Assembly (NCBI GenBank): GCA_943331005.2 | Contig: CALQJX020000005.1 | Coordinates: 1 to 64,000 of the forward strand | Source of the DNA: Bordetella parapertussis | GTDB lineage: Bacteria > Bacteroidota > Bacteroidia > Chitinophagales > Chitinophagaceae | Reading direction: 5' to 3' | Length of the DNA: 64,000 nt | Part shown: positions 1 through 64,000 of the stretch, in pieces | Position numbering within the stretch: position 1 is the stretch's first letter | Layout of the letters: the number at the start of each line of letters is the position of its first letter | Made by a program: the position numbers and the translations under genes | Notes under the pieces: generated by a model | Databases searched by the model: none | What the model saw: the letters and a program-made list of their open reading frames with translations, nothing else | What the model was told of the DNA's origin: nothing

Positions 1-9
1 TGGTCGTCG

Positions 10-1017
10 ATGCAACAAAAAGTCCGTTTTTCTATAGTAGGCTATGGTAATATAGGTCGCAGGCATGCTGCGCAGATCCTGCAGAATGATCAGGCACAGC
101 TGGTAGCTGTCTGCGATGTAAATGAAGAAGTAAGGGCTACCCTTCCTGAAGGGGTGGCTTATTTCAATACACTTGCCGATATGCTGCAGGGCAGCACTGC
201 CGATGTACTTTGCGTTTGCACCCCCAATTACCTGCACGAACCACATACCATAGAAGGACTGAATGCCGGACTGCATACCGTAGTAGAGAAACCAATGGCG
301 CTTAGTGTGCAGGAGTGCGACAATATGATAGCTGCCGCTACACGCAACGACCGTACCATATTTGCAGTAAAACAGAATCGCTACAACCCCCCTGTGCAGG
401 AAGTGAAAAAACTGGTTACCTCGGGCAGGCTGGGCAAGGTATTTATGGTAGAGGTAAATTGCTTCTGGAACCGTGGCGATGCCTACTATGCAGGGAGCGA
501 CTGGCGGGGCAGCAAAACCCGAGACGGTGGCTGTCTGTTCACGCAGTTCAGTCATTTTGTAGACATACTTTATTACCTCAATGGCGCTGTTGCCTCTGCT
601 GCCGGACTGGTACAGAACTTTGCGCACAACCACAATACCGAGGTAGAGGACACCGGCAGTTTTGTACTGAAGGCCGATAACGATGCTATCATCAATTTCT
701 GCTTCACTACCTGTTCTTACAAAAAGAACATGGAAGGTTCTATAACCATATTTGCAGAGAAGGGCACGCTGAAAATTGGCGGACAATACCTCAATACCAT
801 AGAGTACCAGCAAATGGAAGGGGAAGAGCTGCCCCCCATCAACATCACGGCAAAATCAAACGATTACGGACTGTACCAGGGCTCTATGAGCAACCACGAC
901 AAGGTGATACAGAATGTAGTAGATGTGCTGCATCACCATCAACCCATCATGACCAGCGCCGAAGAGGGCAGGGAAGTGGTGCGCATCATAGAGATGATGT
1001 ATGCCGGTAGTCATTAG
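10..1017 (+). CDS. Gfo/Idh/MocA family NAD(P)-dependent oxidoreductase
   Basis: A 335-residue cytoplasmic oxidoreductase. The N-terminal Rossmann fold carries GYGNIGRRH (residues 11-19), and Asp36 follows the second strand, which favours NAD over NADP. The family signature EKP is at 93-95, with Lys94 the expected catalytic lysine. The C-terminal domain has a GGCLFTQFSHFVD segment (173-185) that corresponds to the GG..L.N.G.H.ID motif of the WlbA/WbpB group (UDP-sugar 3-dehydrogenases). The family oxidises sugar or cyclitol hydroxyls; a nucleotide-sugar substrate is my inference from this motif. The ATG at position 10 fits the start of the fold, but upstream sequence is cut off, so the operon context is unknown. 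RlmD follows in the same direction after 113 bp. Confidence 0.88.
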   Translation: MQQKVRFSIVGYGNIGRRHAAQILQNDQAQLVAVCDVNEEVRATLPEGVAYFNTLADMLQGSTADVLCVCTPNYLHEPHTIEGLNAGLHTVVEKPMALSVQECDNMIAAATRNDRTIFAVKQNRYNPPVQEVKKLVTSGRLGKVFMVEVNCFWNRGDAYYAGSDWRGSKTRDGGCLFTQFSHFVDILYYLNGAVASAAGLVQNFAHNHNTEVEDTGSFVLKADNDAIINFCFTTCSYKKNMEGSITIFAEKGTLKIGGQYLNTIEYQQMEGEELPPINITAKSNDYGLYQGSMSNHDKVIQNVVDVLHHHQPIMTSAEEGREVVRIIEMMYAGSH

Positions 1018-1130
1018 TCTCTTTTCGGGTAGTTTGATGACTTTTTCGCTGAATTTTCATTTCCCGTTTTGCTGTCAGCTGTTTTTGCGCCTGCAAAAAC
1101 CAGTATCTTCGTCGCACTAAACAAAGTGCA

Positions 1131-2546
1131 TTGGGACGTAAAAAGAAAAAGCAGGCTCCGCTACTGAACATAACTATAGAATCATATGCTGCAGAAGGCA
1201 AAAGTATAGCCCGTCTCGAAGACGGAAAGGTGCTTTTTGTAGATAATGCCATACCCGGCGATGTGATCGATGCCGTCATCATAAAAGACAAAAAAAGCTG
1301 GGCGCAGGGACGCACCACCAGATTGGTGTCGCCATCTCCGCAGCGCATAGAGCCTTTTTGTCAGCATTTTGGCGTGTGTGGTGGCTGCAAGTGGCAGATG
1401 CTGCCCTACCAGCAGCAACTGGTATACAAGCAGCAGCAGGTGGCCGATCAGCTGTCGCGTATAGGTCAGGTGCAGTTGCCGGAGCTACAGCCTATTCTGG
1501 GCAGTCCGCACGAGCGTTACTACCGTAATAAGCTGGAATTCACTTTTTCTACCAGCCGTTACCGCACTTTCGAAGAGATCGCTTCCCGCGAAGACAAGTT
1601 CGAGCAGGAGCCGGCATTGGGATTCCATGCTCCCGGTCTTTTCGATAAGGTAGTGGCTATAAAGACCTGCTATCTGCAGCAGGATCCTACCAATACCTTA
1701 CTCAGTGTGTTGCGTGCCTATACCGAGGAAAAACAACTTCCTTATTACAACTTCAAGGCACAGTATGGCTGGTTGCGCAATATCATCATCAGGGTGGCTA
1801 CTACCGGACAGATACTGGTGAACCTCGTCATCCATCACGAAGACAAGGAGGCAAGAGAAGCTCTGTTACAGCACATTCTCGACAATGTGCCGGGTATTAC
1901 CTCGCTGCATTATACCATCAATTCCAAGGTGAATGATACTATACACGATCAGGATGTGATCTGTTGGTATGGTGAAGACCACATAGAAGAGAAACTGGAA
2001 AACTTCCGTTTCAAAATATCTCCCAAATCATTCTTTCAGACCAACACTTACCAGGCCGAATCGCTATACAGGGTGGCAAGAGAGTTTGCCGGCCTTACCG
2101 GTACCGAAACCTTGTATGACCTTTATTGCGGCACTGGCAGCATAGGCATTTTCTGCTCTGCAGGTGCTAAGCAGGTCATAGGTATAGAAGTAGTGGAAGA
2201 TGCCATAAAGGATGCGCATGAGAATGCAGCTATGAATGGTCTCAGCCATTGCAAGTTCTATGCCGGCGATGTAGAGAAGATCTGTACCGACGAATTCTTT
2301 GCAGAACACGGAACACCGGATGTGATCATCACCGACCCGCCAAGGGCTGGTATGACCGAAAAGCTGGTGAACCAACTGCTGAAGATGCGCGCGCCAAAGG
2401 TGGTATACGTCAGCTGCAATCCTGCTACACAGGCTAGGGACCTGCAACTGCTCGATGCTGCTTACAAGATCACCCGTCTGCAGCCGGTAGATATGTTCCC
2501 GCATACACACCACATAGAAAATGTGGCCCTGCTGGAACTGCGTTAG
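1131..2546 (+). CDS. rlmD: 23S rRNA (uracil-5-)-methyltransferase RlmD
   Basis: A 471-residue member of the TrmA/RlmD family, which methylates C5 of a uridine in 23S rRNA (U1939 in E. coli) using SAM. A TRAM/OB domain occupies about residues 8-66. The 4Fe-4S ligands are visible as Cys77, Cys83 and Cys86 (FCQHFGVCGGC) plus Cys180. The SAM-binding motif YDLYCGTGSIGIF and the DPPRAGM motif follow. The catalytic nucleophile is Cys429 in VYVSCNPATQ. The start is a TTG at 1131 followed by a basic leader (GRKKKKQ); the next ATG lies downstream, inside the TRAM domain, so the TTG is preferred. The activity call is solid; RlmD rather than the paralogue RlmCD rests on family resemblance only. The stop codon lies inside a terminator-like hairpin. 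Confidence 0.93.
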   Translation: MGRKKKKQAPLLNITIESYAAEGKSIARLEDGKVLFVDNAIPGDVIDAVIIKDKKSWAQGRTTRLVSPSPQRIEPFCQHFGVCGGCKWQMLPYQQQLVYKQQQVADQLSRIGQVQLPELQPILGSPHERYYRNKLEFTFSTSRYRTFEEIASREDKFEQEPALGFHAPGLFDKVVAIKTCYLQQDPTNTLLSVLRAYTEEKQLPYYNFKAQYGWLRNIIIRVATTGQILVNLVIHHEDKEAREALLQHILDNVPGITSLHYTINSKVNDTIHDQDVICWYGEDHIEEKLENFRFKISPKSFFQTNTYQAESLYRVAREFAGLTGTETLYDLYCGTGSIGIFCSAGAKQVIGIEVVEDAIKDAHENAAMNGLSHCKFYAGDVEKICTDEFFAEHGTPDVIITDPPRAGMTEKLVNQLLKMRAPKVVYVSCNPATQARDLQLLDAAYKITRLQPVDMFPHTHHIENVALLELR

Positions 2547-2567
2547 TTCGCTGCAAGGCCACATTTT
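2518..2567 (+). terminator. hairpin overlapping the rlmD stop codon
   Basis: AAAATGTGGCC (2518-2528) pairs perfectly with GGCCACATTTT (2557-2567), and GAACT/AGTTC can pair inside. The rlmD TAG at 2544-2546 sits in the loop region. It lies between convergent genes and probably serves both strands, although the T-run is short. Confidence 0.6.
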
Positions 2568-2589
2568 ACAAGTCTAACTCATTACTGTA

Positions 2590-5031
2590 CTATAGCTCCA
2601 TAATGAAGCCTATTGTTGGTATTACTACGCCCTTATTGTCGCTCAGCAATACAGGTATGGCGTTGGTGCCATTGGCATTCAGTGCTTTGCCATCGGTAGT
2701 AGCAAAGTTCAGATTGTCATCGGTACGCTTGAAGGTATAGCTTGGTATACTGGGAGTGGCGCTGGCATAGGCATTGGTCACATCAAAGTACAGGTCGAAG
2801 CTCCATTTTTTGAAGTTCCATTTTTTGTCTATCCTGAAGTCCATAGCATTGAAAGCAGGCAGACGCTTGGTGTTGAACTGGCTATAGTCTAGTATGCCGG
2901 TACCCAGTGCCATATAATTTGCCTGCGATGCGGACATATCATAAGGTGTAAAAGGTGCGCCGCCCTGATACCTGAATTTCACACCCAGCTCCCAGTTACG
3001 TTTGAATTTGTAACCACCTATAAAGGAAATAAGCTGGCCATTGTCCCACGATGCCGGTGTATACTTACCATTGCCATTGGTGAATTCGCTGTTGTAGATG
3101 GTCACTGAAAGAATGGTAAAGAAGTTGCGGGTCAGCTTCTGCTGAAACTGGAATTCCACACCATAGCTTTTACCCAATCCTGTAGATGTTATTGCTTCAT
3201 TACCCAGCACAGAGTAGTCGCCGCCCTTGTTGGCAAGAGATATGCTATCTCTTACAGAAACAGGGTAGTTGTGGTATTGTTTGTAAAAGCCTTCCAGCGT
3301 GAAGCGGGCACCCTGCCACTCAGGCAGGAACTCCAGTCCGCCGGCCAGGTGGTCGCACTGAATGTACTGTGCATTTTTGTTCACTAGGTTGCCGGCATTG
3401 TCCTGAAAGCCCAGTACGGTATAGGTGGGTATCTTGAAGTAGCGACCGGCCGATCCGTTCAGTTTCAGTTGCTGTGTCAGCGAATAAGATGCTGCCAGGC
3501 GTGGCGATACTGTTTTCAGCAGGTTGGCACCATCGTTGGTAAACGTGTTGCCATCGGCGCGCAGTCCCAGCGACATGTTCAGTTTCTTATCAAAGAAGTT
3601 GGCTGCTACCTGCCCGTTCAGTCCGAACTTCCAGAAGTTGATCGCGGTATTAGCAGCAATAGCTACTGCAGGCTGTATCTCTACATTGTTGGTGTCGCGC
3701 ACAGCAGAGCGAATGATGCTGAATATATCGTTAGAGAATTGGTCATACTGGGTCATAGCGCCCAGGCTGTAGCTCCATCTGTCATAAGATTTGTTCATAT
3801 CGAAGCGGAACTTATTCTCAGCTTCTACAGATTTTATTTTCAGGGTTCTGGTAGCTTCAGATGGCATCTGGTTGTCGGTATATTTGTCCAGCTGGTTGTT
3901 TAGCATATTCCTGCTGAAGGTGAGGTTCCAGTAACCCTTGTTCATCAGTCCTTTTAGTCCGTAGCCATTGGTATAGCTCCATTGTTTTATCAGCGGGTTC
4001 GATTTCAGAATGTACACATTCTCCGCAGTCAGGTCGTCTGGTGTCATAAACGAGAAATTATCTATTGCGCCTATGGCCAGTGTATACAGCGACAGTTTCT
4101 TATTGATCTTATAATCCACCTTATACTGAAAGTCCCAGTACGATGGCTGAATAGGTATCTGCAATGCTTTAAAGAGCAGCTGCAGGTAAGAGCGGCGTGC
4201 CGATGCCAGGAAAGTTACTTTATCCTTTACTATTGGGCCATCTGTACTGTAGGCAAGTTCAGTTGCACTCAGCCTTATGTTGTGCTGCATATGGTCCGGA
4301 TTGGCTTTGCGTTGCTTCATTTGCAATACGCCCGATAGCGGGTTGTCGTACTTCGAAGGGAATGCGCTCGTATAGAGGTTCACATCTTCTATAAAGGAAG
4401 TATTGATGATACCTGTAGGGCCACCTGCAGATCCCTGTGTGGCAAAGTGATTGATCACCGGTACTTCTATGCCATCCAGGTAGTATACGTTCTCGTTGGG
4501 TGCACCACCTCTTATTATGAGGTCATTCCTGTAGCCACCCACGCCCGATGTGCCGCCCACGCCGGGGAATGCCTGTATCACGCGCGAAACATCGAAGTTG
4601 CCACCCGGATTGCTTTTGATCTCCTGTGCAGACAGGCTCTGCAACGACAATGGTGTTTCTGCACTCTTGCTGAACGGGTTGCGACGTACCACTACTTCCT
4701 TCAGCGCCACACCGCTGCTGTTGTCCATCTCCAGGTTCAGTATCTGCGCATTACCCGATGTAACAACTATGTTGTACACGATCAGGTCTTCGTAGCCCAG
4801 CGCCTGCACTTTTATGTTGTAAGAGCGGGTAGGGATATCTGTAATACGGAAGTTACCATTGGTATCTGTAACTGTACCCAATGAGGTTCCCTCTATACTG
4901 ATGGCGGCACCTATCAGTCCTTCCTGCGTCTTTTTGTCGCGCACAGTACCATTTATGGTGCCTTTAGACTGTGCGAACATAATAAGTGGTAGTAATAGAA
5001 AAACCAGCAATAGTGGTAAGCGTATCTTCAT
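2590..5031 (-). CDS. TonB-dependent receptor with carboxypeptidase-regulatory domain
   Basis: An 813-residue outer-membrane receptor. A signal peptide (MKIRLPLLLVFLLL...MFAQ) is followed by a CarboxypepD_reg-like domain (about 25-110, starting GTINGTVRDKKTQEGLIGA). A plug domain follows (about 130-230, with the DLIIRGGAPNENVYYLDG segment) and then a C-terminal beta-barrel. Family members import ligands too large for porins, powered by TonB; the ligand cannot be read here. No SusD-like partner is adjacent, so a polysaccharide-utilisation role is not supported. The ATG at 5031 is preferred over an in-frame TTG 21 bp upstream. It starts a clean signal peptide, and a -7 element at 5061-5068 would place transcription start almost on the TTG. 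Divergent from the MarR gene. Confidence 0.9.
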   Translation of the reverse strand: MKIRLPLLLVFLLLPLIMFAQSKGTINGTVRDKKTQEGLIGAAISIEGTSLGTVTDTNGNFRITDIPTRSYNIKVQALGYEDLIVYNIVVTSGNAQILNLEMDNSSGVALKEVVVRRNPFSKSAETPLSLQSLSAQEIKSNPGGNFDVSRVIQAFPGVGGTSGVGGYRNDLIIRGGAPNENVYYLDGIEVPVINHFATQGSAGGPTGIINTSFIEDVNLYTSAFPSKYDNPLSGVLQMKQRKANPDHMQHNIRLSATELAYSTDGPIVKDKVTFLASARRSYLQLLFKALQIPIQPSYWDFQYKVDYKINKKLSLYTLAIGAIDNFSFMTPDDLTAENVYILKSNPLIKQWSYTNGYGLKGLMNKGYWNLTFSRNMLNNQLDKYTDNQMPSEATRTLKIKSVEAENKFRFDMNKSYDRWSYSLGAMTQYDQFSNDIFSIIRSAVRDTNNVEIQPAVAIAANTAINFWKFGLNGQVAANFFDKKLNMSLGLRADGNTFTNDGANLLKTVSPRLAASYSLTQQLKLNGSAGRYFKIPTYTVLGFQDNAGNLVNKNAQYIQCDHLAGGLEFLPEWQGARFTLEGFYKQYHNYPVSVRDSISLANKGGDYSVLGNEAITSTGLGKSYGVEFQFQQKLTRNFFTILSVTIYNSEFTNGNGKYTPASWDNGQLISFIGGYKFKRNWELGVKFRYQGGAPFTPYDMSASQANYMALGTGILDYSQFNTKRLPAFNAMDFRIDKKWNFKKWSFDLYFDVTNAYASATPSIPSYTFKRTDDNLNFATTDGKALNANGTNAIPVLLSDNKGVVIPTIGFIMEL

Positions 5032-5060
5032 AAAAGTATGTTTTAGTATCAAATTGCTGG

Positions 5061-5068
5061 CAAATATA
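5061..5068 (-). promoter_or_regulatory. -7 element for the TonB receptor
   Basis: TATATTTG on the minus strand matches the Bacteroidota -7 consensus TANNTTTG, 30 bp before the ATG. No convincing -33 TTG was found at the usual spacing. Confidence 0.5.
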
Positions 5069-5106
5069 GTATGTAAACCTAAATAATAGTCTTTAAAAGG
5101 ATGTTT

Positions 5107-5135
5107 TTGTATTAAAATTCATTTTCCTACCTTTG
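5107..5135 (+). promoter_or_regulatory. promoter of the MarR-family gene
   Basis: TTG at 5107-5109 and TACCTTTG at 5128-5135 are separated by 18 bp, matching the Bacteroidota -33/-7 promoter. The ATG at 5144 is only 8 bp beyond, so the transcript would have an almost absent leader. Confidence 0.65.
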
Positions 5136-5143
5136 CTAATGGT

Positions 5144-5782
5144 ATGAAATACGCCTTTCTGAAACAGTTGCTCGACCTTGCTGAGCAGTACGAAGCAGCA
5201 GGAGCCGAACCCGATGTGAACGGGTTTGCCGGCTGGGTGCTGAACGGGCAACAGAAAGAATCATACAAAGACGAGCGTGTGGGCGAAGCGCACCTGCAGT
5301 TTGGGGCACCACGGGAACAGATTGAGACTACCATTGCCCGCATGGTCTTATACCTCTACCGCTATGCCAAACTATACAGCAAAAAAGCATTGGAAGGCAG
5401 TTTACTGCAAACACCCGATGAGTTTGGCTATCTGGCCACGTTGCTTTCCTACGATAGTCTCACCAAGTCCGAGCTAATAGCCAAGAACATACAGGAAAAA
5501 CCTACCGGCATGGAGATCATCAAACGCCTTTTGCAGCAGGGGCTGGTGCTGCAGGAAGATGATGTGCGCGATAAGCGCAGCAAGCTTCTCCGCATTACCG
5601 ACAAAGGAAAGGGCGTACTTTTTCAGGCATTCGGTAAAATGGGAAAGGTATCCGATCTCATTGGGGGCAACCTCAGTCAGCAGGAAAAAGAACATCTCCT
5701 TTACCTGCTCCAGAAACTAGATCATTTCCACTATCAGTTATATATGAATGAAAAAGAGCGTACGTTAAGCTCGCTGGGCTAG
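5144..5782 (+). CDS. MarR-family winged-helix transcriptional regulator
   Basis: A 212-residue cytoplasmic DNA-binding protein. The winged-helix core spans about residues 60-165. Helix-turn-helix residues are near 108-132 (KSELIAKNIQEKPTGMEIIKRL), and the wing DDVRDKRSKLLRITDKG is at 139-155, which is typical of MarR. The extra 55 residues at the N terminus are longer than in a standard MarR (about 140-150 residues) and contain no motif I recognise. MarR proteins usually repress neighbouring genes and respond to small ligands. The divergent TonB receptor is the obvious candidate target, with only 112 bp between the two start codons, but no palindromic operator is evident. Function inferred from family; target unknown. 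Confidence 0.85.
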   Translation: MKYAFLKQLLDLAEQYEAAGAEPDVNGFAGWVLNGQQKESYKDERVGEAHLQFGAPREQIETTIARMVLYLYRYAKLYSKKALEGSLLQTPDEFGYLATLLSYDSLTKSELIAKNIQEKPTGMEIIKRLLQQGLVLQEDDVRDKRSKLLRITDKGKGVLFQAFGKMGKVSDLIGGNLSQQEKEHLLYLLQKLDHFHYQLYMNEKERTLSSLG

Positions 5783-5860
5783 TCACATCCCGATACTGAT
5801 ACCCGACCATTCCTCTTAGTTTTACCCCATTTTCATTAAAAGGCAGAAACTTATTTTGCC

Positions 5861-5868
5861 TACTTTTG
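5861..5868 (+). promoter_or_regulatory. -7 element for the FKBP gene
   Basis: TACTTTTG matches TANNTTTG and ends 13 bp before the ATG of the FKBP gene. A -33 TTG at standard spacing is not clear. Confidence 0.45.
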
Positions 5869-5881
5869 GGCAAAAAAGATA

Positions 5882-6316
5882 ATGAATCTCGCAGACAGAC
5901 TTTTTCAGATGAAAAACGACAAGGCTGAGGCAAACCTAAAGGCAGGGCAGGAATTTCTTGCAGCTAATAAAAGCAAGCCGGGAGTAGTAGAACTACCAAG
6001 CGGACTGCAGTACGAGATACTGACAGAAGGCAATGGCCCTAAACCAAATCAGAACAATACGGTTACCTGTCATTATCATGGCACGCTTGTAAACGGTACT
6101 ATCTTCGATAGCTCTGTGCAGCGCGGCAAGCCTGCTTCATTCCCGCTCAATCAGGTTATCAAAGGTTGGACAGAGGGTGTGCAGCTCATGTGCACCGGCA
6201 GCAAGTGGCGTTTCTTCATTCCTCCGCATCTGGGTTATGGCGACAGGCAGATAGGTGGCACCATCGGCCCCAACAGCACGCTCATATTTGATGTGGAACT
6301 GATCAGTATCAACTAA
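5882..6316 (+). CDS. FKBP-type peptidyl-prolyl cis-trans isomerase, single domain
   Basis: A 144-residue protein with one canonical FKBP domain at about 39-144 (SGLQYEILTEGNGPKP...LIFDVELISIN). Typical pocket residues are visible: Tyr65, Phe75-Asp76, Val92-Ile93, Trp96 and Tyr119. A short helical N-terminal region (1-38) resembles the dimerisation or chaperone arm of Mip/FkpA-type proteins. There is no signal peptide or lipobox, so a cytoplasmic location is likely, unlike the two exported FKBP proteins near 19-21.5 kb. It catalyses proline isomerisation during folding. It is flanked by MarR and M20 genes in the same direction, with gaps of 99 and 71 bp. Confidence 0.92.
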   Translation: MNLADRLFQMKNDKAEANLKAGQEFLAANKSKPGVVELPSGLQYEILTEGNGPKPNQNNTVTCHYHGTLVNGTIFDSSVQRGKPASFPLNQVIKGWTEGVQLMCTGSKWRFFIPPHLGYGDRQIGGTIGPNSTLIFDVELISIN

Positions 6317-6387
6317 TATAAATTTACAAAACAATTGGTCAACAATCATTCCGTTCATACGGAAAATCATTTCATAAAACATTCAAA

Positions 6388-7761
6388 ATGCAAGCCTGGA
6401 AAGATTATCAATCAGAAAATAAGGAACGTTTCTTAGACGAATTGCTGGAGCTGCTGCGCATACCATCGGTAAGTGCAGATAGCAAGTACAAGGGCGATGT
6501 AGCCCGCTGTGCCGAAGCAGTGAAAGAACACATGCTGCGTGCCGGTTGCGATACTGTAGAAGTATGCCCGACAGCAGGTCACCCGATAGTATATGGCGAA
6601 AAGATAGTAGACCCTGCACTGCCTACAGTGCTGGTATATGGTCACTACGATGTGCAGCCTGCCGATCCGCTGAACCTTTGGCACAGTGGCCCGTTCGAGC
6701 CGGTGATCAAGGACGGTAAGATATATGCACGTGGTGCCTGCGACGACAAAGGCCAGATGTACATGCACATAAAGGCGCTGGAAACAATGGTGAAGACCAA
6801 CAGCATGCCTTGCAACATAAAGGTGATGATAGAGGGCGAGGAAGAAGTTGGTTCTGTGAATCTGGGCAAGTTCCTCGAAGACAACAAACAGAAACTCAAG
6901 GCCGACATAGTACTGGTATCAGATACTTCTATGATCAGCATGGAGCATCCTTCCATAGAGAGCGGTCTGCGTGGCCTGTCTTATATGGAAGTAGAGGTTA
7001 CCGGTCCTAACCGCGACCTGCACAGTGGTGTGTATGGTGGCGCAGTTGCCAACCCTGCTACCATTCTCTGCAAAATGATCGCTTCCCTGCACGACGAGAA
7101 CAACCACATTACAGTGGCCGGTTTCTACGACAAGGTACAGGAGCTCACAGATGCAGAACGCAAGGCCATCAATAATGCACCATTCGATCTGAATGAATAT
7201 AAAGATGAACTGGGTGTGCAGGACGTATGGGGCGAAAAAGGCTATACTACCCTGGAGCGTACCGGTATCAGGCCTACGCTGGAAGTGAATGGTATATGGG
7301 GTGGCTATATTGGCGAGGGCGCCAAAACGGTACTGCCATCAAAGGCATACGCCAAGATATCTATGCGTCTGGTTCCTCATCAGGTTTCCGACGAGATCTC
7401 TGATCTGTTCGCCAGACATTTTGAGTCTATTGCACCGGCTTCTGTGCAGGTAAAGGTTACTGCACACCATGGTGGTGAGCCTGTAGTTACACCTACAGAT
7501 TCTGCTGCATACCAGGCAGCTGCAAAAGCGATCCTTACCACTTTCGGCAAGGAGCCTATCCCTACCCGTGGCGGTGGCAGTATCCCTATCATTTCCCTGT
7601 TCGAAAGGACACTGGGTCTGAAGACGGTATTGCTTGGCTTCGGTCTGGACAACGACAACATACACTCGCCAAACGAGAAGTATGATGTGGCTAACTACTA
7701 CAAGGGCATTGAAACAATACCATACTTCCACAAGTTCTTTGCAGAGAGCTTTGGTAAATAA
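6388..7761 (+). CDS. M20-family dipeptidase
   Basis: A 457-residue metallopeptidase of the M20 family (carnosinase/CNDP-like dipeptidases). Zinc ligands and catalytic residues are in place: His86 and Asp88 in GHYDVQPAD, Asp119-Asp120 in GACDDKGQ, and the catalytic acid pair in EGEEEVGS (about 150-156). A late zinc-binding His is in NDNIHSPNEKYD near the C terminus. A dimerisation lid is inserted at about 195-350. There is no signal peptide, so it should act in the cytoplasm on dipeptides imported or released by exported peptidases (M1 and S46 members are also in this window). The start ATG is 71 bp after the FKBP gene; a strong terminator follows. Confidence 0.92.
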   Translation: MQAWKDYQSENKERFLDELLELLRIPSVSADSKYKGDVARCAEAVKEHMLRAGCDTVEVCPTAGHPIVYGEKIVDPALPTVLVYGHYDVQPADPLNLWHSGPFEPVIKDGKIYARGACDDKGQMYMHIKALETMVKTNSMPCNIKVMIEGEEEVGSVNLGKFLEDNKQKLKADIVLVSDTSMISMEHPSIESGLRGLSYMEVEVTGPNRDLHSGVYGGAVANPATILCKMIASLHDENNHITVAGFYDKVQELTDAERKAINNAPFDLNEYKDELGVQDVWGEKGYTTLERTGIRPTLEVNGIWGGYIGEGAKTVLPSKAYAKISMRLVPHQVSDEISDLFARHFESIAPASVQVKVTAHHGGEPVVTPTDSAAYQAAAKAILTTFGKEPIPTRGGGSIPIISLFERTLGLKTVLLGFGLDNDNIHSPNEKYDVANYYKGIETIPYFHKFFAESFGK

Positions 7762-7840
7762 TAGGTGCTGATCAAAGTATTGATTTCATGATACGCAGCA
7801 TAGTATAGCAGTTATGCTGTGCAGTAAAATAAAGACTACG

Positions 7841-7872
7841 AAAGACGTCTCCGGTTATCCGGGGACGTCTTT
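7841..7872. terminator. bidirectional rho-independent terminator
   Basis: A 14-bp stem (AAAGACGTCTCCGG / CCGGGGACGTCTTT, one G-U pair) with a TTAT loop lies between the convergent dipeptidase and PAP2 genes. It has T-runs on both strands. Confidence 0.85.
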
Positions 7873-7890
7873 TATTTTGGAAGCGTTATG

Positions 7891-8472
7891 CTAAGAAAGT
7901 GTCAGCCGGTAGCGTTTATTGAAGAGCGTACCCGTGCACCAGCCCACACCGGCACCAAGCAGGCCGCCTGCAGTTACATCCAGCGGAAAGTGTACACCCA
8001 CATATACCTGCGCATAGGCTACAGATGCTGCCCATAGAAGCCCCGCCGCCCAAACCCAGCGTGCCATGCGGCCCAGCGTCATGGCGCTGAAGACTGCCAG
8101 TGCAAAATGATTGGCTGCGTGCGATGAAGGAAAACTTTTACCGCTGCCACAGGGCACTATACAGTGCACCAGGCTACTCAGCGCAGGGTCGTTGCAAGGG
8201 CGAATACGATTGAAAATAGGTTTCAGCAAATGGGCACTCAGCTGATCCGACAGGCCGAAGGTAATGATGAAGCCTGCGCACCACAGCCAGCCATACTTGC
8301 CGAAGGTGCGGGGCATAAAGATGGCAAGGAACAGATAGAGCGGAGCCCAGAACCATTGATTACGCAGAAATGGCATCACAAAGTCCAGAAAAGCATTGTG
8401 CCACTGAGTATTGAGGTAATACCAGGCAATGCGATCGTAGTGCAGCAGCCATTCGGGTAACGTACTATGCAT
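7891..8472 (-). CDS. PAP2-family membrane phosphatase
   Basis: A 193-residue membrane protein of the type 2 phosphatidic acid phosphatase family. The three family motifs are present: K-x6-RP at Lys84 to Pro92 (KPIFNRIRP), FPSSHAAN at 114-121 with His118, and VGVHFPLD with His161 and Asp165. The arginine normally six residues before the last histidine is Gln155 here, a substitution that may affect phosphate binding. Several hydrophobic segments fit a multi-pass inner-membrane protein. Likely substrates are lipid phosphates such as undecaprenyl diphosphate or phosphatidic acid, not decidable from sequence. Its ATG overlaps the end of the upstream methyltransferase gene by 8 bp, so the two are probably cotranscribed. 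Confidence 0.87.
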   Translation of the reverse strand: MHSTLPEWLLHYDRIAWYYLNTQWHNAFLDFVMPFLRNQWFWAPLYLFLAIFMPRTFGKYGWLWCAGFIITFGLSDQLSAHLLKPIFNRIRPCNDPALSSLVHCIVPCGSGKSFPSSHAANHFALAVFSAMTLGRMARWVWAAGLLWAASVAYAQVYVGVHFPLDVTAGGLLGAGVGWCTGTLFNKRYRLTLS

Positions 8473-9199
8473 GTTTCTTTTTAAAGATCATGATGAGCCT
8501 CGGAGATTCCATGGGGTCATAAGCCTCCAGATGGTAGTTGCCGAAGGTGCCCACAGGTACCATGCCCACAGGGCGGAACATGCGGGTGAAATCGGCCAGA
8601 GAGAAGGCTGCCACACTTTCTGTAAATGTGCGCGGATGTCCGTCTGCATCTGTAAAGCTGATCTCCTTAATGAAATGATTACGCTCCAGCCTGCGTTTTA
8701 TATGGAAGGTATAGCTGCCTCGCTGCACCGTTTCTTCGGGTACCAGATTGGCAGATACATATTCGTGGTTCAGATAGTCAATAACCAGTATACCATCATC
8801 TTTCAGCGCTCCTGCAAAAGAGCGGGCGGCCAGTTCGTGGTCGCGGTCGTGCGCAAAATAGCCAAAGCTGGTAAAGAAATTGAAGGCGTAATCGAAGTAA
8901 TTGGTAATGAACGGATAGCGCATATCCTGCACAAAGAACTCCAGTCCGTCTGTTTCACAGGCTTTGGCTTTTTCTATACTGGCATGAGAGATGTCTATTC
9001 CCGTAACCCTGTATCCATGCTCGGCCAGCTGGCGGGCAAACCTGCCTTCGCCGCAGGCTATATCCACCATGGCACTGCCTGCTGCCGGTTGCAGGTAGGC
9101 AAGCAGCTGCTCCACAAATTCCTGTGCTTCCAGCTCATCGCGGTTTTGATAAAGTATGCGGTAATAAGGGGACCCAAACCAATTTTCGAACCAATCCAT
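8465..9199 (-). CDS. class I SAM-dependent methyltransferase
   Basis: A 244-residue soluble methyltransferase. The SAM motif I is VDIACGEGRFARQLAEHG (about 45-62), followed by the acidic strand end GIDIS and motif II/III-like segments FVQDMRYPF and DGILVIDYLN. The overall length and order match the Methyltransf_11/25 group. The substrate cannot be predicted: a small molecule, lipid or quinone precursor are all possible. The 8-bp overlap with the PAP2 gene suggests translational coupling and perhaps a lipid-related role, which is inference. Upstream lies 315 bp of noncoding sequence shared with the divergent bat-type operon. Confidence 0.85.
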   Translation of the reverse strand: MDWFENWFGSPYYRILYQNRDELEAQEFVEQLLAYLQPAAGSAMVDIACGEGRFARQLAEHGYRVTGIDISHASIEKAKACETDGLEFFVQDMRYPFITNYFDYAFNFFTSFGYFAHDRDHELAARSFAGALKDDGILVIDYLNHEYVSANLVPEETVQRGSYTFHIKRRLERNHFIKEISFTDADGHPRTFTESVAAFSLADFTRMFRPVGMVPVGTFGNYHLEAYDPMESPRLIMIFKKKHA

Positions 9200-9514
9200 A
9201 GTTTTCCGTGAAAAGTATCAGCCAAAAGTAATCATAATTTGGGGATAGGGTAGGATAGGCAATAATAATAGATCCGTTTTCTGAATTGAATACAGTTGTG
9301 AGAAATTTACAATGGGTGCTCTGTCTGATATTTTCAGAAAATTTTAAGTAAATCGAACTCACTCCGATAGGTGGTAACGGTTATTTTTGCGATATGACCG
9401 GCAGAATGCCTTATTACAGGACGCTCTGAAGGTACACTATGCAAGGAATGACACTCAATGTGTGATAAGTACACTATGTTTGTCTGCAGTACTATGTAAT
9501 AACTGACTAACCAC
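9200..9514. other. intergenic region between divergent methyltransferase and bat operons
   Basis: No convincing gene. It contains a 10-bp direct repeat GTACACTATG (9432-9441 and 9469-9478); the second copy runs into a TANNTTTG -7 element. Confidence 0.5.
9475..9482 (+). promoter_or_regulatory. -7 element of the bat-type operon
   Basis: TATGTTTG matches the Bacteroidota -7 consensus, 33 bp upstream of the DUF58 gene. It overlaps the second GTACACTATG repeat. Confidence 0.5.
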
Positions 9515-10381
9515 ATGACAACAGCGGAAATATTAAAAAAGGTCAGAAGGATAGAGATCAAAACGAAGGGGTTGAGCAATCACATCTTCGCAGGCGAATA
9601 CCATTCCACATTCAAGGGAAGGGGTATGTCGTTTTGCGAGGTGAGGGAGTATACCCCCGGCGATGATGTGAAATTCATAGACTGGAACGTTACTGCCCGT
9701 TTCTCTACACCCTTTGTCAAAGTATTTGAAGAGGAGCGCGAGCTCATCATGATGCTGATGGTCGATATCAGTAACAGTTCGCTGTTTGGTACGCAGAAAC
9801 AACTCAAGCGCGACCTCATAACCGAGCTGGGTGCGGTATTGTCATTCTCTGCTACTACCAACAATGACAAGGTTGGGGTCATTTTCTTCAGCGATAAGGT
9901 AGAGAAATATATTCCGCCAAAGAAGGGCAAGGGGCATATCCTGCGCATCATCAGGGAACTGATAGCGCTGGAACCCGCGCATACAGGCGAGACGGATATC
10001 AGAGTGGCACTGGAGTTTCTGAACAATGTTTTGAAGAAACGTTCCATCACTTTCCTGCTCAGCGATTATGTAAGCAAGCCCTACGATCAGGCGTTGCAGC
10101 TGGCTGCACGCAAACACGATCTGGTAGGTATACATGTTTACGACAAGTACGACCGCGAGATGCCGCAGGCCGGACTGATGCAGGTAATGGATGCCGAGAC
10201 AAAACAAATGTTCTGGATAGACACCGACGACAAAATGGTGAAATATCAGTACGAGGCTGCTTTTGAGCAACGATACAAATACTGCATGCAATCATTCAGA
10301 AAGAGTGGTGCATCACTCATGCATGTGCGCACAGACGAGGATTATGTAAGAATTTTACAGACCTTCTTCAAAGGCAGGTAG
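9515..10381 (+). CDS. DUF58 domain protein, first gene of bat-type operon
   Basis: A 288-residue protein with the DUF58 signature REYTPGDDVKFIDWNVTAR (about 44-62) near the N terminus and a von Willebrand A-like fold after it (MLMVDISNSSLFG, a degenerate MIDAS strand). DUF58 proteins are usually encoded next to a MoxR ATPase and BatA/B-type VWA proteins, where they are thought to help assemble or stress-protect envelope complexes. Here the BatD-like and BatA-like genes follow, but no moxR precedes it: the upstream gene is a methyltransferase on the other strand. No signal peptide or membrane segment is visible, consistent with a cytoplasmic partner of the two membrane proteins downstream. Confidence 0.9.
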   Translation: MTTAEILKKVRRIEIKTKGLSNHIFAGEYHSTFKGRGMSFCEVREYTPGDDVKFIDWNVTARFSTPFVKVFEEERELIMMLMVDISNSSLFGTQKQLKRDLITELGAVLSFSATTNNDKVGVIFFSDKVEKYIPPKKGKGHILRIIRELIALEPAHTGETDIRVALEFLNNVLKKRSITFLLSDYVSKPYDQALQLAARKHDLVGIHVYDKYDREMPQAGLMQVMDAETKQMFWIDTDDKMVKYQYEAAFEQRYKYCMQSFRKSGASLMHVRTDEDYVRILQTFFKGR

Positions 10382-10434
10382 TGTGCATGACTATCTTATA
10401 AACTAACCACGAATAAACGGTACTTAATAATATA

Positions 10435-11451
10435 ATGGAGTTTAAAACAAGCATATCAAATAACACAAAAAGCAGCCCATCAGGCTACTGGAGTGCTTTG
10501 CTGAAGAGGGTTTCAGCTATGGCAGGGGTAGTAGCTATGTTGCTGCTCAGTACAGGTGCCTGTGCACAGCCCGATGCTACTGCTATGGCCCGTATGGATG
10601 CACGGCAGATAGTAGTTGGCGATCAGGTAAGATTATTTCTGGAAGTAAAGAACAAACCATCGCTGGGCAGGGTAGAGTGGATCACCATACCCGATACGTT
10701 CAATCATCTGGAGGTTGTAGAAAAAGGAAAGATAGACACCATAAAAGGGGCTGATTATATCACGTACAAGCAAAGACTCATCCTCACCGGTTTCGATTCG
10801 GGTGTCTTCAAAGTACCATCTTTTATCTTTCCGGTATTCAACACAGCGGGCGATCCTTTTACAATACAAACAGACTCTTTTATGCTGGCGGTGCAAACCG
10901 TTGCCGTAGATACCACCAGGGAATTTAAGCCTATCAAGGGCGTAATGACGGTGGAGACAGATTGGAGAGATTATATCTGGTACATTGTAGGGGGCGTATT
11001 ATTGCTTGCGTTAATAATTGGTGTTATCATCTACTTTGTGCGCAAGCCCAAACCCGCGCCGGTAGTGCCGGAGGGCCCTAAAGAAACCTTGCAGGAGCAT
11101 ACATTGCGACTGCTCAATGAACTGGAGAAAAAGCAACTGTGGCAAAACCAGAAAGTGAAGGAGTATTATGTGGAGCTTACCGATATAGTACGCAACTACA
11201 TTGAGGCAAGATTCAATACACCTGCGCTGGAACTCACTACAGATGAGCTGCTTTACAAAGCACAGATGCACCGCGATCTGCAGCCACACCATGCACACCT
11301 CAGTGTAATACTGACCACTGCCGACCTTGCCAAGTTTGCCAAGGCGCAACCCATGCCGCAGGAACACACTACGGTAATGAGCAAGGCCATAGAGCTGGTA
11401 GTAAATTCTAAACCTGTAATTGTAGCAACACCAACAGAGCCAAAAGTATGA
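10435..11451 (+). CDS. BatD-like single-pass membrane protein
   Basis: A 338-residue protein with a long n-region signal peptide ending near GACAQ (residue 45). A beta-rich periplasmic domain (about 50-165) follows, starting ARQIVVGDQVRLFLEV as in BatD N-terminal domains. There is one transmembrane helix at 181-202 and a charged cytoplasmic helical tail (about 215-338). BatD proteins are usually larger, with several such beta domains, so this is a short form. It lies between the DUF58 and VWA genes and overlaps the latter by 4 bp (ATGA), which indicates translational coupling. The role is inferred from position: an aerotolerance-type or envelope-stress complex with its neighbours. The exact start could be a later in-frame ATG in the signal region. 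Confidence 0.75.
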   Translation: MEFKTSISNNTKSSPSGYWSALLKRVSAMAGVVAMLLLSTGACAQPDATAMARMDARQIVVGDQVRLFLEVKNKPSLGRVEWITIPDTFNHLEVVEKGKIDTIKGADYITYKQRLILTGFDSGVFKVPSFIFPVFNTAGDPFTIQTDSFMLAVQTVAVDTTREFKPIKGVMTVETDWRDYIWYIVGGVLLLALIIGVIIYFVRKPKPAPVVPEGPKETLQEHTLRLLNELEKKQLWQNQKVKEYYVELTDIVRNYIEARFNTPALELTTDELLYKAQMHRDLQPHHAHLSVILTTADLAKFAKAQPMPQEHTTVMSKAIELVVNSKPVIVATPTEPKV

Positions 11452-12458
11452 GCACATTGATGGATTGGAAGCATATGACCTTTGCGCATCCGTGGTTCTT
11501 CGGCCTGCTGCTGCTTATACCCCTGATGGTATGGTGGCAGTTGCGCAGCAAGAAAGAAGATAATCCCGCTATGCGGCTCACTACCACCAGTGGCATAAAC
11601 CCTGCACATGCGGGTGGTAAGGCTAAACTCAGGCCGGTATTATTTATACTCAGGATACTGAGCATGGTGGCCCTTATAGTGGCGCTGGCAAGACCACAAA
11701 CCAGCAACACCACAGAAAATGTGGACAGCGAGGGTATAGACATCGTGCTCAGTATGGACGTGTCGGGTAGTATGCTGGCAGAGGACTTTAAGCCAAACCG
11801 TATAGAAGCAGCCAAGGCACAGGCACTCAAATTCATAGACCAGCGCCCTACCGACAGGATAGGTCTGGTGATCTTTGGTGGCGAAAGTTTCACAATGTGC
11901 CCCATTACCATAGATCATAGTGTGCTCAAGAATCAGGTAAGCCAGATCAGGAATGGAATGATCAATGACGGTACTTCCATAGGCATGGGGCTGGCTACTG
12001 CGGTAGACAGGCTGCGACTGGCCAAAGGAAAAAGCAAGGTGGTGATACTTATGACCGATGGGGTGAACAACACAGGTATGATTGACCCCAGTACTGCACT
12101 GGAGATTGCCAAAGCATATAAGATCAGAATATACACCATTGGGGTAGGTAGTATTGGTCAGGCATTGATGCCGCAGCAAACGCCTTTCGGCATACAGAAA
12201 CAAATGGTGCCGGTGGAGATCGATGAGCCCTTGCTGAAGAAAATGGCCACAGCTACCGGGGGTAAATACTTCAGGGCAACCGGCAATAGTTCCTTATCCA
12301 GTGTATACGACGATATTGATAAATTGGAGAAAACACGCATTGATATTACCTCATTCAAGCATTATGCCGAGTTGTTCTTCCCGTTTGCCATGCTGGCAAT
12401 TATTTGCCTGGTGCTGGAAATGGTACTGCGGTATACAGTATTTAGAAGCATTACCTGA
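11448..12458 (+). CDS. BatA-like VWA domain membrane protein
   Basis: A 336-residue inner-membrane protein. Transmembrane segments at about 17-33 and 61-81 precede a von Willebrand A domain (about 97-290) with an intact metal-binding MIDAS: Asp104, Ser106 and Ser108 in DVSGS, plus a downstream DGTSIG threonine. A third transmembrane helix is near 306-330. This is the classic BatA arrangement. BatA proteins, with MoxR and DUF58 partners, have been linked to aerotolerance and envelope integrity in Bacteroidota and Leptospira, although the mechanism is unsettled. The gene starts inside the previous one (ATGA overlap) and is followed by a terminator, so the operon seen here has three genes, without BatB or BatC. 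Confidence 0.9.
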   Translation: MSTLMDWKHMTFAHPWFFGLLLLIPLMVWWQLRSKKEDNPAMRLTTTSGINPAHAGGKAKLRPVLFILRILSMVALIVALARPQTSNTTENVDSEGIDIVLSMDVSGSMLAEDFKPNRIEAAKAQALKFIDQRPTDRIGLVIFGGESFTMCPITIDHSVLKNQVSQIRNGMINDGTSIGMGLATAVDRLRLAKGKSKVVILMTDGVNNTGMIDPSTALEIAKAYKIRIYTIGVGSIGQALMPQQTPFGIQKQMVPVEIDEPLLKKMATATGGKYFRATGNSSLSSVYDDIDKLEKTRIDITSFKHYAELFFPFAMLAIICLVLEMVLRYTVFRSIT

Positions 12459-12502
12459 TAGCATTACGTAATAATAAAATTTCCGGTAAGGACTAACATT
12501 TG

Positions 12503-12545
12503 TGCACTTTATTGCGCCTATTAGGGGTGATAAAGTGCATTTTCT
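12503..12545 (+). terminator. terminator of the bat-type operon
   Basis: TGCACTTTAT (12503-12512) pairs with ATAAAGTGCA (12530-12539), and a GC-rich inner part can also pair. A short T-rich run follows. Confidence 0.6.
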
Positions 12546-12675
12546 TACTGAAAATGTCTGTTTTATTAACCAAATGCAATGAAAACATCGTTTTTTGGAG
12601 TGTCAGCTACCTAATTAGCCCCGATTTTTCGGAAAACGATTGTATGGTATAAAAAAAATGTTATTTTTGGTGTTA

Positions 12676-12683
12676 TAAGTTTG
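12676..12683 (+). promoter_or_regulatory. -7 element of the large adhesin gene
   Basis: TAAGTTTG matches TANNTTTG, 38 bp upstream of the ATG. No -33 TTG is visible at the usual spacing. Confidence 0.4.
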
Positions 12684-12720
12684 CCGAACTAAACGTAGAT
12701 AAGTATTTTAAATATTTTAT

Positions 12721-15700
12721 ATGAAAAGAAGTTTTATCAACTCTATGAACAGTATAACTAAGGTTTTGTTGTGCGCAATGTTGTTGTTATTGTCAGTGAC
12801 GCGTGTACAGGCGCAGGCTACACTAACTGCAACGGGTGCAGGCCCGGGTCCTGTGGCATATGCTACACTTACTGCGGCTTTCAATGCCATTAACTTAGGT
12901 ACTCATACTGGTGCTATCACTATCACCATTGGTGCAGGTGGCACCAATGAGGGCTTTACAGTGGCTACTTTGAATGCGCCACTACCTATCGGTTATACTT
13001 CTGTATTGATAAAGCCTGCTGTAGGTACTACACCAACCATTCAGGGCAACATAGCCAACAATGGTGTCATTCACCTCTTTGGTGCCAGCAACGTTACTAT
13101 TGATGGCTCTAATACTGTGGGCGGCACTACCAGAGACCTTACTATAAGGAACTCTACATTCACAGCCGCTTCTGCAGTGGTGCGTTTTGGTAATAATGCC
13201 ACCATTGGTGCTACCAACAATACGCTGAAGAATACAAATATTCAGCAGACCGGCACTACAGTAGGTATCTCCGTTATATCGGGTAATGGTACTACTGCAC
13301 TCTTCAACCCTGCAGCATTCCCCAACTCCAACAATACCATCCAGAACTGCTCTATCACTCAGGCTCAGACTGCCATCTACCTCTATGGTCCGCCAACACT
13401 TGATGCAAACTGGGTAGTAACCGGCAACGACATGAATAGCCTTGGCTTCACAGGTGCACACCTCAATAATACTTCCAACGCCCAGATCACCAAAAACGTA
13501 ATTGATAACGTTTCCATCAACGGTACTACACAGGCAGCAGGTATCACTCTTTCTTTCGGTGCTACCAATGCTACTATTTCGGGTAACAAGATCACCAACA
13601 TCTCTAACATCTACGCACTGGCTTCTCCTGCAGCAGAGGGTATCTTCCTCAGCATCAATGCTGGTACAGTGAACGTGTTCAATAACTTTATTGCGAATGT
13701 TACAGGTGTAGGTAACGGTACTCTTATCAACAATGGTCATGGTATACTTAATAATAGTGCAGGTGTAATAAACATCTTCCACAACAGTGTGAACATGAGC
13801 ATGAGCCAGACCAGCGCTGCCGGTATCTCTGCTGCTTTCTGTGCCAGCGGTACTGTTACCGGTGCAATGACACTGAAAGACAATCTGTTCATTAATACGC
13901 AGACTGTAGGTAGCACCTATGGTGTGTACAGTGCTGTTGGTAGTGCCCTTTTCCCTGGCATGGACTTCAACGATTATTTCGCTACTTCTACCAACCTCGG
14001 TTTTGTAGGTGGTGTTGCCCGTACCAACCTGGCAGCTATGCAGACTGGCTTCGGTAGCAACCTCAATTCGCTCAACACCAATCCGGTATTTGTATCTTCT
14101 ACAGATCTTCACCTGCAGATGAATGCGCTGAACTTCCCGCTGGCAGTAGGTACTCCTATCGCTGTTCCTGCTATCACTACAGATATCGATAATGTGAACA
14201 GGTCTGCTACTGCCCCTACAATGGGTGCTCACGAACTGGCAAATCAGGTAATATATACTACTGCTACCAATACTTGTAAAGATCTGCTCGATACCCTGAA
14301 CACAGTAACAGTTCAGTCTCCTGTAGGTGTTGCACTTACCGGTCCGTTGGTAACACGTCTCTATTACAGAAAAGGTGCAGGCCCATGGGTTAGCACTGCA
14401 GGTACTTCGCTTACAGGTAGTACTATCAACATCAGCACCTGGAGGTGTGTATTCGATTACTCACTGCTGGGCGGTGTTGTTGCCGGCGATGTTATCTCTT
14501 ATTTTGTCGTAGCTCAGACAACTGCAGGTACTGTATTCGGTACGCCATCAAACGGACTTGTAGCTATAGACGTAAACACGATCACTACTCCTCCTACTAC
14601 ACCAAATACATTCACTGTCAACGCAGTTAAACTGAACAGTCTGAACCTTACCAATCAGATGTGTTTCAACTCTTCAGTTGCTACACCGGTACCATATACT
14701 TACACCGGTACTTCCGGTGCGCCAAACCAGTATATGCTCACTTGGTCTCCGCTGGGTCCTATCCCACAGCCTGCATTTACTGCATTACCTGCAAGTCCTA
14801 TCAATGCGGTAGTTCCTGCAGCCTTACCTTCTGCTACATATTATGGTGCGCTGATTATCAGAAATGCTACTACCGGTTGTTCAAGAACTTACAATTTAGT
14901 GCTCTCTGTTAACCCTACTCCTGCTACCATCAGCGGTCCGCTCACTGTATGTGCGGGTACTTCTTCATCACTCAGCAGCAGCTCTACAGGTGGTACATGG
15001 ACTAGTGGTACACCATCTGTTGCAACAGTTGGTCTTACTACCGGTATCGTAAACGGTATTTCTGGTGGTACATCTAATATAGTCTATACACTGCCTACCG
15101 GTTGCAGCACATTTGCCAACGTAAACGTGGTAAACCCTCCGGCAGCTATCACAGGTCCTACAGCAACTTGTCCAAACCTCACAGTAACATTGGCAAACAC
15201 AGTACCGGGTGGTACATGGTCCAGCGTTACACCTGCTATCGGCACTGTCGATGCAGTTGGTGTGGTTACAGGGCTTGCTCCCGGTACTGCAGTGATCAAC
15301 TATTTAATTCCTGGTTGTGCGCCTGTAGCTAAAATAGTTACAGTTAACCCTACACCAAACCCGGTTACTGGTATGCTGTTCGCATGTCAGGGTTTTGGTG
15401 ATACACTGCATACAACTTCTACAGGTGGTACCTGGATCAGTGGTGCAACTTCAGTTGCAACTATCGGTTCTACCAGCGGTGTTTATGCTGGTGTTGGTGC
15501 AGGTACAGCAGTTATCACTTACAGGTTCACTACTACAGGTTGTATCTCTACCAATACATTGACCATCTTCCCTGCTCCTGGTCCTATCGCAGGTGGTCCG
15601 GTTGTTTGTCAGGGTCTTACTGCCACACTCACCAACTCGGTTCCGGGTGGTACATGGCAGAGCACAGCTCCGGGCATCATATCTGTTGGTTCTGCCAGCG

Positions 15701-17325
15701 GTATCGCTCTGGGTGTTGCTCCTGCAGGTACAGCTATCATCACTTATACTACAGTGAATGGTTGTAAAACAAATACTACCATGTTCATCAGTACTGCACC
15801 TACTTCTATCTCAGGTGCACATATTGTTTGTTCGGGTTACAACATTACCCTCACCAATGGTACCGCAGGTGGCACCTGGACATCAGGCAATACTGCTATT
15901 GCTACAGTAGGCGCTTCATCGGGTGTAGTTACAGGTGTTGTGGGTGGTGTGGTAAATATCTCTTACAATACACTGGCATGTAACCCTGTTGTTTATTCGG
16001 TTACAGTAAACCAGACTCCTCCTCCGGTTACAGGTACTATTACCCTGTGCAATGGTGGCAACACTACTACAGTTTATAATGCTACACCGGGTGGTGTGTG
16101 GACACTTACAGGTCCTGCATCCGTTACTTCGGGTGGTGTTATTACAGGCCTCACAGTGGGGGCCAGCAATGTGGTTACCTACACTATGCCAAACGGTTGT
16201 TTCGCATATGCACCTATCATAGTAGATACACTGCCTGCACCTATAGTTGGTCTCAATAGCATCTGCCCCGGCAGGTCTACTACAATGACCACAGCATCTG
16301 CAGGTGGTGTATGGAGCAGTAACAACGCTATGATCGCTTCTGCAGTAGCTGCTACAGGTGTGGTTACAGGTGTTAGCTTCGGTACTACTACCATTACTTA
16401 TGCATCACTTTCAGGTTGTTACAGGACCAAACCTTTCAACGTTACCAATCCTGTACCACTTTCAGTAACACTTACTCGTACCCCATCACAGGATACCCTG
16501 TGTCAGGGTGTGCCGGTTACCTTTACTGCACATAGCACCAATGGTGGCGCAGCTCCTAAATTTGAGTGGCAGCGTTTCGGTGTCAGCTTCGATACTGCTA
16601 CCGTTTACGACAGCACATTCCTGTACACGCCTGTTCATGGCGATGTGATCAGGGTATTCCTCTTCAACAGTCTGGATATCTGCTCCGCACCTACTCCGGC
16701 TTACGTAGATATGGCGCTGAATATCTACCCTAATGTAGCACCGGTTATCGGTATCACTACATCTGCACCAACTTCTGTTATTGCAGGTAACGAAACCACT
16801 ACAGCTACTTATCTGGGTCAGGTTATCACCTTCAACTCTCTGGTTACATCTGGCGGTACTGCTGCTACTTACCAGTGGTTTGTAGACAACGAAGCTATCG
16901 CTGGTGCTACCAACAACTCTTTCACACGTGCCGTTTACGACAACGATACTGTGTATTGCAGGGTAAATGGTAATCCGCCATGCGAAACAGGTTCATTGGC
17001 AAGCAGTAACAAGATCTATATCGTTGGCGACTATCTGGAAACCAGCACTGTTACAGAACTCAACGGTTCACTCAGCCTGTTCCCTAACCCTAACACAGGT
17101 AACTTTACCCTTAGCGGCACACTGGCTGTAAACACAAACAGCGTACTCACTTACGAAGTGGTGAATGTACTGGGTCAGGTAGTACACAAAGGAACTACTG
17201 TAGCTAAGAATGGCGTAATCAGCCAGCAGGTAGTACTCGGCAAGAACATCAGCGCAGGCACTTACATGCTGCGTGTGAACGGTGAGAACGAAAACAAAGT
17301 ATTCCACTTTGTAATAGGCGAATAA
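12721..17325 (+). CDS. large T9SS-secreted adhesin-like protein with beta-helix and Big2-like repeats
   Basis: A 1534-residue secreted protein. A signal peptide ends near RVQAQ (residue 32). Residues about 35-500 are rich in Asn/Thr/Gly and resemble a right-handed parallel beta-helix (repeated NNTIQNC / GNDMNS-like turns). A middle domain follows, then seven tandem Ig-like (Big2-type) modules of about 72 residues at about 731-1240. Each has an ITGP.TxC start, a GGTW(T/S)S centre and an AxIxYT end. The C terminus is a type A T9SS sorting domain (LFPNPNTGNFTLSG ... GTYMLRVNGEN). It should cross the outer membrane by T9SS and be anchored on or released from the surface. Adhesion or matrix function is inference. 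It stands alone between terminators. Confidence 0.88.
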   Translation: MKRSFINSMNSITKVLLCAMLLLLSVTRVQAQATLTATGAGPGPVAYATLTAAFNAINLGTHTGAITITIGAGGTNEGFTVATLNAPLPIGYTSVLIKPAVGTTPTIQGNIANNGVIHLFGASNVTIDGSNTVGGTTRDLTIRNSTFTAASAVVRFGNNATIGATNNTLKNTNIQQTGTTVGISVISGNGTTALFNPAAFPNSNNTIQNCSITQAQTAIYLYGPPTLDANWVVTGNDMNSLGFTGAHLNNTSNAQITKNVIDNVSINGTTQAAGITLSFGATNATISGNKITNISNIYALASPAAEGIFLSINAGTVNVFNNFIANVTGVGNGTLINNGHGILNNSAGVINIFHNSVNMSMSQTSAAGISAAFCASGTVTGAMTLKDNLFINTQTVGSTYGVYSAVGSALFPGMDFNDYFATSTNLGFVGGVARTNLAAMQTGFGSNLNSLNTNPVFVSSTDLHLQMNALNFPLAVGTPIAVPAITTDIDNVNRSATAPTMGAHELANQVIYTTATNTCKDLLDTLNTVTVQSPVGVALTGPLVTRLYYRKGAGPWVSTAGTSLTGSTINISTWRCVFDYSLLGGVVAGDVISYFVVAQTTAGTVFGTPSNGLVAIDVNTITTPPTTPNTFTVNAVKLNSLNLTNQMCFNSSVATPVPYTYTGTSGAPNQYMLTWSPLGPIPQPAFTALPASPINAVVPAALPSATYYGALIIRNATTGCSRTYNLVLSVNPTPATISGPLTVCAGTSSSLSSSSTGGTWTSGTPSVATVGLTTGIVNGISGGTSNIVYTLPTGCSTFANVNVVNPPAAITGPTATCPNLTVTLANTVPGGTWSSVTPAIGTVDAVGVVTGLAPGTAVINYLIPGCAPVAKIVTVNPTPNPVTGMLFACQGFGDTLHTTSTGGTWISGATSVATIGSTSGVYAGVGAGTAVITYRFTTTGCISTNTLTIFPAPGPIAGGPVVCQGLTATLTNSVPGGTWQSTAPGIISVGSASGIALGVAPAGTAIITYTTVNGCKTNTTMFISTAPTSISGAHIVCSGYNITLTNGTAGGTWTSGNTAIATVGASSGVVTGVVGGVVNISYNTLACNPVVYSVTVNQTPPPVTGTITLCNGGNTTTVYNATPGGVWTLTGPASVTSGGVITGLTVGASNVVTYTMPNGCFAYAPIIVDTLPAPIVGLNSICPGRSTTMTTASAGGVWSSNNAMIASAVAATGVVTGVSFGTTTITYASLSGCYRTKPFNVTNPVPLSVTLTRTPSQDTLCQGVPVTFTAHSTNGGAAPKFEWQRFGVSFDTATVYDSTFLYTPVHGDVIRVFLFNSLDICSAPTPAYVDMALNIYPNVAPVIGITTSAPTSVIAGNETTTATYLGQVITFNSLVTSGGTAATYQWFVDNEAIAGATNNSFTRAVYDNDTVYCRVNGNPPCETGSLASSNKIYIVGDYLETSTVTELNGSLSLFPNPNTGNFTLSGTLAVNTNSVLTYEVVNVLGQVVHKGTTVAKNGVISQQVVLGKNISAGTYMLRVNGENENKVFHFVIGE
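14911..16446 (+). repeat. seven tandem Big2-like modules of about 217 bp
   Basis: Seven in-frame copies, each about 72 codons long, start at conserved prolines followed by I(S/T)GP-type segments. Each contains a single cysteine after the first strand and a GG(T/V)W motif. The copies have diverged at the DNA level, so they are old duplications. Confidence 0.75.
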
Positions 17326-17347
17326 CCGTTTCAATAAAAATATCCCG

Positions 17348-17383
17348 AACGGGCGAAGCAACAGCTTCGCCCGTTTTGTTTTT
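17348..17383 (+). terminator. terminator of the adhesin gene
   Basis: A perfect 12-bp stem (AACGGGCGAAGC / GCTTCGCCCGTT, loop AACA) is followed by a T-rich run, 22 bp after the stop codon. Confidence 0.9.
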
Positions 17384-17412
17384 GGGTAGGTTCTGTTTAC
17401 TGAGTAATGGGC

Positions 17413-17446
17413 AAAAAAATATCCCCGGATCGCAGACCCGGGGATA
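17413..17446 (-). terminator. terminator of ndk
   Basis: A 9-bp stem (TATCCCCGG at 17420-17428 and CCGGGGATA at 17438-17446) is followed on the minus strand by a run of seven T, 22 bp after the ndk stop. Confidence 0.88.
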
Positions 17447-17467
17447 GATATATGAAGGAGGTATAGA

Positions 17468-17884
17468 TTAAAACCTTTCCAGAGAGCTGAAGTAGAAGTT
17501 GCCTTCTATTGCAGCATTCTCGTCGCTGTCTGAACCATGAACCGCGTTTTCGCCAACAGATGCAGCATAACGCTTACGGATAGTACCTTCTTCTGCCTGT
17601 GCAGGGTTGGTAGCACCAATAAGTTTACGGAAATCAGCAACTGCATTCTCTTTTTCAAGAATAGCAGCTACGATAGGGCCGCTGCTCATGAATTCAGTCA
17701 GTTCGCCATAGAATGGACGCGCTGCGTGAACTTCGTAAAATTTCTCAGCCTGCTGTTTGCTGATATGGAGATACTTCATTGCTACGATGCGGAAGCCTGC
17801 GGCATTGATCATCTGGAGGATATTGCCGATGTTGCCTGCTTTTACTGCATCAGGCTTGATCATTGTAAAGGTACGATTAGACAT
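17468..17884 (-). CDS. ndk: nucleoside-diphosphate kinase
   Basis: A 138-residue cytoplasmic enzyme that transfers the gamma phosphate between nucleoside triphosphates and diphosphates through a phosphohistidine. The active-site histidine is His116 in [12 protein letters not shown], the family signature. The N-terminal FTMIKPDAV strand and the basic GTIRKRYA segment that holds the phosphates are also present. The length is typical. The gene is monocistronic, with its own terminator downstream and a -7-like element upstream (minus-strand TAATTTTG at 17904-17911), divergent from the NrnA-like gene. Confidence 0.97.
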
Positions 17885-17903
17885 GTTTTTCTATTTGAGG
17901 CTG

Positions 17904-17911
17904 CAAAATTA
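17904..17911 (-). promoter_or_regulatory. -7 element of ndk
   Basis: TAATTTTG on the minus strand fits TANNTTTG, 20 bp before the ndk ATG. Confidence 0.5.
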
Positions 17912-18061
17912 GTTCAAAAAACTCTTCGTAACGCATAGTAATTGTTAAAATGATTGTTGTCTTATCCTGAAAATATTATTAGACAGTAGTGGGTATATAT
18001 GGATTATGTATTGTGCTGTTGTATAATGTCTTATTGGATATATTTTCTGTTTTTTACATTT

Positions 18062-18069
18062 TACCTTTG
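18062..18069 (+). promoter_or_regulatory. -7 element of the DHH phosphoesterase gene
   Basis: TACCTTTG is a full match to TANNTTTG, 75 bp before the preferred ATG at 18145. A TTG lies 25 bp further upstream, slightly far. Confidence 0.5.
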
Positions 18070-18144
18070 TCATAACAGCGGGAAACCATATTTTTGCAGC
18101 CCCAAACTGAAGCCATATAAAAGCGTACAGTGGGTGAACGAACA

Positions 18145-19143
18145 ATGCTGCCGATACAAGACGCTTTCCCTTTATTAAGTATCCCTTCAAAGATATTTAT
18201 CACTACCCATCACAAACCTGATGGTGATGCGATAGGCAGCATGCTTGCGCTATATCATTACCTCACGGCCAAAGGCCACACGGTAACGCCGGTTTCGCCA
18301 AGCGAAGTGCCCGATTTTCTGAGGTGGATGCCGGGAAACAATATCCTCATCAATTACGAAGAATATCCCGACAAGGCAGCAGCAGCTCTCAAAAATTCGG
18401 ATATCATCTTCTGTCTCGATTTCAACGACTTCAACCGCACCAAACATCTGGAGCAACTGCTCACAGATGCGCCGCAGCCCAAGATACTCATAGATCACCA
18501 CCTCTTCCCCAAGCCCGTTTGGGACTATGGGGTAAGCATTCCTGCCAAAAGCAGCACCTGCGAAATGGTCTATGACTTCATCAACCTCCATGGCGATAAT
18601 GCGTTGCTGGATAAGAACATGGCTATGTGTCTCTACACCGGTGTGCTTACCGATACAGGTTCTTTCAAGTTCCCGGTCACCACAGCCAGTGTGCACCTCA
18701 TGATCGCCGATCTGTTGCAGCGCGGCATCAACCATACCGAGATACACGAACATATTTACGACTCATGGAGCGAGAGCCGCATGCGTTTCCTGGGCTATGT
18801 GCTCATAGAAAGGATGCAGATCTTCCGCAAATACAACGCAGCACTTATCACCCTTTCCAGAAAAGATATGAACCTGTTCAATGTTCAGAACGGCGATTCG
18901 GAAGGACTGGTAAACTACCCGCTCAGCATTGCAGGCATCAAATTCTCTACACTCATTACAGAGCGTGGCGATGAGGTGAAAATGTCTTTCAGAAGCAAGG
19001 GTTTGTTCGATGTAAGTAAGTTTGCCGGTCTCTATTTCGACGGGGGAGGGCACTTTAATGCTTCCGGCGGCCGCTCAAAAGCATCTTTGGACGACACAGT
19101 TGTATATTTTAAGAAAATTTTGTCGGATATTCACCCAAAATAA
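18145..19143 (+). CDS. DHH-family phosphoesterase (NrnA-like oligoribonuclease / pAp phosphatase)
   Basis: A 332-residue cytoplasmic enzyme with the bipartite DHH-DHHA1 fold. Metal-binding motifs include THHKPDGDAIGS (about 21-32), the acidic FCLDFNDFNR segment, and the DHH triad in LIDHHL. The C-terminal DHHA1 substrate domain has the glycine-rich FDGGGHFNASGG. The NrnA group degrades short RNA fragments (and pGpG) and dephosphorylates pAp. I assign it to that group by length and motif order. An in-frame GTG lies 15 bp upstream of the ATG used here; the ATG fits the N terminus of homologues better. The exported FKBP lipoprotein gene follows after 41 bp. Confidence 0.88.
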   Translation: MLPIQDAFPLLSIPSKIFITTHHKPDGDAIGSMLALYHYLTAKGHTVTPVSPSEVPDFLRWMPGNNILINYEEYPDKAAAALKNSDIIFCLDFNDFNRTKHLEQLLTDAPQPKILIDHHLFPKPVWDYGVSIPAKSSTCEMVYDFINLHGDNALLDKNMAMCLYTGVLTDTGSFKFPVTTASVHLMIADLLQRGINHTEIHEHIYDSWSESRMRFLGYVLIERMQIFRKYNAALITLSRKDMNLFNVQNGDSEGLVNYPLSIAGIKFSTLITERGDEVKMSFRSKGLFDVSKFAGLYFDGGGHFNASGGRSKASLDDTVVYFKKILSDIHPK

Positions 19144-19184
19144 ATAATAACTAAACAAGCAAATAAATAAAAATTCAAACAAAC

Positions 19185-20129
19185 ATGACAACCAGGATCA
19201 TTTCAGCAGCGTTATTAGGCGCAGCAGCAATTGGTTTTAACGCCTGCAAAAGCGGTAGCGACACTAAAACCATCAAAGGAATAGAGTACTCTATCATAAA
19301 AGACGCAAAAGGAAAGAATGCGGCAATAGGCGATATCGTTGAATTCAACCTGGTTGCTAAATGCGATACTACCGTTATCAATGATACATGGAAACAGGGC
19401 CATCCTGCAGTAAACAGGGTAGACTCTGCACGCAACAGTTCTGATCTCATGGCTATTTTCCCGTTCCTCTCTGCAGGCGACAGCGCAGTAGCATACATCT
19501 CTTGCGACTCTATCCTGAAATCTATACCGGCTGAGCAGCTCAGCCAGGTGCCTACATGGATGAAGAAAGGCAAAAAGATCACTATCAGCCTGTCTGTAGT
19601 TTCTATCAAGAGCGAAGATGATTACAAAAAAGAAATGGAATCAAAGCAGGCGGAAGAAATGAGGAAAATGGACGAACAGAAAGCACAGCAGCTGCCTGTA
19701 GACGACAAGATCCTTCAGGATTATTTCGCTAAGAACAACATCAAGGCTGAAAAAACTGCTTCTGGTCTGTACTACACTATCCAGAAACCAGGTTCAGGCG
19801 CTCAGATCCAGAAAGGTCAGAAAGTGGGCATGATGTATACCGGCAAAACACTCGATGGCAACATATTCGACTCTAACACAGATGGCGAAGTTGCTAAAAA
19901 GAACGGCCATGATGCAAAACCACTCGAATTCATAGTGGGCATGAGGCAGATGATACCAGGTGTTGATGAGGGTGTTGCCCTGCTGAAAAAAGGCAGCAAA
20001 GCTACGCTGTACCTGCCTTCACCACTCGCATATGGTCCGCAGAGCCCTAGCGCAGCAATTCCTGCAAACGCAGTAATGATATTTGAAGTGGAAATCAAGG
20101 AAGTTGCAGCAGGCGAGCCTAAGCAATAA
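19185..20129 (+). CDS. FKBP-type peptidyl-prolyl isomerase lipoprotein, two domains
   Basis: A 314-residue exported protein. The lipoprotein signal peptide MTTRIISAALLGAAAIGFNAC puts the lipidated cysteine at residue 21. The first FKBP-like domain (about 28-150) keeps the fold pattern but has lost most active-site residues. A charged helical linker (about 150-175) leads to DDKILQDYFAKNNIKAEKTA, and then a canonical FKBP domain (about 190-310) with FDSNTD, the IPGVDEGV loop and LAYGPQ. It probably folds envelope proteins in the periplasm while anchored in a membrane. It is followed 55 bp later by a related three-domain protein that shares the same linker motif. Confidence 0.9.
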   Translation: MTTRIISAALLGAAAIGFNACKSGSDTKTIKGIEYSIIKDAKGKNAAIGDIVEFNLVAKCDTTVINDTWKQGHPAVNRVDSARNSSDLMAIFPFLSAGDSAVAYISCDSILKSIPAEQLSQVPTWMKKGKKITISLSVVSIKSEDDYKKEMESKQAEEMRKMDEQKAQQLPVDDKILQDYFAKNNIKAEKTASGLYYTIQKPGSGAQIQKGQKVGMMYTGKTLDGNIFDSNTDGEVAKKNGHDAKPLEFIVGMRQMIPGVDEGVALLKKGSKATLYLPSPLAYGPQSPSAAIPANAVMIFEVEIKEVAAGEPKQ

Positions 20130-20184
20130 TTAACAGTTCTTTCATCTATCCCTTACTTATTTTTACAACAAACGCTTTTATCAG

Positions 20185-21534
20185 ATGAGTATGACATTCA
20201 GAAAAACCCTTGTGCCGCTGGCCTTAGCGCTGGGACTGGCAAATAGTGCAGATGCGCAGGTTGCAGGTAAAAAGCTCAAAGACGGCTTTACCATTCTGCC
20301 CAGCGGTCTCGAATACAAGATCGTTAAGCAGGGAAAAGGAAAACGCAAGGCTGCTGCCGGCGATCATGCCGACATGTTCATCCACGTTTTTCTCGACGAC
20401 AGTGTGATCTTCGACTCAAGGAAAATGTATAATGCTACAAAGCCGGTACCGGTTACCATCCAGAATCCGAAATCTAACGGAGACCTGATGGAGGGCTTCA
20501 TGCTGCTTGCAGCTGGCGATAGCGCGCTCTTCCGTGTTTCTGTAGATTCTATGCGCAAAGCAGGTGCGCCTGCAATGCCCGGCATGAAAGAAGGATCTAA
20601 CCAGAAGATGAGGTACGAGGTGCAGGTAGTGTCTTTACGCTCTGACGAAGAAGAAAAGAAAATGAACGAGGAAATGGCGGCTAAACAAACCGGCCTCGAT
20701 GAAAAACAACTGCAGGAATACTTCAAGAAAAACGGCATCAAAGCTACCAAAACTGCTTCTGGTCTGTACTATACGATACAGCAGCAGGGTTCAGGCAGCA
20801 ATGCAGTAGCCGGCCAGACATTGTCTGTCAACTATACTGGTACATTGCTCAACGGCAATAAATTCGATTCTAACACAGATCCTGCATTCAAGCACACCGA
20901 GCCTTTCAAAGTAGAGATAGGCAAGGGTCAGGTCATCAAGGGTTGGGACGAAGGTATGCTGCTGTTCAACAAAGGCACCAAGGCTACTCTTTATATTCCT
21001 TCGGGTCTGGCTTATGGTGGTCAGGACAGGAGTCCGCAGATACCTGCATACTCTATCCTCGTGTTCCAGATAGAGATACTGGATATACAGGACGCGCCTA
21101 AGAAAGTTACACCCGCTGATCAGGCTAAGATCGATGAGGATATGCTGAAAGAGTATTTTGCCAAGAACAAGATCAATGCTACAAGAACTGCTTCTGGTCT
21201 TTACTACAGCATCACGCAGAAGGGCACTGGCGCTAACGCGGCTGCTGGCAAAAAAGTAACAATGAACTATACCGGCAAAACTATGGACGGTAAGTCATTC
21301 GACTCTAACCAGGATCCTAAGTTCGGCCACGTATCTCCGTTCCCGTTCACACTCGGTGCCGGTCAGGTTATCAGAGGTTGGGACGAGGGTATTCAGCTCA
21401 TGAATCTGGGTACTAAGGGTGTCCTGTACATACCTTCTGGTATGGCATATGGTGCACAGAGCCCTACGCCTGCAATACCACCAAATTCAATCCTGATATT
21501 TGATGTGGAAGTAGTGGGTATAGACGCAGAATAA
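20185..21534 (+). CDS. FKBP-type peptidyl-prolyl isomerase, three domains
   Basis: A 449-residue exported protein. The signal peptide ends near ANSADAQ (residue 25). Domain 1 (about 33-155) is a degenerate FKBP unit. Domains 2 (about 190-305) and 3 (about 335-449) are canonical, with FDSNTD/FDSNQD, the VI(K/R)GWDEG loop and LAYGGQ/MAYGAQ. The EYF-KN-I-AT--ASGLYY linker preceding each canonical domain is shared with the lipoprotein upstream, so the two genes arose by duplication and domain gain. A likely periplasmic foldase. It is the last gene before a strong terminator. Confidence 0.9.
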   Translation: MSMTFRKTLVPLALALGLANSADAQVAGKKLKDGFTILPSGLEYKIVKQGKGKRKAAAGDHADMFIHVFLDDSVIFDSRKMYNATKPVPVTIQNPKSNGDLMEGFMLLAAGDSALFRVSVDSMRKAGAPAMPGMKEGSNQKMRYEVQVVSLRSDEEEKKMNEEMAAKQTGLDEKQLQEYFKKNGIKATKTASGLYYTIQQQGSGSNAVAGQTLSVNYTGTLLNGNKFDSNTDPAFKHTEPFKVEIGKGQVIKGWDEGMLLFNKGTKATLYIPSGLAYGGQDRSPQIPAYSILVFQIEILDIQDAPKKVTPADQAKIDEDMLKEYFAKNKINATRTASGLYYSITQKGTGANAAAGKKVTMNYTGKTMDGKSFDSNQDPKFGHVSPFPFTLGAGQVIRGWDEGIQLMNLGTKGVLYIPSGMAYGAQSPTPAIPPNSILIFDVEVVGIDAE

Positions 21535-21554
21535 TACTTACAGAATGAAATAGC

Positions 21555-21587
21555 AAAAGTGGCACCTTTTCAGGTGCCACTTTTTTG
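21555..21587 (+). terminator. rho-independent terminator after the FKBP pair
   Basis: A perfect 13-bp stem (AAAAGTGGCACCT / AGGTGCCACTTTT, loop TTTC) is followed by T6. Confidence 0.92.
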
Positions 21588-21672
21588 TTGGGTATATCCG
21601 CTGGCTCAATTCACCTCCTAAATACCGCTGCTCATTTTCGGGTATTTTGTACAGGGCTGAGTATATTGTGGC

Positions 21673-23322
21673 ATGAAAAAGTACATGTCGGGTATTTTAC
21701 TGGTCGCCGGGCTGCTTGTAGCACAGCAGGCTGCAGCATTTACCCATGCCGATACATTGCGGGGTAGCAATGGCCGTGGCCGTGCCTGGTGGGATGTGCG
21801 CCGCTATGAGCTGGAAGTGAAGATAGATACACTGGATCATCGGATCAGTGGTGCCAATCAGATCTTCTTTACGGTCACCGGTGCGCCGGCAGATAGTATG
21901 CAGATAGACCTTCAGGAGCCGTTGGTGCTTGATAGTGTATTTGTAATGACCTCGCTCAAAACATCGGCAGGTGTGCAGAAGGCAGGTTTGGCAAAACAGG
22001 GCAATGTATGGTGGATTACCTATCCGTTCAGCAAGATGAAGAAGGATAGCACCTATTCTGTACTCTGTTTCTATCATGGAATGCCGCGCAGGGCAGTAAA
22101 TCCGCCCTGGGATGGTGGCGTCAGCTGGAAGCGCGATAGTCTCGATAGGCAGTGGATAGCTGTTTCTTGTCAGGGGCTGGGTGCCAGTGTATGGTGGCCT
22201 TGCAAAGATGCCCAGTGGGAGGAACCTGAAAATGGCATGTCTGTAACCTTTACTGTCCCCGAAGGACTCCGTTGTGTAAGCAATGGCAGGGAGGTGGCAA
22301 ACACCACTGCCAATGGGCTTACCACTTCTTCATGGGAGGTTGTCAATCCTATCAATAATTACGATATCACTTTTTATATAGGTAAGTACGTAAGCTGGCG
22401 CGACACCCTCATGGGCGAAAAGGGCAGGCTGGATCTTAGCTATTATGTGCTGGACTATAACGAGGCGCGTGCCCGGGCACAGTTTACGGTGGTGAAGAAG
22501 ATGATCCGCTGCTTCGAGTACTGGATGGGACCGTATCCGTTCTACGAAGATGGTTACAAACTGGTAGAGTCGCCATACCTGGGCATGGAGCACCAGAGTG
22601 CCATAGCCTATGGCAACAAATACCAGATGGGCTACAAGGGCACCGACAGGTCTATGACCGGTCACGGACTGAAGTGGGATTACATCATCATTCACGAGAG
22701 TGGTCACGAATGGTTTGGTAACAATGTTACCGCCGCCGATATGGCCGACAACTGGATCCATGAAGGTATTACTTCCTATTCAGAGGCTTTGTTTACCGAG
22801 TGCAATTCCGACAAAGCAAAAGCATACGAATATGCCAGAGGGCTGTGGCGCCTCATTCGCAACGACCAGCCTGTAGTAGCGCCATATGGTGTGAACGAGG
22901 AAGGAACGGGCGATATATATGAGAAGGGTGCGGCTATCATGCATATGATCAGGGTGATGACCAACAACGATGATCGCTTCAGAAAAATGCTGCGCGGCAT
23001 TGGTCAGGAGTTCTACCACAAAACGGTTACTACTGCAGCCGTGGAAGCATACATCGCCGAAAAGACCGGGCTCGATCTGAAAGCGTTCTTCGATCAATAC
23101 CTCAGGACCCGCGAACTGCCGGAACTGGAATACTATATAAAGAACAAGGAACTCAATTACAGATGCTCCAATACAGTGCCGGGTTTTGCTATGCCGGTAA
23201 TTGTAGTTGGCGGAAATAAGAAAGCAGAACTGAAGGTAACCGGCGAATGGGCTAAAGTGAAATGGGAAGGAGGGTATGATGTAGCATTCTCCGACGATGT
23301 TCTGATGAAAGTAAAGAAATAA
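21673..23322 (+). CDS. M1-family metallopeptidase (aminopeptidase)
   Basis: A 549-residue exported zinc peptidase. The signal peptide ends near AAAFTHA. The zinc site is HESGH (His341, Glu342, His345) with the third ligand Glu364, exactly 18 residues on (HExxH-x18-E). The exopeptidase motif normally GxMEN reads GMEHQS here, as in a group of Bacteroidota M1 enzymes. An N-terminal beta domain of about 200 residues (bowl domain) precedes the catalytic domain; the C-terminal helical part is short. It should remove N-terminal residues from peptides in the periplasm or at the surface. A TMTC-like gene follows after 38 bp. Confidence 0.93.
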   Translation: MKKYMSGILLVAGLLVAQQAAAFTHADTLRGSNGRGRAWWDVRRYELEVKIDTLDHRISGANQIFFTVTGAPADSMQIDLQEPLVLDSVFVMTSLKTSAGVQKAGLAKQGNVWWITYPFSKMKKDSTYSVLCFYHGMPRRAVNPPWDGGVSWKRDSLDRQWIAVSCQGLGASVWWPCKDAQWEEPENGMSVTFTVPEGLRCVSNGREVANTTANGLTTSSWEVVNPINNYDITFYIGKYVSWRDTLMGEKGRLDLSYYVLDYNEARARAQFTVVKKMIRCFEYWMGPYPFYEDGYKLVESPYLGMEHQSAIAYGNKYQMGYKGTDRSMTGHGLKWDYIIIHESGHEWFGNNVTAADMADNWIHEGITSYSEALFTECNSDKAKAYEYARGLWRLIRNDQPVVAPYGVNEEGTGDIYEKGAAIMHMIRVMTNNDDRFRKMLRGIGQEFYHKTVTTAAVEAYIAEKTGLDLKAFFDQYLRTRELPELEYYIKNKELNYRCSNTVPGFAMPVIVVGGNKKAELKVTGEWAKVKWEGGYDVAFSDDVLMKVKK

Positions 23323-23360
23323 GCTATTACATTAGTAGACCTTAAACAAATTACAGCCTG

Positions 23361-25301
23361 ATGGCAGGGAAGAACAAAAGAACATCCGTTCCGGTTAGTG
23401 CAGCCATGCCTCAAGCGGCACCACTTACAACAGCAGATACCGTTGTTCCCAAATGGGGCATCTACCTGTTACTGTTGCTTACCGGCCTGGTATACAGCAA
23501 TGCGCCCGGCAATTACATCACATTCATAGATGATGATATGTACCTGCTGAACAATCCCTATATCCGGAATTTCAGTTGGGAGGGTGTCAGTGCTATTTTT
23601 ACTTCTTTCTATGAGTTCAACTATCATCCGCTTACCACACTCACATGGTTGGTAGAGTATAGGTTGTTCGGGCTCAGTCCCATGCCCTATCATGTGCTCA
23701 ATGTGCTGTTGCACCTTACCACCACATGGGTAGTATACAGGTTGGCTACACGCCTCAGCGGCAAAGAACTGACAGGTATTATAGTAGCGGCTCTTTTTGC
23801 CGTTCATCCCCTCCATGTCGAAACAGTGGCATGGCTGTCAGAGCGCAAAGGACTATTGTGTGGCTTGTTCTATTTTCTCTCGTTACTCAGTTATGTAAAG
23901 TATGTAGATGATGGGCTGAAGAAGAAACACCTGGCAGCGGCATTCCTGTTTTTTGTGGCTGCGCTGTTGTCAAAGTCTGCTGCTGTCACACTGCCGCTGG
24001 TATGTATACTCATAGATTGGTACAGGGGGCGCAGGATATCCGCTGCCATACTCGAAAAAGTGCCATTCCTCTTATTGTCTGTATTGTTTGGTGTGCTGGC
24101 CATTATGTCTCAGAAGGCCGGTGGCGCCATATCAGGTATAACGTCATCTTATAGCCTTGTCAACAGGTTCTTCCTGTTCACCTCCGGTCTGGCATTCTAC
24201 TTTGTCAAGCTCATTGCACCTATACCTCTGGCAGCTATCCATTATTTTCCTGCCGCAAACAAGGGTATGTTGCCTTTGCAATATTATGCGTCCCTGCCTT
24301 TGTTGTTACTGGTAGCCTGGTGGCTGCTGCGCAAGGGTGGTCTTGCCCGCGAAAGGTGGTTTGGTGCGGCATTCTTTCTGGCCGTAATTACTGTAATGCT
24401 GCAAGTGGTGCCGGTTGGGGCTGCCTATGCTGCAGAGCGCTACAGCTATGTGTCTTACTTTGGTCTGTTCTACATCATTGGTCAGTTGGTCTCGGGTGCG
24501 GTTGCCGCAAGGCGCGGCATGTTCACCGGTATTGTTACTGCAGTAGTGTTGCTCATGAGTGTCATTTCATGGGGGCGTGTTTCGGTATGGCTGGATACCG
24601 ATAGTATACTGGGCGATATAGTGGCTAAGAACGAGGGCAATCCAAACAATTATCTGGTGCATTACCACTGGGGCGAGTATTACAAGAATGCAGGAAAGTA
24701 TACAGAGGCTATCGATCAGTATACCAGATCCATAGAGATACAGCCCGGCTTCTACAAGTCTTATCTCAAGAGGGGAGAGGTGCATCAGATGAAGGGCAAC
24801 CTCATTCCGGCTATCGTCAATTACAATGATGCTATAAGACTAGATCCGAAACTGGCTATGGCATACAGCAACAAGGGCTGGGCATACTTCGAGATGGGCG
24901 ATAAGGTATTATCCATCGCCTATACCGATACCGCATTGCAGCTCGATAATAAGCTGGCAGTAGCCTACAACAACAGGGGCTGGATGAAACTGCAGTTGAA
25001 AGATACGGTCAATGCTATGACAGACTTCAATAATGCTATACGCAGCGAGCACGACTTTGCCAAAGCCTACTTCAACAGGGCATTGGTAAATGTGGTGCAG
25101 GACAAGAAAGCGGAAGCGATCAAAGACTACACAATACTGATGCAGATCTCTCCCCTCGATCCTTTGCCTTATTACTACAGAGGGGTAATGTATATAGATT
25201 TGAAGGACAAAAGAGCTGCAGCAAAAGACCTGCACCATGCTGCAGATCTGGGCAGCAGGAATGCAGAACAAATATTAAGAACCGAGCTGCAAGGGATGTA
25301 G
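23361..25301 (+). CDS. TMTC-like multi-pass glycosyltransferase with C-terminal TPR repeats
   Basis: A 646-residue inner-membrane protein. About 9-11 hydrophobic helices (residues 30-410) form a GT-C-type membrane domain with an acidic first loop, FIDDDMYLLNN (Asp57-59), where lipid-linked-sugar glycosyltransferases place their catalytic acid. The C-terminal third (about 425-640) consists of six to seven tetratricopeptide repeats, for example NNYLVHYHWGEYYKNAGKY and AMAYSNKGWAYFEMGD. The same order of domains occurs in eukaryotic TMTC O-mannosyltransferases and in many uncharacterised bacterial proteins. Donor and acceptor are unknown; extracytoplasmic protein glycosylation is inference. It follows the M1 peptidase gene by 38 bp, probably in the same transcript. 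Confidence 0.82.
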   Translation: MAGKNKRTSVPVSAAMPQAAPLTTADTVVPKWGIYLLLLLTGLVYSNAPGNYITFIDDDMYLLNNPYIRNFSWEGVSAIFTSFYEFNYHPLTTLTWLVEYRLFGLSPMPYHVLNVLLHLTTTWVVYRLATRLSGKELTGIIVAALFAVHPLHVETVAWLSERKGLLCGLFYFLSLLSYVKYVDDGLKKKHLAAAFLFFVAALLSKSAAVTLPLVCILIDWYRGRRISAAILEKVPFLLLSVLFGVLAIMSQKAGGAISGITSSYSLVNRFFLFTSGLAFYFVKLIAPIPLAAIHYFPAANKGMLPLQYYASLPLLLLVAWWLLRKGGLARERWFGAAFFLAVITVMLQVVPVGAAYAAERYSYVSYFGLFYIIGQLVSGAVAARRGMFTGIVTAVVLLMSVISWGRVSVWLDTDSILGDIVAKNEGNPNNYLVHYHWGEYYKNAGKYTEAIDQYTRSIEIQPGFYKSYLKRGEVHQMKGNLIPAIVNYNDAIRLDPKLAMAYSNKGWAYFEMGDKVLSIAYTDTALQLDNKLAVAYNNRGWMKLQLKDTVNAMTDFNNAIRSEHDFAKAYFNRALVNVVQDKKAEAIKDYTILMQISPLDPLPYYYRGVMYIDLKDKRAAAKDLHHAADLGSRNAEQILRTELQGM

Positions 25302-25312
25302 GTAAAGTTTTA

Positions 25313-25320
25313 TATATTTG
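25313..25320 (+). promoter_or_regulatory. possible upstream -7 element for rpsT
   Basis: TATATTTG fits TANNTTTG, 123 bp before the rpsT ATG. No -33 TTG at normal spacing. Confidence 0.3.
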
Positions 25321-25390
25321 CACAGATCCGGACTTTTAAAGCATAAAAAGGCCTATTTGAACCAAATTTAAACATAATACAATTTTATTT

Positions 25391-25420
25391 TTGGGTTTTA
25401 AATAATAACCATTACCTTTG
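25391..25420 (+). promoter_or_regulatory. promoter of rpsT
   Basis: TTG (25391-25393), 19 bp, TACCTTTG (25413-25420) is an exact match to the Bacteroidota -33/-7 promoter, 23 bp upstream of the rpsT ATG. Confidence 0.85.
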
Positions 25421-25443
25421 CAGTCCTTAAAAAAATAAAATTA

Positions 25444-25698
25444 ATGGCAAACCATAAAGCAACCAAGAAGGACGTTCGTCAGAGTGAAAAGCGCCGTGAC
25501 CGCAACCGTTACTACGGCAAAACGACGCGTAATGCCATACGTACATTGTTAGCATCTTCAGAAAAATCAGCATCACAGGAAGAGCTGAGCAAAGTTATAT
25601 CTATGATAGATAAGCTGGCTAAGCGTAATGTGATCCATAAAAATAAAGCCGGTAACCTGAAATCAGGTCTGGTGAAAAGGATCAATGCTTTAGCATAA
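25444..25698 (+). CDS. rpsT: 30S ribosomal protein S20
   Basis: An 84-residue basic protein that binds 16S rRNA early in small-subunit assembly. Sequence hallmarks are the N-terminal MANHKATKKDVRQSEKRR, the long basic helices, and the closing KNKAGNLKSGLVKRINAL, where KA.(R/N).KS.L...I is the S20 signature. The length is normal. It is transcribed alone from a consensus promoter and ends at a strong hairpin terminator, as expected for a highly expressed gene. Confidence 0.97.
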   Translation: MANHKATKKDVRQSEKRRDRNRYYGKTTRNAIRTLLASSEKSASQEELSKVISMIDKLAKRNVIHKNKAGNLKSGLVKRINALA

Positions 25699-25718
25699 GA
25701 TTCCTATACATCATTATG

Positions 25719-25753
25719 CCGTCCCGTATTTGTTTACGGGGCGGTTTCTTTTT
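25719..25753 (+). terminator. terminator of rpsT
   Basis: A 10-bp stem (CCGTCCCGTA / TACGGGGCGG, one G-U pair, loop TTTGTT) is followed by TTTCTTTTT. Confidence 0.88.
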
Positions 25754-25806
25754 ATTCGCCATGCACTATGCAGGCCATTCCCCGGCCATACTTTAGCATA
25801 TTGTTA

Positions 25807-25838
25807 TTGGCGTTTGCTTTCCGAATTTCTTACCTTTG
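25807..25838 (+). promoter_or_regulatory. promoter of nusB
   Basis: TTG (25807-25809), 21 bp, TACCTTTG (25831-25838), 26 bp before the nusB ATG. It supports starting the gene at 25865 rather than at further-upstream in-frame codons. Confidence 0.65.
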
Positions 25839-25864
25839 CATCTCAAAATAGGTTCTTTTTCCAT

Positions 25865-26797
25865 ATGATCAGCCGCAGAAATATTCGTGTAAAAGTGATG
25901 CAGACGTTATACACGCTCGCATCGCTCGATACAGGTGAACAGGTGAATAAAATTGCAGCAGCTAAAATACTTGACGACAAACTGAAACAGGTACTGGACC
26001 TCTTTACCGCCTCAGTTCTTTATACAGTTCATATAGCTCAATACGCTGATACAGATGCCCGCCAGCGCGCATCAAAATATCTTACTACAGCAGAAGACCT
26101 TAACGCAGACAGTCGCATTGCACACAACAGTTTCATCAACACACTGCTCACTAATGCCTCGTTTGCACTCAAGACCAAGAACGATCATATAGGGCGCCTT
26201 GTAGACGAAAGTTATGTGAAGAAAGTATTCCAGCTCTTGCAGAAGACGCCTGAATATGATGCCTATGTTGCCACTACTACCCATACTGTTGCCGAAGACA
26301 AGGCAATTATGCAGTACATATGGGAGCAGATGATAGTGGGTAGCGAAGAAATGCTTGCTAATTTCGCCGACGACCTTCCGGGTTGGGAAGATGATAGCGA
26401 ACTTATCATCATGCTCATGCAGAACTTCTTCAAAGGTGCCGGCAAGGTAGATTTTATGAAGTTGCTCTCTGGCGAGAAAAGAGAATATGCACACGATCTC
26501 CTTCGTGCTGTCGTAGACAAAGACGCTATGTGTATGGAACTCATTACACCAAAGCTCACCAACTGGGACAAAGAGCGCGTAGCACTTATAGATATGCTGC
26601 TCCTGCGCATGGGTGTTTGCGAATTCCTTTACTTCCCTACCATCCCTACCAAGGTTACCATTAACGAATACATAGACATTGCCAAGCAATACAGCACGCC
26701 TCAGAGCGGACAGTTTGTAAATGGTGTGTTGGACAACATACTCAAAGATCTGACGAAGGAGGATAAGATATCCAAGACCGACAGGCAGAGAAAATAA
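25865..26797 (+). CDS. nusB: transcription antitermination factor NusB (long form)
   Basis: A 310-residue protein. The C-terminal half (about 150-300) carries the NusB fold: LLRAVVDKDAMCMELITPKL, WDKERVALIDMLLLRMGVCEF and PTKVTINEYIDIAKQYS match the conserved helices, and FVNGVLDNIL is the family signature. The N-terminal 130 residues begin SRRNIRVKVMQTLYTLAS, as in other Bacteroidota NusB proteins, which are about twice the usual 140-residue length. NusB with NusE/S10 binds boxA RNA in rRNA operons. The frame is open upstream to 25730, but the ATG at 25865 directly follows the promoter and begins the conserved sequence. The DUF1573 gene follows after 35 bp. Confidence 0.92.
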   Translation: MISRRNIRVKVMQTLYTLASLDTGEQVNKIAAAKILDDKLKQVLDLFTASVLYTVHIAQYADTDARQRASKYLTTAEDLNADSRIAHNSFINTLLTNASFALKTKNDHIGRLVDESYVKKVFQLLQKTPEYDAYVATTTHTVAEDKAIMQYIWEQMIVGSEEMLANFADDLPGWEDDSELIIMLMQNFFKGAGKVDFMKLLSGEKREYAHDLLRAVVDKDAMCMELITPKLTNWDKERVALIDMLLLRMGVCEFLYFPTIPTKVTINEYIDIAKQYSTPQSGQFVNGVLDNILKDLTKEDKISKTDRQRK

Positions 26798-26832
26798 CAG
26801 TTACAGCTTATAAAATAACCGGAATACAAAAG

Positions 26833-27297
26833 ATGAAACGCTATCTTATTATCTCAACACTGTTCCTTGCCGCATGCGGCGGGCAGAAGCAGGGCGGTAA
26901 TGATACCCAATTATCTGCGAGCCTGGTCAATAACCCCCGCAGCGCATCCGGCATAGACACCGTTGCCGCTGCTATGAAGCCGGTAATGGAGTTCAGAGAT
27001 ACGCTGCACAACTTCGGCAACATCAAGGAGAATGAAGTGGTGTCTTACGATTTCGCCTTCACCAACACAGGCAAGACCCCGCTCATCATTACCTCAGCTT
27101 CAGGTTCCTGTGGTTGCACCGTACCCGATTTTCCGCATGAACCCATATTGCCCGGTCAGGCTGCCATCATGAAGGTAACCTTCAACTCCAGTGGCAAACA
27201 GGGGCATCAGGAAAAGTCAGTAACTATAGTTGCCAACACAGTGCGCAATGTGCATATGCTCTATATACAGGCAGAGGTAGCGAAGGCCGATCAATAA
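26833..27297 (+). CDS. DUF1573 domain lipoprotein
   Basis: A 154-residue exported protein. The lipoprotein signal MKRYLIISTLFLAAC has its lipobox cysteine at residue 15. One DUF1573 domain (about 55-150) has an immunoglobulin-like (ASPM/MSP-type) fold: HNFGNIKENEVVSYDFAFTNTGK, the GSCGCTVPDFP loop with two cysteines, and the closing VTIVANTVRN. The family is abundant in Bacteroidota and its biochemical role is unknown. It sits in a same-strand run nusB-DUF1573-yajC-coaE with gaps of 21-35 bp, a conserved neighbourhood in this phylum as far as I know. Location: membrane-anchored, periplasmic or surface. Confidence 0.9.
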   Translation: MKRYLIISTLFLAACGGQKQGGNDTQLSASLVNNPRSASGIDTVAAAMKPVMEFRDTLHNFGNIKENEVVSYDFAFTNTGKTPLIITSASGSCGCTVPDFPHEPILPGQAAIMKVTFNSSGKQGHQEKSVTIVANTVRNVHMLYIQAEVAKADQ

Positions 27298-27328
27298 ACA
27301 CGTTTTTTAAAATCTAACAATCTATAAA

Positions 27329-27679
27329 ATGCAATTAAGTACAGAAACATTAATGCTGCAGGCTGCAGCCCCGGGTGGTGGATTGATGCCTTTCTTTTTT
27401 ATAGGCATGATCATCGTGATGTATTTCTTCATGATCCGTCCACAGGCTAAAAAAGCAAAAGAGCAGAAAAAATTTGCCGATAGCATGAACGCCGGCGAAA
27501 AAATAGTGACCATTGCCGGTATACACGGTACTATTACCCGTGCCAACGATGATGGTACTCTGCAGATCGAGATCAGCCGCAACACTTTCATGACCATCGA
27601 GCGCTCTGCCGTTTCTATGGACATGACGCAGGCTGCCCGCAAGAAGGCTGCTCCTGCTACAGAAGTAGCTGCAAAATAA
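27329..27679 (+). CDS. yajC: preprotein translocase subunit YajC
   Basis: A 116-residue inner-membrane protein. A single transmembrane helix (about 17-40, LMPFFFIGMIIVMYFFMIRPQ) ends in the family motif MIRPQAKKAKEQ. A small cytoplasmic beta domain (GEKIVTIAGIHGTITR...) follows. YajC associates with SecDF and the SecYEG translocon and assists protein export. Adjacent nusB, DUF1573 and coaE genes form a probable operon (31 and 21 bp gaps). The start ATG fits the usual short N terminus. Confidence 0.95.
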   Translation: MQLSTETLMLQAAAPGGGLMPFFFIGMIIVMYFFMIRPQAKKAKEQKKFADSMNAGEKIVTIAGIHGTITRANDDGTLQIEISRNTFMTIERSAVSMDMTQAARKKAAPATEVAAK

Positions 27680-27700
27680 TTCATCTAAACATTCTGCCCG

Positions 27701-28282
27701 ATGCTTAAAGTAGGTATTACAGGTGGCATTGGTTCTGGTAAGTCTATTGTATGCCGGGTGTTCTCCACACTCGGCATACCTGTGTTTAATGCCGACGATG
27801 CCGCCCGTCACCTCATGGATACCGATGCCGCTCTGCGGCAAAGTATCATAGACCTGCTCGGTGCAGAAGCCTACAATGGCACTACTCCCAACCGCGATCT
27901 TATAGCCGCAAAGGTCTTTCACGACCCAGCTTTACTGCAGGGGCTCAATGCATTGGTTCACCCGGCTACTATTGCCTATGCCCGCCGCTGGATGGAGGCG
28001 CAGACTGCTCCCTACATCATTAAAGAAGCCGCCATATTCTTCGAGAGCGGCACCCACGCCGATATGGATGTAATGATAGGGGTCTCTGCCCCCGAGGAAC
28101 TGCGCATAGAAAGGGCCATGAAGCGTGGCAGCGTTCCCCGCGAGAAGGTGCTTGCCGTTATTGCCCGCCAGATGCCCGATGAGGAGAAGATGCGTCGCTG
28201 CAACCATGTCATTACCAACAACGATGTTCTGCCTGTTCTGCCACAGGTATTACAGCTGCATCAGTTATTGCTGCAACAATAG
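27701..28282 (+). CDS. coaE: dephospho-CoA kinase
   Basis: A 193-residue enzyme for the last step of coenzyme A synthesis, phosphorylating the 3'-hydroxyl of dephospho-CoA with ATP. The P-loop GGIGSGKS is at 8-15. FNADDAARHLMD supplies the catalytic and CoA-binding aspartates, and RIERAMKRGSVPREKVLAVIARQMPDEEK is the CoA-binding lid region described in the family (only its beginning and end are needed to recognise it). Typical length. Last gene of the run that begins with nusB. Confidence 0.96.
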   Translation: MLKVGITGGIGSGKSIVCRVFSTLGIPVFNADDAARHLMDTDAALRQSIIDLLGAEAYNGTTPNRDLIAAKVFHDPALLQGLNALVHPATIAYARRWMEAQTAPYIIKEAAIFFESGTHADMDVMIGVSAPEELRIERAMKRGSVPREKVLAVIARQMPDEEKMRRCNHVITNNDVLPVLPQVLQLHQLLLQQ

Positions 28283-28319
28283 TCCCGGTAGTTTCCTTCT
28301 GTATTTTCCTTTAGTGACA

Positions 28320-28335
28320 TTTACATATTTGTAAA
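28320..28335. promoter_or_regulatory. palindrome TTTACA-N4-TGTAAA
   Basis: A perfect 6+6 bp dyad in the 164-bp gap between coaE and the barrel gene, 112 bp before its ATG. Possible operator; no known regulator is implied. Confidence 0.3.
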
Positions 28336-28446
28336 ATAATGTTAATTGTAGCCGTGTCTCGCTTTTTAGCGGTCACAGCAATGCTGTAATCTGATATTTT
28401 GTTGTTTTTTTATGTTTCGCGAAACCACACACCGCTCTATCTGTCT

Positions 28447-31239
28447 ATGAATCGTTTACTACTCGCTGTTCTTTTTTTCCTGCTGGCATGGCAAAATGCA
28501 GCCGCGCAGTCATACCGCATAAAGGGCTCTGTTACAGATACCCTCATCAATACACCCCTCTATCTGTCCTCGGTGGTGCTCTTGCGCACTACCGATACCG
28601 TCATTGAGAGCTATACCCGTGCCGACGACAATGGTATCTTTCAGCTGCAGGTCTCCAAACAGGGCAAGTATATACTACAGGTTTCCAGACCCGGCTATGC
28701 CGACTATACCGATGTGATCAACCTCAAAGACACCCTTACCGATCTCGGTCAGCTGGTCATGTTGTCCAAGGAGCACCTGCTCAAGGAATACGTCTTCACC
28801 CAGCAGGTGGCCGCTATCAAGATCAAGGGCGACACCACAGAATATGTGGCCGATAGCTTCAGTGTAAAGACTGGTGCCACCGTAGAGCAGTTGCTGAAGA
28901 AGCTGCCGGGTATACAGGTCGATAAGAACGGCAAGATCACCGCACAGGGCGTAGAGGTGCAGAAGGTACTGGTAGACGGCGAAGAGTTCTTCTCCGACGA
29001 CCCCAAGGTGGTAACACAGGGCTTGCAGGCCACCGTTGTCAACAAGGTACAGGTGTTCGACAAGAAAAGCGACCAGGCCGAGTTTACAGGCATCGACGAT
29101 GGCGAAAAGACACGCACCATCAATCTGCAGCTGAAGGAGAACATGAAAAAGGGCTTCTTCGGCAAGCTCGATGCCGGAGGCGGTTCCGATGGCTACTTCC
29201 AGAATCAGGCTATGATCAATGCCTTCAAGGGCAAGCGGCAGTTCTCGGTATTTGGTATAGGCTCTACTACAGACCAGGTGGGCCTGGGCTGGGATGAGAA
29301 CGATAAGTATGGTGGCAGCGCCGGCGTTACCGAGCAGGCGGGCGATGATGGCTCCTGGACCAGATATGCCATGAACTACGACGAGTTCGCGGGCTGGGAC
29401 GGCACCTATACCGGAGACGGCCTGCCCCGTGTATGGACGGGTGGGGTACATGCAGCCAACAAATGGAACGAGGACAAGCAGCACCTGTCGGGCAGTTACC
29501 GCTTTGCGCATCAGCAGGTGGAAAGTACAGGCAGCAACAGCAAGCAATACCTCCTCTCCGGCGACACCTCCCGTGTGAATACGGAGACCAGGAATCAGTT
29601 CAATGTCGGCATCAGGCACTCGCTCAGCGGCCTTTACGAACTGAAGATAGATACCAACACCAGCGTGCGCCTCATAGTAAATGCAGGTGCCAAACAAACC
29701 AACAGCGCTTCCATCTATCATACCGAAGCCTACAGCATGATAGGCGATGCCGATGGCGTACATACCATCAACGACAGGAACCTCAGGTCTGATGTGAACG
29801 AACAGTTCTGCAATACCGATTTCCTGCTGCGCAGGAAGTTCGCTAAAAAAGGCAGGTCTTTTTCCCTCAACCTCAAACAGAACTACAACGACAGCAAGGG
29901 CAACGGTATGCTGCTGGCCAAAACTTTTGCAGACTCTGCCGGCTCCGATACTACCTTCACAGACCAGAAGAAGATCAATAACAGCAATGCACTATCTTTC
30001 AACGGCAAGGCTACCTATACCGAACCACTTTCCAAGACCATCTTTCTGGAGGTGAACTATGGCCTGAATATCAACAACAGCAGCGCTACAAACAAGTCGC
30101 TGGAACCAGGCCCTACCGTAAGCGACTATACCCGGCTGAATGATACCGTCAGCAGCGACTACTCCTTCGATATTCGTACCCACCAGGGTGGCACCAGCCT
30201 CAAGTTTATTTACAAGAAGGTCAATTTCTCCTTTGGCAGCGATATATCTGATGCACGCTTTGTGCAGACCGACAGGCTGCATGGCGACACCTCCCACACC
30301 TATTCCTACCTCAATTTCTTTCCGCGTGCCTACCTCAACTACAAGATCTCCAAGCAGACCAGCTTCAATTTCTCGTATCAGGGCAGCACTCGCCAGCCTA
30401 CCATTACTCAGATACAGCCACTGAAGCAGAACACCGATCCGCTGAATATTGTTACCGGCAACCCGGGCCTCACGCAGGAGTTCACCAACAGATTCAATGT
30501 GCGGTTCAATAACTACAAGGTGCTCACCAACCGCTACATATATGCAGGCCTTACCTTCAATATGGTCGACAACGCCATCAGCACCGAGCAGTGGCTGAAC
30601 GGCCCTGTATACAATACCCGCTACATAAACGTAGACGGCAACTACTCTGCCGACTGGTATGGCGGTTACCACTTCAAGCTGAAGAAGCCGGAGGTGAACA
30701 TAGGCCTATCTTTCAATGGCGAGAACAGCATGGGGAACAACATAGTGAACGGCAGGACCAATGTGAGCAGCAACAACTCCTACAGCTTTGGGCCCAACTT
30801 CAATTACGAGAAAGAAGACCACTACGAATTTTCCTGGAATCCCGGCATTACCTACAACAACAACCGCTCTACCGTAAATGCCATGCCGGTAAACTACTGG
30901 GTGCTGGAGAATACACTCAATGCCGTAGTGCAGCTGCCTGCCGATTTCGAGGTGGGTTCTTCGGCCAACATCATGCTGCGCCAGCGCACAGAGGTCTTTA
31001 CCACCAACAACAGTATAGTGAAGTGGAACGCCGTAGTGTCTAAGAAGTTCCTGAAGAAGAAAGAACTGGAACTGAAGCTGTCCGTGTTCGATATACTGAA
31101 CCAGAACCTGGGCTATACACGTATGGCGCAGGGCAATACCATAACCCAGAACAGCTATACCACCATCCGCCGCTATGGCATGATGAGCCTCATCTGGAAT
31201 TTCAGACATACACCCGGTGTTACCGCATCCGAAGACTAA
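28447..31239 (+). CDS. outer-membrane beta-barrel protein with carboxypeptidase-regulatory domain
   Basis: A 930-residue outer-membrane protein. The signal peptide is MNRLLLAVLFFLLAWQNAAAQ. A CarboxypepD_reg-like domain (about 22-105) is followed by a plug-like segment (LLKKLPGIQVDKNGKITAQG, about 155-175, with KVLVDGEEFFSDDP) and a long barrel of the OMP_b-brl_3 type. These are TonB-receptor relatives often paired with GLPGLI proteins, and the GLPGLI gene indeed follows after 15 bp. Substrate unknown. The reading frame is open 48 bp further upstream from a TTG, but the ATG at 28447 begins the signal peptide. Confidence 0.9.
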   Translation: MNRLLLAVLFFLLAWQNAAAQSYRIKGSVTDTLINTPLYLSSVVLLRTTDTVIESYTRADDNGIFQLQVSKQGKYILQVSRPGYADYTDVINLKDTLTDLGQLVMLSKEHLLKEYVFTQQVAAIKIKGDTTEYVADSFSVKTGATVEQLLKKLPGIQVDKNGKITAQGVEVQKVLVDGEEFFSDDPKVVTQGLQATVVNKVQVFDKKSDQAEFTGIDDGEKTRTINLQLKENMKKGFFGKLDAGGGSDGYFQNQAMINAFKGKRQFSVFGIGSTTDQVGLGWDENDKYGGSAGVTEQAGDDGSWTRYAMNYDEFAGWDGTYTGDGLPRVWTGGVHAANKWNEDKQHLSGSYRFAHQQVESTGSNSKQYLLSGDTSRVNTETRNQFNVGIRHSLSGLYELKIDTNTSVRLIVNAGAKQTNSASIYHTEAYSMIGDADGVHTINDRNLRSDVNEQFCNTDFLLRRKFAKKGRSFSLNLKQNYNDSKGNGMLLAKTFADSAGSDTTFTDQKKINNSNALSFNGKATYTEPLSKTIFLEVNYGLNINNSSATNKSLEPGPTVSDYTRLNDTVSSDYSFDIRTHQGGTSLKFIYKKVNFSFGSDISDARFVQTDRLHGDTSHTYSYLNFFPRAYLNYKISKQTSFNFSYQGSTRQPTITQIQPLKQNTDPLNIVTGNPGLTQEFTNRFNVRFNNYKVLTNRYIYAGLTFNMVDNAISTEQWLNGPVYNTRYINVDGNYSADWYGGYHFKLKKPEVNIGLSFNGENSMGNNIVNGRTNVSSNNSYSFGPNFNYEKEDHYEFSWNPGITYNNNRSTVNAMPVNYWVLENTLNAVVQLPADFEVGSSANIMLRQRTEVFTTNNSIVKWNAVVSKKFLKKKELELKLSVFDILNQNLGYTRMAQGNTITQNSYTTIRRYGMMSLIWNFRHTPGVTASED

Positions 31240-31254
31240 AACCCTATAGCTGCA

Positions 31255-32004
31255 ATGAGAACGATAATAACAGGCATATTCATATTGGTGGCTATGGCAC
31301 AGACCGCCACCGCACAGTATATAATGAGTGGCAGAATAGAGTTCGAGCGGAAGGTGAATGTACACGCCCGCATGAAAGACTATGGCGATGACAACAACTC
31401 GTGGTACGAGCGCATGAAGTCGTCTACGCCCAAGTACAATATCACCTACTTCGATATGGTGTTCGACAGGAACCGTAGCCTCTACAAGCCCGGCCGCGAG
31501 GTTGAGAACCAGAGCAGGGGTTGGGGTGGCGGAGACCCTGCGGCAGACAATGTGGTCTATACCGATCTGGTGAGCAGGCGTGTAAAGGCTATAAAGCAGG
31601 TCTATGAGCAGCGGTTTGTGGTGCAGGACTCTATGCGCCGCATAGACTGGCGCCTCAAAGACGAGCTACGCACCATAGCCGGCTACAAGTGCCGCAAGGC
31701 CGTGGGTGTTATCTGCGACTCTGTTTATGTAGTTGCCTTCTATACCGATGAGATACTGGCCAATACCGGCCCCGAGATGTTTGGCAACCTGCCCGGCATG
31801 GTGCTGGAACTGGCCATACCCAGGCTGCACACCACATGGGTAGCTACCAAGGTGCAGCTGGGAACCGTGAAGGACGAAGACTTTGAGATGAGCAACAAGG
31901 GCAAGAAGGTGGTCACCTCCCGCGAGCTTTACGAGACCATACAGGCCGGCCTCAAAGACTGGGGCAAGTGGGCTGCCCGCAACATATGGCTCACCACCCT
32001 GTAG
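31255..32004 (+). CDS. GLPGLI family protein
   Basis: A 249-residue exported protein. The signal peptide ends near TATAQ (residue 21). The family-defining motif appears as NLPGMVLEL at about 180-188. The typical upstream IAGYKCRKAVG strand and the YTDEI...GPE lead-in to the motif are also present. GLPGLI proteins are restricted to Bacteroidota and commonly encoded beside outer-membrane barrel proteins, as here (15 bp after the barrel gene, probably cotranscribed). Their molecular function is not known; periplasmic or outer-membrane association with the barrel is inference. Confidence 0.9.
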   Translation: MRTIITGIFILVAMAQTATAQYIMSGRIEFERKVNVHARMKDYGDDNNSWYERMKSSTPKYNITYFDMVFDRNRSLYKPGREVENQSRGWGGGDPAADNVVYTDLVSRRVKAIKQVYEQRFVVQDSMRRIDWRLKDELRTIAGYKCRKAVGVICDSVYVVAFYTDEILANTGPEMFGNLPGMVLELAIPRLHTTWVATKVQLGTVKDEDFEMSNKGKKVVTSRELYETIQAGLKDWGKWAARNIWLTTL

Positions 32005-32065
32005 CCGGGCTGCCGCATACATAGCCTCATTGCAAAAATCAATGGGGGCATAGCTGCCGTAGGTC

Positions 32066-32073
32066 TATATTTG
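32066..32073 (+). promoter_or_regulatory. -7 element of osmC
   Basis: TATATTTG fits TANNTTTG, 19 bp before the osmC ATG. No -33 TTG at standard spacing. Confidence 0.45.
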
Positions 32074-32092
32074 CCACTGTAAAAATAACTAC

Positions 32093-32503
32093 ATGAAACG
32101 CAATGCAACTGCCGTTTGGAACGGCTCGGGTAAAGAGGGAAATGGTCAGCTGTCTACACAGAGCACCACCCTCAGTAACGCTCAGTATTCTTATAAAAGC
32201 CGCTTTGAGGAAGGTGTTGGTACCAACCCCGAAGAACTGATAGCTGCCGCGCATGCAGGCTGCTTCTCTATGAAGCTGTCTTTTGTACTGGGCGCAGCCG
32301 GGTTCACACCGGACAAGATCGAAACTTCCTGCGCTATAACGCTTGACAGTGGTGCCGTAACCACCAGCGATCTCAAAGTAACCGCTTCCGTTCCGGGTAT
32401 CACTGCAGAGCAGTTCCTGGCATGTGCAGAAGATGCTAAGGCAAACTGCCCTATCTCTAAACTGCTCAACTGCAACATCACACTCGAAGCAACACTTGCT
32501 TAA
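32093..32503 (+). CDS. osmC: OsmC-family peroxiredoxin
   Basis: A 136-residue cytoplasmic thiol peroxidase of the OsmC/Ohr family. The two redox cysteines are Cys57 (AAHAGCFSMKLS) and Cys119 (AKANCPISKLLN). NPEELIAAAHA precedes the first, as in the OsmC rather than the Ohr subgroup. It reduces organic hydroperoxides, usually with lipoylated or thiol partners. Monocistronic: it has its own -7 element and a terminator that is shared with convergent gpsA. Confidence 0.93.
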   Translation: MKRNATAVWNGSGKEGNGQLSTQSTTLSNAQYSYKSRFEEGVGTNPEELIAAAHAGCFSMKLSFVLGAAGFTPDKIETSCAITLDSGAVTTSDLKVTASVPGITAEQFLACAEDAKANCPISKLLNCNITLEATLA

Positions 32504-32527
32504 TATTATTCAGTCCTTTTACTGAAA

Positions 32528-32564
32528 GATAAAGCCCTCTTTTACGGAGGGCTTTGTCTTTTTA
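32528..32564. terminator. bidirectional terminator between osmC and gpsA
   Basis: AAAGCCCTC (32531-32539) pairs with GAGGGCTTT (32547-32555), extendable by a GAT/GTC pairing. T-rich sequence follows on the plus strand. Confidence 0.85.
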
Positions 32565-32583
32565 TGGTCTTTATGGTCTTGTA

Positions 32584-33603
32584 CTAAGACATCATTTTTT
32601 CCAGTTTCCTGAAGTGCTCTGCCGGCGATGCGCCCTCCCATAGTATATCGTAGATGATGGTGGCCATGGGTATGGCTATATTGTAGCTCCCGGCTATGTT
32701 TTGCATGCCGCGGGCGGCGTAGTAGCCCTCTGCCACCATATTCATCTCCAGCGTGGCGGCCTTTACAGAGTAGCCCTTGCCTATCATGGCACCAAAGGTG
32801 CGGTTGCGGCTGTGCAGCGAGTAGCAGGTCACCAGCAGATCGCCCAGGTAGGCGCTGGTATGGAAGTCGGGCTTCTCGTTGGATGGGTGTACCTGTGCAA
32901 AGTGCTGCTCCAGATAGCAATACATTTCGCGGTAGCAGTTGGTGGTATATACACTCAGGAAGTTGTCGCCATAGTCCAGCGAATGGGCTATACCTGCGCC
33001 TATGGCGTAGATGTTCTTCAGCACGGCGGCAAACTGTGCCCCCCATATATCGTGGTTGCAGGTGGTATTGATGTAGCTGTTGCCGAAGCAGGCTGCCACA
33101 CTTTTGGTCAGTTCATCGTTCAGGCCCGAGAACGTGAGGTAAGACAGCCTTTCAAAGGCTACTTCCTCGGCATGGCAGGGGCCGGTTATAGAGATATACT
33201 GCTCCAGCGGAAAGCCGAAGGCAGAGACCATGTAGTCGTTCAGCAGCTGGTTGGCGCCGGGCAGTATGCCCTTCAGGGCAGATATCACATTTTTTTGCTG
33301 CCACACTGCTGCAGGTACCTGTCCTATCACCTCCTGGGTGTAGGCCGATGGTACTGCTATGATCAGTGTATCGCATTGTTCCATCATCGCCATCAGGTCC
33401 TTGGTAGGCCATATGGTATCCGGCAGAAAACGGACAGAAGAAAGGTAGTGCGGATTGTGGTTCCTGTTGCGCAGGTTATTGATCGCCTCATCGTTGCGCA
33501 CCCACCAGTGTATCTTTTTACCGTTGTCGGTCAGTATCTTGGCCAGGGCGGTGCCCCAGCTGCCATTACCAATAATGCCTATTTGTCCCGTCATATCCTT
33601 CAC
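32584..33603 (-). CDS. gpsA: glycerol-3-phosphate dehydrogenase [NAD(P)+]
   Basis: A 339-residue cytoplasmic enzyme that makes sn-glycerol 3-phosphate from dihydroxyacetone phosphate for phospholipid synthesis. Rossmann motif GIIGNGSWGTALA lies near the N terminus (about 9-21). ALKGILPGANQLL and ITGPCHAEEVA match the substrate-binding region. The catalytic-lysine segment is AAVLKNIYAIGAGIAHSLDYGDN. The start could be Met1 or Met4. It is downstream of lgt on the same strand (64 bp gap), linking lipid precursor supply with lipoprotein modification. Confidence 0.95.
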   Translation of the reverse strand: MKDMTGQIGIIGNGSWGTALAKILTDNGKKIHWWVRNDEAINNLRNRNHNPHYLSSVRFLPDTIWPTKDLMAMMEQCDTLIIAVPSAYTQEVIGQVPAAVWQQKNVISALKGILPGANQLLNDYMVSAFGFPLEQYISITGPCHAEEVAFERLSYLTFSGLNDELTKSVAACFGNSYINTTCNHDIWGAQFAAVLKNIYAIGAGIAHSLDYGDNFLSVYTTNCYREMYCYLEQHFAQVHPSNEKPDFHTSAYLGDLLVTCYSLHSRNRTFGAMIGKGYSVKAATLEMNMVAEGYYAARGMQNIAGSYNIAIPMATIIYDILWEGASPAEHFRKLEKMMS

Positions 33604-33667
33604 GTAGTTCGGTGTAAAAATAACAGATAATGTATAAAGTAGGGTAGCCCGGTGATCACTGTCACCT

Positions 33668-34948
33668 TTATTGCTCTGCCGTGCCGGTTGGGGTATCGTC
33701 TTTTGCCGCAGGTTTTTCTTTGTAGAAGAAGAACAGCAGTGTACCCGTTATCATGAGCCCTACAGACAGTATCTCGGCCTGGGTGGGATGAATGAAGCCC
33801 CAGTCATACTTGTAGTTTACACGCACCAGCTCTACCAGAAAACGCTCTATGCCCGCCAGCACCAGGTAGGCGCTGAACATCTGCAGCGTGCCGCCCAGGC
33901 GCTTGCGCACTGCCCATAGCAGCCCGAAGAGCAGCACACAGATCACCGCTTCGTATACCGATGTGGGGAACACACTCACCGGCAGCACATTGCAGTACTC
34001 GCCCACGCAGCCGCTTATGGGCATGCCCTCGTGGCCCACATTGTGCGGATAGTTCATGCCATAGAGCCACTGCGGCAGCCCTGCCGGTGCCACTACGTGG
34101 GCCGATGGGGTGTTGCCTATCATATGCAGGGCAAAATCTTTATCGGCAGCGGTGGTGGCTTCACGCAGCGTACCATCGGGATTGGAGATATAGGCGGTAT
34201 TGAAGATGCCCCAGTCGCCATCGCCGGAGAAGTGGCAGCCCAGCCTGCCCAGCCCGTAGGCCAGCATAATGGCGGGAGCAGCGGCATCGCACAGGTGCGC
34301 AAATGGTATCTTGTTCTTGCGGGCAAAGTAATAGAAGGCCGCAGTAGCCATAATGAGGCCACCCAGAAACGTGAGCCCGCTCGATGAGGTGAGGCTTTCT
34401 ATAGGGTTCTTTATAAAGTCGTCCCAGGTCTCCAGTGCGTTAAATACCTTGGCCCCTACCAGGCCGGCCACTGCTGCTACCACTACTATTTCCGTTATCA
34501 GATCGTGGGGATACAGCAATATCTTGCGCATCACCGGCTCCGGCAGTTGTTCCTTTTTCTTTTCGGCATAGCGGGCATAGCCCATCAGTGCGGCACCTGC
34601 CAGCCCTGCCAGCAAGTTGCCGTGTACCGAGAACAGATACCCCATAGGATCGGGAGATACTTCGGCAAAATGGCCGAAAAGACCACCTATCTTAAAGCCA
34701 ATGAGGAAGCCTGTAAGTGCGGACAGCAGCAGATCGGTGGCAGAGGCCGGACGGCCCACTTCTACCAGGCGTATCTGCGGATGCAGCAATCCTTGTTTTT
34801 CTTTCCTTTTCAGCTCGCTGCCTATTACCCATGCCGCCCCTAGGAACGACATTGCCACCAGAAAGCCAAAGGTTTTGAACAGGCTGAGCCACTCCGGCAT
34901 CTCTGCTCCGGTAAGTGCATGGAGCAGGTATTTAAAATCGGGATACAT
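33668..34948 (-). CDS. lgt: prolipoprotein diacylglyceryl transferase (long form)
   Basis: A 426-residue multi-pass inner-membrane protein. Hydrophobic helices recur throughout. SVHGNLLAGLAGA aligns with the H-G core. GRLGCHFSGDGDWG corresponds to the Lgt signature (GR.GNF.NGE), here with Cys-His in place of Asn-Phe. ERFLVELVRVNYKY is the conserved ERFxxExxR arginine motif near the C terminus. Lgt transfers diacylglyceryl from phosphatidylglycerol to the lipobox cysteine of prolipoproteins; several such lipoproteins are encoded nearby. The protein is longer than E. coli Lgt (about 290) because of a lumenal insertion at about 265-320. The altered signature lowers certainty slightly. Confidence 0.87.
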   Translation of the reverse strand: MYPDFKYLLHALTGAEMPEWLSLFKTFGFLVAMSFLGAAWVIGSELKRKEKQGLLHPQIRLVEVGRPASATDLLLSALTGFLIGFKIGGLFGHFAEVSPDPMGYLFSVHGNLLAGLAGAALMGYARYAEKKKEQLPEPVMRKILLYPHDLITEIVVVAAVAGLVGAKVFNALETWDDFIKNPIESLTSSSGLTFLGGLIMATAAFYYFARKNKIPFAHLCDAAAPAIMLAYGLGRLGCHFSGDGDWGIFNTAYISNPDGTLREATTAADKDFALHMIGNTPSAHVVAPAGLPQWLYGMNYPHNVGHEGMPISGCVGEYCNVLPVSVFPTSVYEAVICVLLFGLLWAVRKRLGGTLQMFSAYLVLAGIERFLVELVRVNYKYDWGFIHPTQAEILSVGLMITGTLLFFFYKEKPAAKDDTPTGTAEQ

Positions 34949-34984
34949 GGGTGTAAAAGTAGGCTATTTTAAGAGAACGATTTT

Positions 34985-35129
34985 GAGAGCGGGAAAGAGA
35001 GCGAGAAGGTGAGAAAGAGTGCGGGAGCGGAGAGCGAAAGGCGAGAAAGAGTGCGGAGAGCGAAAGGCGAGAAAGAGAGCGGAGTGCGAAGAGCGAAAGG
35101 TGAGAATGAGAGCGGAGAGCGAAGAGTGT
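34985..35129. repeat. purine-rich degenerate tandem repeat
   Basis: About four imperfect copies of a 26-33 bp unit of the form GCGAGAAAGAGTGCGG-AGAGCGAAAG. The plus strand is almost purely A/G with isolated C and T. A 7-bp subunit (GAGAGCG / GAGTGCG / AAGAGCG) seems to underlie it. It occupies the gap between lgt and the HTH gene, both on the minus strand. Confidence 0.8.
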
Positions 35130-35159
35130 GCCAGCCGGTAGGGAGGCAGGTGTTGTAAT

Positions 35160-35195
35160 TATTGCTCTGTTTTATTGTTCTGTTTTATTGCTCAG
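35160..35195. repeat. short 13-bp tandem repeat
   Basis: ATTGCTCTGTTTT, ATTGTTCTGTTTT and a partial ATTGCTCAG follow each other directly, just 3' of the HTH gene on its strand. Confidence 0.6.
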
Positions 35196-35251
35196 TCGGG
35201 TGTTGATTATCAGGGGGGAAGTGTGTTTTTGGGGGTGATTGTTGCTCACTG

Positions 35252-36019
35252 CTATGCGGCGGCGGTGCGGGCTGGTGCGGGCTGGTAGAGGTGGCGTATA
35301 TGCTCGTCTTGCCGGCGGAAATCTTCGAGTAACTGGTTGTAGGGTGGTGGTGTGTGCCTGCGGGTAGCGGCATCGTCTATTTTGGCGGAAAGGGTGACGG
35401 GTGTGCGCTGTGTGGTAGTATGGGGTGTTTGACGTGTTTGCTGCGTTTGATTTGTTTGCGCTGTTTGCTGTGCCTGTTGTGCCCTTGCCTGTTCTTCGGC
35501 TTCGTAGCGAAGATCGAGCTGGTGTTCGGCTTCGGCTTCTTCGGGGGTGGGTGGTGCAGCAATATGACCGGGTACTGCGGCTGATATGGCTGCACCTGCT
35601 GCCAGGTAACTATTGACAAATGGGGTAACGGCAGCGGCAACCTCTGGTGCGGTAGCATGCAGGGAGTGCAGGAAGGTATTGAACAGTTCCATGTTCTCGC
35701 TGAGGGTGGCGCGGTTCTTTAGTTTGCTGATTGTTACGGTGAGCTTGTGGATGGTCTCGGCCTCTTTGTGGCTGAGGAGCACATCTTTGCGCTCGGGCGA
35801 AAGTAGCTGCTCGGTATAGTTTGCCAATATGTGGTAGCAGTTCTCTGCTATGGCTACGGGCATTTGGGAGGCGCATTGTTTCTGAAATTCCCAGTTGTGC
35901 TCTTTGATCCAATGATGGAGGGTGCGGCGGGGAATGCCGAGGGCATTGGCGATCTCTGTTTTGGTGAGATCTGTCTGGAGGAAGAGTTTGCGAGCTTTGG
36001 TTTGCTGTTCTACGTTCAT
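35252..36019 (-). CDS. orphan helix-turn-helix protein, terminase-small-subunit-like
   Basis: A 255-residue protein. Residues 1-45 form a helix-turn-helix (TKTEIANALGIPRRTLHHW) followed by KEHNWEFQ, the pattern of phage terminase small subunits and related YjcR-type proteins. A helical middle region (about 50-150) follows. The C-terminal third is low complexity, rich in Gln, Thr, Ala and Arg (QAQQTAQTNQTQQTRQT), and probably disordered. No portal, capsid, large terminase or integrase lies nearby, so there is no prophage here. DNA binding is supported; its target and role are unknown. A minus-strand TAATTTTA upstream (36076-36083) resembles a -7 element. Confidence 0.75.
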   Translation of the reverse strand: MNVEQQTKARKLFLQTDLTKTEIANALGIPRRTLHHWIKEHNWEFQKQCASQMPVAIAENCYHILANYTEQLLSPERKDVLLSHKEAETIHKLTVTISKLKNRATLSENMELFNTFLHSLHATAPEVAAAVTPFVNSYLAAGAAISAAVPGHIAAPPTPEEAEAEHQLDLRYEAEEQARAQQAQQTAQTNQTQQTRQTPHTTTQRTPVTLSAKIDDAATRRHTPPPYNQLLEDFRRQDEHIRHLYQPAPARTAAA

Positions 36020-36328
36020 GGTATAGTGTTTTGCTGCAACAACGGCAAGGCGGCTGCAAGGTGAAAAAAGGGATGTAAAATTAGAACGGGAACTACTGCG
36101 TAAGTGCAGCGAGGGTGAAATTGTGGATATGTTTTTGGATGGGGGCGCCTATTTACGAAAAATATTTTGAATAAAATAGAGTAAAAGTACCTGTTTGTAT
36201 TATAAAATTTATGTTTTAATTTTATGAAAGGAAAATGCAAACAAAGCAAACTGCTATATGAATGCTGATTTCTGAATTTTGAAAACAAACAACACCTTAT
36301 TTCTTCACCAAGAAAAACAAATGAAACT
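36020..36328. other. AT-rich intergenic region upstream of beta-roll module 1
   Basis: It separates the divergent HTH gene and beta-roll gene. The right half is strongly AT-rich. I see no gene, clear promoter match for the plus strand, or hairpin. Confidence 0.5.
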
Positions 36329-38428
36329 ATGTCTTTTAACACTGTCTGGGATCCTTCACTAGTAGGACTCACAACACAGCGCGCAGACAATGGCGCTACT
36401 TTTTTTGCAGGAACAGTTACCGGTGCGTTTTCCGCAGTGCTCGGTGGGCCTATGGCTCCCGGTGTGCCGGGTGGAACAAACACCGTTGATGCTGATGGCT
36501 CTACCATAGTGAATGGAGCTAATAATGTAATAAATATTTTTTCTGCCGGACCGCCAGTAATTCGTGGTATTTACAATCTGATAGGTAATGGACAAGATAA
36601 TATGCTTGCCGGGTCGTTATCTACAATTCTGAACGGACAACAGAATAATATACTGGGAACAGCCTCTGTAATAACCGGCGGTGTACTCAACTGTATCAAC
36701 AACAATACTGATAATAGTGTTATTGGTGGAGGTACAAATAACGCAATAGGAACAGTGGGCCCGGGCTTTTGCTCTGTGAATCACGGTTTCATAGGAGGCG
36801 GAGAAAATAATTCTATAGCCAGTACTGCAGTTGCAGGCGATACGCATAATGCTATTGTAGGTGGCAGCAACAATGTGATAAATGCCGGTGCCCGCAATAG
36901 TTTTATTGGTGGCGGAGATAACAATAATACAGGCAATATTTTTTCTACTGTAGTAGGCGGAGCCAACAATGCTGCACTGGATCAGGGAGCAACAGTTACA
37001 GGCGGTCTTACCAATATTATACGTACCGGTCAGTCTGCATTTATTGGAGGCGGTGCTAACAATAGTATAGATGGTGCGGTATCGGGTATTTCATCAGGCA
37101 GCACAAACAGTATATTCAATGCTTCTAGAGCCAGTTATATAGGTGGTGGAGAACATAACGAGATAGCTACCGCAGGATCTGGTTTCAGCGTAATGTTCAG
37201 TGTAATTGGCGGCGGCGATAACAATGTTATTCGGAGTGTAAGCGCAGCAGGCGATCATAATGTTATTGGTGGTGGATTTTTTAATGAAATCTGTGATAAT
37301 TCATTTAACACATCTATACTGGGTGGTAGCAATAACCATGCACAAGGCACTTCTTCATTTATAGGTGGAGGTACCCAGAACTTTTCCTTAAGTGACGGTG
37401 CAACAGTATCTGGTGGTTTGGGTAATAACGTGAACCTTAACAGTGCCGCTTCTTTTATAGGTGGTGGCGGATCGAACGCCGTATGCGGTGTATTTAATGC
37501 TATAGGTGGCGGACAAGGTAATGGAATCACAAACACCTCTATGAATAGTTTTATAGGTGGTGGTGCCTTTAACTTTATAGGAAACCCTACTACAACACCT
37601 GCCAGCAACCCAAGCAATTATAGTTTCATTGGTAGCGGACAGTTTAACTGTATCAACACCAACAATATTAGTAATTCCACTTTCAATAATGTTGTGGGTG
37701 GCTGCCGTAACACCATACAGCCCAATAGTCAGTTCAGTTTTATAGGCACAGGTGAGTGTAACAGTGTACAGGATATGGGTAACCAGATAGTAGGTGGTAA
37801 TAAGAACTATGTGGATGGTATTTATAGTATTATAGGCAGTGGTAACCTGAACAAAATAGATGTAACCAGCGCAGGTGCTCTTGTGGGCATGAATGGAATA
37901 TTTGCAGGTAATGAAAGTTGCATATGCGGAGAATCATCCTTTAGCGGCATAGGCGGCGGCGGCAAGAACATGGTAGAATGCGGATACGCATCTTACATAG
38001 GTGGTGGTGACTGGAACTGCATATACCCAAGCCCAGGTGGCAGCTACAGGCTTTACCGCTCGTTCATAGGTGGTGGCTTCCAGAACTGTATAGAAAGTAA
38101 CAACTCTGTGATAGCTGGCGGTATTAACAACTCTATACTAACAAGCAGCGCAGATTCAAGCGTAATTGCCGGCGGTACTAATAATGTGGTATCTGGATCT
38201 TGTTCGACTATACTTGGTGGACAAAACAATAATGATGGTGGTTTTAATAATGTGTTTATAGCTGGTAGTGGGATAACAGCTGTGAATGCAAATTCATTAC
38301 ATGCTAACGGATTGTGGCTGGACACTACCACTATCCCTGCATTTGCTGGATTTCCAGCCCCATTTATTGCGGGAACAGTATATGTTGACACGTCTGTTGG
38401 TGCTTGTAGAGCCTTAAGATTGGCATAA
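36329..38428 (+). CDS. beta-roll repeat protein 1 (YadA-head/LbR-like IGGG rungs)
   Basis: A 699-residue protein made almost entirely of short rungs of the form (S/T)-[FVY]-IGGG-x-x-N-x-[IV], 14 of them with exact IGGG and about as many variants (VGG, AGG, LGG, IGSG). The rung pattern resembles the left-handed beta-roll of YadA-type adhesin heads and the VGGGxxNTASG proteins of environmental bacteria. A non-repetitive N-terminal cap (1-60) and C-terminal cap (GSGI...NSLHANGLW, about 640-699) are shared with the second copy at 40.8 kb. No signal peptide or T9SS tag is visible. Rungs near the N terminus use NG instead of GG (LIGNG, ILNG). An NHL-propeller T9SS gene starts 11 bp after the stop. 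Surface fibre or adhesin is inference. Confidence 0.82.
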   Translation: MSFNTVWDPSLVGLTTQRADNGATFFAGTVTGAFSAVLGGPMAPGVPGGTNTVDADGSTIVNGANNVINIFSAGPPVIRGIYNLIGNGQDNMLAGSLSTILNGQQNNILGTASVITGGVLNCINNNTDNSVIGGGTNNAIGTVGPGFCSVNHGFIGGGENNSIASTAVAGDTHNAIVGGSNNVINAGARNSFIGGGDNNNTGNIFSTVVGGANNAALDQGATVTGGLTNIIRTGQSAFIGGGANNSIDGAVSGISSGSTNSIFNASRASYIGGGEHNEIATAGSGFSVMFSVIGGGDNNVIRSVSAAGDHNVIGGGFFNEICDNSFNTSILGGSNNHAQGTSSFIGGGTQNFSLSDGATVSGGLGNNVNLNSAASFIGGGGSNAVCGVFNAIGGGQGNGITNTSMNSFIGGGAFNFIGNPTTTPASNPSNYSFIGSGQFNCINTNNISNSTFNNVVGGCRNTIQPNSQFSFIGTGECNSVQDMGNQIVGGNKNYVDGIYSIIGSGNLNKIDVTSAGALVGMNGIFAGNESCICGESSFSGIGGGGKNMVECGYASYIGGGDWNCIYPSPGGSYRLYRSFIGGGFQNCIESNNSVIAGGINNSILTSSADSSVIAGGTNNVVSGSCSTILGGQNNNDGGFNNVFIAGSGITAVNANSLHANGLWLDTTTIPAFAGFPAPFIAGTVYVDTSVGACRALRLA

Positions 38429-38439
38429 GTGAATTGGTC

Positions 38440-39795
38440 ATGAAATTATTATTGTTATTTTTCTTGTTAACTGCGAAACAGCTATCAGCTCAGCTTATCT
38501 GTACATATGCCGGTGTAGGAACGATGGGTTATTCCGGCGATGGCGGACCTGCTTCCGTAGCTGAATTGTCAAAGCCAATTGGGCTATACATTGACGAAAA
38601 TGACAATTTATTTGTTTGTGGTCATAGTGTAATCAGAAAAGTAAATTTGAATACAGGTATTATTACTTCGATAGCAGGTGCGAGTACTTCGTCTTTGGGA
38701 GATGGCGGACCAGCTACCGCAGCCTTGGTAAATGATCCGAGATCGATTTGTGCAGACCGAGCAGGCAATCTTTACATAGCCGACTATTGGGCGTGTACTA
38801 TAAGGCGGATAGACAAATCAACACAGATTATTAATTCGTGTGTGGGAGTGCTGTCAAATCCAGGCTATTCAGGAGATGGTGGACCCGCAATAAGTGCAAA
38901 AATAAATAGCGTTTTTGCGATTTGTATTGATACAGTATCAAATTTCCTTTACTTGACCGATACTTACAACTTTCGAATAAGAAAGGTGAATTTGACAACT
39001 GGCAATATATCTACTATAGCAGGTACAGGGACAACAGGGTATTCTGGCGATGGAGGATTGGCTACAAGTGCTCAAATAAGCAGGGCTATTGGCATTTGTC
39101 TTGATAAATATGGCAATGTGTATCTTGGTGATTGGGATAATTCCCGTGTGCGTAAAATTGACATTACAACAAATGTAATTTCAACATTTATTGGGAACGG
39201 TATATCTGGCTATGACGGCGATGGAGGACCTGCTTTAGCTGCCCGGATATCACAACCAAGTGGTATGTGCTTTGACTCCTGTGGCAACTTCTACTTTTCT
39301 GATGGAGGAATAGGAGGTGGTAACTATCGGATTAGAAAAGTAGATGCAGAAACCAGAGTTATTTCAACAATAGCAGGCAATGGCACTCAGGGTTACTCAG
39401 GTGATGGTGGATTAGCAACAACTGCACAGTTTTCAAGAACAAATGGAATATGTCTGGATAAAAAAGGGAATTTATACGTTGCTGACATAGATAACCACCG
39501 AGTGAGGAAAATAAAGTCAGAAGAAGCTTCTTGTTATTCGATATCAAGCATTAATGACTTTGCTTTATCAGACCAATTATTAATTTATCCCAATCCAGTT
39601 GGAGAATCATTTATAATAAATGCAAATTATGAAATCCAAAAAGTGGAAGTCATTAATTCTATTGGACAAGTGGTGAAACTTCTCAAGTTGCAACTTATAT
39701 CGAAAGAACAAGAAGTAAATACATCATCACTCTCCCCCGGCCTGTACATAGTACGGGTAAATGATACTTGGATGGGGAAGTTTTTAAAAGAATGA
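38440..39795 (+). CDS. NHL-repeat beta-propeller protein with T9SS sorting domain (copy 1)
   Basis: A 451-residue secreted protein. The signal peptide is MKLLLLFFLLTAKQLSAQ. Six NHL-type blades (about 20-365) each show an IAG.GT.GYSGDGG.A start, a GIC.D..GN.Y.(A/G)D centre and an (I/V)RK(I/V) end. The C-terminal type A T9SS sorting domain (about 375-451) begins LLIYPNPVGESF and ends GLYIVRVNDTWMGKF. Such propellers bind proteins or glycans; no catalytic residues are evident. An in-frame TTG 6 bp earlier is ignored because the ATG opens the signal peptide. Only 11 bp separate it from the beta-roll gene, so the two are almost surely cotranscribed. Codon use looks more AT-rich than in neighbouring housekeeping genes. 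Confidence 0.88.
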   Translation: MKLLLLFFLLTAKQLSAQLICTYAGVGTMGYSGDGGPASVAELSKPIGLYIDENDNLFVCGHSVIRKVNLNTGIITSIAGASTSSLGDGGPATAALVNDPRSICADRAGNLYIADYWACTIRRIDKSTQIINSCVGVLSNPGYSGDGGPAISAKINSVFAICIDTVSNFLYLTDTYNFRIRKVNLTTGNISTIAGTGTTGYSGDGGLATSAQISRAIGICLDKYGNVYLGDWDNSRVRKIDITTNVISTFIGNGISGYDGDGGPALAARISQPSGMCFDSCGNFYFSDGGIGGGNYRIRKVDAETRVISTIAGNGTQGYSGDGGLATTAQFSRTNGICLDKKGNLYVADIDNHRVRKIKSEEASCYSISSINDFALSDQLLIYPNPVGESFIINANYEIQKVEVINSIGQVVKLLKLQLISKEQEVNTSSLSPGLYIVRVNDTWMGKFLKE

Positions 39796-39857
39796 CGTTT
39801 GCAGTAAATATTATACAATTAGTATTGATAAAACATTATTGAAATAAATACCCAAAA

Positions 39858-40778
39858 ATGAAAATAGTATTCCAGGTAAGTGGCGGAATAGGCAAGAGCA
39901 TTGCCGCCACGGCAGTATGTGCTGCCATAAAGAAACAATACCCACAGGCTGAACTGATAGTGATATCGGGCTACCCTGACGTATTTGCCCCTAATCCCAA
40001 TGTGGCAATGTCACTCGATTTCAGTAATCTCAATTACTTCTACCCTCAGCATATAGAGGGCAGAAATACCAGGTTGCTGCTGCAAGACCCGTATAACAGT
40101 GAGGATTTTATATACCAGCGCGGTCACCTGATAGAGAACTGGTGCCATATGAACGGTATAACCTATAACGGTGAGTTGCCGGAGCTATATCTGACATCGA
40201 AGGAAAAGACACAGTATGCACCCATGTTTGCATCGAACAAACCTATACTGGCTATGCAGACAAATGGCGGTATATCGCCGCAGGGCGATAAATACTCGTG
40301 GCCCAGAGATATGCCTATAGCCACGGCACAGGCTGTTGTAAATGCTTTAGCGCAAGACTATAATATAGTGCATATAAGAAGGCAAGACCAGTTGGGGCTG
40401 CAAGGGGTATACCCTGTGCAGGCCGACTTCAGGGCTCTGGCAGTGCTGATAAGCATGACGGCTAAGCGACTGTTCATAGACAGCTTTGCGCAGCACACTG
40501 CTGCTGCGCTGGGGCTGCCATCGGTGGTGTGCTGGGTTGCCAATACACCATCTCAGTTTGGCTACAAGATGCACACCAATATAGTAGCTAATGCACCTAC
40601 CATGAAGCCGGAACTGCGCCACTCTGTTTTTAGTAAATACAACATTACCGGTCAGGTAACTGAATTTCCGTACGGGAGCGAAGATGAGATATATAATGTA
40701 GATGAAATAATAGAGGCGGTTCGTACTTGTCCGCAATCTGTGGTATCGGTGGCGAAAAATGAAATCATTTTGAATTAA
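39858..40778 (+). CDS. GT9-like (heptosyltransferase-related) glycosyltransferase
   Basis: A 306-residue soluble protein with the two-Rossmann GT-B layout of glycosyltransferase family 9. MKIVFQVSGGIGKSIAATAV is the N-terminal glycine loop. The second half has QTNGGISPQGDKYSWPR (donor-binding region start), VHIRRQDQ and FIDSFAQHTAAALGLPSVVCWV, the latter matching the FxGxDSG..H.A.A.G.P.V conserved in LPS heptosyltransferases. It is shorter than typical GT9 enzymes (about 340-360). It stands between the two beta-roll/NHL modules (62 bp after the first, 47 bp before the second), not among LPS genes. A role in glycosylating the module proteins is inference, suggested by adhesin heptosyltransferases of the Aah/TibC type. 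Confidence 0.8.
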   Translation: MKIVFQVSGGIGKSIAATAVCAAIKKQYPQAELIVISGYPDVFAPNPNVAMSLDFSNLNYFYPQHIEGRNTRLLLQDPYNSEDFIYQRGHLIENWCHMNGITYNGELPELYLTSKEKTQYAPMFASNKPILAMQTNGGISPQGDKYSWPRDMPIATAQAVVNALAQDYNIVHIRRQDQLGLQGVYPVQADFRALAVLISMTAKRLFIDSFAQHTAAALGLPSVVCWVANTPSQFGYKMHTNIVANAPTMKPELRHSVFSKYNITGQVTEFPYGSEDEIYNVDEIIEAVRTCPQSVVSVAKNEIILN

Positions 40779-40825
40779 CGAACTTATTTATTTAATTTTT
40801 ATTCTTTAACTTTAAACAAAAAAAT

Positions 40826-42499
40826 ATGCCCGCTTGTTTTAATGACCCGATTTTTGGACAAACTTTACGTTGCGACCCCGGAGGTAGTGATGTAGGAACT
40901 ATTTCAGCAACAGCTGCCTGCTCATCGATACTGGGAGGCCCGTTTGCAACGCCCGGTACACATACCAACAATGCCGATCTGTCGGCAATTGTGATGGGAC
41001 ACACCAATGCAATAAATATATTTTCTGTACAGCCCGCAGACAATGGTATTTATAACCTGATAGCCAACGGCGGTAGCAATACTGTGGCAGGCTGCCATGC
41101 TACTATTGTGAATGGTATGGACAATAACGTATGCGGACTCTATAACCACATAGGCAATGGAACCGGAAATGTAGTGAGTATATTTGCTACAGGCCCGGAT
41201 GTACATACCTGCTACAGTTATATAGGTAATGGATATGTAAATAAGACCTGCGGTAACTTTTCTACCATTTTGAACGGCAGCAATAACCTGGCTAATACAG
41301 ACCATGCGGCCGTAGTAAATGGTATCAATAATAATGCTACAGGGGTGCTTTCTTTTATAGGGAATGGTGGAGATAATAACATAGCCAACGCAAACTTTGC
41401 GACAAGCGGTTATTCATTTATAGGTAACGGCAACAAACAAAATGCAAATGCTGCGTACTCTTTTATTGGCAATGGATTTGGTAACACAGTTTCTGTAAAT
41501 GGAGACTACAGCTTTATAGGCAATGGCAGAGGCAATAGCATAGATGGTGTGAATGCTGTAATTACCGGAGGTAGCTCCAATTCAATTAACAATTTATCAT
41601 CTGCCAGTTTTATAGGAGGAGGATCGAGCAATAGCGTTGCAAATACTGCTCCCGGTCAATGTCCGTCTACTAACAGCTTTATTGGTGGCGGCGCAAACAA
41701 CATTATTGATACCAATAATTCATCAGGTTCATTTATGAACAGTATTGTTGGTGGTTGTCAGAACACAATACACCCCGGCACTACTTTTGGTGTTATTGGC
41801 GGTGGCTTTTCAAACAACCTGCATGGCACCCAAAATGGTATAGGCAGCGGTTTCAGCAATTTGGTATGTGGTGAATATTCTTTTATAGGCGGCGGAGCAA
41901 TAAACTGCATAGCTACAACAGCATTGCCCAGTTGCGTTGTTGGCAGAAATGGTATATTGTCGGGTTTCTGTAATGAGATAATTGGACAAACATTGTTCTC
42001 CTCAATAACAAGTGGTGGAGAGAATCGTATAAATGATGCATGTACATCCTTTATAGGTGGAGGAGATTACAACTGTATTCAGCCGGGTGGTGGGCCTGCA
42101 ATAGTTTGTCGCAGTTTTATTGGAGGAGGTGTTTCTAACTGTATTTTTGAAAATACAGCTGTCATAGTGGGTGGAGAATGTAATGTGATAAACGCCGGCG
42201 GAACTTGTAGTTTTATAGGTGGTGGTTTCAATAACACAGTATCAGGCCTTACATCATCAATATTGGGAGGACAAAACAATAATGACGGAGGCCTGACCAA
42301 TGTACATATTGTGGGTAGTGGCATAACACTTGGTGCTGGTGTAGGAAATCCGAATTCTTTACATGTAAATGGATTGTGGGCAAACGGTTTGCCAACTTAT
42401 GCAGGTGGACCACCTATACTGCCTGCAGGTACTGTATTTATTCTTGCTCCAGGAACGCCAGCACCTGCTTGGGCGCAGGGTCAGTTGTGGATAGCTTAA
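40826..42499 (+). CDS. beta-roll repeat protein 2 (IGNG then IGGG rungs)
   Basis: A 557-residue paralogue of the protein at 36.3 kb. The N-terminal cap aligns loosely (SSILGGPFATPG..., NAINIFSVQPADNGIYNLIANG). Rungs at about 75-240 are of the FIGNGxxN type; from about 245 (AVITGGSSNSI) they switch to FIGGGxxN. The C-terminal cap (SSILGGQNNNDGG, then GSGI...NSLHVNGLW) closely matches copy 1. No signal peptide, transmembrane helix or T9SS domain is visible. Scattered cysteines (CGLYN, NCI, GGCQN) recur at rung corners. The NHL/T9SS gene copy 2 follows after 11 bp. A likely elongated surface or fibre protein; the export route is unexplained. Confidence 0.82.
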   Translation: MPACFNDPIFGQTLRCDPGGSDVGTISATAACSSILGGPFATPGTHTNNADLSAIVMGHTNAINIFSVQPADNGIYNLIANGGSNTVAGCHATIVNGMDNNVCGLYNHIGNGTGNVVSIFATGPDVHTCYSYIGNGYVNKTCGNFSTILNGSNNLANTDHAAVVNGINNNATGVLSFIGNGGDNNIANANFATSGYSFIGNGNKQNANAAYSFIGNGFGNTVSVNGDYSFIGNGRGNSIDGVNAVITGGSSNSINNLSSASFIGGGSSNSVANTAPGQCPSTNSFIGGGANNIIDTNNSSGSFMNSIVGGCQNTIHPGTTFGVIGGGFSNNLHGTQNGIGSGFSNLVCGEYSFIGGGAINCIATTALPSCVVGRNGILSGFCNEIIGQTLFSSITSGGENRINDACTSFIGGGDYNCIQPGGGPAIVCRSFIGGGVSNCIFENTAVIVGGECNVINAGGTCSFIGGGFNNTVSGLTSSILGGQNNNDGGLTNVHIVGSGITLGAGVGNPNSLHVNGLWANGLPTYAGGPPILPAGTVFILAPGTPAPAWAQGQLWIA

Positions 42500-42510
42500 A
42501 AGTGAGTAGT

Positions 42511-43878
42511 ATGAAATCAGTTTTGAGAATTACATTATTGGTTGTACTGCTAATAATCTCCGCAAATGGTAGAGCACAAACAATAACAACAGTAGCGGGT
42601 AATGGTACTGCAGGTCATAGTGGGGATAATGGAGATGCGGCTACAGCAAGCATATATTATCCAATTCCGGGAGTTTTTGACTCTCGTGGAAGTTTCTATT
42701 TCGTTGAATTTGGTGGTGTTGGGCATAGAATCAGAAAGATAGATGTAGCGGGAGTTATTACAACTGTTGCTGGGACAGCCAGTCCTGGCTATAACGGAGA
42801 TGGTATCTTAGCTACAATTGCTCAATTAAGATCGCCAAGTGCTGTAATTGTTGACTCTCTTGATAATATTTTTATTTGTGACCATGACAACCACAGAATC
42901 AGAAAGGTAGATGTTGTAACTGGGATAATAACAACTGTAGCAGGTAATGGTATACCCGGCTATAGCGGAGACAACAGTTTAGCTACAAATGCACAAATTA
43001 GAGGACCAGCAGATATTTGTTTTGACAAAAAAGGGAATCTATATATTGGTGATGTAAATAATTACAGAGTACGTAAGGTAGATAATTCGGGAATTATTAC
43101 CACATATGCTGGCAATGGGACTAGTGGGTGTGGAGGAGATTTCGGTTTTGCAACAGCAGCTCAAATTTCACCATCAGGTATTTGCGTAGACAACTTGGGC
43201 AATTTGTACATATCAGACGCATCGACAGGTGAAAATAGAATTGCAAAAGTGGATATCACATCCCGAATTATAACAACTGTAGCGGGTACTTGTAGCGGTT
43301 ATATCTATAATGGAGATAATATCCTTGCTACAACTGCCAATATAAACCCCTCCCGGATAAGATTTGACAACTCATACAGTAATCTGTATTTTTCAGATGT
43401 TTTGAACAATAGAATTAGACGAGTTATCTCTACAGGATATGTACAAAATGTTGCAGGTTCAGGAATACAGGGGTTTTCTGGAGATGGTGGTTCGGCATTG
43501 ACAGCGGAATTATTTTATCCATCAGGTTTAACATTTGACTCATGTGGGAATTTGTTCATTGGTGATTCATATAATCACCGCATACGTAAAATAGCTTTAA
43601 ATCCGGACTGCATTCCAATGGCTGTACCAGAAGTAACACAAAGCAAAACAACCAATGCTATCATTTACCCCAACCCAGCTACGGAAAGTGTTACCATCAA
43701 TGCTAGTGTGGCTATAGAGCACATAACTATAAGCAATTTATTGGGGCAAGTGGTACTGGAACAGCACCCCACGGGCGGTAAAAAGAGTGTTGAAGCAACT
43801 GTGCAGCATCTGCCTGCGGGCATATATGTGGTGCGAGTAAATGGCATCTATGCAGGCAGAATGGTGAAGGAGGACTGA
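42511..43878 (+). CDS. NHL-repeat beta-propeller protein with T9SS sorting domain (copy 2)
   Basis: A 455-residue secreted protein. The signal peptide ends near SANGRAQ (residue 23). Six NHL blades (about 24-365) follow the same plan as copy 1 (TTVAGNGTAGHSGD, IRKIDVAGVITTVAGT, CFDKKGNLYIGDVNNYRVRKV). The C-terminal type A T9SS domain starts IIYPNPATESVTIN (about 380) and ends GIYVVRVNGIYAGRM. The frame is open 135 bp upstream into the beta-roll gene, but the ATG at 42511 starts the signal peptide and lies 11 bp after the previous stop. The blades differ clearly from copy 1, so the module duplication is not recent. A long inverted repeat follows the stop. Confidence 0.88.
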   Translation: MKSVLRITLLVVLLIISANGRAQTITTVAGNGTAGHSGDNGDAATASIYYPIPGVFDSRGSFYFVEFGGVGHRIRKIDVAGVITTVAGTASPGYNGDGILATIAQLRSPSAVIVDSLDNIFICDHDNHRIRKVDVVTGIITTVAGNGIPGYSGDNSLATNAQIRGPADICFDKKGNLYIGDVNNYRVRKVDNSGIITTYAGNGTSGCGGDFGFATAAQISPSGICVDNLGNLYISDASTGENRIAKVDITSRIITTVAGTCSGYIYNGDNILATTANINPSRIRFDNSYSNLYFSDVLNNRIRRVISTGYVQNVAGSGIQGFSGDGGSALTAELFYPSGLTFDSCGNLFIGDSYNHRIRKIALNPDCIPMAVPEVTQSKTTNAIIYPNPATESVTINASVAIEHITISNLLGQVVLEQHPTGGKKSVEATVQHLPAGIYVVRVNGIYAGRMVKED

Positions 43879-43895
43879 CAAATGAAATTCTTTTG

Positions 43896-43937
43896 CCAAT
43901 CAACTCAGATACATATCTATGTATCTGAGTTGATTGG
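43896..43937. repeat. 20-bp perfect inverted repeat
   Basis: CCAATCAACTCAGATACATA (43896-43915), a 2-bp spacer TC, then its exact complement (43918-43937). It starts 17 bp after the stop of NHL copy 2. There is no T-run on either side, so it is not a standard terminator, though an RNA hairpin could still stop decay or transcription. Confidence 0.85.
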
Positions 43938-44072
43938 TGGCAGAGGGAACTGCGCCAAGTAATATGTTATTTATACAAACTAAAGTACATTCTTCACTGC
44001 TACAATTTATTTTAACCTTCATCACCCCCTTTTTCTTTATTATTTTTTACTTTCACACTCTCGAAAAATAAC

Positions 44073-45020
44073 ATGAAAAAAGAAAAGGTACTCATTATAG
44101 GGTCAGGTGGCCAGATAGGCGTGGAACTGGCTCTGGCACTGCGCAAGGTGCATGGCACAGACAATGTGATAGCTTCCGACATAAGGGAGGCACATCCTAT
44201 ACTGAAGGACAGTGGCCCCTATGCCATACTGAACGCCATGGATGCCAACGCCATTCTGGAACTGATAAGGAAGGAGGGTGTGACACAGGTGTACCTGCTG
44301 GCAGCAATGCTATCGGCCACGGGCGAGAAAGACCCCAAGCGTGCCTGGGAGGTGAATATGCAGAGCCTGCTGCAACTGCTGGACCTGGGGGTGCAGGAGA
44401 AACTGACAAAAATATACTGGCCCAGCTCTATAGCTGTGTTTGGCCCTACCACGCCGCACCACAACACACCGCAGCAAACGGTGGTGGAGCCCAGAACGGT
44501 ATACGGCATCAGCAAGTATGCGGGTGAACTGTGGTGCCAGTACTACCACCAGCGCTGGGGGCTGGATGTGCGCAGTCTGCGCTATCCGGGCCTGATAAGC
44601 TGGAAGTCGGCACCGGGTGGCGGCACTACAGACTATGCGGTAGAGATCTACCACGAGGCACTGAAGCATAAGAAATACACATCGTTCCTGTCGGAAGATA
44701 CGTACCTGCCTATGATGTATATGGATGATGCGATACGCGGCACCATAGAGCTGATGGAGGCACCTGCCGAGCTGTTGCAGACACGCATGTCCTACAATCT
44801 GTCGGCCATGAGTTTCTCGCCCAAAGAAATAGCGGCTTCTATACAGAAACACATACCCGAGTTTACCATAGACTATGCTCCCGACTTCAGGCAGCAGATA
44901 GCAGATGGCTGGCCCAAGAGCATAGACGACAGCACGGCACGTGCTCACTGGAACTGGAAACACGAATATGACCTGGACAAAATGACGGCAGCAATGCTGG
45001 AGAACCTGAGCAAACAATAA
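44073..45020 (+). CDS. tdh: L-threonine 3-dehydrogenase, epimerase-like (short-chain) type
   Basis: A 315-residue NAD-dependent enzyme of the extended short-chain dehydrogenase fold. The NAD motif GSGGQIG is at 10-16. Catalytic Ser118/Ser119, Tyr144 and Lys148 (YGISK) are present. The long diagnostic segments LRYPGLIS, PGGGTTDYAVEIYHEA, LPMMYMDDAIR, YNLSAMSF and the C-terminal DDSTARAHWNWKHEYDL follow the animal and Flavobacterium type of threonine dehydrogenase closely, not the zinc-dependent E. coli Tdh. It oxidises threonine to 2-amino-3-ketobutyrate. No kbl (2-amino-3-ketobutyrate CoA ligase) gene is adjacent. Monocistronic with a strong terminator. Confidence 0.9.
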   Translation: MKKEKVLIIGSGGQIGVELALALRKVHGTDNVIASDIREAHPILKDSGPYAILNAMDANAILELIRKEGVTQVYLLAAMLSATGEKDPKRAWEVNMQSLLQLLDLGVQEKLTKIYWPSSIAVFGPTTPHHNTPQQTVVEPRTVYGISKYAGELWCQYYHQRWGLDVRSLRYPGLISWKSAPGGGTTDYAVEIYHEALKHKKYTSFLSEDTYLPMMYMDDAIRGTIELMEAPAELLQTRMSYNLSAMSFSPKEIAASIQKHIPEFTIDYAPDFRQQIADGWPKSIDDSTARAHWNWKHEYDLDKMTAAMLENLSKQ

Positions 45021-45042
45021 CCCCTGCAGGGTAATGATACAA

Positions 45043-45077
45043 AACAATAAAGCCTCCGCATGGGAGGCTTTATTGTT
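45043..45077. terminator. bidirectional terminator between tdh and the barrel gene
   Basis: A perfect 15-bp stem (AACAATAAAGCCTCC / GGAGGCTTTATTGTT, loop GCATG) lies between convergent genes. Confidence 0.9.
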
Positions 45078-45097
45078 AAGAGGGGGTATACTACTTA

Positions 45098-46027
45098 TTA
45101 AAAGTAGAAATGCAAGTTGATGCCTGCATTGATATTGTCGAGACCGGCACCGAAAGAACTAAGACCGGCATTGCCGTATTTGTCGGTAGTAACAGTAGAG
45201 GTCTTGAGGGTAGTAGGGTTCCACAGTTCTGTAGTGGTGTAGCCCTTGCCGTTTGTAGAGAAGCCCAGTGTGTAACCGAGTTCGCCACCCAGCGACAGTT
45301 TAGGCGCAATGAAGTACTCTACGCCTGCAAAACCGCGTGCACCAAAGAGCAGCGAGTTGCCTGTAGAAGATTCTTTGGTCCTTGCGGCAGCTACTGCAGC
45401 TGTGCCAGTGTAGAAGTCGGTAGTAGAGGTAGGCGAAGAAAAGTCTGAAGTGAATTTATTGCCGTAGGTATAGGTCTTTTTGCTGCCAGAGAAACCAGCC
45501 AGCAGTTCTGCACCCATAAAGCCCTGTACCCTGCCATGGCCCCTGCGTTTTTCGAAGCCAGCACCCAGCAATACTACGGTAGAGCTGGTAGTCATTTTGT
45601 CGTCTACGAACTTAGGATTCAGCGGATCTGGTGTAGTGAGGTCTTTCGCTACCGCATTCTTCAGCGTGTTGCTGCCGGTATTGGCCTGGAAGCGCACACG
45701 ATAGGCGAGGTTTGAAGACTTCATGTATTTGCCCATAACAGCCCAGCCGCCGAGGCTGCCTACGCCAAAAGCAGAAGGAGTGCTGGCAGTGCTGAAGCTA
45801 GGTGCACCGTTTGATGCGCTGTTGTTCATCATATTGCCCAGGTAGCCGAGGAAGCTGGAGGCAGAAACGCCCATAGCCCAGTCGCCTTTTTGTGGCAGTA
45901 CTTCGTGTCCACGAACAGATTTGAAGCTCAGCTCAGGAGCAGTGCTTTTGGTAGTGCCTTCGGTCTGAGCCATAGCCATAGTGCCGGTAAGCAGCATTGA
46001 GGTGCAAATTCCAACGAATGATTTCAT
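45098..46027 (-). CDS. outer-membrane beta-barrel protein, unknown function
   Basis: A 309-residue exported protein. The signal peptide is MKSFVGICTSMLLTGTMAMAQ. The mature part alternates polar and aromatic residues as in outer-membrane barrels (GWAVMGKYMKSSNLAYRVRFQ, GLDNINAGINLHFYF), ends in aromatic F-Y-F, and has glycine-rich turns. It resembles the small OmpA/OmpX-like outer-membrane proteins of the phylum, but I do not recognise a named family. It lies 54 bp downstream of a lipoprotein gene on the same strand, and the two probably form an operon. Confidence 0.8.
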   Translation of the reverse strand: MKSFVGICTSMLLTGTMAMAQTEGTTKSTAPELSFKSVRGHEVLPQKGDWAMGVSASSFLGYLGNMMNNSASNGAPSFSTASTPSAFGVGSLGGWAVMGKYMKSSNLAYRVRFQANTGSNTLKNAVAKDLTTPDPLNPKFVDDKMTTSSTVVLLGAGFEKRRGHGRVQGFMGAELLAGFSGSKKTYTYGNKFTSDFSSPTSTTDFYTGTAAVAAARTKESSTGNSLLFGARGFAGVEYFIAPKLSLGGELGYTLGFSTNGKGYTTTELWNPTTLKTSTVTTDKYGNAGLSSFGAGLDNINAGINLHFYF

Positions 46028-46081
46028 AATTGTTTTAGTTTGAGTGAGTAAATGTATTAATATTCAATAGAGATTAAATGA

Positions 46082-46585
46082 TTAGTTGTAGCTGATGTCG
46101 TTATATTTTTTCTGGCCGTTATTGATCTCTTCTGTGGTAGCAGGGCTCGTGAATACCTGCCTTTCGGTATAGTAAACCGGGGTAGACAAAAGGGTGTTCT
46201 TGTGGAGCACTTTATATTCGAAATCGTTTGGCTCTATGTGCACTGTTGCAGATCTGTACATAGATACGTCTACAGTGAGGGTATAGAAGCCGTTGGCATC
46301 GGTAGTGGCAGTGAAGTACCTTTTGGCAGTAGCTGCATTAGGGTCGCTGCCTATCACAAGATCTTTGGTATCTATCCATGCCATGATAACGGTACCCGAC
46401 GGGCCGTACTGCTCTGCAGCTGCACCCACTGTATCTACTATTCTGGCAGATATTCTGCCGGTGATAGTGGCCTTGCCCAGAGTAGATAGCTGATCGGTAT
46501 TGGTATCCTTGCTCTTGGAGCAGGAATATAAGAAGGAGAACGAAGACAAAACAACGGCCGCCTTTATGAGTGATGAATTATTCAT
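46082..46585 (-). CDS. lipoprotein, unknown function
   Basis: A 167-residue protein with a lipoprotein signal MNNSSLIKAAVVLSSFSFLYSC (lipid-modified Cys22), followed by a serine/lysine linker SKSKDTNTD. The rest (about 35-165) is beta-rich, with an immunoglobulin-like transthyretin or carboxypeptidase-regulatory flavour (ATITGRISARIVDTVG, TTDANGFYTLTVDV), the latter phrase being the usual core of such domains. No catalytic motif is seen. It is transcribed divergently from the candidate small RNA/paaI region and together with the downstream barrel gene. A minus-strand TACCTTCG (46602-46609) is a near-match -7 element. Confidence 0.82.
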   Translation of the reverse strand: MNNSSLIKAAVVLSSFSFLYSCSKSKDTNTDQLSTLGKATITGRISARIVDTVGAAAEQYGPSGTVIMAWIDTKDLVIGSDPNAATAKRYFTATTDANGFYTLTVDVSMYRSATVHIEPNDFEYKVLHKNTLLSTPVYYTERQVFTSPATTEEINNGQKKYNDISYN

Positions 46586-46822
46586 AATTGTTTATTTGCG
46601 GCGAAGGTAGCAGGTTTGGAGTTAATAAAAGTGTTGTTGGTCAGTGAGTTAGCGCAGGAAACGTTAAAGTGAGGGCTGGTTATGCAGGATGGATTAAAAG
46701 CCCGCCGGATTTCAGATTTTTATTAATTCACGATTAAAGAAAGGTTATCTGATTATTTTAAATAACATATGTTAATTTCAAAAAATAAATGTTAATCGGT
46801 AGTTAAGTTATGGGAATTCTAT

Positions 46823-46830
46823 TATCTTTG
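46823..46830 (+). promoter_or_regulatory. -7 element of a candidate small RNA
   Basis: TATCTTTG is a full match to TANNTTTG. It lies about 8 bp upstream of a structured segment that ends in a terminator at 46972 and has no good reading frame. Confidence 0.5.
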
Positions 46831-46837
46831 CTGGATA

Positions 46838-46973
46838 ATCAGTAAAAAGCGCAGTTCAGAACTGTAAAAGATATATTTAAGAGTTTCGTTTCACAAGGGG
46901 TAAATGGTTCTTCTTTTTCTAACTAAGAACCGAAATGAAAAAAAGAGGGCGTGGTCAAACACGTCCTTTTTTA
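46838..46973 (+). ncRNA. candidate structured small RNA with intrinsic terminator
   Basis: A segment of about 136 nt in a 440-bp gap between the lipoprotein gene and paaI. Elements in order: a palindrome CAGTTCAGAACTG (46852-46864); an outer stem TTTCGTTTC (46884-46892) with GAAATGAAA (46932-46940, one G-U pair); a 13-nt bulge ACAAGGGGTAAAT on the 5' side only; an inner stem GGTTCTT (46906-46912) with AAGAACC (46925-46931) and a pyrimidine loop CTTTTTCTAACT; and a terminator stem GGGCGTG / CACGTCC followed by T6. It could be a free small RNA or an attenuated leader of paaI, whose ATG is 53 bp further on. I cannot match it to a known RNA family. Confidence 0.5.
46946..46973 (+). terminator. 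terminator-like hairpin ending the candidate small RNA
   Basis: GGGCGTG (46947-46953), loop GTCAAA, CACGTCC (46960-46966) with one G-U pair, then T6. It lies upstream of paaI with no protein gene in front of it on this strand. Confidence 0.7.
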
Positions 46974-47013
46974 TTGTACGTATGTGAAGGGTGCGTATTG
47001 GCTGCATACTTAT

Positions 47014-47021
47014 TACATTTG
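47014..47021 (+). promoter_or_regulatory. -7 element of paaI
   Basis: TACATTTG fits TANNTTTG and ends 4 bp before the ATG. If used, the paaI transcript would be leaderless or start at a later codon. Confidence 0.35.
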
Positions 47022-47025
47022 GGTC

Positions 47026-47442
47026 ATGGCAGCAACAGAAAAGATCCTCGGCACCATGCTGGCGCACGACAATTTCAGTAAATGGCTTGGCATCATTATT
47101 GATGAGTACAGGGTAGGGTACTGCAAATTGCATTTTACCATTACAGAAGATATGCTCAACGGTTTCGGGATAGTGCATGGCGGCATACTGTTCTCTGCGG
47201 CAGATAGTGCATTTGCATTTGCCTGCAACTCTCACGGGCGGCTCACGGTGGCGCTGGATGCTACCATCAGCTTTATGCGGCAGGCAGTGGCCGGCGATGT
47301 AATAACCGTTGAAGCAAAGGAGGTACATTCGGGCTACAAGACCGGTTTTTACGACATTGGTCTGTATAACAGTGCGCAGGAGATAGTGGCCAGCTTCAAG
47401 GGCACCGGCTACCGCACCAGCAAGCAGGTATGCGAGGAGTAG
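47026..47442 (+). CDS. paaI: PaaI-family hotdog thioesterase
   Basis: A 138-residue cytoplasmic thioesterase of the PaaI/YdiI hotdog family. The diagnostic core is NGFGIVHGGILFSAADSAFAFACNSHGR (HGG with the following aspartate as catalytic acid), preceded by FSKWLGI and followed by GDVITVEAKEV and GFYDIGLYN. PaaI hydrolyses (hydroxy)phenylacetyl-CoA and related esters; no other phenylacetate catabolic genes are visible, so the true substrate is open. The frame extends 75 bp upstream through the terminator hairpin, but the ATG at 47026 begins the conserved sequence. Confidence 0.9.
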   Translation: MAATEKILGTMLAHDNFSKWLGIIIDEYRVGYCKLHFTITEDMLNGFGIVHGGILFSAADSAFAFACNSHGRLTVALDATISFMRQAVAGDVITVEAKEVHSGYKTGFYDIGLYNSAQEIVASFKGTGYRTSKQVCEE

Positions 47443-47509
47443 CGCTGCATTTAACGCTACGTAAACAAGCTTTTTGCTATATTTGTACTACTGAAACACA
47501 CATTGCACC

Positions 47510-47914
47510 ATGAAAAAGATCCTGATAGCTGTTTTCCTGCTTGCGCTAATAGGTGTAGGTACAGGTATTTACCTCTTTAACAAAAAGCCCGAAACGGTTG
47601 ATGATAAAAAAGGCCTTACCATAACCGCAACTGCACTAAGCAAGGCCTATACCGATAATGAGGCACAGTCGGACTCTATGTACCTGAACAAGGTGATAGA
47701 AGTGACGGGGAAAATAGGATCTACAGAGCATAACCAGGATGGCGGGCTGATGGTGATACTGGAAAGCGGCGCCCCCGATACCGACATTCAGTGCACCATG
47801 CGCGAAAAAGGCGTGAAGGTAACCACCGGACAAACGGTGACCATAAAAGGATTCTGCTCGGGCAGTGGCATTACGGGGGTATCTCTTACCGATTGCATAT
47901 TGACACAACAATAA
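47510..47914 (+). CDS. membrane-anchored OB-fold protein (tRNA_anti-like)
   Basis: A 134-residue protein. One N-terminal hydrophobic helix (about 4-24) serves as an uncleaved anchor or signal sequence. An OB-fold domain (about 36-134) follows: ALSKAYTDNEAQSDSMYLNKVIEVTGKI is the start of the tRNA_anti-like family, and GQTVTIKGFCSGSG..VSLTDCIL is its end. Despite the name, these small exported OB proteins are not tRNA synthetase parts; function unknown. It leads a run with the CX4CH lipoprotein (25 bp gap), YceI and DUF5777 genes, a grouping I recall from other Bacteroidota. Confidence 0.85.
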   Translation: MKKILIAVFLLALIGVGTGIYLFNKKPETVDDKKGLTITATALSKAYTDNEAQSDSMYLNKVIEVTGKIGSTEHNQDGGLMVILESGAPDTDIQCTMREKGVKVTTGQTVTIKGFCSGSGITGVSLTDCILTQQ

Positions 47915-47939
47915 AGTCCATACCAACAACAACAATAAG

Positions 47940-48311
47940 ATGAAGAAACTCTTAGCGATAGCAGCGCTGGCCCTTGTAACTGCCGGTTGCTACAACGATA
48001 AATACGATAAGCTCTACCCGGTAGGATCTGTAGTATGCGATACTACCACTATATCTTATACCACCGATGTGAAGCCTATACTGGATGCCAAGTGCGCCAC
48101 TGCAGGCTGCCACGATGCGGGCACCGGAGCGGGTGGTTATAACTTTGCTACCCATGCCACTACTCAGCCATCTGCCAAGAACGGCAAGCTGGTGGGTACG
48201 GTAAACTGGACAGCAGGCTTCAGCGCCATGCCGAAGAACCAGCCGAAACTGTCTCAGTGCGAGATCAACAAAATAACAAGGTGGGCCAATCAGGGTGCAC
48301 TGAATAACTAA
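47940..48311 (+). CDS. small lipoprotein with CX4CH haem-like motif
   Basis: A 123-residue exported protein. The lipoprotein signal MKKLLAIAALALVTAGC gives lipidated Cys17. The mature part has ISYTTDVKPILDAKCATAGCHDAG, where C-ATAG-CH is a CX4CH variant of the cytochrome c haem site (usually CXXCH). A late methionine in FSAMPKNQPKLSQCEI could be the sixth ligand, and INKITRWANQGA is the usual C-terminal helix of these domains. This is a single cytochrome c-like domain. Whether haem is attached cannot be read from sequence. It is placed between the OB-fold and YceI genes, suggesting a shared redox or envelope task. Confidence 0.82.
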   Translation: MKKLLAIAALALVTAGCYNDKYDKLYPVGSVVCDTTTISYTTDVKPILDAKCATAGCHDAGTGAGGYNFATHATTQPSAKNGKLVGTVNWTAGFSAMPKNQPKLSQCEINKITRWANQGALNN

Positions 48312-48351
48312 GAGCTACAGAATCTATTTAATTACCTCTAAAAAGATAACA

Positions 48352-48906
48352 ATGAAAAAACTGATGATAACGGCTGCCCTGTTCGTGGCAGGTACAAGTG
48401 CAGTAATGGCGCAGCGTATGCTGGACCGCGCAGCAAAGGCAACATTTGATGCCACAAGTCCTTCATCGCCGGAGAAGATAGTAGGCGTAAACAATGAAGT
48501 GGCTTTTGTAGTGGTATCTACAGATGGCAAGATGCAGATACAGATGCCTGTCAATAGTTTCAAGTTTGAGAAGGCCCTGATGAAGGACCACTTCAACGAG
48601 AACTATATGGAGAGCGAGAAGTACCCTAAGGCTGAGTTCAAGGGGCAGATCACTAATCTGGCCGAGGTGAACTTTAAGAAAGATGGTACCTATCCGACCA
48701 AGGTTACCGGCAAGCTCACTATTCATGGTGTGACCAATGAAGTGACCGTAACAGGAAGTACTACAGTGAAGGGTGAAGTGGTGACCATGAATGCAAAATT
48801 CAAGGTGGAGCTGAACGACTACAAGATAAGCGTACCGGGTGTGGTAGCAGACAAGCTGGCCAAAATGGCGGTTATATCTATCACAGGTCAGGGCTCTTTT
48901 AAATAA
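48352..48906 (+). CDS. YceI-family periplasmic lipid-binding protein
   Basis: A 184-residue exported protein. The signal peptide ends in SAVMAQ (residue 21). The YceI lipocalin-like fold is recognised by MPVNSFKFEKALMKDHFNENYMES (the M..HF...... pattern), YPKAEFKG, the KLTIHGVTNEV strand and the closing NDYKISVPG. YceI proteins bind polyisoprenoids or related lipids in a long hydrophobic pocket. The gene is 40 bp after the CX4CH lipoprotein gene and 31 bp before the DUF5777 barrel gene, which makes quinone- or isoprenoid-linked electron transfer a reasonable but unproven idea. Confidence 0.92.
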   Translation: MKKLMITAALFVAGTSAVMAQRMLDRAAKATFDATSPSSPEKIVGVNNEVAFVVVSTDGKMQIQMPVNSFKFEKALMKDHFNENYMESEKYPKAEFKGQITNLAEVNFKKDGTYPTKVTGKLTIHGVTNEVTVTGSTTVKGEVVTMNAKFKVELNDYKISVPGVVADKLAKMAVISITGQGSFK

Positions 48907-48937
48907 CATAACTACACGTTTTTATAATCACATAACT

Positions 48938-49858
48938 ATGCGTAAAGCATTAATGACCAGTTTGCTGGTTGCAGGTATATCTGCTGTTTCATTTGCACAA
49001 TCAGACGATCTGCTGGCAGACATTGATAAGGACAAGAAGAAAGAAGTGGTGGCCAACACCTTTAAGGCTACCAGGATCATCAACAGCAGTACGGTAGAGA
49101 ACCTTGCTGCAGGTGTGCTCGACTTCAGGATCCTGCACCGCTTTGGCAGCGTAAGTGACGGGGTAGATAACTTCTTTGGTTTCGATAATGCTACCACCCG
49201 CATAGGGCTGGACTATGGTGTGACCAAGTGGATGATGGTGGGGCTGGGACACAGCACCCTTTACAAGACCAATGACGGTTTTGTGAAGCTGAAGCTGATA
49301 CCACAGAAAGTAAACGGTACTCCGGTATCGGTATCTTATTTTGGAGGTATGAGTGTGAACGGCGATAAGAGCCCCACACTGCCTACCGGTATGACCTACT
49401 ATTTTTCCAATCGCTTAGCCTATTCTCACCAGTTGCTGATAGCAAGGAAGTTCAACAGCAATCTGTCCTTGCAGCTGATGCCTACTATCATTCATCAGAA
49501 CCTGGTGGATAGCTCTAAGTACGCCAATACCACCTTTGCAATGGGTGTAGGCGGCAGGGTGAAGGTGAGCAAGCGCATGGCCATAACCGGTGAGTATTAT
49601 TACAGAGTGAACAATACAGACATCCTGAACTCGGGTGCCAAGACCTATAACTCATTGTCTCTGGGCTGCGATATAGAAACAGGCGGACACGTGTTCCAGC
49701 TGTTCTTCAGCAACTCGGGCGGCATGAGCGAGCGTGCTTTTGTAAACCAGACCATGGATACCTGGACCAAGGGTCGTATCCATTTTGGCTTCAACATTTC
49801 CAGGGTATTTACGGTTGTAAAGCCTAAGGAATTTCGTGCTGAGGCAAAGGCATGGTAA
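48938..49858 (+). CDS. DUF5777-type outer-membrane barrel protein
   Basis: A 306-residue exported protein. The signal peptide ends in SAVSFAQ (residue 21), followed by a charged stretch (DDLLADIDKDKKKE). The segment FKATRIINSSTVENLAAGVLDF and RILHRFGSV, with the glycine-rich TRIGLDYGVTKWMMVGLG, are what I recognise as DUF5777. Strands alternate to the end. Function unknown; outer-membrane location inferred. Last gene of the OB-fold/CX4CH/YceI run, and followed by a hairpin shared with convergent asnB. Confidence 0.85.
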   Translation: MRKALMTSLLVAGISAVSFAQSDDLLADIDKDKKKEVVANTFKATRIINSSTVENLAAGVLDFRILHRFGSVSDGVDNFFGFDNATTRIGLDYGVTKWMMVGLGHSTLYKTNDGFVKLKLIPQKVNGTPVSVSYFGGMSVNGDKSPTLPTGMTYYFSNRLAYSHQLLIARKFNSNLSLQLMPTIIHQNLVDSSKYANTTFAMGVGGRVKVSKRMAITGEYYYRVNNTDILNSGAKTYNSLSLGCDIETGGHVFQLFFSNSGGMSERAFVNQTMDTWTKGRIHFGFNISRVFTVVKPKEFRAEAKAW

Positions 49859-49884
49859 GCACAGTTAGTGAAAGAAATACTGAG

Positions 49885-49924
49885 GTGGCTTAGTTGCAGC
49901 AAATGTTGCGGCTAAGCCACTTTG
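49885..49924. terminator. bidirectional hairpin overlapping the asnB stop codon
   Basis: GTGGCTTAG (49885-49893) pairs with CTAAGCCAC (49912-49920), with further imperfect pairing inside. The asnB stop (49912-49914, minus strand) lies within the right arm. Confidence 0.75.
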
Positions 49925-51747
49925 AATTTATCCATCCATATGTTCACCGAGATGGCGCGCCATATCTGAAGTGCATCGGGGGTGGTAAGGGTCTTAGCCT
50001 GCATTTTCTGCAACAGCATTTTGCTGTGTTCTGTCCTCAGCAATACACGTGCCTGCAGTTGCTGTGCTACCCAGCCCGCATCGCGGTATATGGCATCTAT
50101 AAGCGGAGTGTAGAAACCTATCTTGTCGGTGCGGTTGTAGATCATATCTGGCAGGTACTGTCGGCAAGACTCTCGCAGCATGTATTTGCGCAGGCCATGT
50201 ACCAGGAACTCGTCGGGGCGAATGGTGGCTACAAACTCTGCAATGCGATGGTCGAGGAATGGCATACGGCCTTCTATGCTGGATGCCATACCATTGCGGT
50301 CGTCGTAATGAACGAGGTGCGGAATATGCACGCCGTAGATACTTTCCTGCAGCACATCGTATGGGTTGTTGTAATCGTATAGCGATACCAGGCTATTGTC
50401 TACGCCCTGTAGTAGCGCAGGGTCTATGATATCTCTTCTTTTGATGCGGGAGTTGGTGCGCATATTGGTTTCCAGCGAAGGCAGTAAAGACTTCAGCATG
50501 GTGCGCATCATGTAGGTTTTGCCCAGCTTCATTTTGTTGAGGTTCTCGTAGAATCGGCCAAACTTCATAGACTTTAACTGCTGCAGCAATATGGCCTGTG
50601 CCATGTTGTTGTAGCCAAAGAATAGCTCATCAGCTCCCTGTCCGTTTAGGATGACCTTGATGCCAGCCTCTGCGGCCATGTTCATGAGGAAGCCATGCGC
50701 CATAATGGACGGGTCGCCAAATGGTTCTTCCTGAATATTGATGTAGGCTGCCAGATCGTCTTTGATAGACAGTTCGTGCAGGTTCTTTTTGTGTACTATG
50801 AAGTTGCCGTTCTTGTTGGCTGCTATAACAGCATCTACATACTTTGATTCGTCGTAGCGGCTACCGGTTGCCTGTGCGGTGAAAATGTGTATGTCCTTGG
50901 TGTAGTGGGTAGCCAGTATGCCTGCCACTATAGAAGAGTCTATGCCACCTGACAGGGTGATACCTACAGGCACATCGGCAAGTGTTTGCGAGAGCACCCC
51001 CTCTACTATGGCATCGTGCAGTTGTTGCTTAGCAGCTGCATCGAATGGTCGTTTGTCTTTGTGCGGCACATCGGGCAGATGCCAGTATTGTTGCGGCGAT
51101 AGCGTGGCCTGTCCGGGGGCTATCCATGCATAACTTCCCTGCGGGAAGTGATTGATGTCGCGGAAGAAGGTATGTGTGCCCAGGTGGCCATAGTTGCCCA
51201 GTGCCAGGTACTCTACTATAGCAGTAGGGTCGGCAGCAGGGTGTTCGTCGGCACCCAGCAATGGTTTTACTTCGCTGGCTATGAGCCATTCATTATTCAG
51301 GTGCCTGATGTAGACAGGTTTCTGTCCGTAGCGGTCGCGGCTCACAAAGGCACGGTGCTGCTGCAGGTCCCAGATGATGATGGCCCACATGCCTACCATT
51401 TCGGCAAGCATTTTTTCCTGCATCAGCCGGAAGAGCTCTATGATGGTCTCGGTATCGGAGTGGCCACGAAAGGGATGCTGCGGCAGGTATCGCTGCCTCA
51501 GTTCCAGGTGATTATAAATTTCTCCGTTGAAGACGATGGCGTAGCGGCCGCAGGAGGAGGTCATGGGTTGGTGACCCAATTCTGAAAGTTCTAATATGGA
51601 CAGGCGGCGGTGAAGCAGGGATATCTGATCCAAATTGAGGATGCCACTATCATCGGGACCTCGATGCTTCATCAGTGAACCGGCATTCCTGCAAAAATCG
51701 AGGCCTTTTTCTTTATTATTACCTATATACCCTGCTATTCCGCACAT
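49912..51747 (-). CDS. asnB: asparagine synthase (glutamine-hydrolysing)
   Basis: A 611-residue two-domain amidotransferase. After Met removal, Cys2 is the N-terminal nucleophile of the class II glutaminase domain (MCGIAGYIGN; LMKHRGPDDSG; HRRLSILEL; FNGEIYNHLELR). The synthetase domain (about 215-610) has the ATP pyrophosphatase P-loop GITLSGGIDSS and NGQGADELFFGY. It makes asparagine from aspartate, glutamine and ATP; paralogues in envelope-polysaccharide clusters amidate sugars, but no such cluster is here. A good -7/-33 pair on the minus strand lies 46-73 bp upstream. Convergent with the DUF5777 gene. Confidence 0.94.
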   Translation of the reverse strand: MCGIAGYIGNNKEKGLDFCRNAGSLMKHRGPDDSGILNLDQISLLHRRLSILELSELGHQPMTSSCGRYAIVFNGEIYNHLELRQRYLPQHPFRGHSDTETIIELFRLMQEKMLAEMVGMWAIIIWDLQQHRAFVSRDRYGQKPVYIRHLNNEWLIASEVKPLLGADEHPAADPTAIVEYLALGNYGHLGTHTFFRDINHFPQGSYAWIAPGQATLSPQQYWHLPDVPHKDKRPFDAAAKQQLHDAIVEGVLSQTLADVPVGITLSGGIDSSIVAGILATHYTKDIHIFTAQATGSRYDESKYVDAVIAANKNGNFIVHKKNLHELSIKDDLAAYINIQEEPFGDPSIMAHGFLMNMAAEAGIKVILNGQGADELFFGYNNMAQAILLQQLKSMKFGRFYENLNKMKLGKTYMMRTMLKSLLPSLETNMRTNSRIKRRDIIDPALLQGVDNSLVSLYDYNNPYDVLQESIYGVHIPHLVHYDDRNGMASSIEGRMPFLDHRIAEFVATIRPDEFLVHGLRKYMLRESCRQYLPDMIYNRTDKIGFYTPLIDAIYRDAGWVAQQLQARVLLRTEHSKMLLQKMQAKTLTTPDALQIWRAISVNIWMDKFKVA

Positions 51748-51792
51748 GCGTATTTAATGTTCGTCTGTAAGTGTTAAGTAGTAAATGTTCGC

Positions 51793-51820
51793 CAAACATA
51801 GGGGTGAGTCCTTGATACAA
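51793..51820 (-). promoter_or_regulatory. promoter of asnB
   Basis: On the minus strand, TTG (51818-51820), 17 bp, TATGTTTG (51793-51800), matching the Bacteroidota -33/-7 pattern. Confidence 0.6.
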
Positions 51821-51898
51821 ACAACAGATATATGATCTTAAGTTCGTACTGTCGGAGGAGTATGCATGCAAGATACAAACTGTAATGATATTCGTGTG

Positions 51899-51906
51899 TA
51901 CATTTG
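51899..51906 (+). promoter_or_regulatory. -7 element of the PIG-L gene
   Basis: TACATTTG fits TANNTTTG, 27 bp before the preferred ATG at 51934. It also argues against the in-frame TTG at 51904, which lies inside it. Confidence 0.45.
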
Positions 51907-51933
51907 GCGTATAATAATCTATCAGTAACACTT

Positions 51934-54393
51934 ATGAACAGGAAGCTGTCAGCATTCATACTATCGTTCTTTTTGGTGGCCAGTGGTCATGCACAGCAGG
52001 TGCGGCCGGCGGCATCGGGTACTGTCTATCACGAGATAGCCCAATTGCGCAATCTGGCTACTGTGCTCTATGTTGCAGCCCATCCCGATGATGAGAATAC
52101 CCGACTGCTTGCCTATCTGGTTAACGATCAGCATATACGCACCGGCTATCTGTCACTGACGCGTGGGGATGGCGGGCAGAATCTGCTGGGCACAGAGCAG
52201 GGCGAAGCGCTGGGGCTGATACGCACCCATGAGTTGATAGAGGCCCGCAAGCTGGATGGCGCAGCACAGTTCTTCAGCAGGGCGGTAGACTTTGGCTTTT
52301 CCAAGACCTATGAAGAGACCTTCAGGCACTGGCCCAAGGAGGTGCTTGCCGATGACGCCATATGGATAATGCGGAATTTCAGGCCCGATGTGGTGATCTG
52401 TCGTTTTCCGCCCGATACCAATGCCGGTCACGGGCAGCATGCGGCATCGGCCATCATTGCAGAAATGGCCTATAAAATGAGTGGCGATAAACATCAGTAT
52501 ACGGAGCAGCTACATTTCTGCGAGCCATGGCAACCAAAAAGACTGTTGTTCAACACCTTTAAGTTCGGAAACAGAAACACCACATCCGAAGATCAGTTCA
52601 AAATTCAGGTAGGACAATATGTGCCTTCGCTGGGTATGGGTGTGGGCGAGCTGGCAGGGCAGAGCCGCAGTGTACACAAGAGTCAGGGAGCAGGTACACC
52701 CAGTGTGCCCGGTATGCAGACAGAATACTTCAAACTGGTGGCAGGAGAACCTGTGAAAAAATCTTTGTTCGATGGTATAGACATAACCTGGAACAGGGTG
52801 GGGCGTGCCGATATAGGCGTAGATCTTGATAAGATACTGGCACAGTTCGATTTCAAAAATCCGGATGCCATTACGCCTGCGTTGCTTACTGTGCGCAAAA
52901 AGATAACAGAAGTAAAGGATCCCTATTGGCGCAAGCTGAAGTTGCAGGAGATAGACCAGGTAATACTGCATTGTGCCGGTATCATGGCTGAGTTGTACAC
53001 GAAGCAGCCCGAAGCGGCAAGAGGAGCGCAACTGCCTTTTACGCTGCGTGTGATAGCCCGCTCTAATGCAAACGTGCGACTGACTGCCATCAACTGGATG
53101 GGAAGCGGAGATACTGCAATGAACATGTGCCTGAGTATGGATACACTACATACTTTTGAGCACAACATAACCATACCAGCTACTGCCCCACTGACACAGC
53201 CTTACTGGCTGCAATACCAGACAGGCGGCAATGCGCTTTACTTTATGCCTCCCGACTCATCGGCAGGTATGCCGGAAACGCCCAATGCGCTACAGGCCAA
53301 TTTGCATTTCACGGTTGGGGGTACTTCATTCATTATAGCTGTGCCTCTTTCTTTCAAGAAGCTGGACCCTGTGAAGGGCGATGTGGTGGAGCAGCTGCGT
53401 ATAGTGCCTGATATGGTCATCTCCTTCAGTAATAAGTTGCTTATTGCAGACTCTTTGGGAAATGTACGTGCCGATATGCGGATACATGCCAATAAGGATA
53501 TAACCGGCGCATCCATGCGTGTGCTGGCAAGCATCAGCAGCACGCCGGTAGCGGAGTTTTATCCCTTGAATCTGAATAAGGGTACAGACACGCTGATTGC
53601 CGTGAAAACTAAGGCTCCGGCGGGCATAACAAAGGATTTTTACATAGTGCCGCAAATAGCGATACCTGATGTACAGGAGCAACATCTGATACAGTATGAC
53701 CACCTGCCGGTGCTGCAATACTTTACGAGGTCTATGGCGCGTGCCATGCAGCCAACCTGGAAGTGTGCTGCCCGACACATAGGGTATGTGCAGGGCGCTG
53801 GAGATCTGGTGCCGGAACTGCTGCGCGCAGCAGGACTGGAAGTGGATGTGCTGAAAGAGAGCGACCTGGCAATTGCTGCCAACCTGAAGAAGTATGATGC
53901 AATAATAACCGGTATACGTGCGGTAAATGCAGAGAAGAAGATGGCCCTGTGGCTGCCTGTATTGCTGCATTATGCCGAAGAGGGGGGCACACTGGTGATG
54001 CAGTATAACACACTGCAGGATATGTCTACCACCAGGCTGGGCCCATACCCTATAACCCTATCGGCAAAAAGGGTGACAGAAGAAGATGCAACGGTATCAT
54101 TCCCGGTGCCTGAACATAGATTGCTCCATTACCCGAACGAGATAACCAAGGACGATTTCTCTGATTGGGTTCAGGAAAGAGGTCTGTACTTCCCAACTAC
54201 ATGGGACAGCAGGTATACTGCGCTGTTCTCTATGCATGACGAGGGTGAGCAACCACTGGAGGGTGGTACGCTATATACCAAAACAGGTAAGGGGCATTAT
54301 ATCTATACCTCGCTTTCATTCTCCAGACAATTACCTGCAGGCAACAAGGGAGCCATCAGGTTGCTGATGAATATACTGAGTGTGGGCAAGTAA
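51934..54393 (+). CDS. exported PIG-L family deacetylase, large form
   Basis: An 819-residue protein. The signal peptide ends near ASGHAQ (residue 21). The PIG-L/LmbE domain (about 40-270) has the zinc and catalytic motif AAHPDDE (His50, Asp52, Asp53) and the GHGQH second zinc region. It also has LSLTRGDGGQNLLGTEQGEALGLIRTHEL (recognised by its first and last parts), as in other large Bacteroidota PIG-L proteins. Residues about 290-819 contain Ig-like and C-terminal glutamine-amidotransferase-like segments (YDAIITGIRAVNAEKK, EEGGTLVMQYNT). It probably deacetylates N-acetyl groups of glycans in the periplasm or outside; substrate unknown. It ends 5 bp from the convergent UspA gene. Confidence 0.9.
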   Translation: MNRKLSAFILSFFLVASGHAQQVRPAASGTVYHEIAQLRNLATVLYVAAHPDDENTRLLAYLVNDQHIRTGYLSLTRGDGGQNLLGTEQGEALGLIRTHELIEARKLDGAAQFFSRAVDFGFSKTYEETFRHWPKEVLADDAIWIMRNFRPDVVICRFPPDTNAGHGQHAASAIIAEMAYKMSGDKHQYTEQLHFCEPWQPKRLLFNTFKFGNRNTTSEDQFKIQVGQYVPSLGMGVGELAGQSRSVHKSQGAGTPSVPGMQTEYFKLVAGEPVKKSLFDGIDITWNRVGRADIGVDLDKILAQFDFKNPDAITPALLTVRKKITEVKDPYWRKLKLQEIDQVILHCAGIMAELYTKQPEAARGAQLPFTLRVIARSNANVRLTAINWMGSGDTAMNMCLSMDTLHTFEHNITIPATAPLTQPYWLQYQTGGNALYFMPPDSSAGMPETPNALQANLHFTVGGTSFIIAVPLSFKKLDPVKGDVVEQLRIVPDMVISFSNKLLIADSLGNVRADMRIHANKDITGASMRVLASISSTPVAEFYPLNLNKGTDTLIAVKTKAPAGITKDFYIVPQIAIPDVQEQHLIQYDHLPVLQYFTRSMARAMQPTWKCAARHIGYVQGAGDLVPELLRAAGLEVDVLKESDLAIAANLKKYDAIITGIRAVNAEKKMALWLPVLLHYAEEGGTLVMQYNTLQDMSTTRLGPYPITLSAKRVTEEDATVSFPVPEHRLLHYPNEITKDDFSDWVQERGLYFPTTWDSRYTALFSMHDEGEQPLEGGTLYTKTGKGHYIYTSLSFSRQLPAGNKGAIRLLMNILSVGK

Positions 54394-54398
54394 AAGTT

Positions 54399-55226
54399 CT
54401 ACTTCAATCCTGCATGTAACATCAGAATGGGAATCTCCATAGTTTTGGAGAGTAGTTTGGTATGGCTGCGGTGTATCAGCTTATAGAAGAAAGAATGATC
54501 GCCGTGAATAACTGCCAGCATATCTATGTTGTTATCGGTGCAGTATTTATGTATCGCCTTCTCTACGTCCTCATCGTAGAGGAAGTGATATTTTGGCGCA
54601 GCAGCTAATAAAGCATTGGAGGTCTGTTCGTTTACATCTGCAAAGTTGTCTCTGTTGAAAGTGTCTTTCTGAACATTGACCACATGCAGCGGCGCTTTCA
54701 AAGCTACTGCCATCTCTGACACTTTTTGCAGCGCAGCATCATTCTCTTTCATTTCTATATCCAATGCCAGACAAATGGCAGGCGTATTTTTAAAAACTGT
54801 GCCGGGTGGTATGGCCAGTACCGGCAGGCTGAAGTTGGCAGTGGCATCGCTGAGTGTACTGAATATCCATGTTGTATCTTCCTGCGTATTGGTGTTGCCC
54901 ATAATGGTGACCAATGGTGCTCCATGAGGGGATGTATATTTCTCTATGGTCTCCAGAATGGTGCCATAGAAAACAAAACTACGCAGGTGAATACCGTTGC
55001 GTGCATGGGATACTGTTTTTACCAGTTTTTCCATTTGTTCATCAGCATCTTTTTGCGTATCATCTATAAGTGAAGCAGGGATAGGCACATCCCCGATCAT
55101 AACAGGCAGCGAAAAAGAATGAATGATCACCAGATCATGACCTATGGCAACGGCCATATCTGCGGCATAGTTGACCGCATCGAGTGATATTGGTGAGAAA
55201 TCTGTAGCTGCTATGATGTAAGACAT
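54399..55226 (-). CDS. universal stress protein, tandem UspA domains
   Basis: A 275-residue cytoplasmic protein with two UspA-like halves. The first (about 1-145) begins SYIIAATDFSPISLDAVNYAADMA, the usual A(T/V)DFS start, and ends LVTIMGNTN. The second (about 150-275) ends NIDMLAVIHGDHSFFYKLIHRSHTKLL with HIS/THR-rich phosphate-loop remnants. The ATP-binding G-2x-G-9x-G(S/T) motif is only partly kept, so nucleotide binding is uncertain. Usp proteins act in starvation and stress survival. Divergent from the sensor kinase gene, with 172 bp between them containing a direct repeat. Confidence 0.88.
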   Translation of the reverse strand: MSYIIAATDFSPISLDAVNYAADMAVAIGHDLVIIHSFSLPVMIGDVPIPASLIDDTQKDADEQMEKLVKTVSHARNGIHLRSFVFYGTILETIEKYTSPHGAPLVTIMGNTNTQEDTTWIFSTLSDATANFSLPVLAIPPGTVFKNTPAICLALDIEMKENDAALQKVSEMAVALKAPLHVVNVQKDTFNRDNFADVNEQTSNALLAAAPKYHFLYDEDVEKAIHKYCTDNNIDMLAVIHGDHSFFYKLIHRSHTKLLSKTMEIPILMLHAGLK

Positions 55227-55344
55227 AAAGGGATGTTTTTTACACGATGAAGTTACGAAGAATGGTATGCCTCGAACTGACCTTGGTCAACTGCAAGGGA
55301 GATAGTGGTTAGCTGTCGGCAATTAGCCAAAATAATATGACATT

Positions 55345-55392
55345 GTATGCTTATTTTTAACCTTTAGGTAGCAATCGTATGCTTATTTTTAC
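55345..55392 (+). promoter_or_regulatory. 15-bp direct repeat upstream of the sensor kinase
   Basis: GTATGCTTATTTTTA occurs at 55345-55359 and again at 55377-55391. The start-to-start distance is 32 bp, about three helical turns. The second copy ends 7 bp before the kinase ATG. Candidate regulator-binding sites, or duplicated promoter sequence. Confidence 0.5.
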
Positions 55393-55398
55393 CACCTC

Positions 55399-56679
55399 AT
55401 GAAAAAGATCTATCCTTGGATCGTTATCCTCATCACCTTATCGGTGGTAGGCATTCTGTTCATTCAGATGTCGTGGATACAGAATGCCATAAAGCTGAAG
55501 CATGAGGAATTTCAGCGTTCTATAGATAAGACACTCAATCAGACCAAGGAAAGTATATACAGCAACTTCTTGTACAAGCATGCCGACTTTATACCTACAG
55601 AAGAATCGAAGAGATACTTCCTGCGCAGTTACTTTACTGTGGAGCGAAATTTCAGCAAGGATGATATTAAAGACATCATCGGCAAGGAGCTGAAAAAGAA
55701 CAATATCAAGCAGAATTACGAGTACTGCATTACCAATATCTACAAGAACATCATTCTGCAGTCTGATGGTTTTCAGATGCCCGATCAGGAGTCGGCATAC
55801 CGTATAGAGCTTACACCGGAAGACTCTTACCGTGCCCGCGATACCATGTTCCTGTACATCAGGGAAGATAAGAACCTCATCATCCGCGAGATGGGCTGGA
55901 TGGTAGTTGCATCTATCATCTTCACTACTATAATAGTGCTGGCCTTTGCGCTGACAGTGCGTACACTTATCAATCAGAAGAAAGTATCTGAGATCAAGTC
56001 GGACTTCATTAATAACATGACCCATGAGCTGAAAACGCCACTGGCCACTATATCTCTTGCCATAGACGCGCTCACCAACGAAAAGGTGATACATGACACT
56101 GACAAGATAAAGATATACAGTGCCATGATAAAGGAGGAGAATAAGCGCATGAACAAGCAGGTAGAGAAGATACTACAGGCTGCGCGGCTGGAGCGCGAGG
56201 AGATAAAACTGACCTTGCAGAAACTGGATGCACATCAGATCATCAGTAAGGTGGCGAATAACATGGCACTGCAGGTACAGGAGAAGAATGGTTCTATAGA
56301 CCTGAAGCTTGCCGCTACCGACTCTGTGATAGAGGCCGATGAAGTGCATTTTTCCAACATTATCTTCAACCTGCTGGATAACGCCATGAAGTACTCAACA
56401 GAGGCGCCCAAGATATTTGTGGAGACACTGAAGCATGGCAATGGCATGTTTACCATAAAGATCATAGACAATGGTATAGGTATGGACAAAGAGACCCAGA
56501 CGAGGATCTTTGAAAAGTTCTACCGTGCGCATACCGGCAACATTCACAATGTAAAAGGTTTCGGGCTGGGGCTTAGCTATGTGAAGGCTATAGTAGATGC
56601 CCATGATGGAAAGATAAAAGTAGAAAGTATACCAGGCAAGGGTAGTACTTTCACCATAACCCTGCCGGCTTCACACTAG
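55399..56679 (+). CDS. two-component sensor histidine kinase, orphan
   Basis: A 426-residue inner-membrane kinase. Transmembrane helices are at about 6-24 and 157-180, enclosing a periplasmic sensor domain of about 130 residues with no family I recognise. The HisKA domain has the phospho-acceptor His209 in FINNMTHELKTPLATI. The ATPase domain has N-box NIIFNLLDNAMKYS, G1 IIDNGIGMD, F-box FEKFYR and G2 GFGLGLSYVK. No response regulator follows; a terminator lies directly downstream, so the partner must be elsewhere. The direct repeat upstream may be a site for autoregulation. Confidence 0.94.
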   Translation: MKKIYPWIVILITLSVVGILFIQMSWIQNAIKLKHEEFQRSIDKTLNQTKESIYSNFLYKHADFIPTEESKRYFLRSYFTVERNFSKDDIKDIIGKELKKNNIKQNYEYCITNIYKNIILQSDGFQMPDQESAYRIELTPEDSYRARDTMFLYIREDKNLIIREMGWMVVASIIFTTIIVLAFALTVRTLINQKKVSEIKSDFINNMTHELKTPLATISLAIDALTNEKVIHDTDKIKIYSAMIKEENKRMNKQVEKILQAARLEREEIKLTLQKLDAHQIISKVANNMALQVQEKNGSIDLKLAATDSVIEADEVHFSNIIFNLLDNAMKYSTEAPKIFVETLKHGNGMFTIKIIDNGIGMDKETQTRIFEKFYRAHTGNIHNVKGFGLGLSYVKAIVDAHDGKIKVESIPGKGSTFTITLPASH

Positions 56680-56695
56680 GTACTAACTTATTAAT

Positions 56696-56728
56696 AAAGT
56701 GCCTGACAACTGTGTTGTCAGGCACTTT
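56696..56728. terminator. bidirectional terminator between the kinase and ahpD
   Basis: A perfect 15-bp stem (AAAGTGCCTGACAAC / GTTGTCAGGCACTTT, loop TGT) lies between convergent genes. Confidence 0.9.
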
Positions 56729-56748
56729 GCAATTTAGCTGAAGAGTTA

Positions 56749-57333
56749 TCAGATAACTGTACAGAATCCTTTGATCACTGCTGCCAGTCTGATGGCATCA
56801 TAGATGCGAGGTTCATTAGCGCCCTGCTCTTTCACAGAATGTTCGTGAGAGGTAACACAACGCTCGCAACCATTTACTGCAGATATTACCAGGCTCATGA
56901 GTTCGAACAATGGTTTGCCCATAGCAGGGTTCATCATGATACTCATGCGCAGACCCGCAGGTTGTTTGTTGTAGAATTCGTTTTCGTGCATGTAGTGCCT
57001 GAAGCGGTAGAAGATATTGTTTACACCCATGAGCGAGGTGCAACCGTGTGTTTCGGCTATTTCATCGGCCGTTGCACCTTCTTTGGTGGCAAGGCCTTCG
57101 AAGGCGGCTATGAGTGTATCATTTTTCTCGTTTACGGCTACTGCAAGTGCCAGCAGGGAAGTTTCCCTGCGGGTCATGTTGCTGCTGCCCAATACTCCGG
57201 CTACATTCAGTTTCAGGTCGCGGATGTATTTATGGTTTACTGCAGCCAGACTGTTGAGACTTTTGCTGGTATGATCTGCGCTTATGCCCAGCTCCAGAAA
57301 CATATTCTGTATGGTTTCGTTTTCTATTGCCAT
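56749..57333 (-). CDS. ahpD: AhpD-like alkylhydroperoxidase (carboxymuconolactone decarboxylase family)
   Basis: A 194-residue all-helical protein with the AhpD redox centre Cys156-E-R-Cys159 and the following His163 (NGCERCVTSHEHSV). The full-length two-repeat arrangement matches mycobacterial AhpD (about 175 residues) more than short CMD proteins. It has weak peroxidase activity and serves as the reductant of AhpC, itself reduced through lipoylated proteins in mycobacteria. It lies 81 bp downstream of ahpC on the same strand, with a hairpin between them that may lower its expression relative to ahpC. Confidence 0.9.
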   Translation of the reverse strand: MAIENETIQNMFLELGISADHTSKSLNSLAAVNHKYIRDLKLNVAGVLGSSNMTRRETSLLALAVAVNEKNDTLIAAFEGLATKEGATADEIAETHGCTSLMGVNNIFYRFRHYMHENEFYNKQPAGLRMSIMMNPAMGKPLFELMSLVISAVNGCERCVTSHEHSVKEQGANEPRIYDAIRLAAVIKGFCTVI

Positions 57334-57356
57334 GATGCTGTTTTGTGCTTGTCTGA

Positions 57357-57400
57357 AATTAAAAAACGTCCCGCCTCCTAATGGTGCAGCGGGACGTTTT
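57357..57400 (-). terminator. hairpin between ahpC and ahpD (partial terminator?)
   Basis: A 12-bp stem (AAAACGTCCCGC at 57363-57374 and GCGGGACGTTTT at 57389-57400) is followed on the minus strand by T6. It would end most ahpC transcripts and allow limited read-through to ahpD. Confidence 0.8.
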
Positions 57401-57414
57401 GTATTATTTGAGGA

Positions 57415-57972
57415 TCATCCTACTGAAGGGTGCAGTGTTTCTGCGCCTTTTGTCCAGTTGCATGGGCACAGTTCATCTGTCTGCAGTGCGTCAAGTACAC
57501 GCAGTACTTCAGATACGTTACGGCCTACGCTGAGGTCGTTCACACATACCCAACGTACGATTCCTTCCGGATCGATGATATAGGTAGCACGATAAGCTAC
57601 TTTCTCATCGGCAGAGAGGATACCCAGCTCTTCAGCAAGGCTCTTAGAAGTATCAGCGATCATAGGGAAACGCAGATCACGGAGATCGTTGTGGGCTACG
57701 CGCCATGCATGGTGCACATATTCGTTATCTGTAGAAGCGCCGAGCAGAATTGTGTCGCGATCTGTGAAGTTGGTGTAGTTCTTGTTGAACTCAGCGATCT
57801 CGGTAGGACATACGAAGGTGAAGTCTTTAGGCCACCAGAACATTACTGCCCATTTGCCTTCTATGTCTTTGTTGCTGATCTCTTTGAATTCTTTACCCTG
57901 TTCAATAGATACAACTGATTTTTTGTCGAATTGCGGAAAACTCATTCCAACAGTTACAAAATTGCTTGCCAT
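57415..57972 (-). CDS. ahpC: AhpC-type peroxiredoxin
   Basis: A 185-residue 2-Cys peroxiredoxin. The peroxidatic Cys55 is in DFTFVCPTEIAEF. The C-terminal resolving region is DELCPCNWTKGAETLHPSVG with Cys169 and Cys171, the DELC-x-CNW pattern of Mycobacterium AhpC rather than the EVCPA(G/K)W of E. coli AhpC. It reduces H2O2, alkyl peroxides and peroxynitrite in the cytoplasm. The AhpD gene downstream supplies the expected electron donor, and no ahpF is present. Upstream is a 127-bp gap that probably contains its promoter. Confidence 0.95.
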   Translation of the reverse strand: MASNFVTVGMSFPQFDKKSVVSIEQGKEFKEISNKDIEGKWAVMFWWPKDFTFVCPTEIAEFNKNYTNFTDRDTILLGASTDNEYVHHAWRVAHNDLRDLRFPMIADTSKSLAEELGILSADEKVAYRATYIIDPEGIVRWVCVNDLSVGRNVSEVLRVLDALQTDELCPCNWTKGAETLHPSVG

Positions 57973-58099
57973 GTTTTTTCAGTTTTTTGTTTAAATAATT
58001 ATGAAGCAAATATCGGGTATTCGAAACAGATACTTATGACTGCCGTCATTGTGTTTCGTTATGAATGAATAGGATTATTCAATCTGCTATATCAAATTA

Positions 58100-58396
58100 C
58101 TAGTTGAGCGACATACCCGGTGTGGGGGCAGGTAAGGTATTGTGAAACAGTAAAGGATGGCAGGTAACATCGCTGAAGTATCGATACAGCGGAAAAGCAA
58201 GCACCAGTTCCATTGCTTCCTGTTCATCTTCCGCATTGAGCACACACCATATAAAGCCACGGTTGCCCGCAACACTATAGGATAGTATGCGCCCCTGAGA
58301 AAAGAGGTTATTGATATGCAAACGATGAGCGGGAATGGTAGCAGCTATGCTATCATTTATCTCCGGTAGTTCCAATTGAAAAAGAAAGGCAGCCAC
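58100..58396 (-). CDS. small protein with muconolactone-isomerase-like fold
   Basis: A 98-residue protein. The segment ILSYSVAGNRGFIWCVLNAEDEQEAMELVLAFPLYRYFSDV has the order of strands and the LP(L/F)xxY centre found in muconolactone delta-isomerases and related dimeric ferredoxin-fold proteins (quoted positions about 38-78). The start is a GTG at 58396; no ATG is in frame nearby. Residues around the active site cannot be confirmed and no aromatic-degradation genes are adjacent, so a catalytic role is doubtful. It follows the T9SS type B gene by 40 bp and precedes ahpC. Confidence 0.65.
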   Translation of the reverse strand: MAAFLFQLELPEINDSIAATIPAHRLHINNLFSQGRILSYSVAGNRGFIWCVLNAEDEQEAMELVLAFPLYRYFSDVTCHPLLFHNTLPAPTPGMSLN

Positions 58397-58436
58397 GGAT
58401 ACAAAGTTTACGATGCAAACAAATAAGCCTACTTAC

Positions 58437-60476
58437 TTACCGGAAGAGGGTAACGTTGCCCTGCTTCTTGATGGCCTTGCCCGACTGGCAGAAACCATCT
58501 GCAACCCATACATAAACACCTTCTTCGGCAAGTGCACCATTGAATACACCATCCCAGCCCTGAGTAGGGTCTGTGGTTTCGAACACCAACTGACCGTAGC
58601 GGTTGAAGATACGGAAGAAGTTGAGTTTGATGATGCCGTTGTTCAGTATACCGAACTTGTTAGTGCCCGGTTTGCCGCTTGTAGGTACAAACGCATTTGG
58701 CAGGTAGAAGTCGCCGCAGGTGATGCGTACAGTAACAGTGTCTTTGCTGCTACACGAATAGCCCGGACCGGATTTGGTGACCGTGAGGTAATACGAGAAG
58801 TCGTAAGGCGGATAAACGTACGGATTAGGCACTGTACTATCGCTCATGAACTGGAATGGTTCCCACTTGTAGGTATAGGCACCTATAGAAGTGTAAGGAC
58901 CACCAATGGTAGAAGTAGCTCCGTCTTTTATGTACCTGTCAGGACCCGCATCAGCATCTACTTTTACTACATTGATGTTGATAGCAGTATCAACGATACA
59001 GCCAAAAGGATAGTAAAGCGTGTAATTGTAGGTAGTAGAGTGATTAGGATAAACCCTTACAGAGTCGAAATAAACGTTTGTAGTGTCTATGTTGTGACCT
59101 CCAGACCACCTGATAGAATCGGCGAGTGTAGATACAGCATAGAGACGCAGTGTGTCACCCTGGCAGATAGTAGTATCGTTTGGACGGTACAGGGTAGGAG
59201 GAGCAAGAACAGTGATGTCCTTACAATCTACACGCTGTGTTGGTAAACCTTCATCAACAGTATAAATGATGTTATAGATACCCGGCGTATTGTAGGAATA
59301 GGCAGGAGGTGCTACTTCTGTGAAAGAAGGAATAGAAGAGTTAGTACAATGGTTGAAAGTGATCTTGGTAAGTGTAGTGTCCTGAGCGTTGGTAATGAAA
59401 CCATACACGGTGTCTTTATCGCGAAGGATACCGGAAATTGCAGAAGGGAAGTTCATGCCCCCAACAACGCTGTAGCTGATGCCGGTGTAAGGACCCATTG
59501 CTTTAGGTGAGCGCACCTCTACCAGCTGGCCGGTAGTACTGTCGGTAATGTAGATGTGCAGGTAGTTGCAATCCCTCACCATAGACAGAGAAGATGGTTT
59601 CAGGATCCTGAAGAGGAAATCGCCGAGGCTGGTAGCTACCGGGTATGGTGTAACCGGGTCGAGTGTTGCGCCAAGGTCTATTCTTGCAAGTGTGCTGTTG
59701 CCATAGTTGGTAACAAACAGGTGCCAGTTACTGTTGTCGTAAATAGCAGAAAGATCTGAAGGGAAGTTGAGTACACCATCTACGTTGCCAAAGGTTTTTG
59801 CCAGTGGAGTGATAGAAGGATTGAACGCAAAATCTAATTGAATAAGCTCGCTGGAATTGTAGTTAACTGCATAACCGATCCACCTGTGATCTGCGTCCTG
59901 AGCTACGAAAAGACCTTTAGGATGATTGAGCAGTTTGCCGGGGTTGCCGAAGTTGGCAATGTTTGGCAGTGGGTTGCTGAGGCGTGGACCAAAGTCGATA
60001 CGAGCAAGCTCTGAAGTAGCCTTGGTGAAGCCACCAGCTACATAAAGGAACCATTTGTGAGAGAAAGTATCGTGCAGCAGATATACTGAAGTAGGATTTT
60101 CAGGAAGGCCGTTTGTGAGGTTGCCGAAGTTGGTAACTGTAGGTATGTTGTTGAGGCTTTTGCCGTAGTTGAGGCGCAGCAGTTCTGAGGTCTGGGAATT
60201 GATAACAAAACCATAATACAGGCCGCTATCGTTAGCAATTTCCATGCCTGTAGGGCCATTCATCTGGTATCCGCTACCCATGTTGGTACCCGAGGGGGCA
60301 TTGAACAGGAACCCGGAGCAGAAGCCCCAGTAATAGGATTTTGCATTGAAAACGTTGCTGGTGAGCTTTACTGGTTGGTTGACACACACAGTATCAGGCC
60401 CATCAAACAATGATTGTGCAAATGATTTCAATTGCGATACGATCAATATCGCTATGACTAGCAAGCATTTTTTCAT
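58437..60476 (-). CDS. T9SS type B (gliding-motility C-terminal domain) propeller protein
   Basis: A 679-residue secreted protein. The signal peptide is MKKCLLVIAILIVSQLKSFAQ. A short PKD/Ig-like part (about 22-65) is followed by a beta-propeller-like region (about 70-370) of repeating blades of about 55-60 residues: NYGKSLNNIPTVTNFGNL, ARIDFGPRLSNPLPNIANFG, ARIDLGATLDPVTP. Two Ig/PKD-like domains follow. The C terminus is the CHU_C or type B T9SS sorting domain (YLPNAFVPTSGKPGTNKF..., IFNRYGQLVFETTDPTQGWDG, ending KKQGNVTLFR). It should be exported by T9SS. An in-frame TTG 12 bp upstream is not preferred. Confidence 0.9.
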   Translation of the reverse strand: MKKCLLVIAILIVSQLKSFAQSLFDGPDTVCVNQPVKLTSNVFNAKSYYWGFCSGFLFNAPSGTNMGSGYQMNGPTGMEIANDSGLYYGFVINSQTSELLRLNYGKSLNNIPTVTNFGNLTNGLPENPTSVYLLHDTFSHKWFLYVAGGFTKATSELARIDFGPRLSNPLPNIANFGNPGKLLNHPKGLFVAQDADHRWIGYAVNYNSSELIQLDFAFNPSITPLAKTFGNVDGVLNFPSDLSAIYDNSNWHLFVTNYGNSTLARIDLGATLDPVTPYPVATSLGDFLFRILKPSSLSMVRDCNYLHIYITDSTTGQLVEVRSPKAMGPYTGISYSVVGGMNFPSAISGILRDKDTVYGFITNAQDTTLTKITFNHCTNSSIPSFTEVAPPAYSYNTPGIYNIIYTVDEGLPTQRVDCKDITVLAPPTLYRPNDTTICQGDTLRLYAVSTLADSIRWSGGHNIDTTNVYFDSVRVYPNHSTTYNYTLYYPFGCIVDTAININVVKVDADAGPDRYIKDGATSTIGGPYTSIGAYTYKWEPFQFMSDSTVPNPYVYPPYDFSYYLTVTKSGPGYSCSSKDTVTVRITCGDFYLPNAFVPTSGKPGTNKFGILNNGIIKLNFFRIFNRYGQLVFETTDPTQGWDGVFNGALAEEGVYVWVADGFCQSGKAIKKQGNVTLFR

Positions 60477-60580
60477 AATCCCGGTCAAGATATAATCCTA
60501 TTATTCCGCTAATATATGGAAATAACAGAGAACTTTAGCAGCAAAGGTGTATATTTATTTCCGCAAATCAAAAAGTATAT

Positions 60581-62764
60581 ATGAATAAAAATTATGTTTT
60601 TCCTTCGTCGGGAAGTATACTACGCTTGCTGACAGCAGTATTCATTACCGCAGCCGGCAGTACGCTTCAGGCAAAGGAGGGAATGTGGATGCCACCTACG
60701 ATCAAGAACCACGAAAAGGAAATGAAGGAAATGGGCCTTCAGATAGCTATTGATAAAATATATAATGAAAATGGCACCGGTCTCAACAATGCCATAGTAT
60801 TGTTTGGCAAGGGGTGCACCGGAGAGATCATCTCCTCAAAGGGACTGATACTGACCAACCACCATTGCGGTTATGGTAGTGCACAGGCACTGAGCAGTCC
60901 GGAGAAAGATTATTTTGCCAACGGATTCTGGGCAGGCAGTATGCAGGAAGAATTACCATGTAAGGGGCTCACTGTTACTTTTATAAGAAAAATAGAGAAT
61001 GTAACTGATAAAATAACATATGGACTGGAGGATACCCTGCGCGACAATGTGCGCGACAGCATAGTAAATGCCAGGGTGGCCCAGACAGAAAAAGAGATTG
61101 CAGCAGCCACCGGCATGGATGCCAATATAAAACCATTCTTCAAGGGCAACCAGTTTTGGGTGGCTATATCAGAAACTTTCAGGGATATCAGGTTTGTAGG
61201 TTTCCCGCCAAATGGTATAGGGGCTTTTGGCGGCGACGAAGAGAACTGGATGTGGCCGCGACACACCGGAGATTTCAGCATTTTCAGGGTGTATGCGGGT
61301 GCCGATAACAAGCCGGCAGATTATGCTCCTACCAATAAAGCCTATGAGGCACCACAGCATTTCAATATTAATATATCGGGATATAAAGAAGGTGACTTTA
61401 CTATGGTGTATGGTTTTCCGGGTACTACCAATGAATATATCTCATCTTTCTCGCTGAAGCATGTGTATGCTATATCTGATCCTATAAATATAGAAGCGCG
61501 TACCAAGAGGCTGGATGTATGGACCAAACATATGACCGACTCCCGCGACATCTTCCTGAAGTATACTTCTAAGAGAGCAGGTGTGGCCAATGGCTGGAAA
61601 AAATGGCAGGGCGAGGTAGTGGGCCTGAAACTGAACGATGCTACCGGTAAAAAAGAGGCTTATGAAAAAACTTTTCAGCGCTGGGCCGATCTCGACAAAT
61701 TGCTGCCCTATGCGGCAGGATTATTGCCACAGATGAAGACGGCTGCGCAGGCAGCAGACAAAGTAGTTTATGAGGATCAGTATATAAAGGAAGCGGTACT
61801 TGGTATAGAACTCATTCAGCAGGGAGCGGCAGTAGAGAAGATGCTGGCCTGTTTCAGGCTGAAGCTGACAGAAAGTGCCCTGAAAGATACACTTACCAAA
61901 ATGGCGGCAGCACAGGATGGTTTTTATAAGAACTACGATGTTGCCACAGATAAAGATGTTTTCAAGGCGCTGATGAAGCTGTATTTTGATAAATGTGCAC
62001 AGACCCTGCCGGAAGCCTATACTGCTGCTTATAAAGCACACAAACAGGATATGGGTGTGTGGGCAGAAGATGTGTACAAAACATCTATGCTCTCATCGGC
62101 AGAACAGCTGAAGGCATGGGCGGCGAATGTAACCTATGCGGATAGTGCCAGCATCATCAATGATGCAGGTTATCAGCTGTATGATGCCATCAGCAAGGTG
62201 CGTAAGCAGAAAATAACCCCGGAGCTATCGAAGTACAATAACAATATGCGCTACCTGGAAAGATTGTACATGAGGGCACAGATGGCACAGAAATATTATG
62301 AACCACTGTATCCGGATGCCAACCTGACCCTGCGCCTCACTTACGGACAGGTGAAAGGACTAGACCCCGACGGACCGGCAAAATATTCTTACCAGACCAC
62401 GCTGGGTGATGCTATTGTGCTACACGATCCGAAGTCGGATATATTCAAGGTTCCGGCAAAACTGATAGAACTGTATGAAAAGAAAGACTACGGCAGGTGG
62501 GGTGTAAACGGAGTAATGCCGCTGGCTTTTGTAGCATCCAACCACACTTCGGGTGGTAATTCGGGCAGCCCGGTACTGAACGCGAACGGAGAGCTGATAG
62601 GCACCAATTTCGATCGTGCCTATGAGGGAACCATGAGCGATTATTACTTTGACCCGAACAGGTGTCGTAATATATCTGTAGATATAAGGTACACACTATT
62701 TATCATAGAGAAGTTTGGTGGCGCCGGCTGGCTCATCAACGAGATGAACATCATTAAGAACTAA
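60581..62764 (+). CDS. S46-family dipeptidyl peptidase, DPP11-like
   Basis: A 727-residue exported serine peptidase. The signal peptide ends near STLQAKE. The trypsin-like triad is His95 (LTNHHCGYGS), Asp231 (WPRHTGDFSIFRVY) and Ser661 (GGNSGSPVLN). Arg679, eighteen residues after the serine (FDRAYEG), corresponds to the arginine that makes Porphyromonas DPP11 specific for Asp/Glu at P1; DPP7 has glycine there. It releases dipeptides in the periplasm for uptake, complementing the M1 and M20 peptidases encoded in this window. A helical domain is inserted at about 290-560. A terminator follows. Confidence 0.93.
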   Translation: MNKNYVFPSSGSILRLLTAVFITAAGSTLQAKEGMWMPPTIKNHEKEMKEMGLQIAIDKIYNENGTGLNNAIVLFGKGCTGEIISSKGLILTNHHCGYGSAQALSSPEKDYFANGFWAGSMQEELPCKGLTVTFIRKIENVTDKITYGLEDTLRDNVRDSIVNARVAQTEKEIAAATGMDANIKPFFKGNQFWVAISETFRDIRFVGFPPNGIGAFGGDEENWMWPRHTGDFSIFRVYAGADNKPADYAPTNKAYEAPQHFNINISGYKEGDFTMVYGFPGTTNEYISSFSLKHVYAISDPINIEARTKRLDVWTKHMTDSRDIFLKYTSKRAGVANGWKKWQGEVVGLKLNDATGKKEAYEKTFQRWADLDKLLPYAAGLLPQMKTAAQAADKVVYEDQYIKEAVLGIELIQQGAAVEKMLACFRLKLTESALKDTLTKMAAAQDGFYKNYDVATDKDVFKALMKLYFDKCAQTLPEAYTAAYKAHKQDMGVWAEDVYKTSMLSSAEQLKAWAANVTYADSASIINDAGYQLYDAISKVRKQKITPELSKYNNNMRYLERLYMRAQMAQKYYEPLYPDANLTLRLTYGQVKGLDPDGPAKYSYQTTLGDAIVLHDPKSDIFKVPAKLIELYEKKDYGRWGVNGVMPLAFVASNHTSGGNSGSPVLNANGELIGTNFDRAYEGTMSDYYFDPNRCRNISVDIRYTLFIIEKFGGAGWLINEMNIIKN

Positions 62765-62786
62765 GCGGCCCGGCACTTCAGGGTTC

Positions 62787-62903
62787 TTAGCTGTCTGTAT
62801 TGCCCGGAGAAAGATCTGTGTCTTCTTCGGGCAATATTTTTTTGTCGACATAGTTTATGACAAATGACATTGAAAAAGCGAACAATAACATTACTCCGGC
62901 CAT
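62787..62903 (-). CDS. possible 38-residue single-pass membrane protein
   Basis: An ATG at 62903 opens 38 codons ending in TAA (62787-62789). The product has a hydrophobic helix MAGVMLLFAFSMSFVINYV followed by a basic pair (DKK) and an acidic tail (ILPEEDTDLSPGN), a plausible small membrane protein with inside-positive topology. The frame remains open 12 codons further upstream without a standard start. Against it: the 3' half coincides with the terminator hairpin of the S46 gene, so the reading frame could be chance. No family recognised. Confidence 0.35.
   Translation of the reverse strand: MAGVMLLFAFSMSFVINYVDKKILPEEDTDLSPGNTDS
62798..62843 (+). terminator. terminator of the S46 peptidase gene
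   Basis: TATTGCCCG (62798-62806) pairs with CGGGCAATA (62828-62836), with additional inner pairing (GAGAA/TTCTT). T7 follows (62837-62843). Confidence 0.85.
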
Positions 62904-63095
62904 ATAGCTACCATTTTCAGTTATGTCCCAATAGCGGGTTTATATTATATATACAGTAATAATCGTGCCAAACTTTGTGGATATGGGTGCGAACGAAATG
63001 TAAAATTGTTAATGTAGAACTAAAAATGTGCGCAGTATGTGGATAGGTTATATCGATATATTGCTATTCTATTTACCAGTCAAGGTTTTATGATT

Positions 63096-63103
63096 TACCT
63101 TTG
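63096..63103 (+). promoter_or_regulatory. -7 element of trxA
   Basis: TACCTTTG fits TANNTTTG exactly, 39 bp before the trxA ATG. The rest of the 62844-63142 stretch is AT-rich; apart from the possible small gene I see nothing in it. Confidence 0.5.
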
Positions 63104-63142
63104 TCCTTCACAGCAATAAAAACTAATTAAACAAAACAAGCA

Positions 63143-63463
63143 ATGGCAGCAGTATACACTGATTCAAATTTCGATGCCGAAGTATTAAAGGCAGACAAGC
63201 TTTCCGTAATAGATTTCTGGGCTCCATGGTGTGGTCCATGTCTGGCCCTCGGCCCAACGATCGACGCTTTGTCTAAAGAGTATGAGGGTAAAGTGAATGT
63301 AGGTAAAGTGAATGTAGATGAGAACCCAAACCTCAGCATCAATTACGGTGTTACCAGCATTCCATGTGTATTGTTCATAAAAGATGGTCAGGTTGTAGAT
63401 AAGCAGCTGGGTATGGCTCCAAAGAACATTTTCGACAAAAAGATACAGAAGATACTGGGCTAA
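63143..63463 (+). CDS. trxA: thioredoxin
   Basis: A 106-residue cytoplasmic thioredoxin. The redox centre is WAPWCGPCLALGP with Cys30 and Cys33. The buried Asp24 (VIDFW) and the cis-proline loop TSIPCVLFIKDG, where an extra cysteine replaces the usual threonine after the proline, are also visible. It reduces disulfides in ribonucleotide reductase, peroxiredoxins and other targets. Transcribed alone, with a -7 element upstream and a strong terminator downstream. Confidence 0.95.
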   Translation: MAAVYTDSNFDAEVLKADKLSVIDFWAPWCGPCLALGPTIDALSKEYEGKVNVGKVNVDENPNLSINYGVTSIPCVLFIKDGQVVDKQLGMAPKNIFDKKIQKILG

Positions 63464-63487
63464 TCAAGGCTGGTGCTTTTAATAGAT

Positions 63488-63527
63488 ACGTCCCGTACAG
63501 GTAAGCTGTACGGGACGTGTTTTTTTT
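63488..63527. terminator. terminator of trxA
   Basis: A perfect 13-bp stem (ACGTCCCGTACAG / CTGTACGGGACGT, loop GTAAG) is followed by GT8. It lies between convergent genes. Confidence 0.93.
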
Positions 63528-63534
63528 GGGAAGA

Positions 63535-64000
63535 TCAGTGGAGGCAACCTGCGTATACACTGGCTTTGAGCACAAATGCTGCAGGGGCCTGTGGTTTTAT
63601 AACAGCAAGCAGGGAATCCGCACTTTTGTTGCTGTAAAAGAGGCCGGCCATCAGTGCTATATTCTTGTCGTTGGTCTGCTGACTGTAAATGATGTAGTAC
63701 TCCAGGCTGAGTGTGCCGGACTCTGTGCGGCGCGGGTAGTATTCGCCGCGATACATTTCGTCCTCATCATTTTCGCTCAGCACTATTTTATCTTTTTCCT
63801 TGCTATAGGTGCGGTTCATGGTATCTATCTGCAGTTTCAGGCTGTTGCTGAGGGCATACATCTGCTGCTGCAGGGGCGCATAACTGAAGCCGGTATCGGC
63901 AATGACGGCATACATGGTTTCGTACTCGCTTTGCGGGTAGTCTACATCGAGCGATGAAATAGTGTCTGCCACCACAGAATCTGCCTGTGGCGGGGTAGTA
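63535..64000 (-). CDS. C-terminal part of an unknown protein, truncated by the window edge
   Basis: An open frame on the minus strand runs from the window edge to a stop at 63535-63537. About 154 codons are visible and the true start lies outside. The visible sequence is hydrophilic, with heptad-like stretches (APLQQQMYALSNSLKLQIDTM) in the middle. The end (NIALMAGLFYSNKSADSLLAVIKPQAPAAFVLKASVYAGCLH, about the last 42 residues) is faintly reminiscent of a SPOR-type peptidoglycan-binding repeat. I do not recognise the protein. An internal GTG at 63975 should not be taken as the start. Confidence 0.6.
   Translation of the reverse strand, partial: TTPPQADSVVADTISSLDVDYPQSEYETMYAVIADTGFSYAPLQQQMYALSNSLKLQIDTMNRTYSKEKDKIVLSENDEDEMYRGEYYPRRTESGTLSLEYYIIYSQQTNDKNIALMAGLFYSNKSADSLLAVIKPQAPAAFVLKASVYAGCLH

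Follow-up and report, generated by a model that had tools for sequence, protein, structure and literature searches.

A roll, NHL propeller and glycosyltransferase gene unit that recurs in Bacteroidota chromosomes, with roll–glycosyltransferase counterparts in viral contigs

The closest described counterparts of the locus analysed here are units of tailed phages in which a glycosyltransferase (GT) gene of the same family directly follows a tail-fibre gene. They occur in viral contigs (L054-L133) and in the isolated Pelagibacter phage HTVC112P (gp48-gp49), where the start of the gene annotated 'putative glycosyl transferase' is the last base of the 'putative tail fiber' gene. In the TibC/AAH autotransporter heptosyltransferase systems, a heptosyltransferase-fold GT-B enzyme adjoins a repetitive, beta-rich, surface-type protein (TibA or AIDA-I). 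In WaaC, the Asp of the SSIGD motif is the presumed catalytic base. TibC glycosylates autotransporters, with Asp-110 as catalytic base and residues 1-97 as an N-terminal barrel, as described in PMC4358343. Further likenesses are to the heads of YadA/UspA1-type trimeric autotransporters, in repeat type, and to T9SS-secreted NHL propeller proteins of Bacteroidota, in NHL repeats, signal peptide and type A sorting domain.

Our locus lies in a stretch of 64,000 nucleotides (the window) and holds two pairs of genes, each encoding an IGGG-repeat protein (roll) and an NHL propeller protein (Table 1). A sequence-only reading had described it as a duplicated two-gene module with a GT gene between the copies, and had proposed a surface filament or adhesin. 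All five open reading frames (ORFs) are present where it placed them, and 11 bp separate the roll stop from the NHL ATG in both pairs (38428/38440 and 42499/42511). These ATG starts, rather than the TTG (38434, NHL-A) and GTG (42376, NHL-B) of the mechanical ORF list, agree with the signal peptides. The claimed N- and C-caps common to the two rolls were also found, the rolls being 42% identical across the best 441 columns of their alignment. The two NHL proteins are alike in domains as claimed (NHL/TEN_NHL repeats and Por_Secre_tail in both, by Pfam) and 37% identical across 438 columns.

Clean duplication of the module is, however, contradicted by homologue ranking. With self counted first, Roll A and Roll B are mutually third match, while the NHL proteins rank much lower for each other: NHL-B comes only 15th when NHL-A is the query, and NHL-A 26th when NHL-B is. 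Simple tandem duplication of the pair was rejected. The 11-bp spacing proved local to the window: ORF-list gaps in relatives vary between 1 and 104 bp, and the two ORFs seem to overlap where the listed start is too far upstream. The GT does lie between the pairs, but as a member of the unit and not as a bystander, and roll and GT also recur together in phage contigs. No GT follows NHL-B, and home-made HMMs detected no methyltransferase or sulfotransferase in the window.

Table 1. Positions of the features discussed, numbered along the window
Feature	Coordinates	Strand	Basis
Roll A: 699-aa IGGG-repeat protein	36329..38428	+	ORF; no visible signal peptide or T9SS tail
NHL-A: NHL propeller protein with signal peptide and T9SS type A sorting domain	38440..39795	+	PF01436/PF25021/PF18962 (Pfam), TIGR04183
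GT: 306-aa GT-B enzyme, GT9-like fold, GGIGK where ordinary GT9s have SSIGD	39858..40778	+	
Roll B: 557-aa IGGG-repeat protein	40826..42499	+	ORF; no visible signal peptide or T9SS tail; predicted model
NHL-B: second NHL propeller protein, T9SS sorting domain	42511..43878	+	Pfam, NCBIfam-type domain matches, alignment to NHL-A
Segment with no DNA match in the relatives examined	34970..44010	.	Insertion between Lgt-type gene and epimerase gene; edges approximate

Within Bacteroidota, the genes for roll, NHL-T9SS protein and GT recur together as one unit. The genomes examined were MAGs. A scan of genome contigs for the GT gave 53 loci, 52 of them titled Bacteroidota or a subgroup and one (L050, on a 4-kb contig) Gammaproteobacteria; the 17 genomes carry 1-4 GT matches each, fragments included. 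The genes usually stand in the order roll, NHL-T9SS, GT, to which some loci add an FkbM methyltransferase and a sulfotransferase (12/35 and 13/35, respectively, where more than 1.8 kb was available downstream). Where full-length GT genes have over 4.5 kb of sequence upstream, an NHL-T9SS gene stands within 1.2 kb in 21 of 25 and a roll within 4.5 kb in 21 of 25, compared with an NHL-T9SS gene upstream of 8 of 175 unlabelled ORFs in the same loci. On adjacency the sequence-only reading is supported: roll and NHL-T9SS genes adjoin in a large number of MAGs from Bacteroidota, and the GT accompanies them. The exceptions at 4.5 kb are L016 and L020, each the second GT of a tandem; L034, with its NHL gene on the opposite strand; L008, with no NHL gene; and L001, L003 and L035, with no recognised roll. 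Rolls were labelled by a regular-expression count, and NHL, T9SS, sulfotransferase and methyltransferase labels came from home-made HMMs seeded with 10, 10, 8 and 4 proteins from the same loci; Pfam was applied to the two NHL proteins of the window, one methyltransferase, one GT-methyltransferase fusion and two sulfotransferases. Such fusions, with GT and FkbM methyltransferase in one ORF, occur in L015, L016, L020, L021, L026, L029, L035, L036 and L072. Between NHL and GT genes there are also small ORFs with a coiled-coil-like start and short IGGG repeats (L006:9516-9776, L011:864-1157, L013:709-960).

The association was also approached from the roll side, with an N-cap profile (A4, 21 rows) that rolls with other N-termini escape. 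It marked 22 places in 13 of 17 genomes, 15 of the 22 being its own seeds; in 19 of the 22 a GT is encoded downstream, on the contig and strand of the roll. The contig breaks off too soon at two places, and an NHL gene follows the roll in 19 of the 20 that can be judged, the exception being L008, a seed. Of the seven places outside the seed set, five allow a judgement, and each of these has the NHL gene; a GT follows in four, and in the fifth the contig ends first. In chromosomes, therefore, rolls normally have an adjacent NHL gene. The further claim, that the pairing was kept through divergence as a sign of cognate partners, was not supported. Across 32 cassettes, the distances computed for the roll N-cap and C-cap, the NHL protein and the GT correlate only weakly (rho 0.04-0.24), and the weak NHL-roll correlation argues against tight matching of the two proteins.

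In viral contigs, roll and GT recur without the NHL gene, often with a sulfotransferase. The GT profile matched 95 contigs, and the best 80 of the 95, near-identical contigs among them, are 40-63% identical. An IGGG roll lies upstream of the GT in 42 of 58 testable loci and is absent in 16, and a sulfotransferase follows the GT in 72 of 79. As in the chromosomes, these rolls are without a signal peptide. The rule of an adjacent NHL gene, which holds in chromosomes, fails here: an NHL-T9SS gene occurs at 1 of 58 GT loci. That locus, L072, has a chromosomal-type cassette, its neighbours match PHROG helicase and ATPase families, and the contig may be a phage. Neighbouring genes of the 80 loci were grouped by BLAST, with one representative of each cluster identified by PHROGs; APS-kinase-like genes are found at 59 loci, nucleotidyltransferase genes at 53, endolysin genes at 18 and genes for a sheath-type protein at 17. 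Besides these tail sheath and endolysin genes, other neighbours match tail tube and baseplate hub. The chromosomal cassette differs from the phage units in having the NHL-T9SS gene between roll and GT and in having no tail genes seen around it; the window cassette is flanked by Lgt-type and epimerase genes. As a separate observation, the sulfotransferase of viral loci is followed by APS-kinase-like, nucleotidyltransferase and DUF2061 genes (for example, L076:12659-13763; the APS_kinase Pfam match is from L076), possibly a phage route to activated sulfate. If the GT modifies the roll, the nearness of sulfotransferase and APS-kinase-like genes in many viral loci would bear on how phages decorate their fibres.

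The counterparts in annotated phages are more distant. In HTVC112P the GT has only 25.5% identity across the part that matched, and the pattern does not recognise the fibre as an IGGG roll. Two annotated phage records (L134, L135) have the GT and no IGGG roll by pattern, and a search of 50,697 phage records with the Roll B sequence gave no match; the link to phages therefore depends on the IMG/VR contigs and on comparison of models. The predicted monomer model of Roll B (pLDDT 77.5) had no Foldseek match in the PDB at E 0.001. In BFVD at the same threshold it had seven matches, six of Caudovirales and one of Klosneuvirus, the best being proteins of uncultured Caudovirales phages (E 8.9e-10).

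The GT has the predicted fold of heptosyltransferases, that is, of WaaC/WaaF-type GT-B enzymes including TibC, when models are compared. It matched no Pfam family at E 0.1, hence not Glyco_transf_9, and only a weak heptosyltransferase match, far under the cut-off, was obtained from NCBIfam. Six GT9 proteins from the same genomes, the ones passing a motif filter out of twelve loci fetched, were used for comparison; GGIGK aligns with their SSIGD (hhalign probability 72, 56 columns), placing Lys where they have Asp. This Lys, K13, is invariant in 46 of 46 GT rows. Residue 1 of the GT model aligns with residue 97 of TibC, so the N-terminal barrel is absent. Membership of the BAHT family was rejected on the missing barrel, the lack of room for an iron finger in 306 aa and the Lys for Asp, which also set the enzyme apart from TibC/AAH; likewise its putative substrate, the roll, has neither the signal peptide nor the autotransporter barrel of TibA/AIDA-I. 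Sugar transfer in the cytosol, as by TibC/AAH, may nevertheless offer a parallel. Homologues at E 0.001 number 673, the best 120 of which are 56-89% identical (the homologue lists cover the best 120 of 1136 and the best 120 of 673). Absent from Pfam, the family seems to be a marker of fibre-modification units, in Bacteroidota chromosomes as well as in tailed phages.

The route by which the roll could reach the surface bears on the filament or adhesin proposed earlier. That explanation would have the roll exported by an unrecognised signal and capped or anchored by its own NHL protein, with the GT decorating the roll or the surface. It draws on the tight pairing of roll and NHL genes, on the presence of T9SS (SprA_N in 17 of 17 genomes) and on the weak match of Roll A to the UspA1 head 3pr7 (E 1.1e-6). 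Unlike YadA/UspA1, the rolls themselves, which like the GT match no Pfam family, lack a signal peptide, and Pfam finds no membrane anchor domain in them. By a home-made model the T9SS tail is present in 0 of 35 chromosomal and 0 of 72 viral rolls. A signal-peptide-like start, scored by a hydropathy rule and not by a trained predictor, is found in 2 of 30 chromosomal rolls (L034 and L047, whose listed starts are possibly wrong; a looser cut flags 6 of 30) and 0 of 53 viral rolls, against 48 of 53 NHL proteins of relatives. The NHL proteins show both T9SS cargo traits tested, the signal peptide and Por_Secre_tail, and differ from other T9SS-secreted NHL proteins in being tied to a phage-type roll and GT. 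A conserved roll without a signal peptide, encoded beside T9SS cargo, presents a secretion puzzle. With these counts, the absence of roll-NHL co-divergence and the phage relatives of the roll-GT pair all speaking against it, we consider the surface filament unlikely.

Our preferred reading takes the segment for a phage-type cassette, carried in the chromosome, for fibre glycosylation. Our confidence is high that the cassette is of the phage fibre type, moderate that the GT acts on the roll, and low for the surface step; we favour the full five-step reading tentatively, at a little short of even. Counting against it are the Lys at the position of the presumed catalytic Asp, the 16 of 58 viral GT loci with no roll upstream, the two annotated phage records with a GT but no IGGG roll by pattern, and the weak NHL-roll correlation. 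The roll and GT stay together in chromosomes and viruses, which makes the roll the likely substrate of the GT. The roll would be fibre-like and, as with phage fibres, its synthesis and folding would take place in the cytoplasm, where the GT would add a sugar; in some cassettes the methyltransferase and sulfotransferase would modify it further. What the chromosomal form adds is the NHL protein, and this is the component expected at the surface: from what is known of its family, the propeller would pass through Sec and T9SS to the outside. The finished roll might leave by a non-Sec route, perhaps lysis, and the propeller might then retain it on the producing cells or their kin, where it would form an adhesive, glycosylated surface coat. 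That roll and GT stand side by side in viruses, with the NHL gene almost always missing there, suggests bacterial reuse of a fibre kit from viruses, probably at the cell surface. If the GT does modify the roll, then fibre, enzyme and surface partner are a compact testable set for phage fibre decoration and its cellular reuse. A more elaborate version is rather unlikely in our judgement. It sees a domesticated phage tail-fibre kit, a virus-free cytosolic fibre that is glycosylated, sometimes methylated and sulfated, with a T9SS-displayed propeller as partner, the whole making up a fibre-receptor system, shuffled and in multiple copies, that would serve kin recognition, post-lysis coating or deception of phages.

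Could the rolls instead serve as fibres for a resident prophage, a tailocin or a contractile injection system that the same genome encodes at another locus? They are fibre-like and without a signal peptide, and their viral relatives adjoin sheath genes. The sheath family PF17482, the one family searched, was however above its cut-off in 0 of 17 genomes and under it in 3 of 17, and an NHL-T9SS partner is not a phage part. This explanation seems improbable to us, and a contractile-tail fibre was rejected as the main reading.

The surroundings of the cassette bear on two remaining alternatives. The Lgt-type and epimerase flanks are on one contig in 5 of 17 genomes. They are about 0.2 kb apart in G001 and G003 and about 0.7 kb in G013; in G008 they are 8.7 kb apart with unrelated genes between, and in G012 45 kb apart in a different arrangement. 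With this site empty or otherwise filled in relatives, it is variable and the cassette has been inserted there; cassettes are also inserted at differing sites, with their parts shuffled. Such a site, and a roll-GT pair common to phages and hosts, would suit an anti-phage device in which a cytosolic phage-type fibre hinders incoming phages from assembling, or a receptor is masked or imitated by the NHL protein. The window neighbours are mostly housekeeping-like genes, however, and PADLOC matched none of the five cassette proteins, so that a known defence system was rejected for them (its one match was the HTH gene described below, to mad1 of mads_1, E 7.5e-6); we think such a role very unlikely. 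Equally hard to credit is a decaying mobile leftover with no cell function, to which the variable site, the short 5' GT fragments (matched over residues 1-101 or less) of L046 and L048-L053, several directly after an NHL gene, the loci without an intact roll (L001, L003, L035) and the split roll of L020 would point, as most cassettes are intact in order and the GT is 55-79% identical to that of the window over 24 aligned relatives, with many invariant residues.

The fibre-glycosylation cassette was followed further through the GT tree, where 41 chromosomal rows and L072 form a clade (99/95); chromosomal L043 falls outside it and groups with a viral row on long branches. When rooted with GT9 proteins on thinned rows (31 of 122 dropped, mostly near copies, also long-branch L043 and L133), the chromosomal clade lies within viral rows (90/85). 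The outgroup branches are very long and the root is weak, and the direction of transfer that this tree would imply between viruses and chromosomes is suggestive only.

Several smaller features accompany the insertion. Just past NHL-B is a perfect 20-bp inverted repeat with a 2-base loop (43896-43937), which may be a terminator or a mark of the cassette end. Near the other edge, inside the inserted segment, an HTH protein is encoded on the minus strand (35252-36019) with weak matches to terminase small subunits and phage DNA-binding proteins (phrog_4151, E 4.4e-17), and short purine-rich direct repeats (35006-35123) adjoin its gene. In G008 the same junction (L189:1864-4691 against window 44010-44142) has three copies of the epimerase promoter and start, as if the 5' end of the epimerase gene had been duplicated by repeated insertions.
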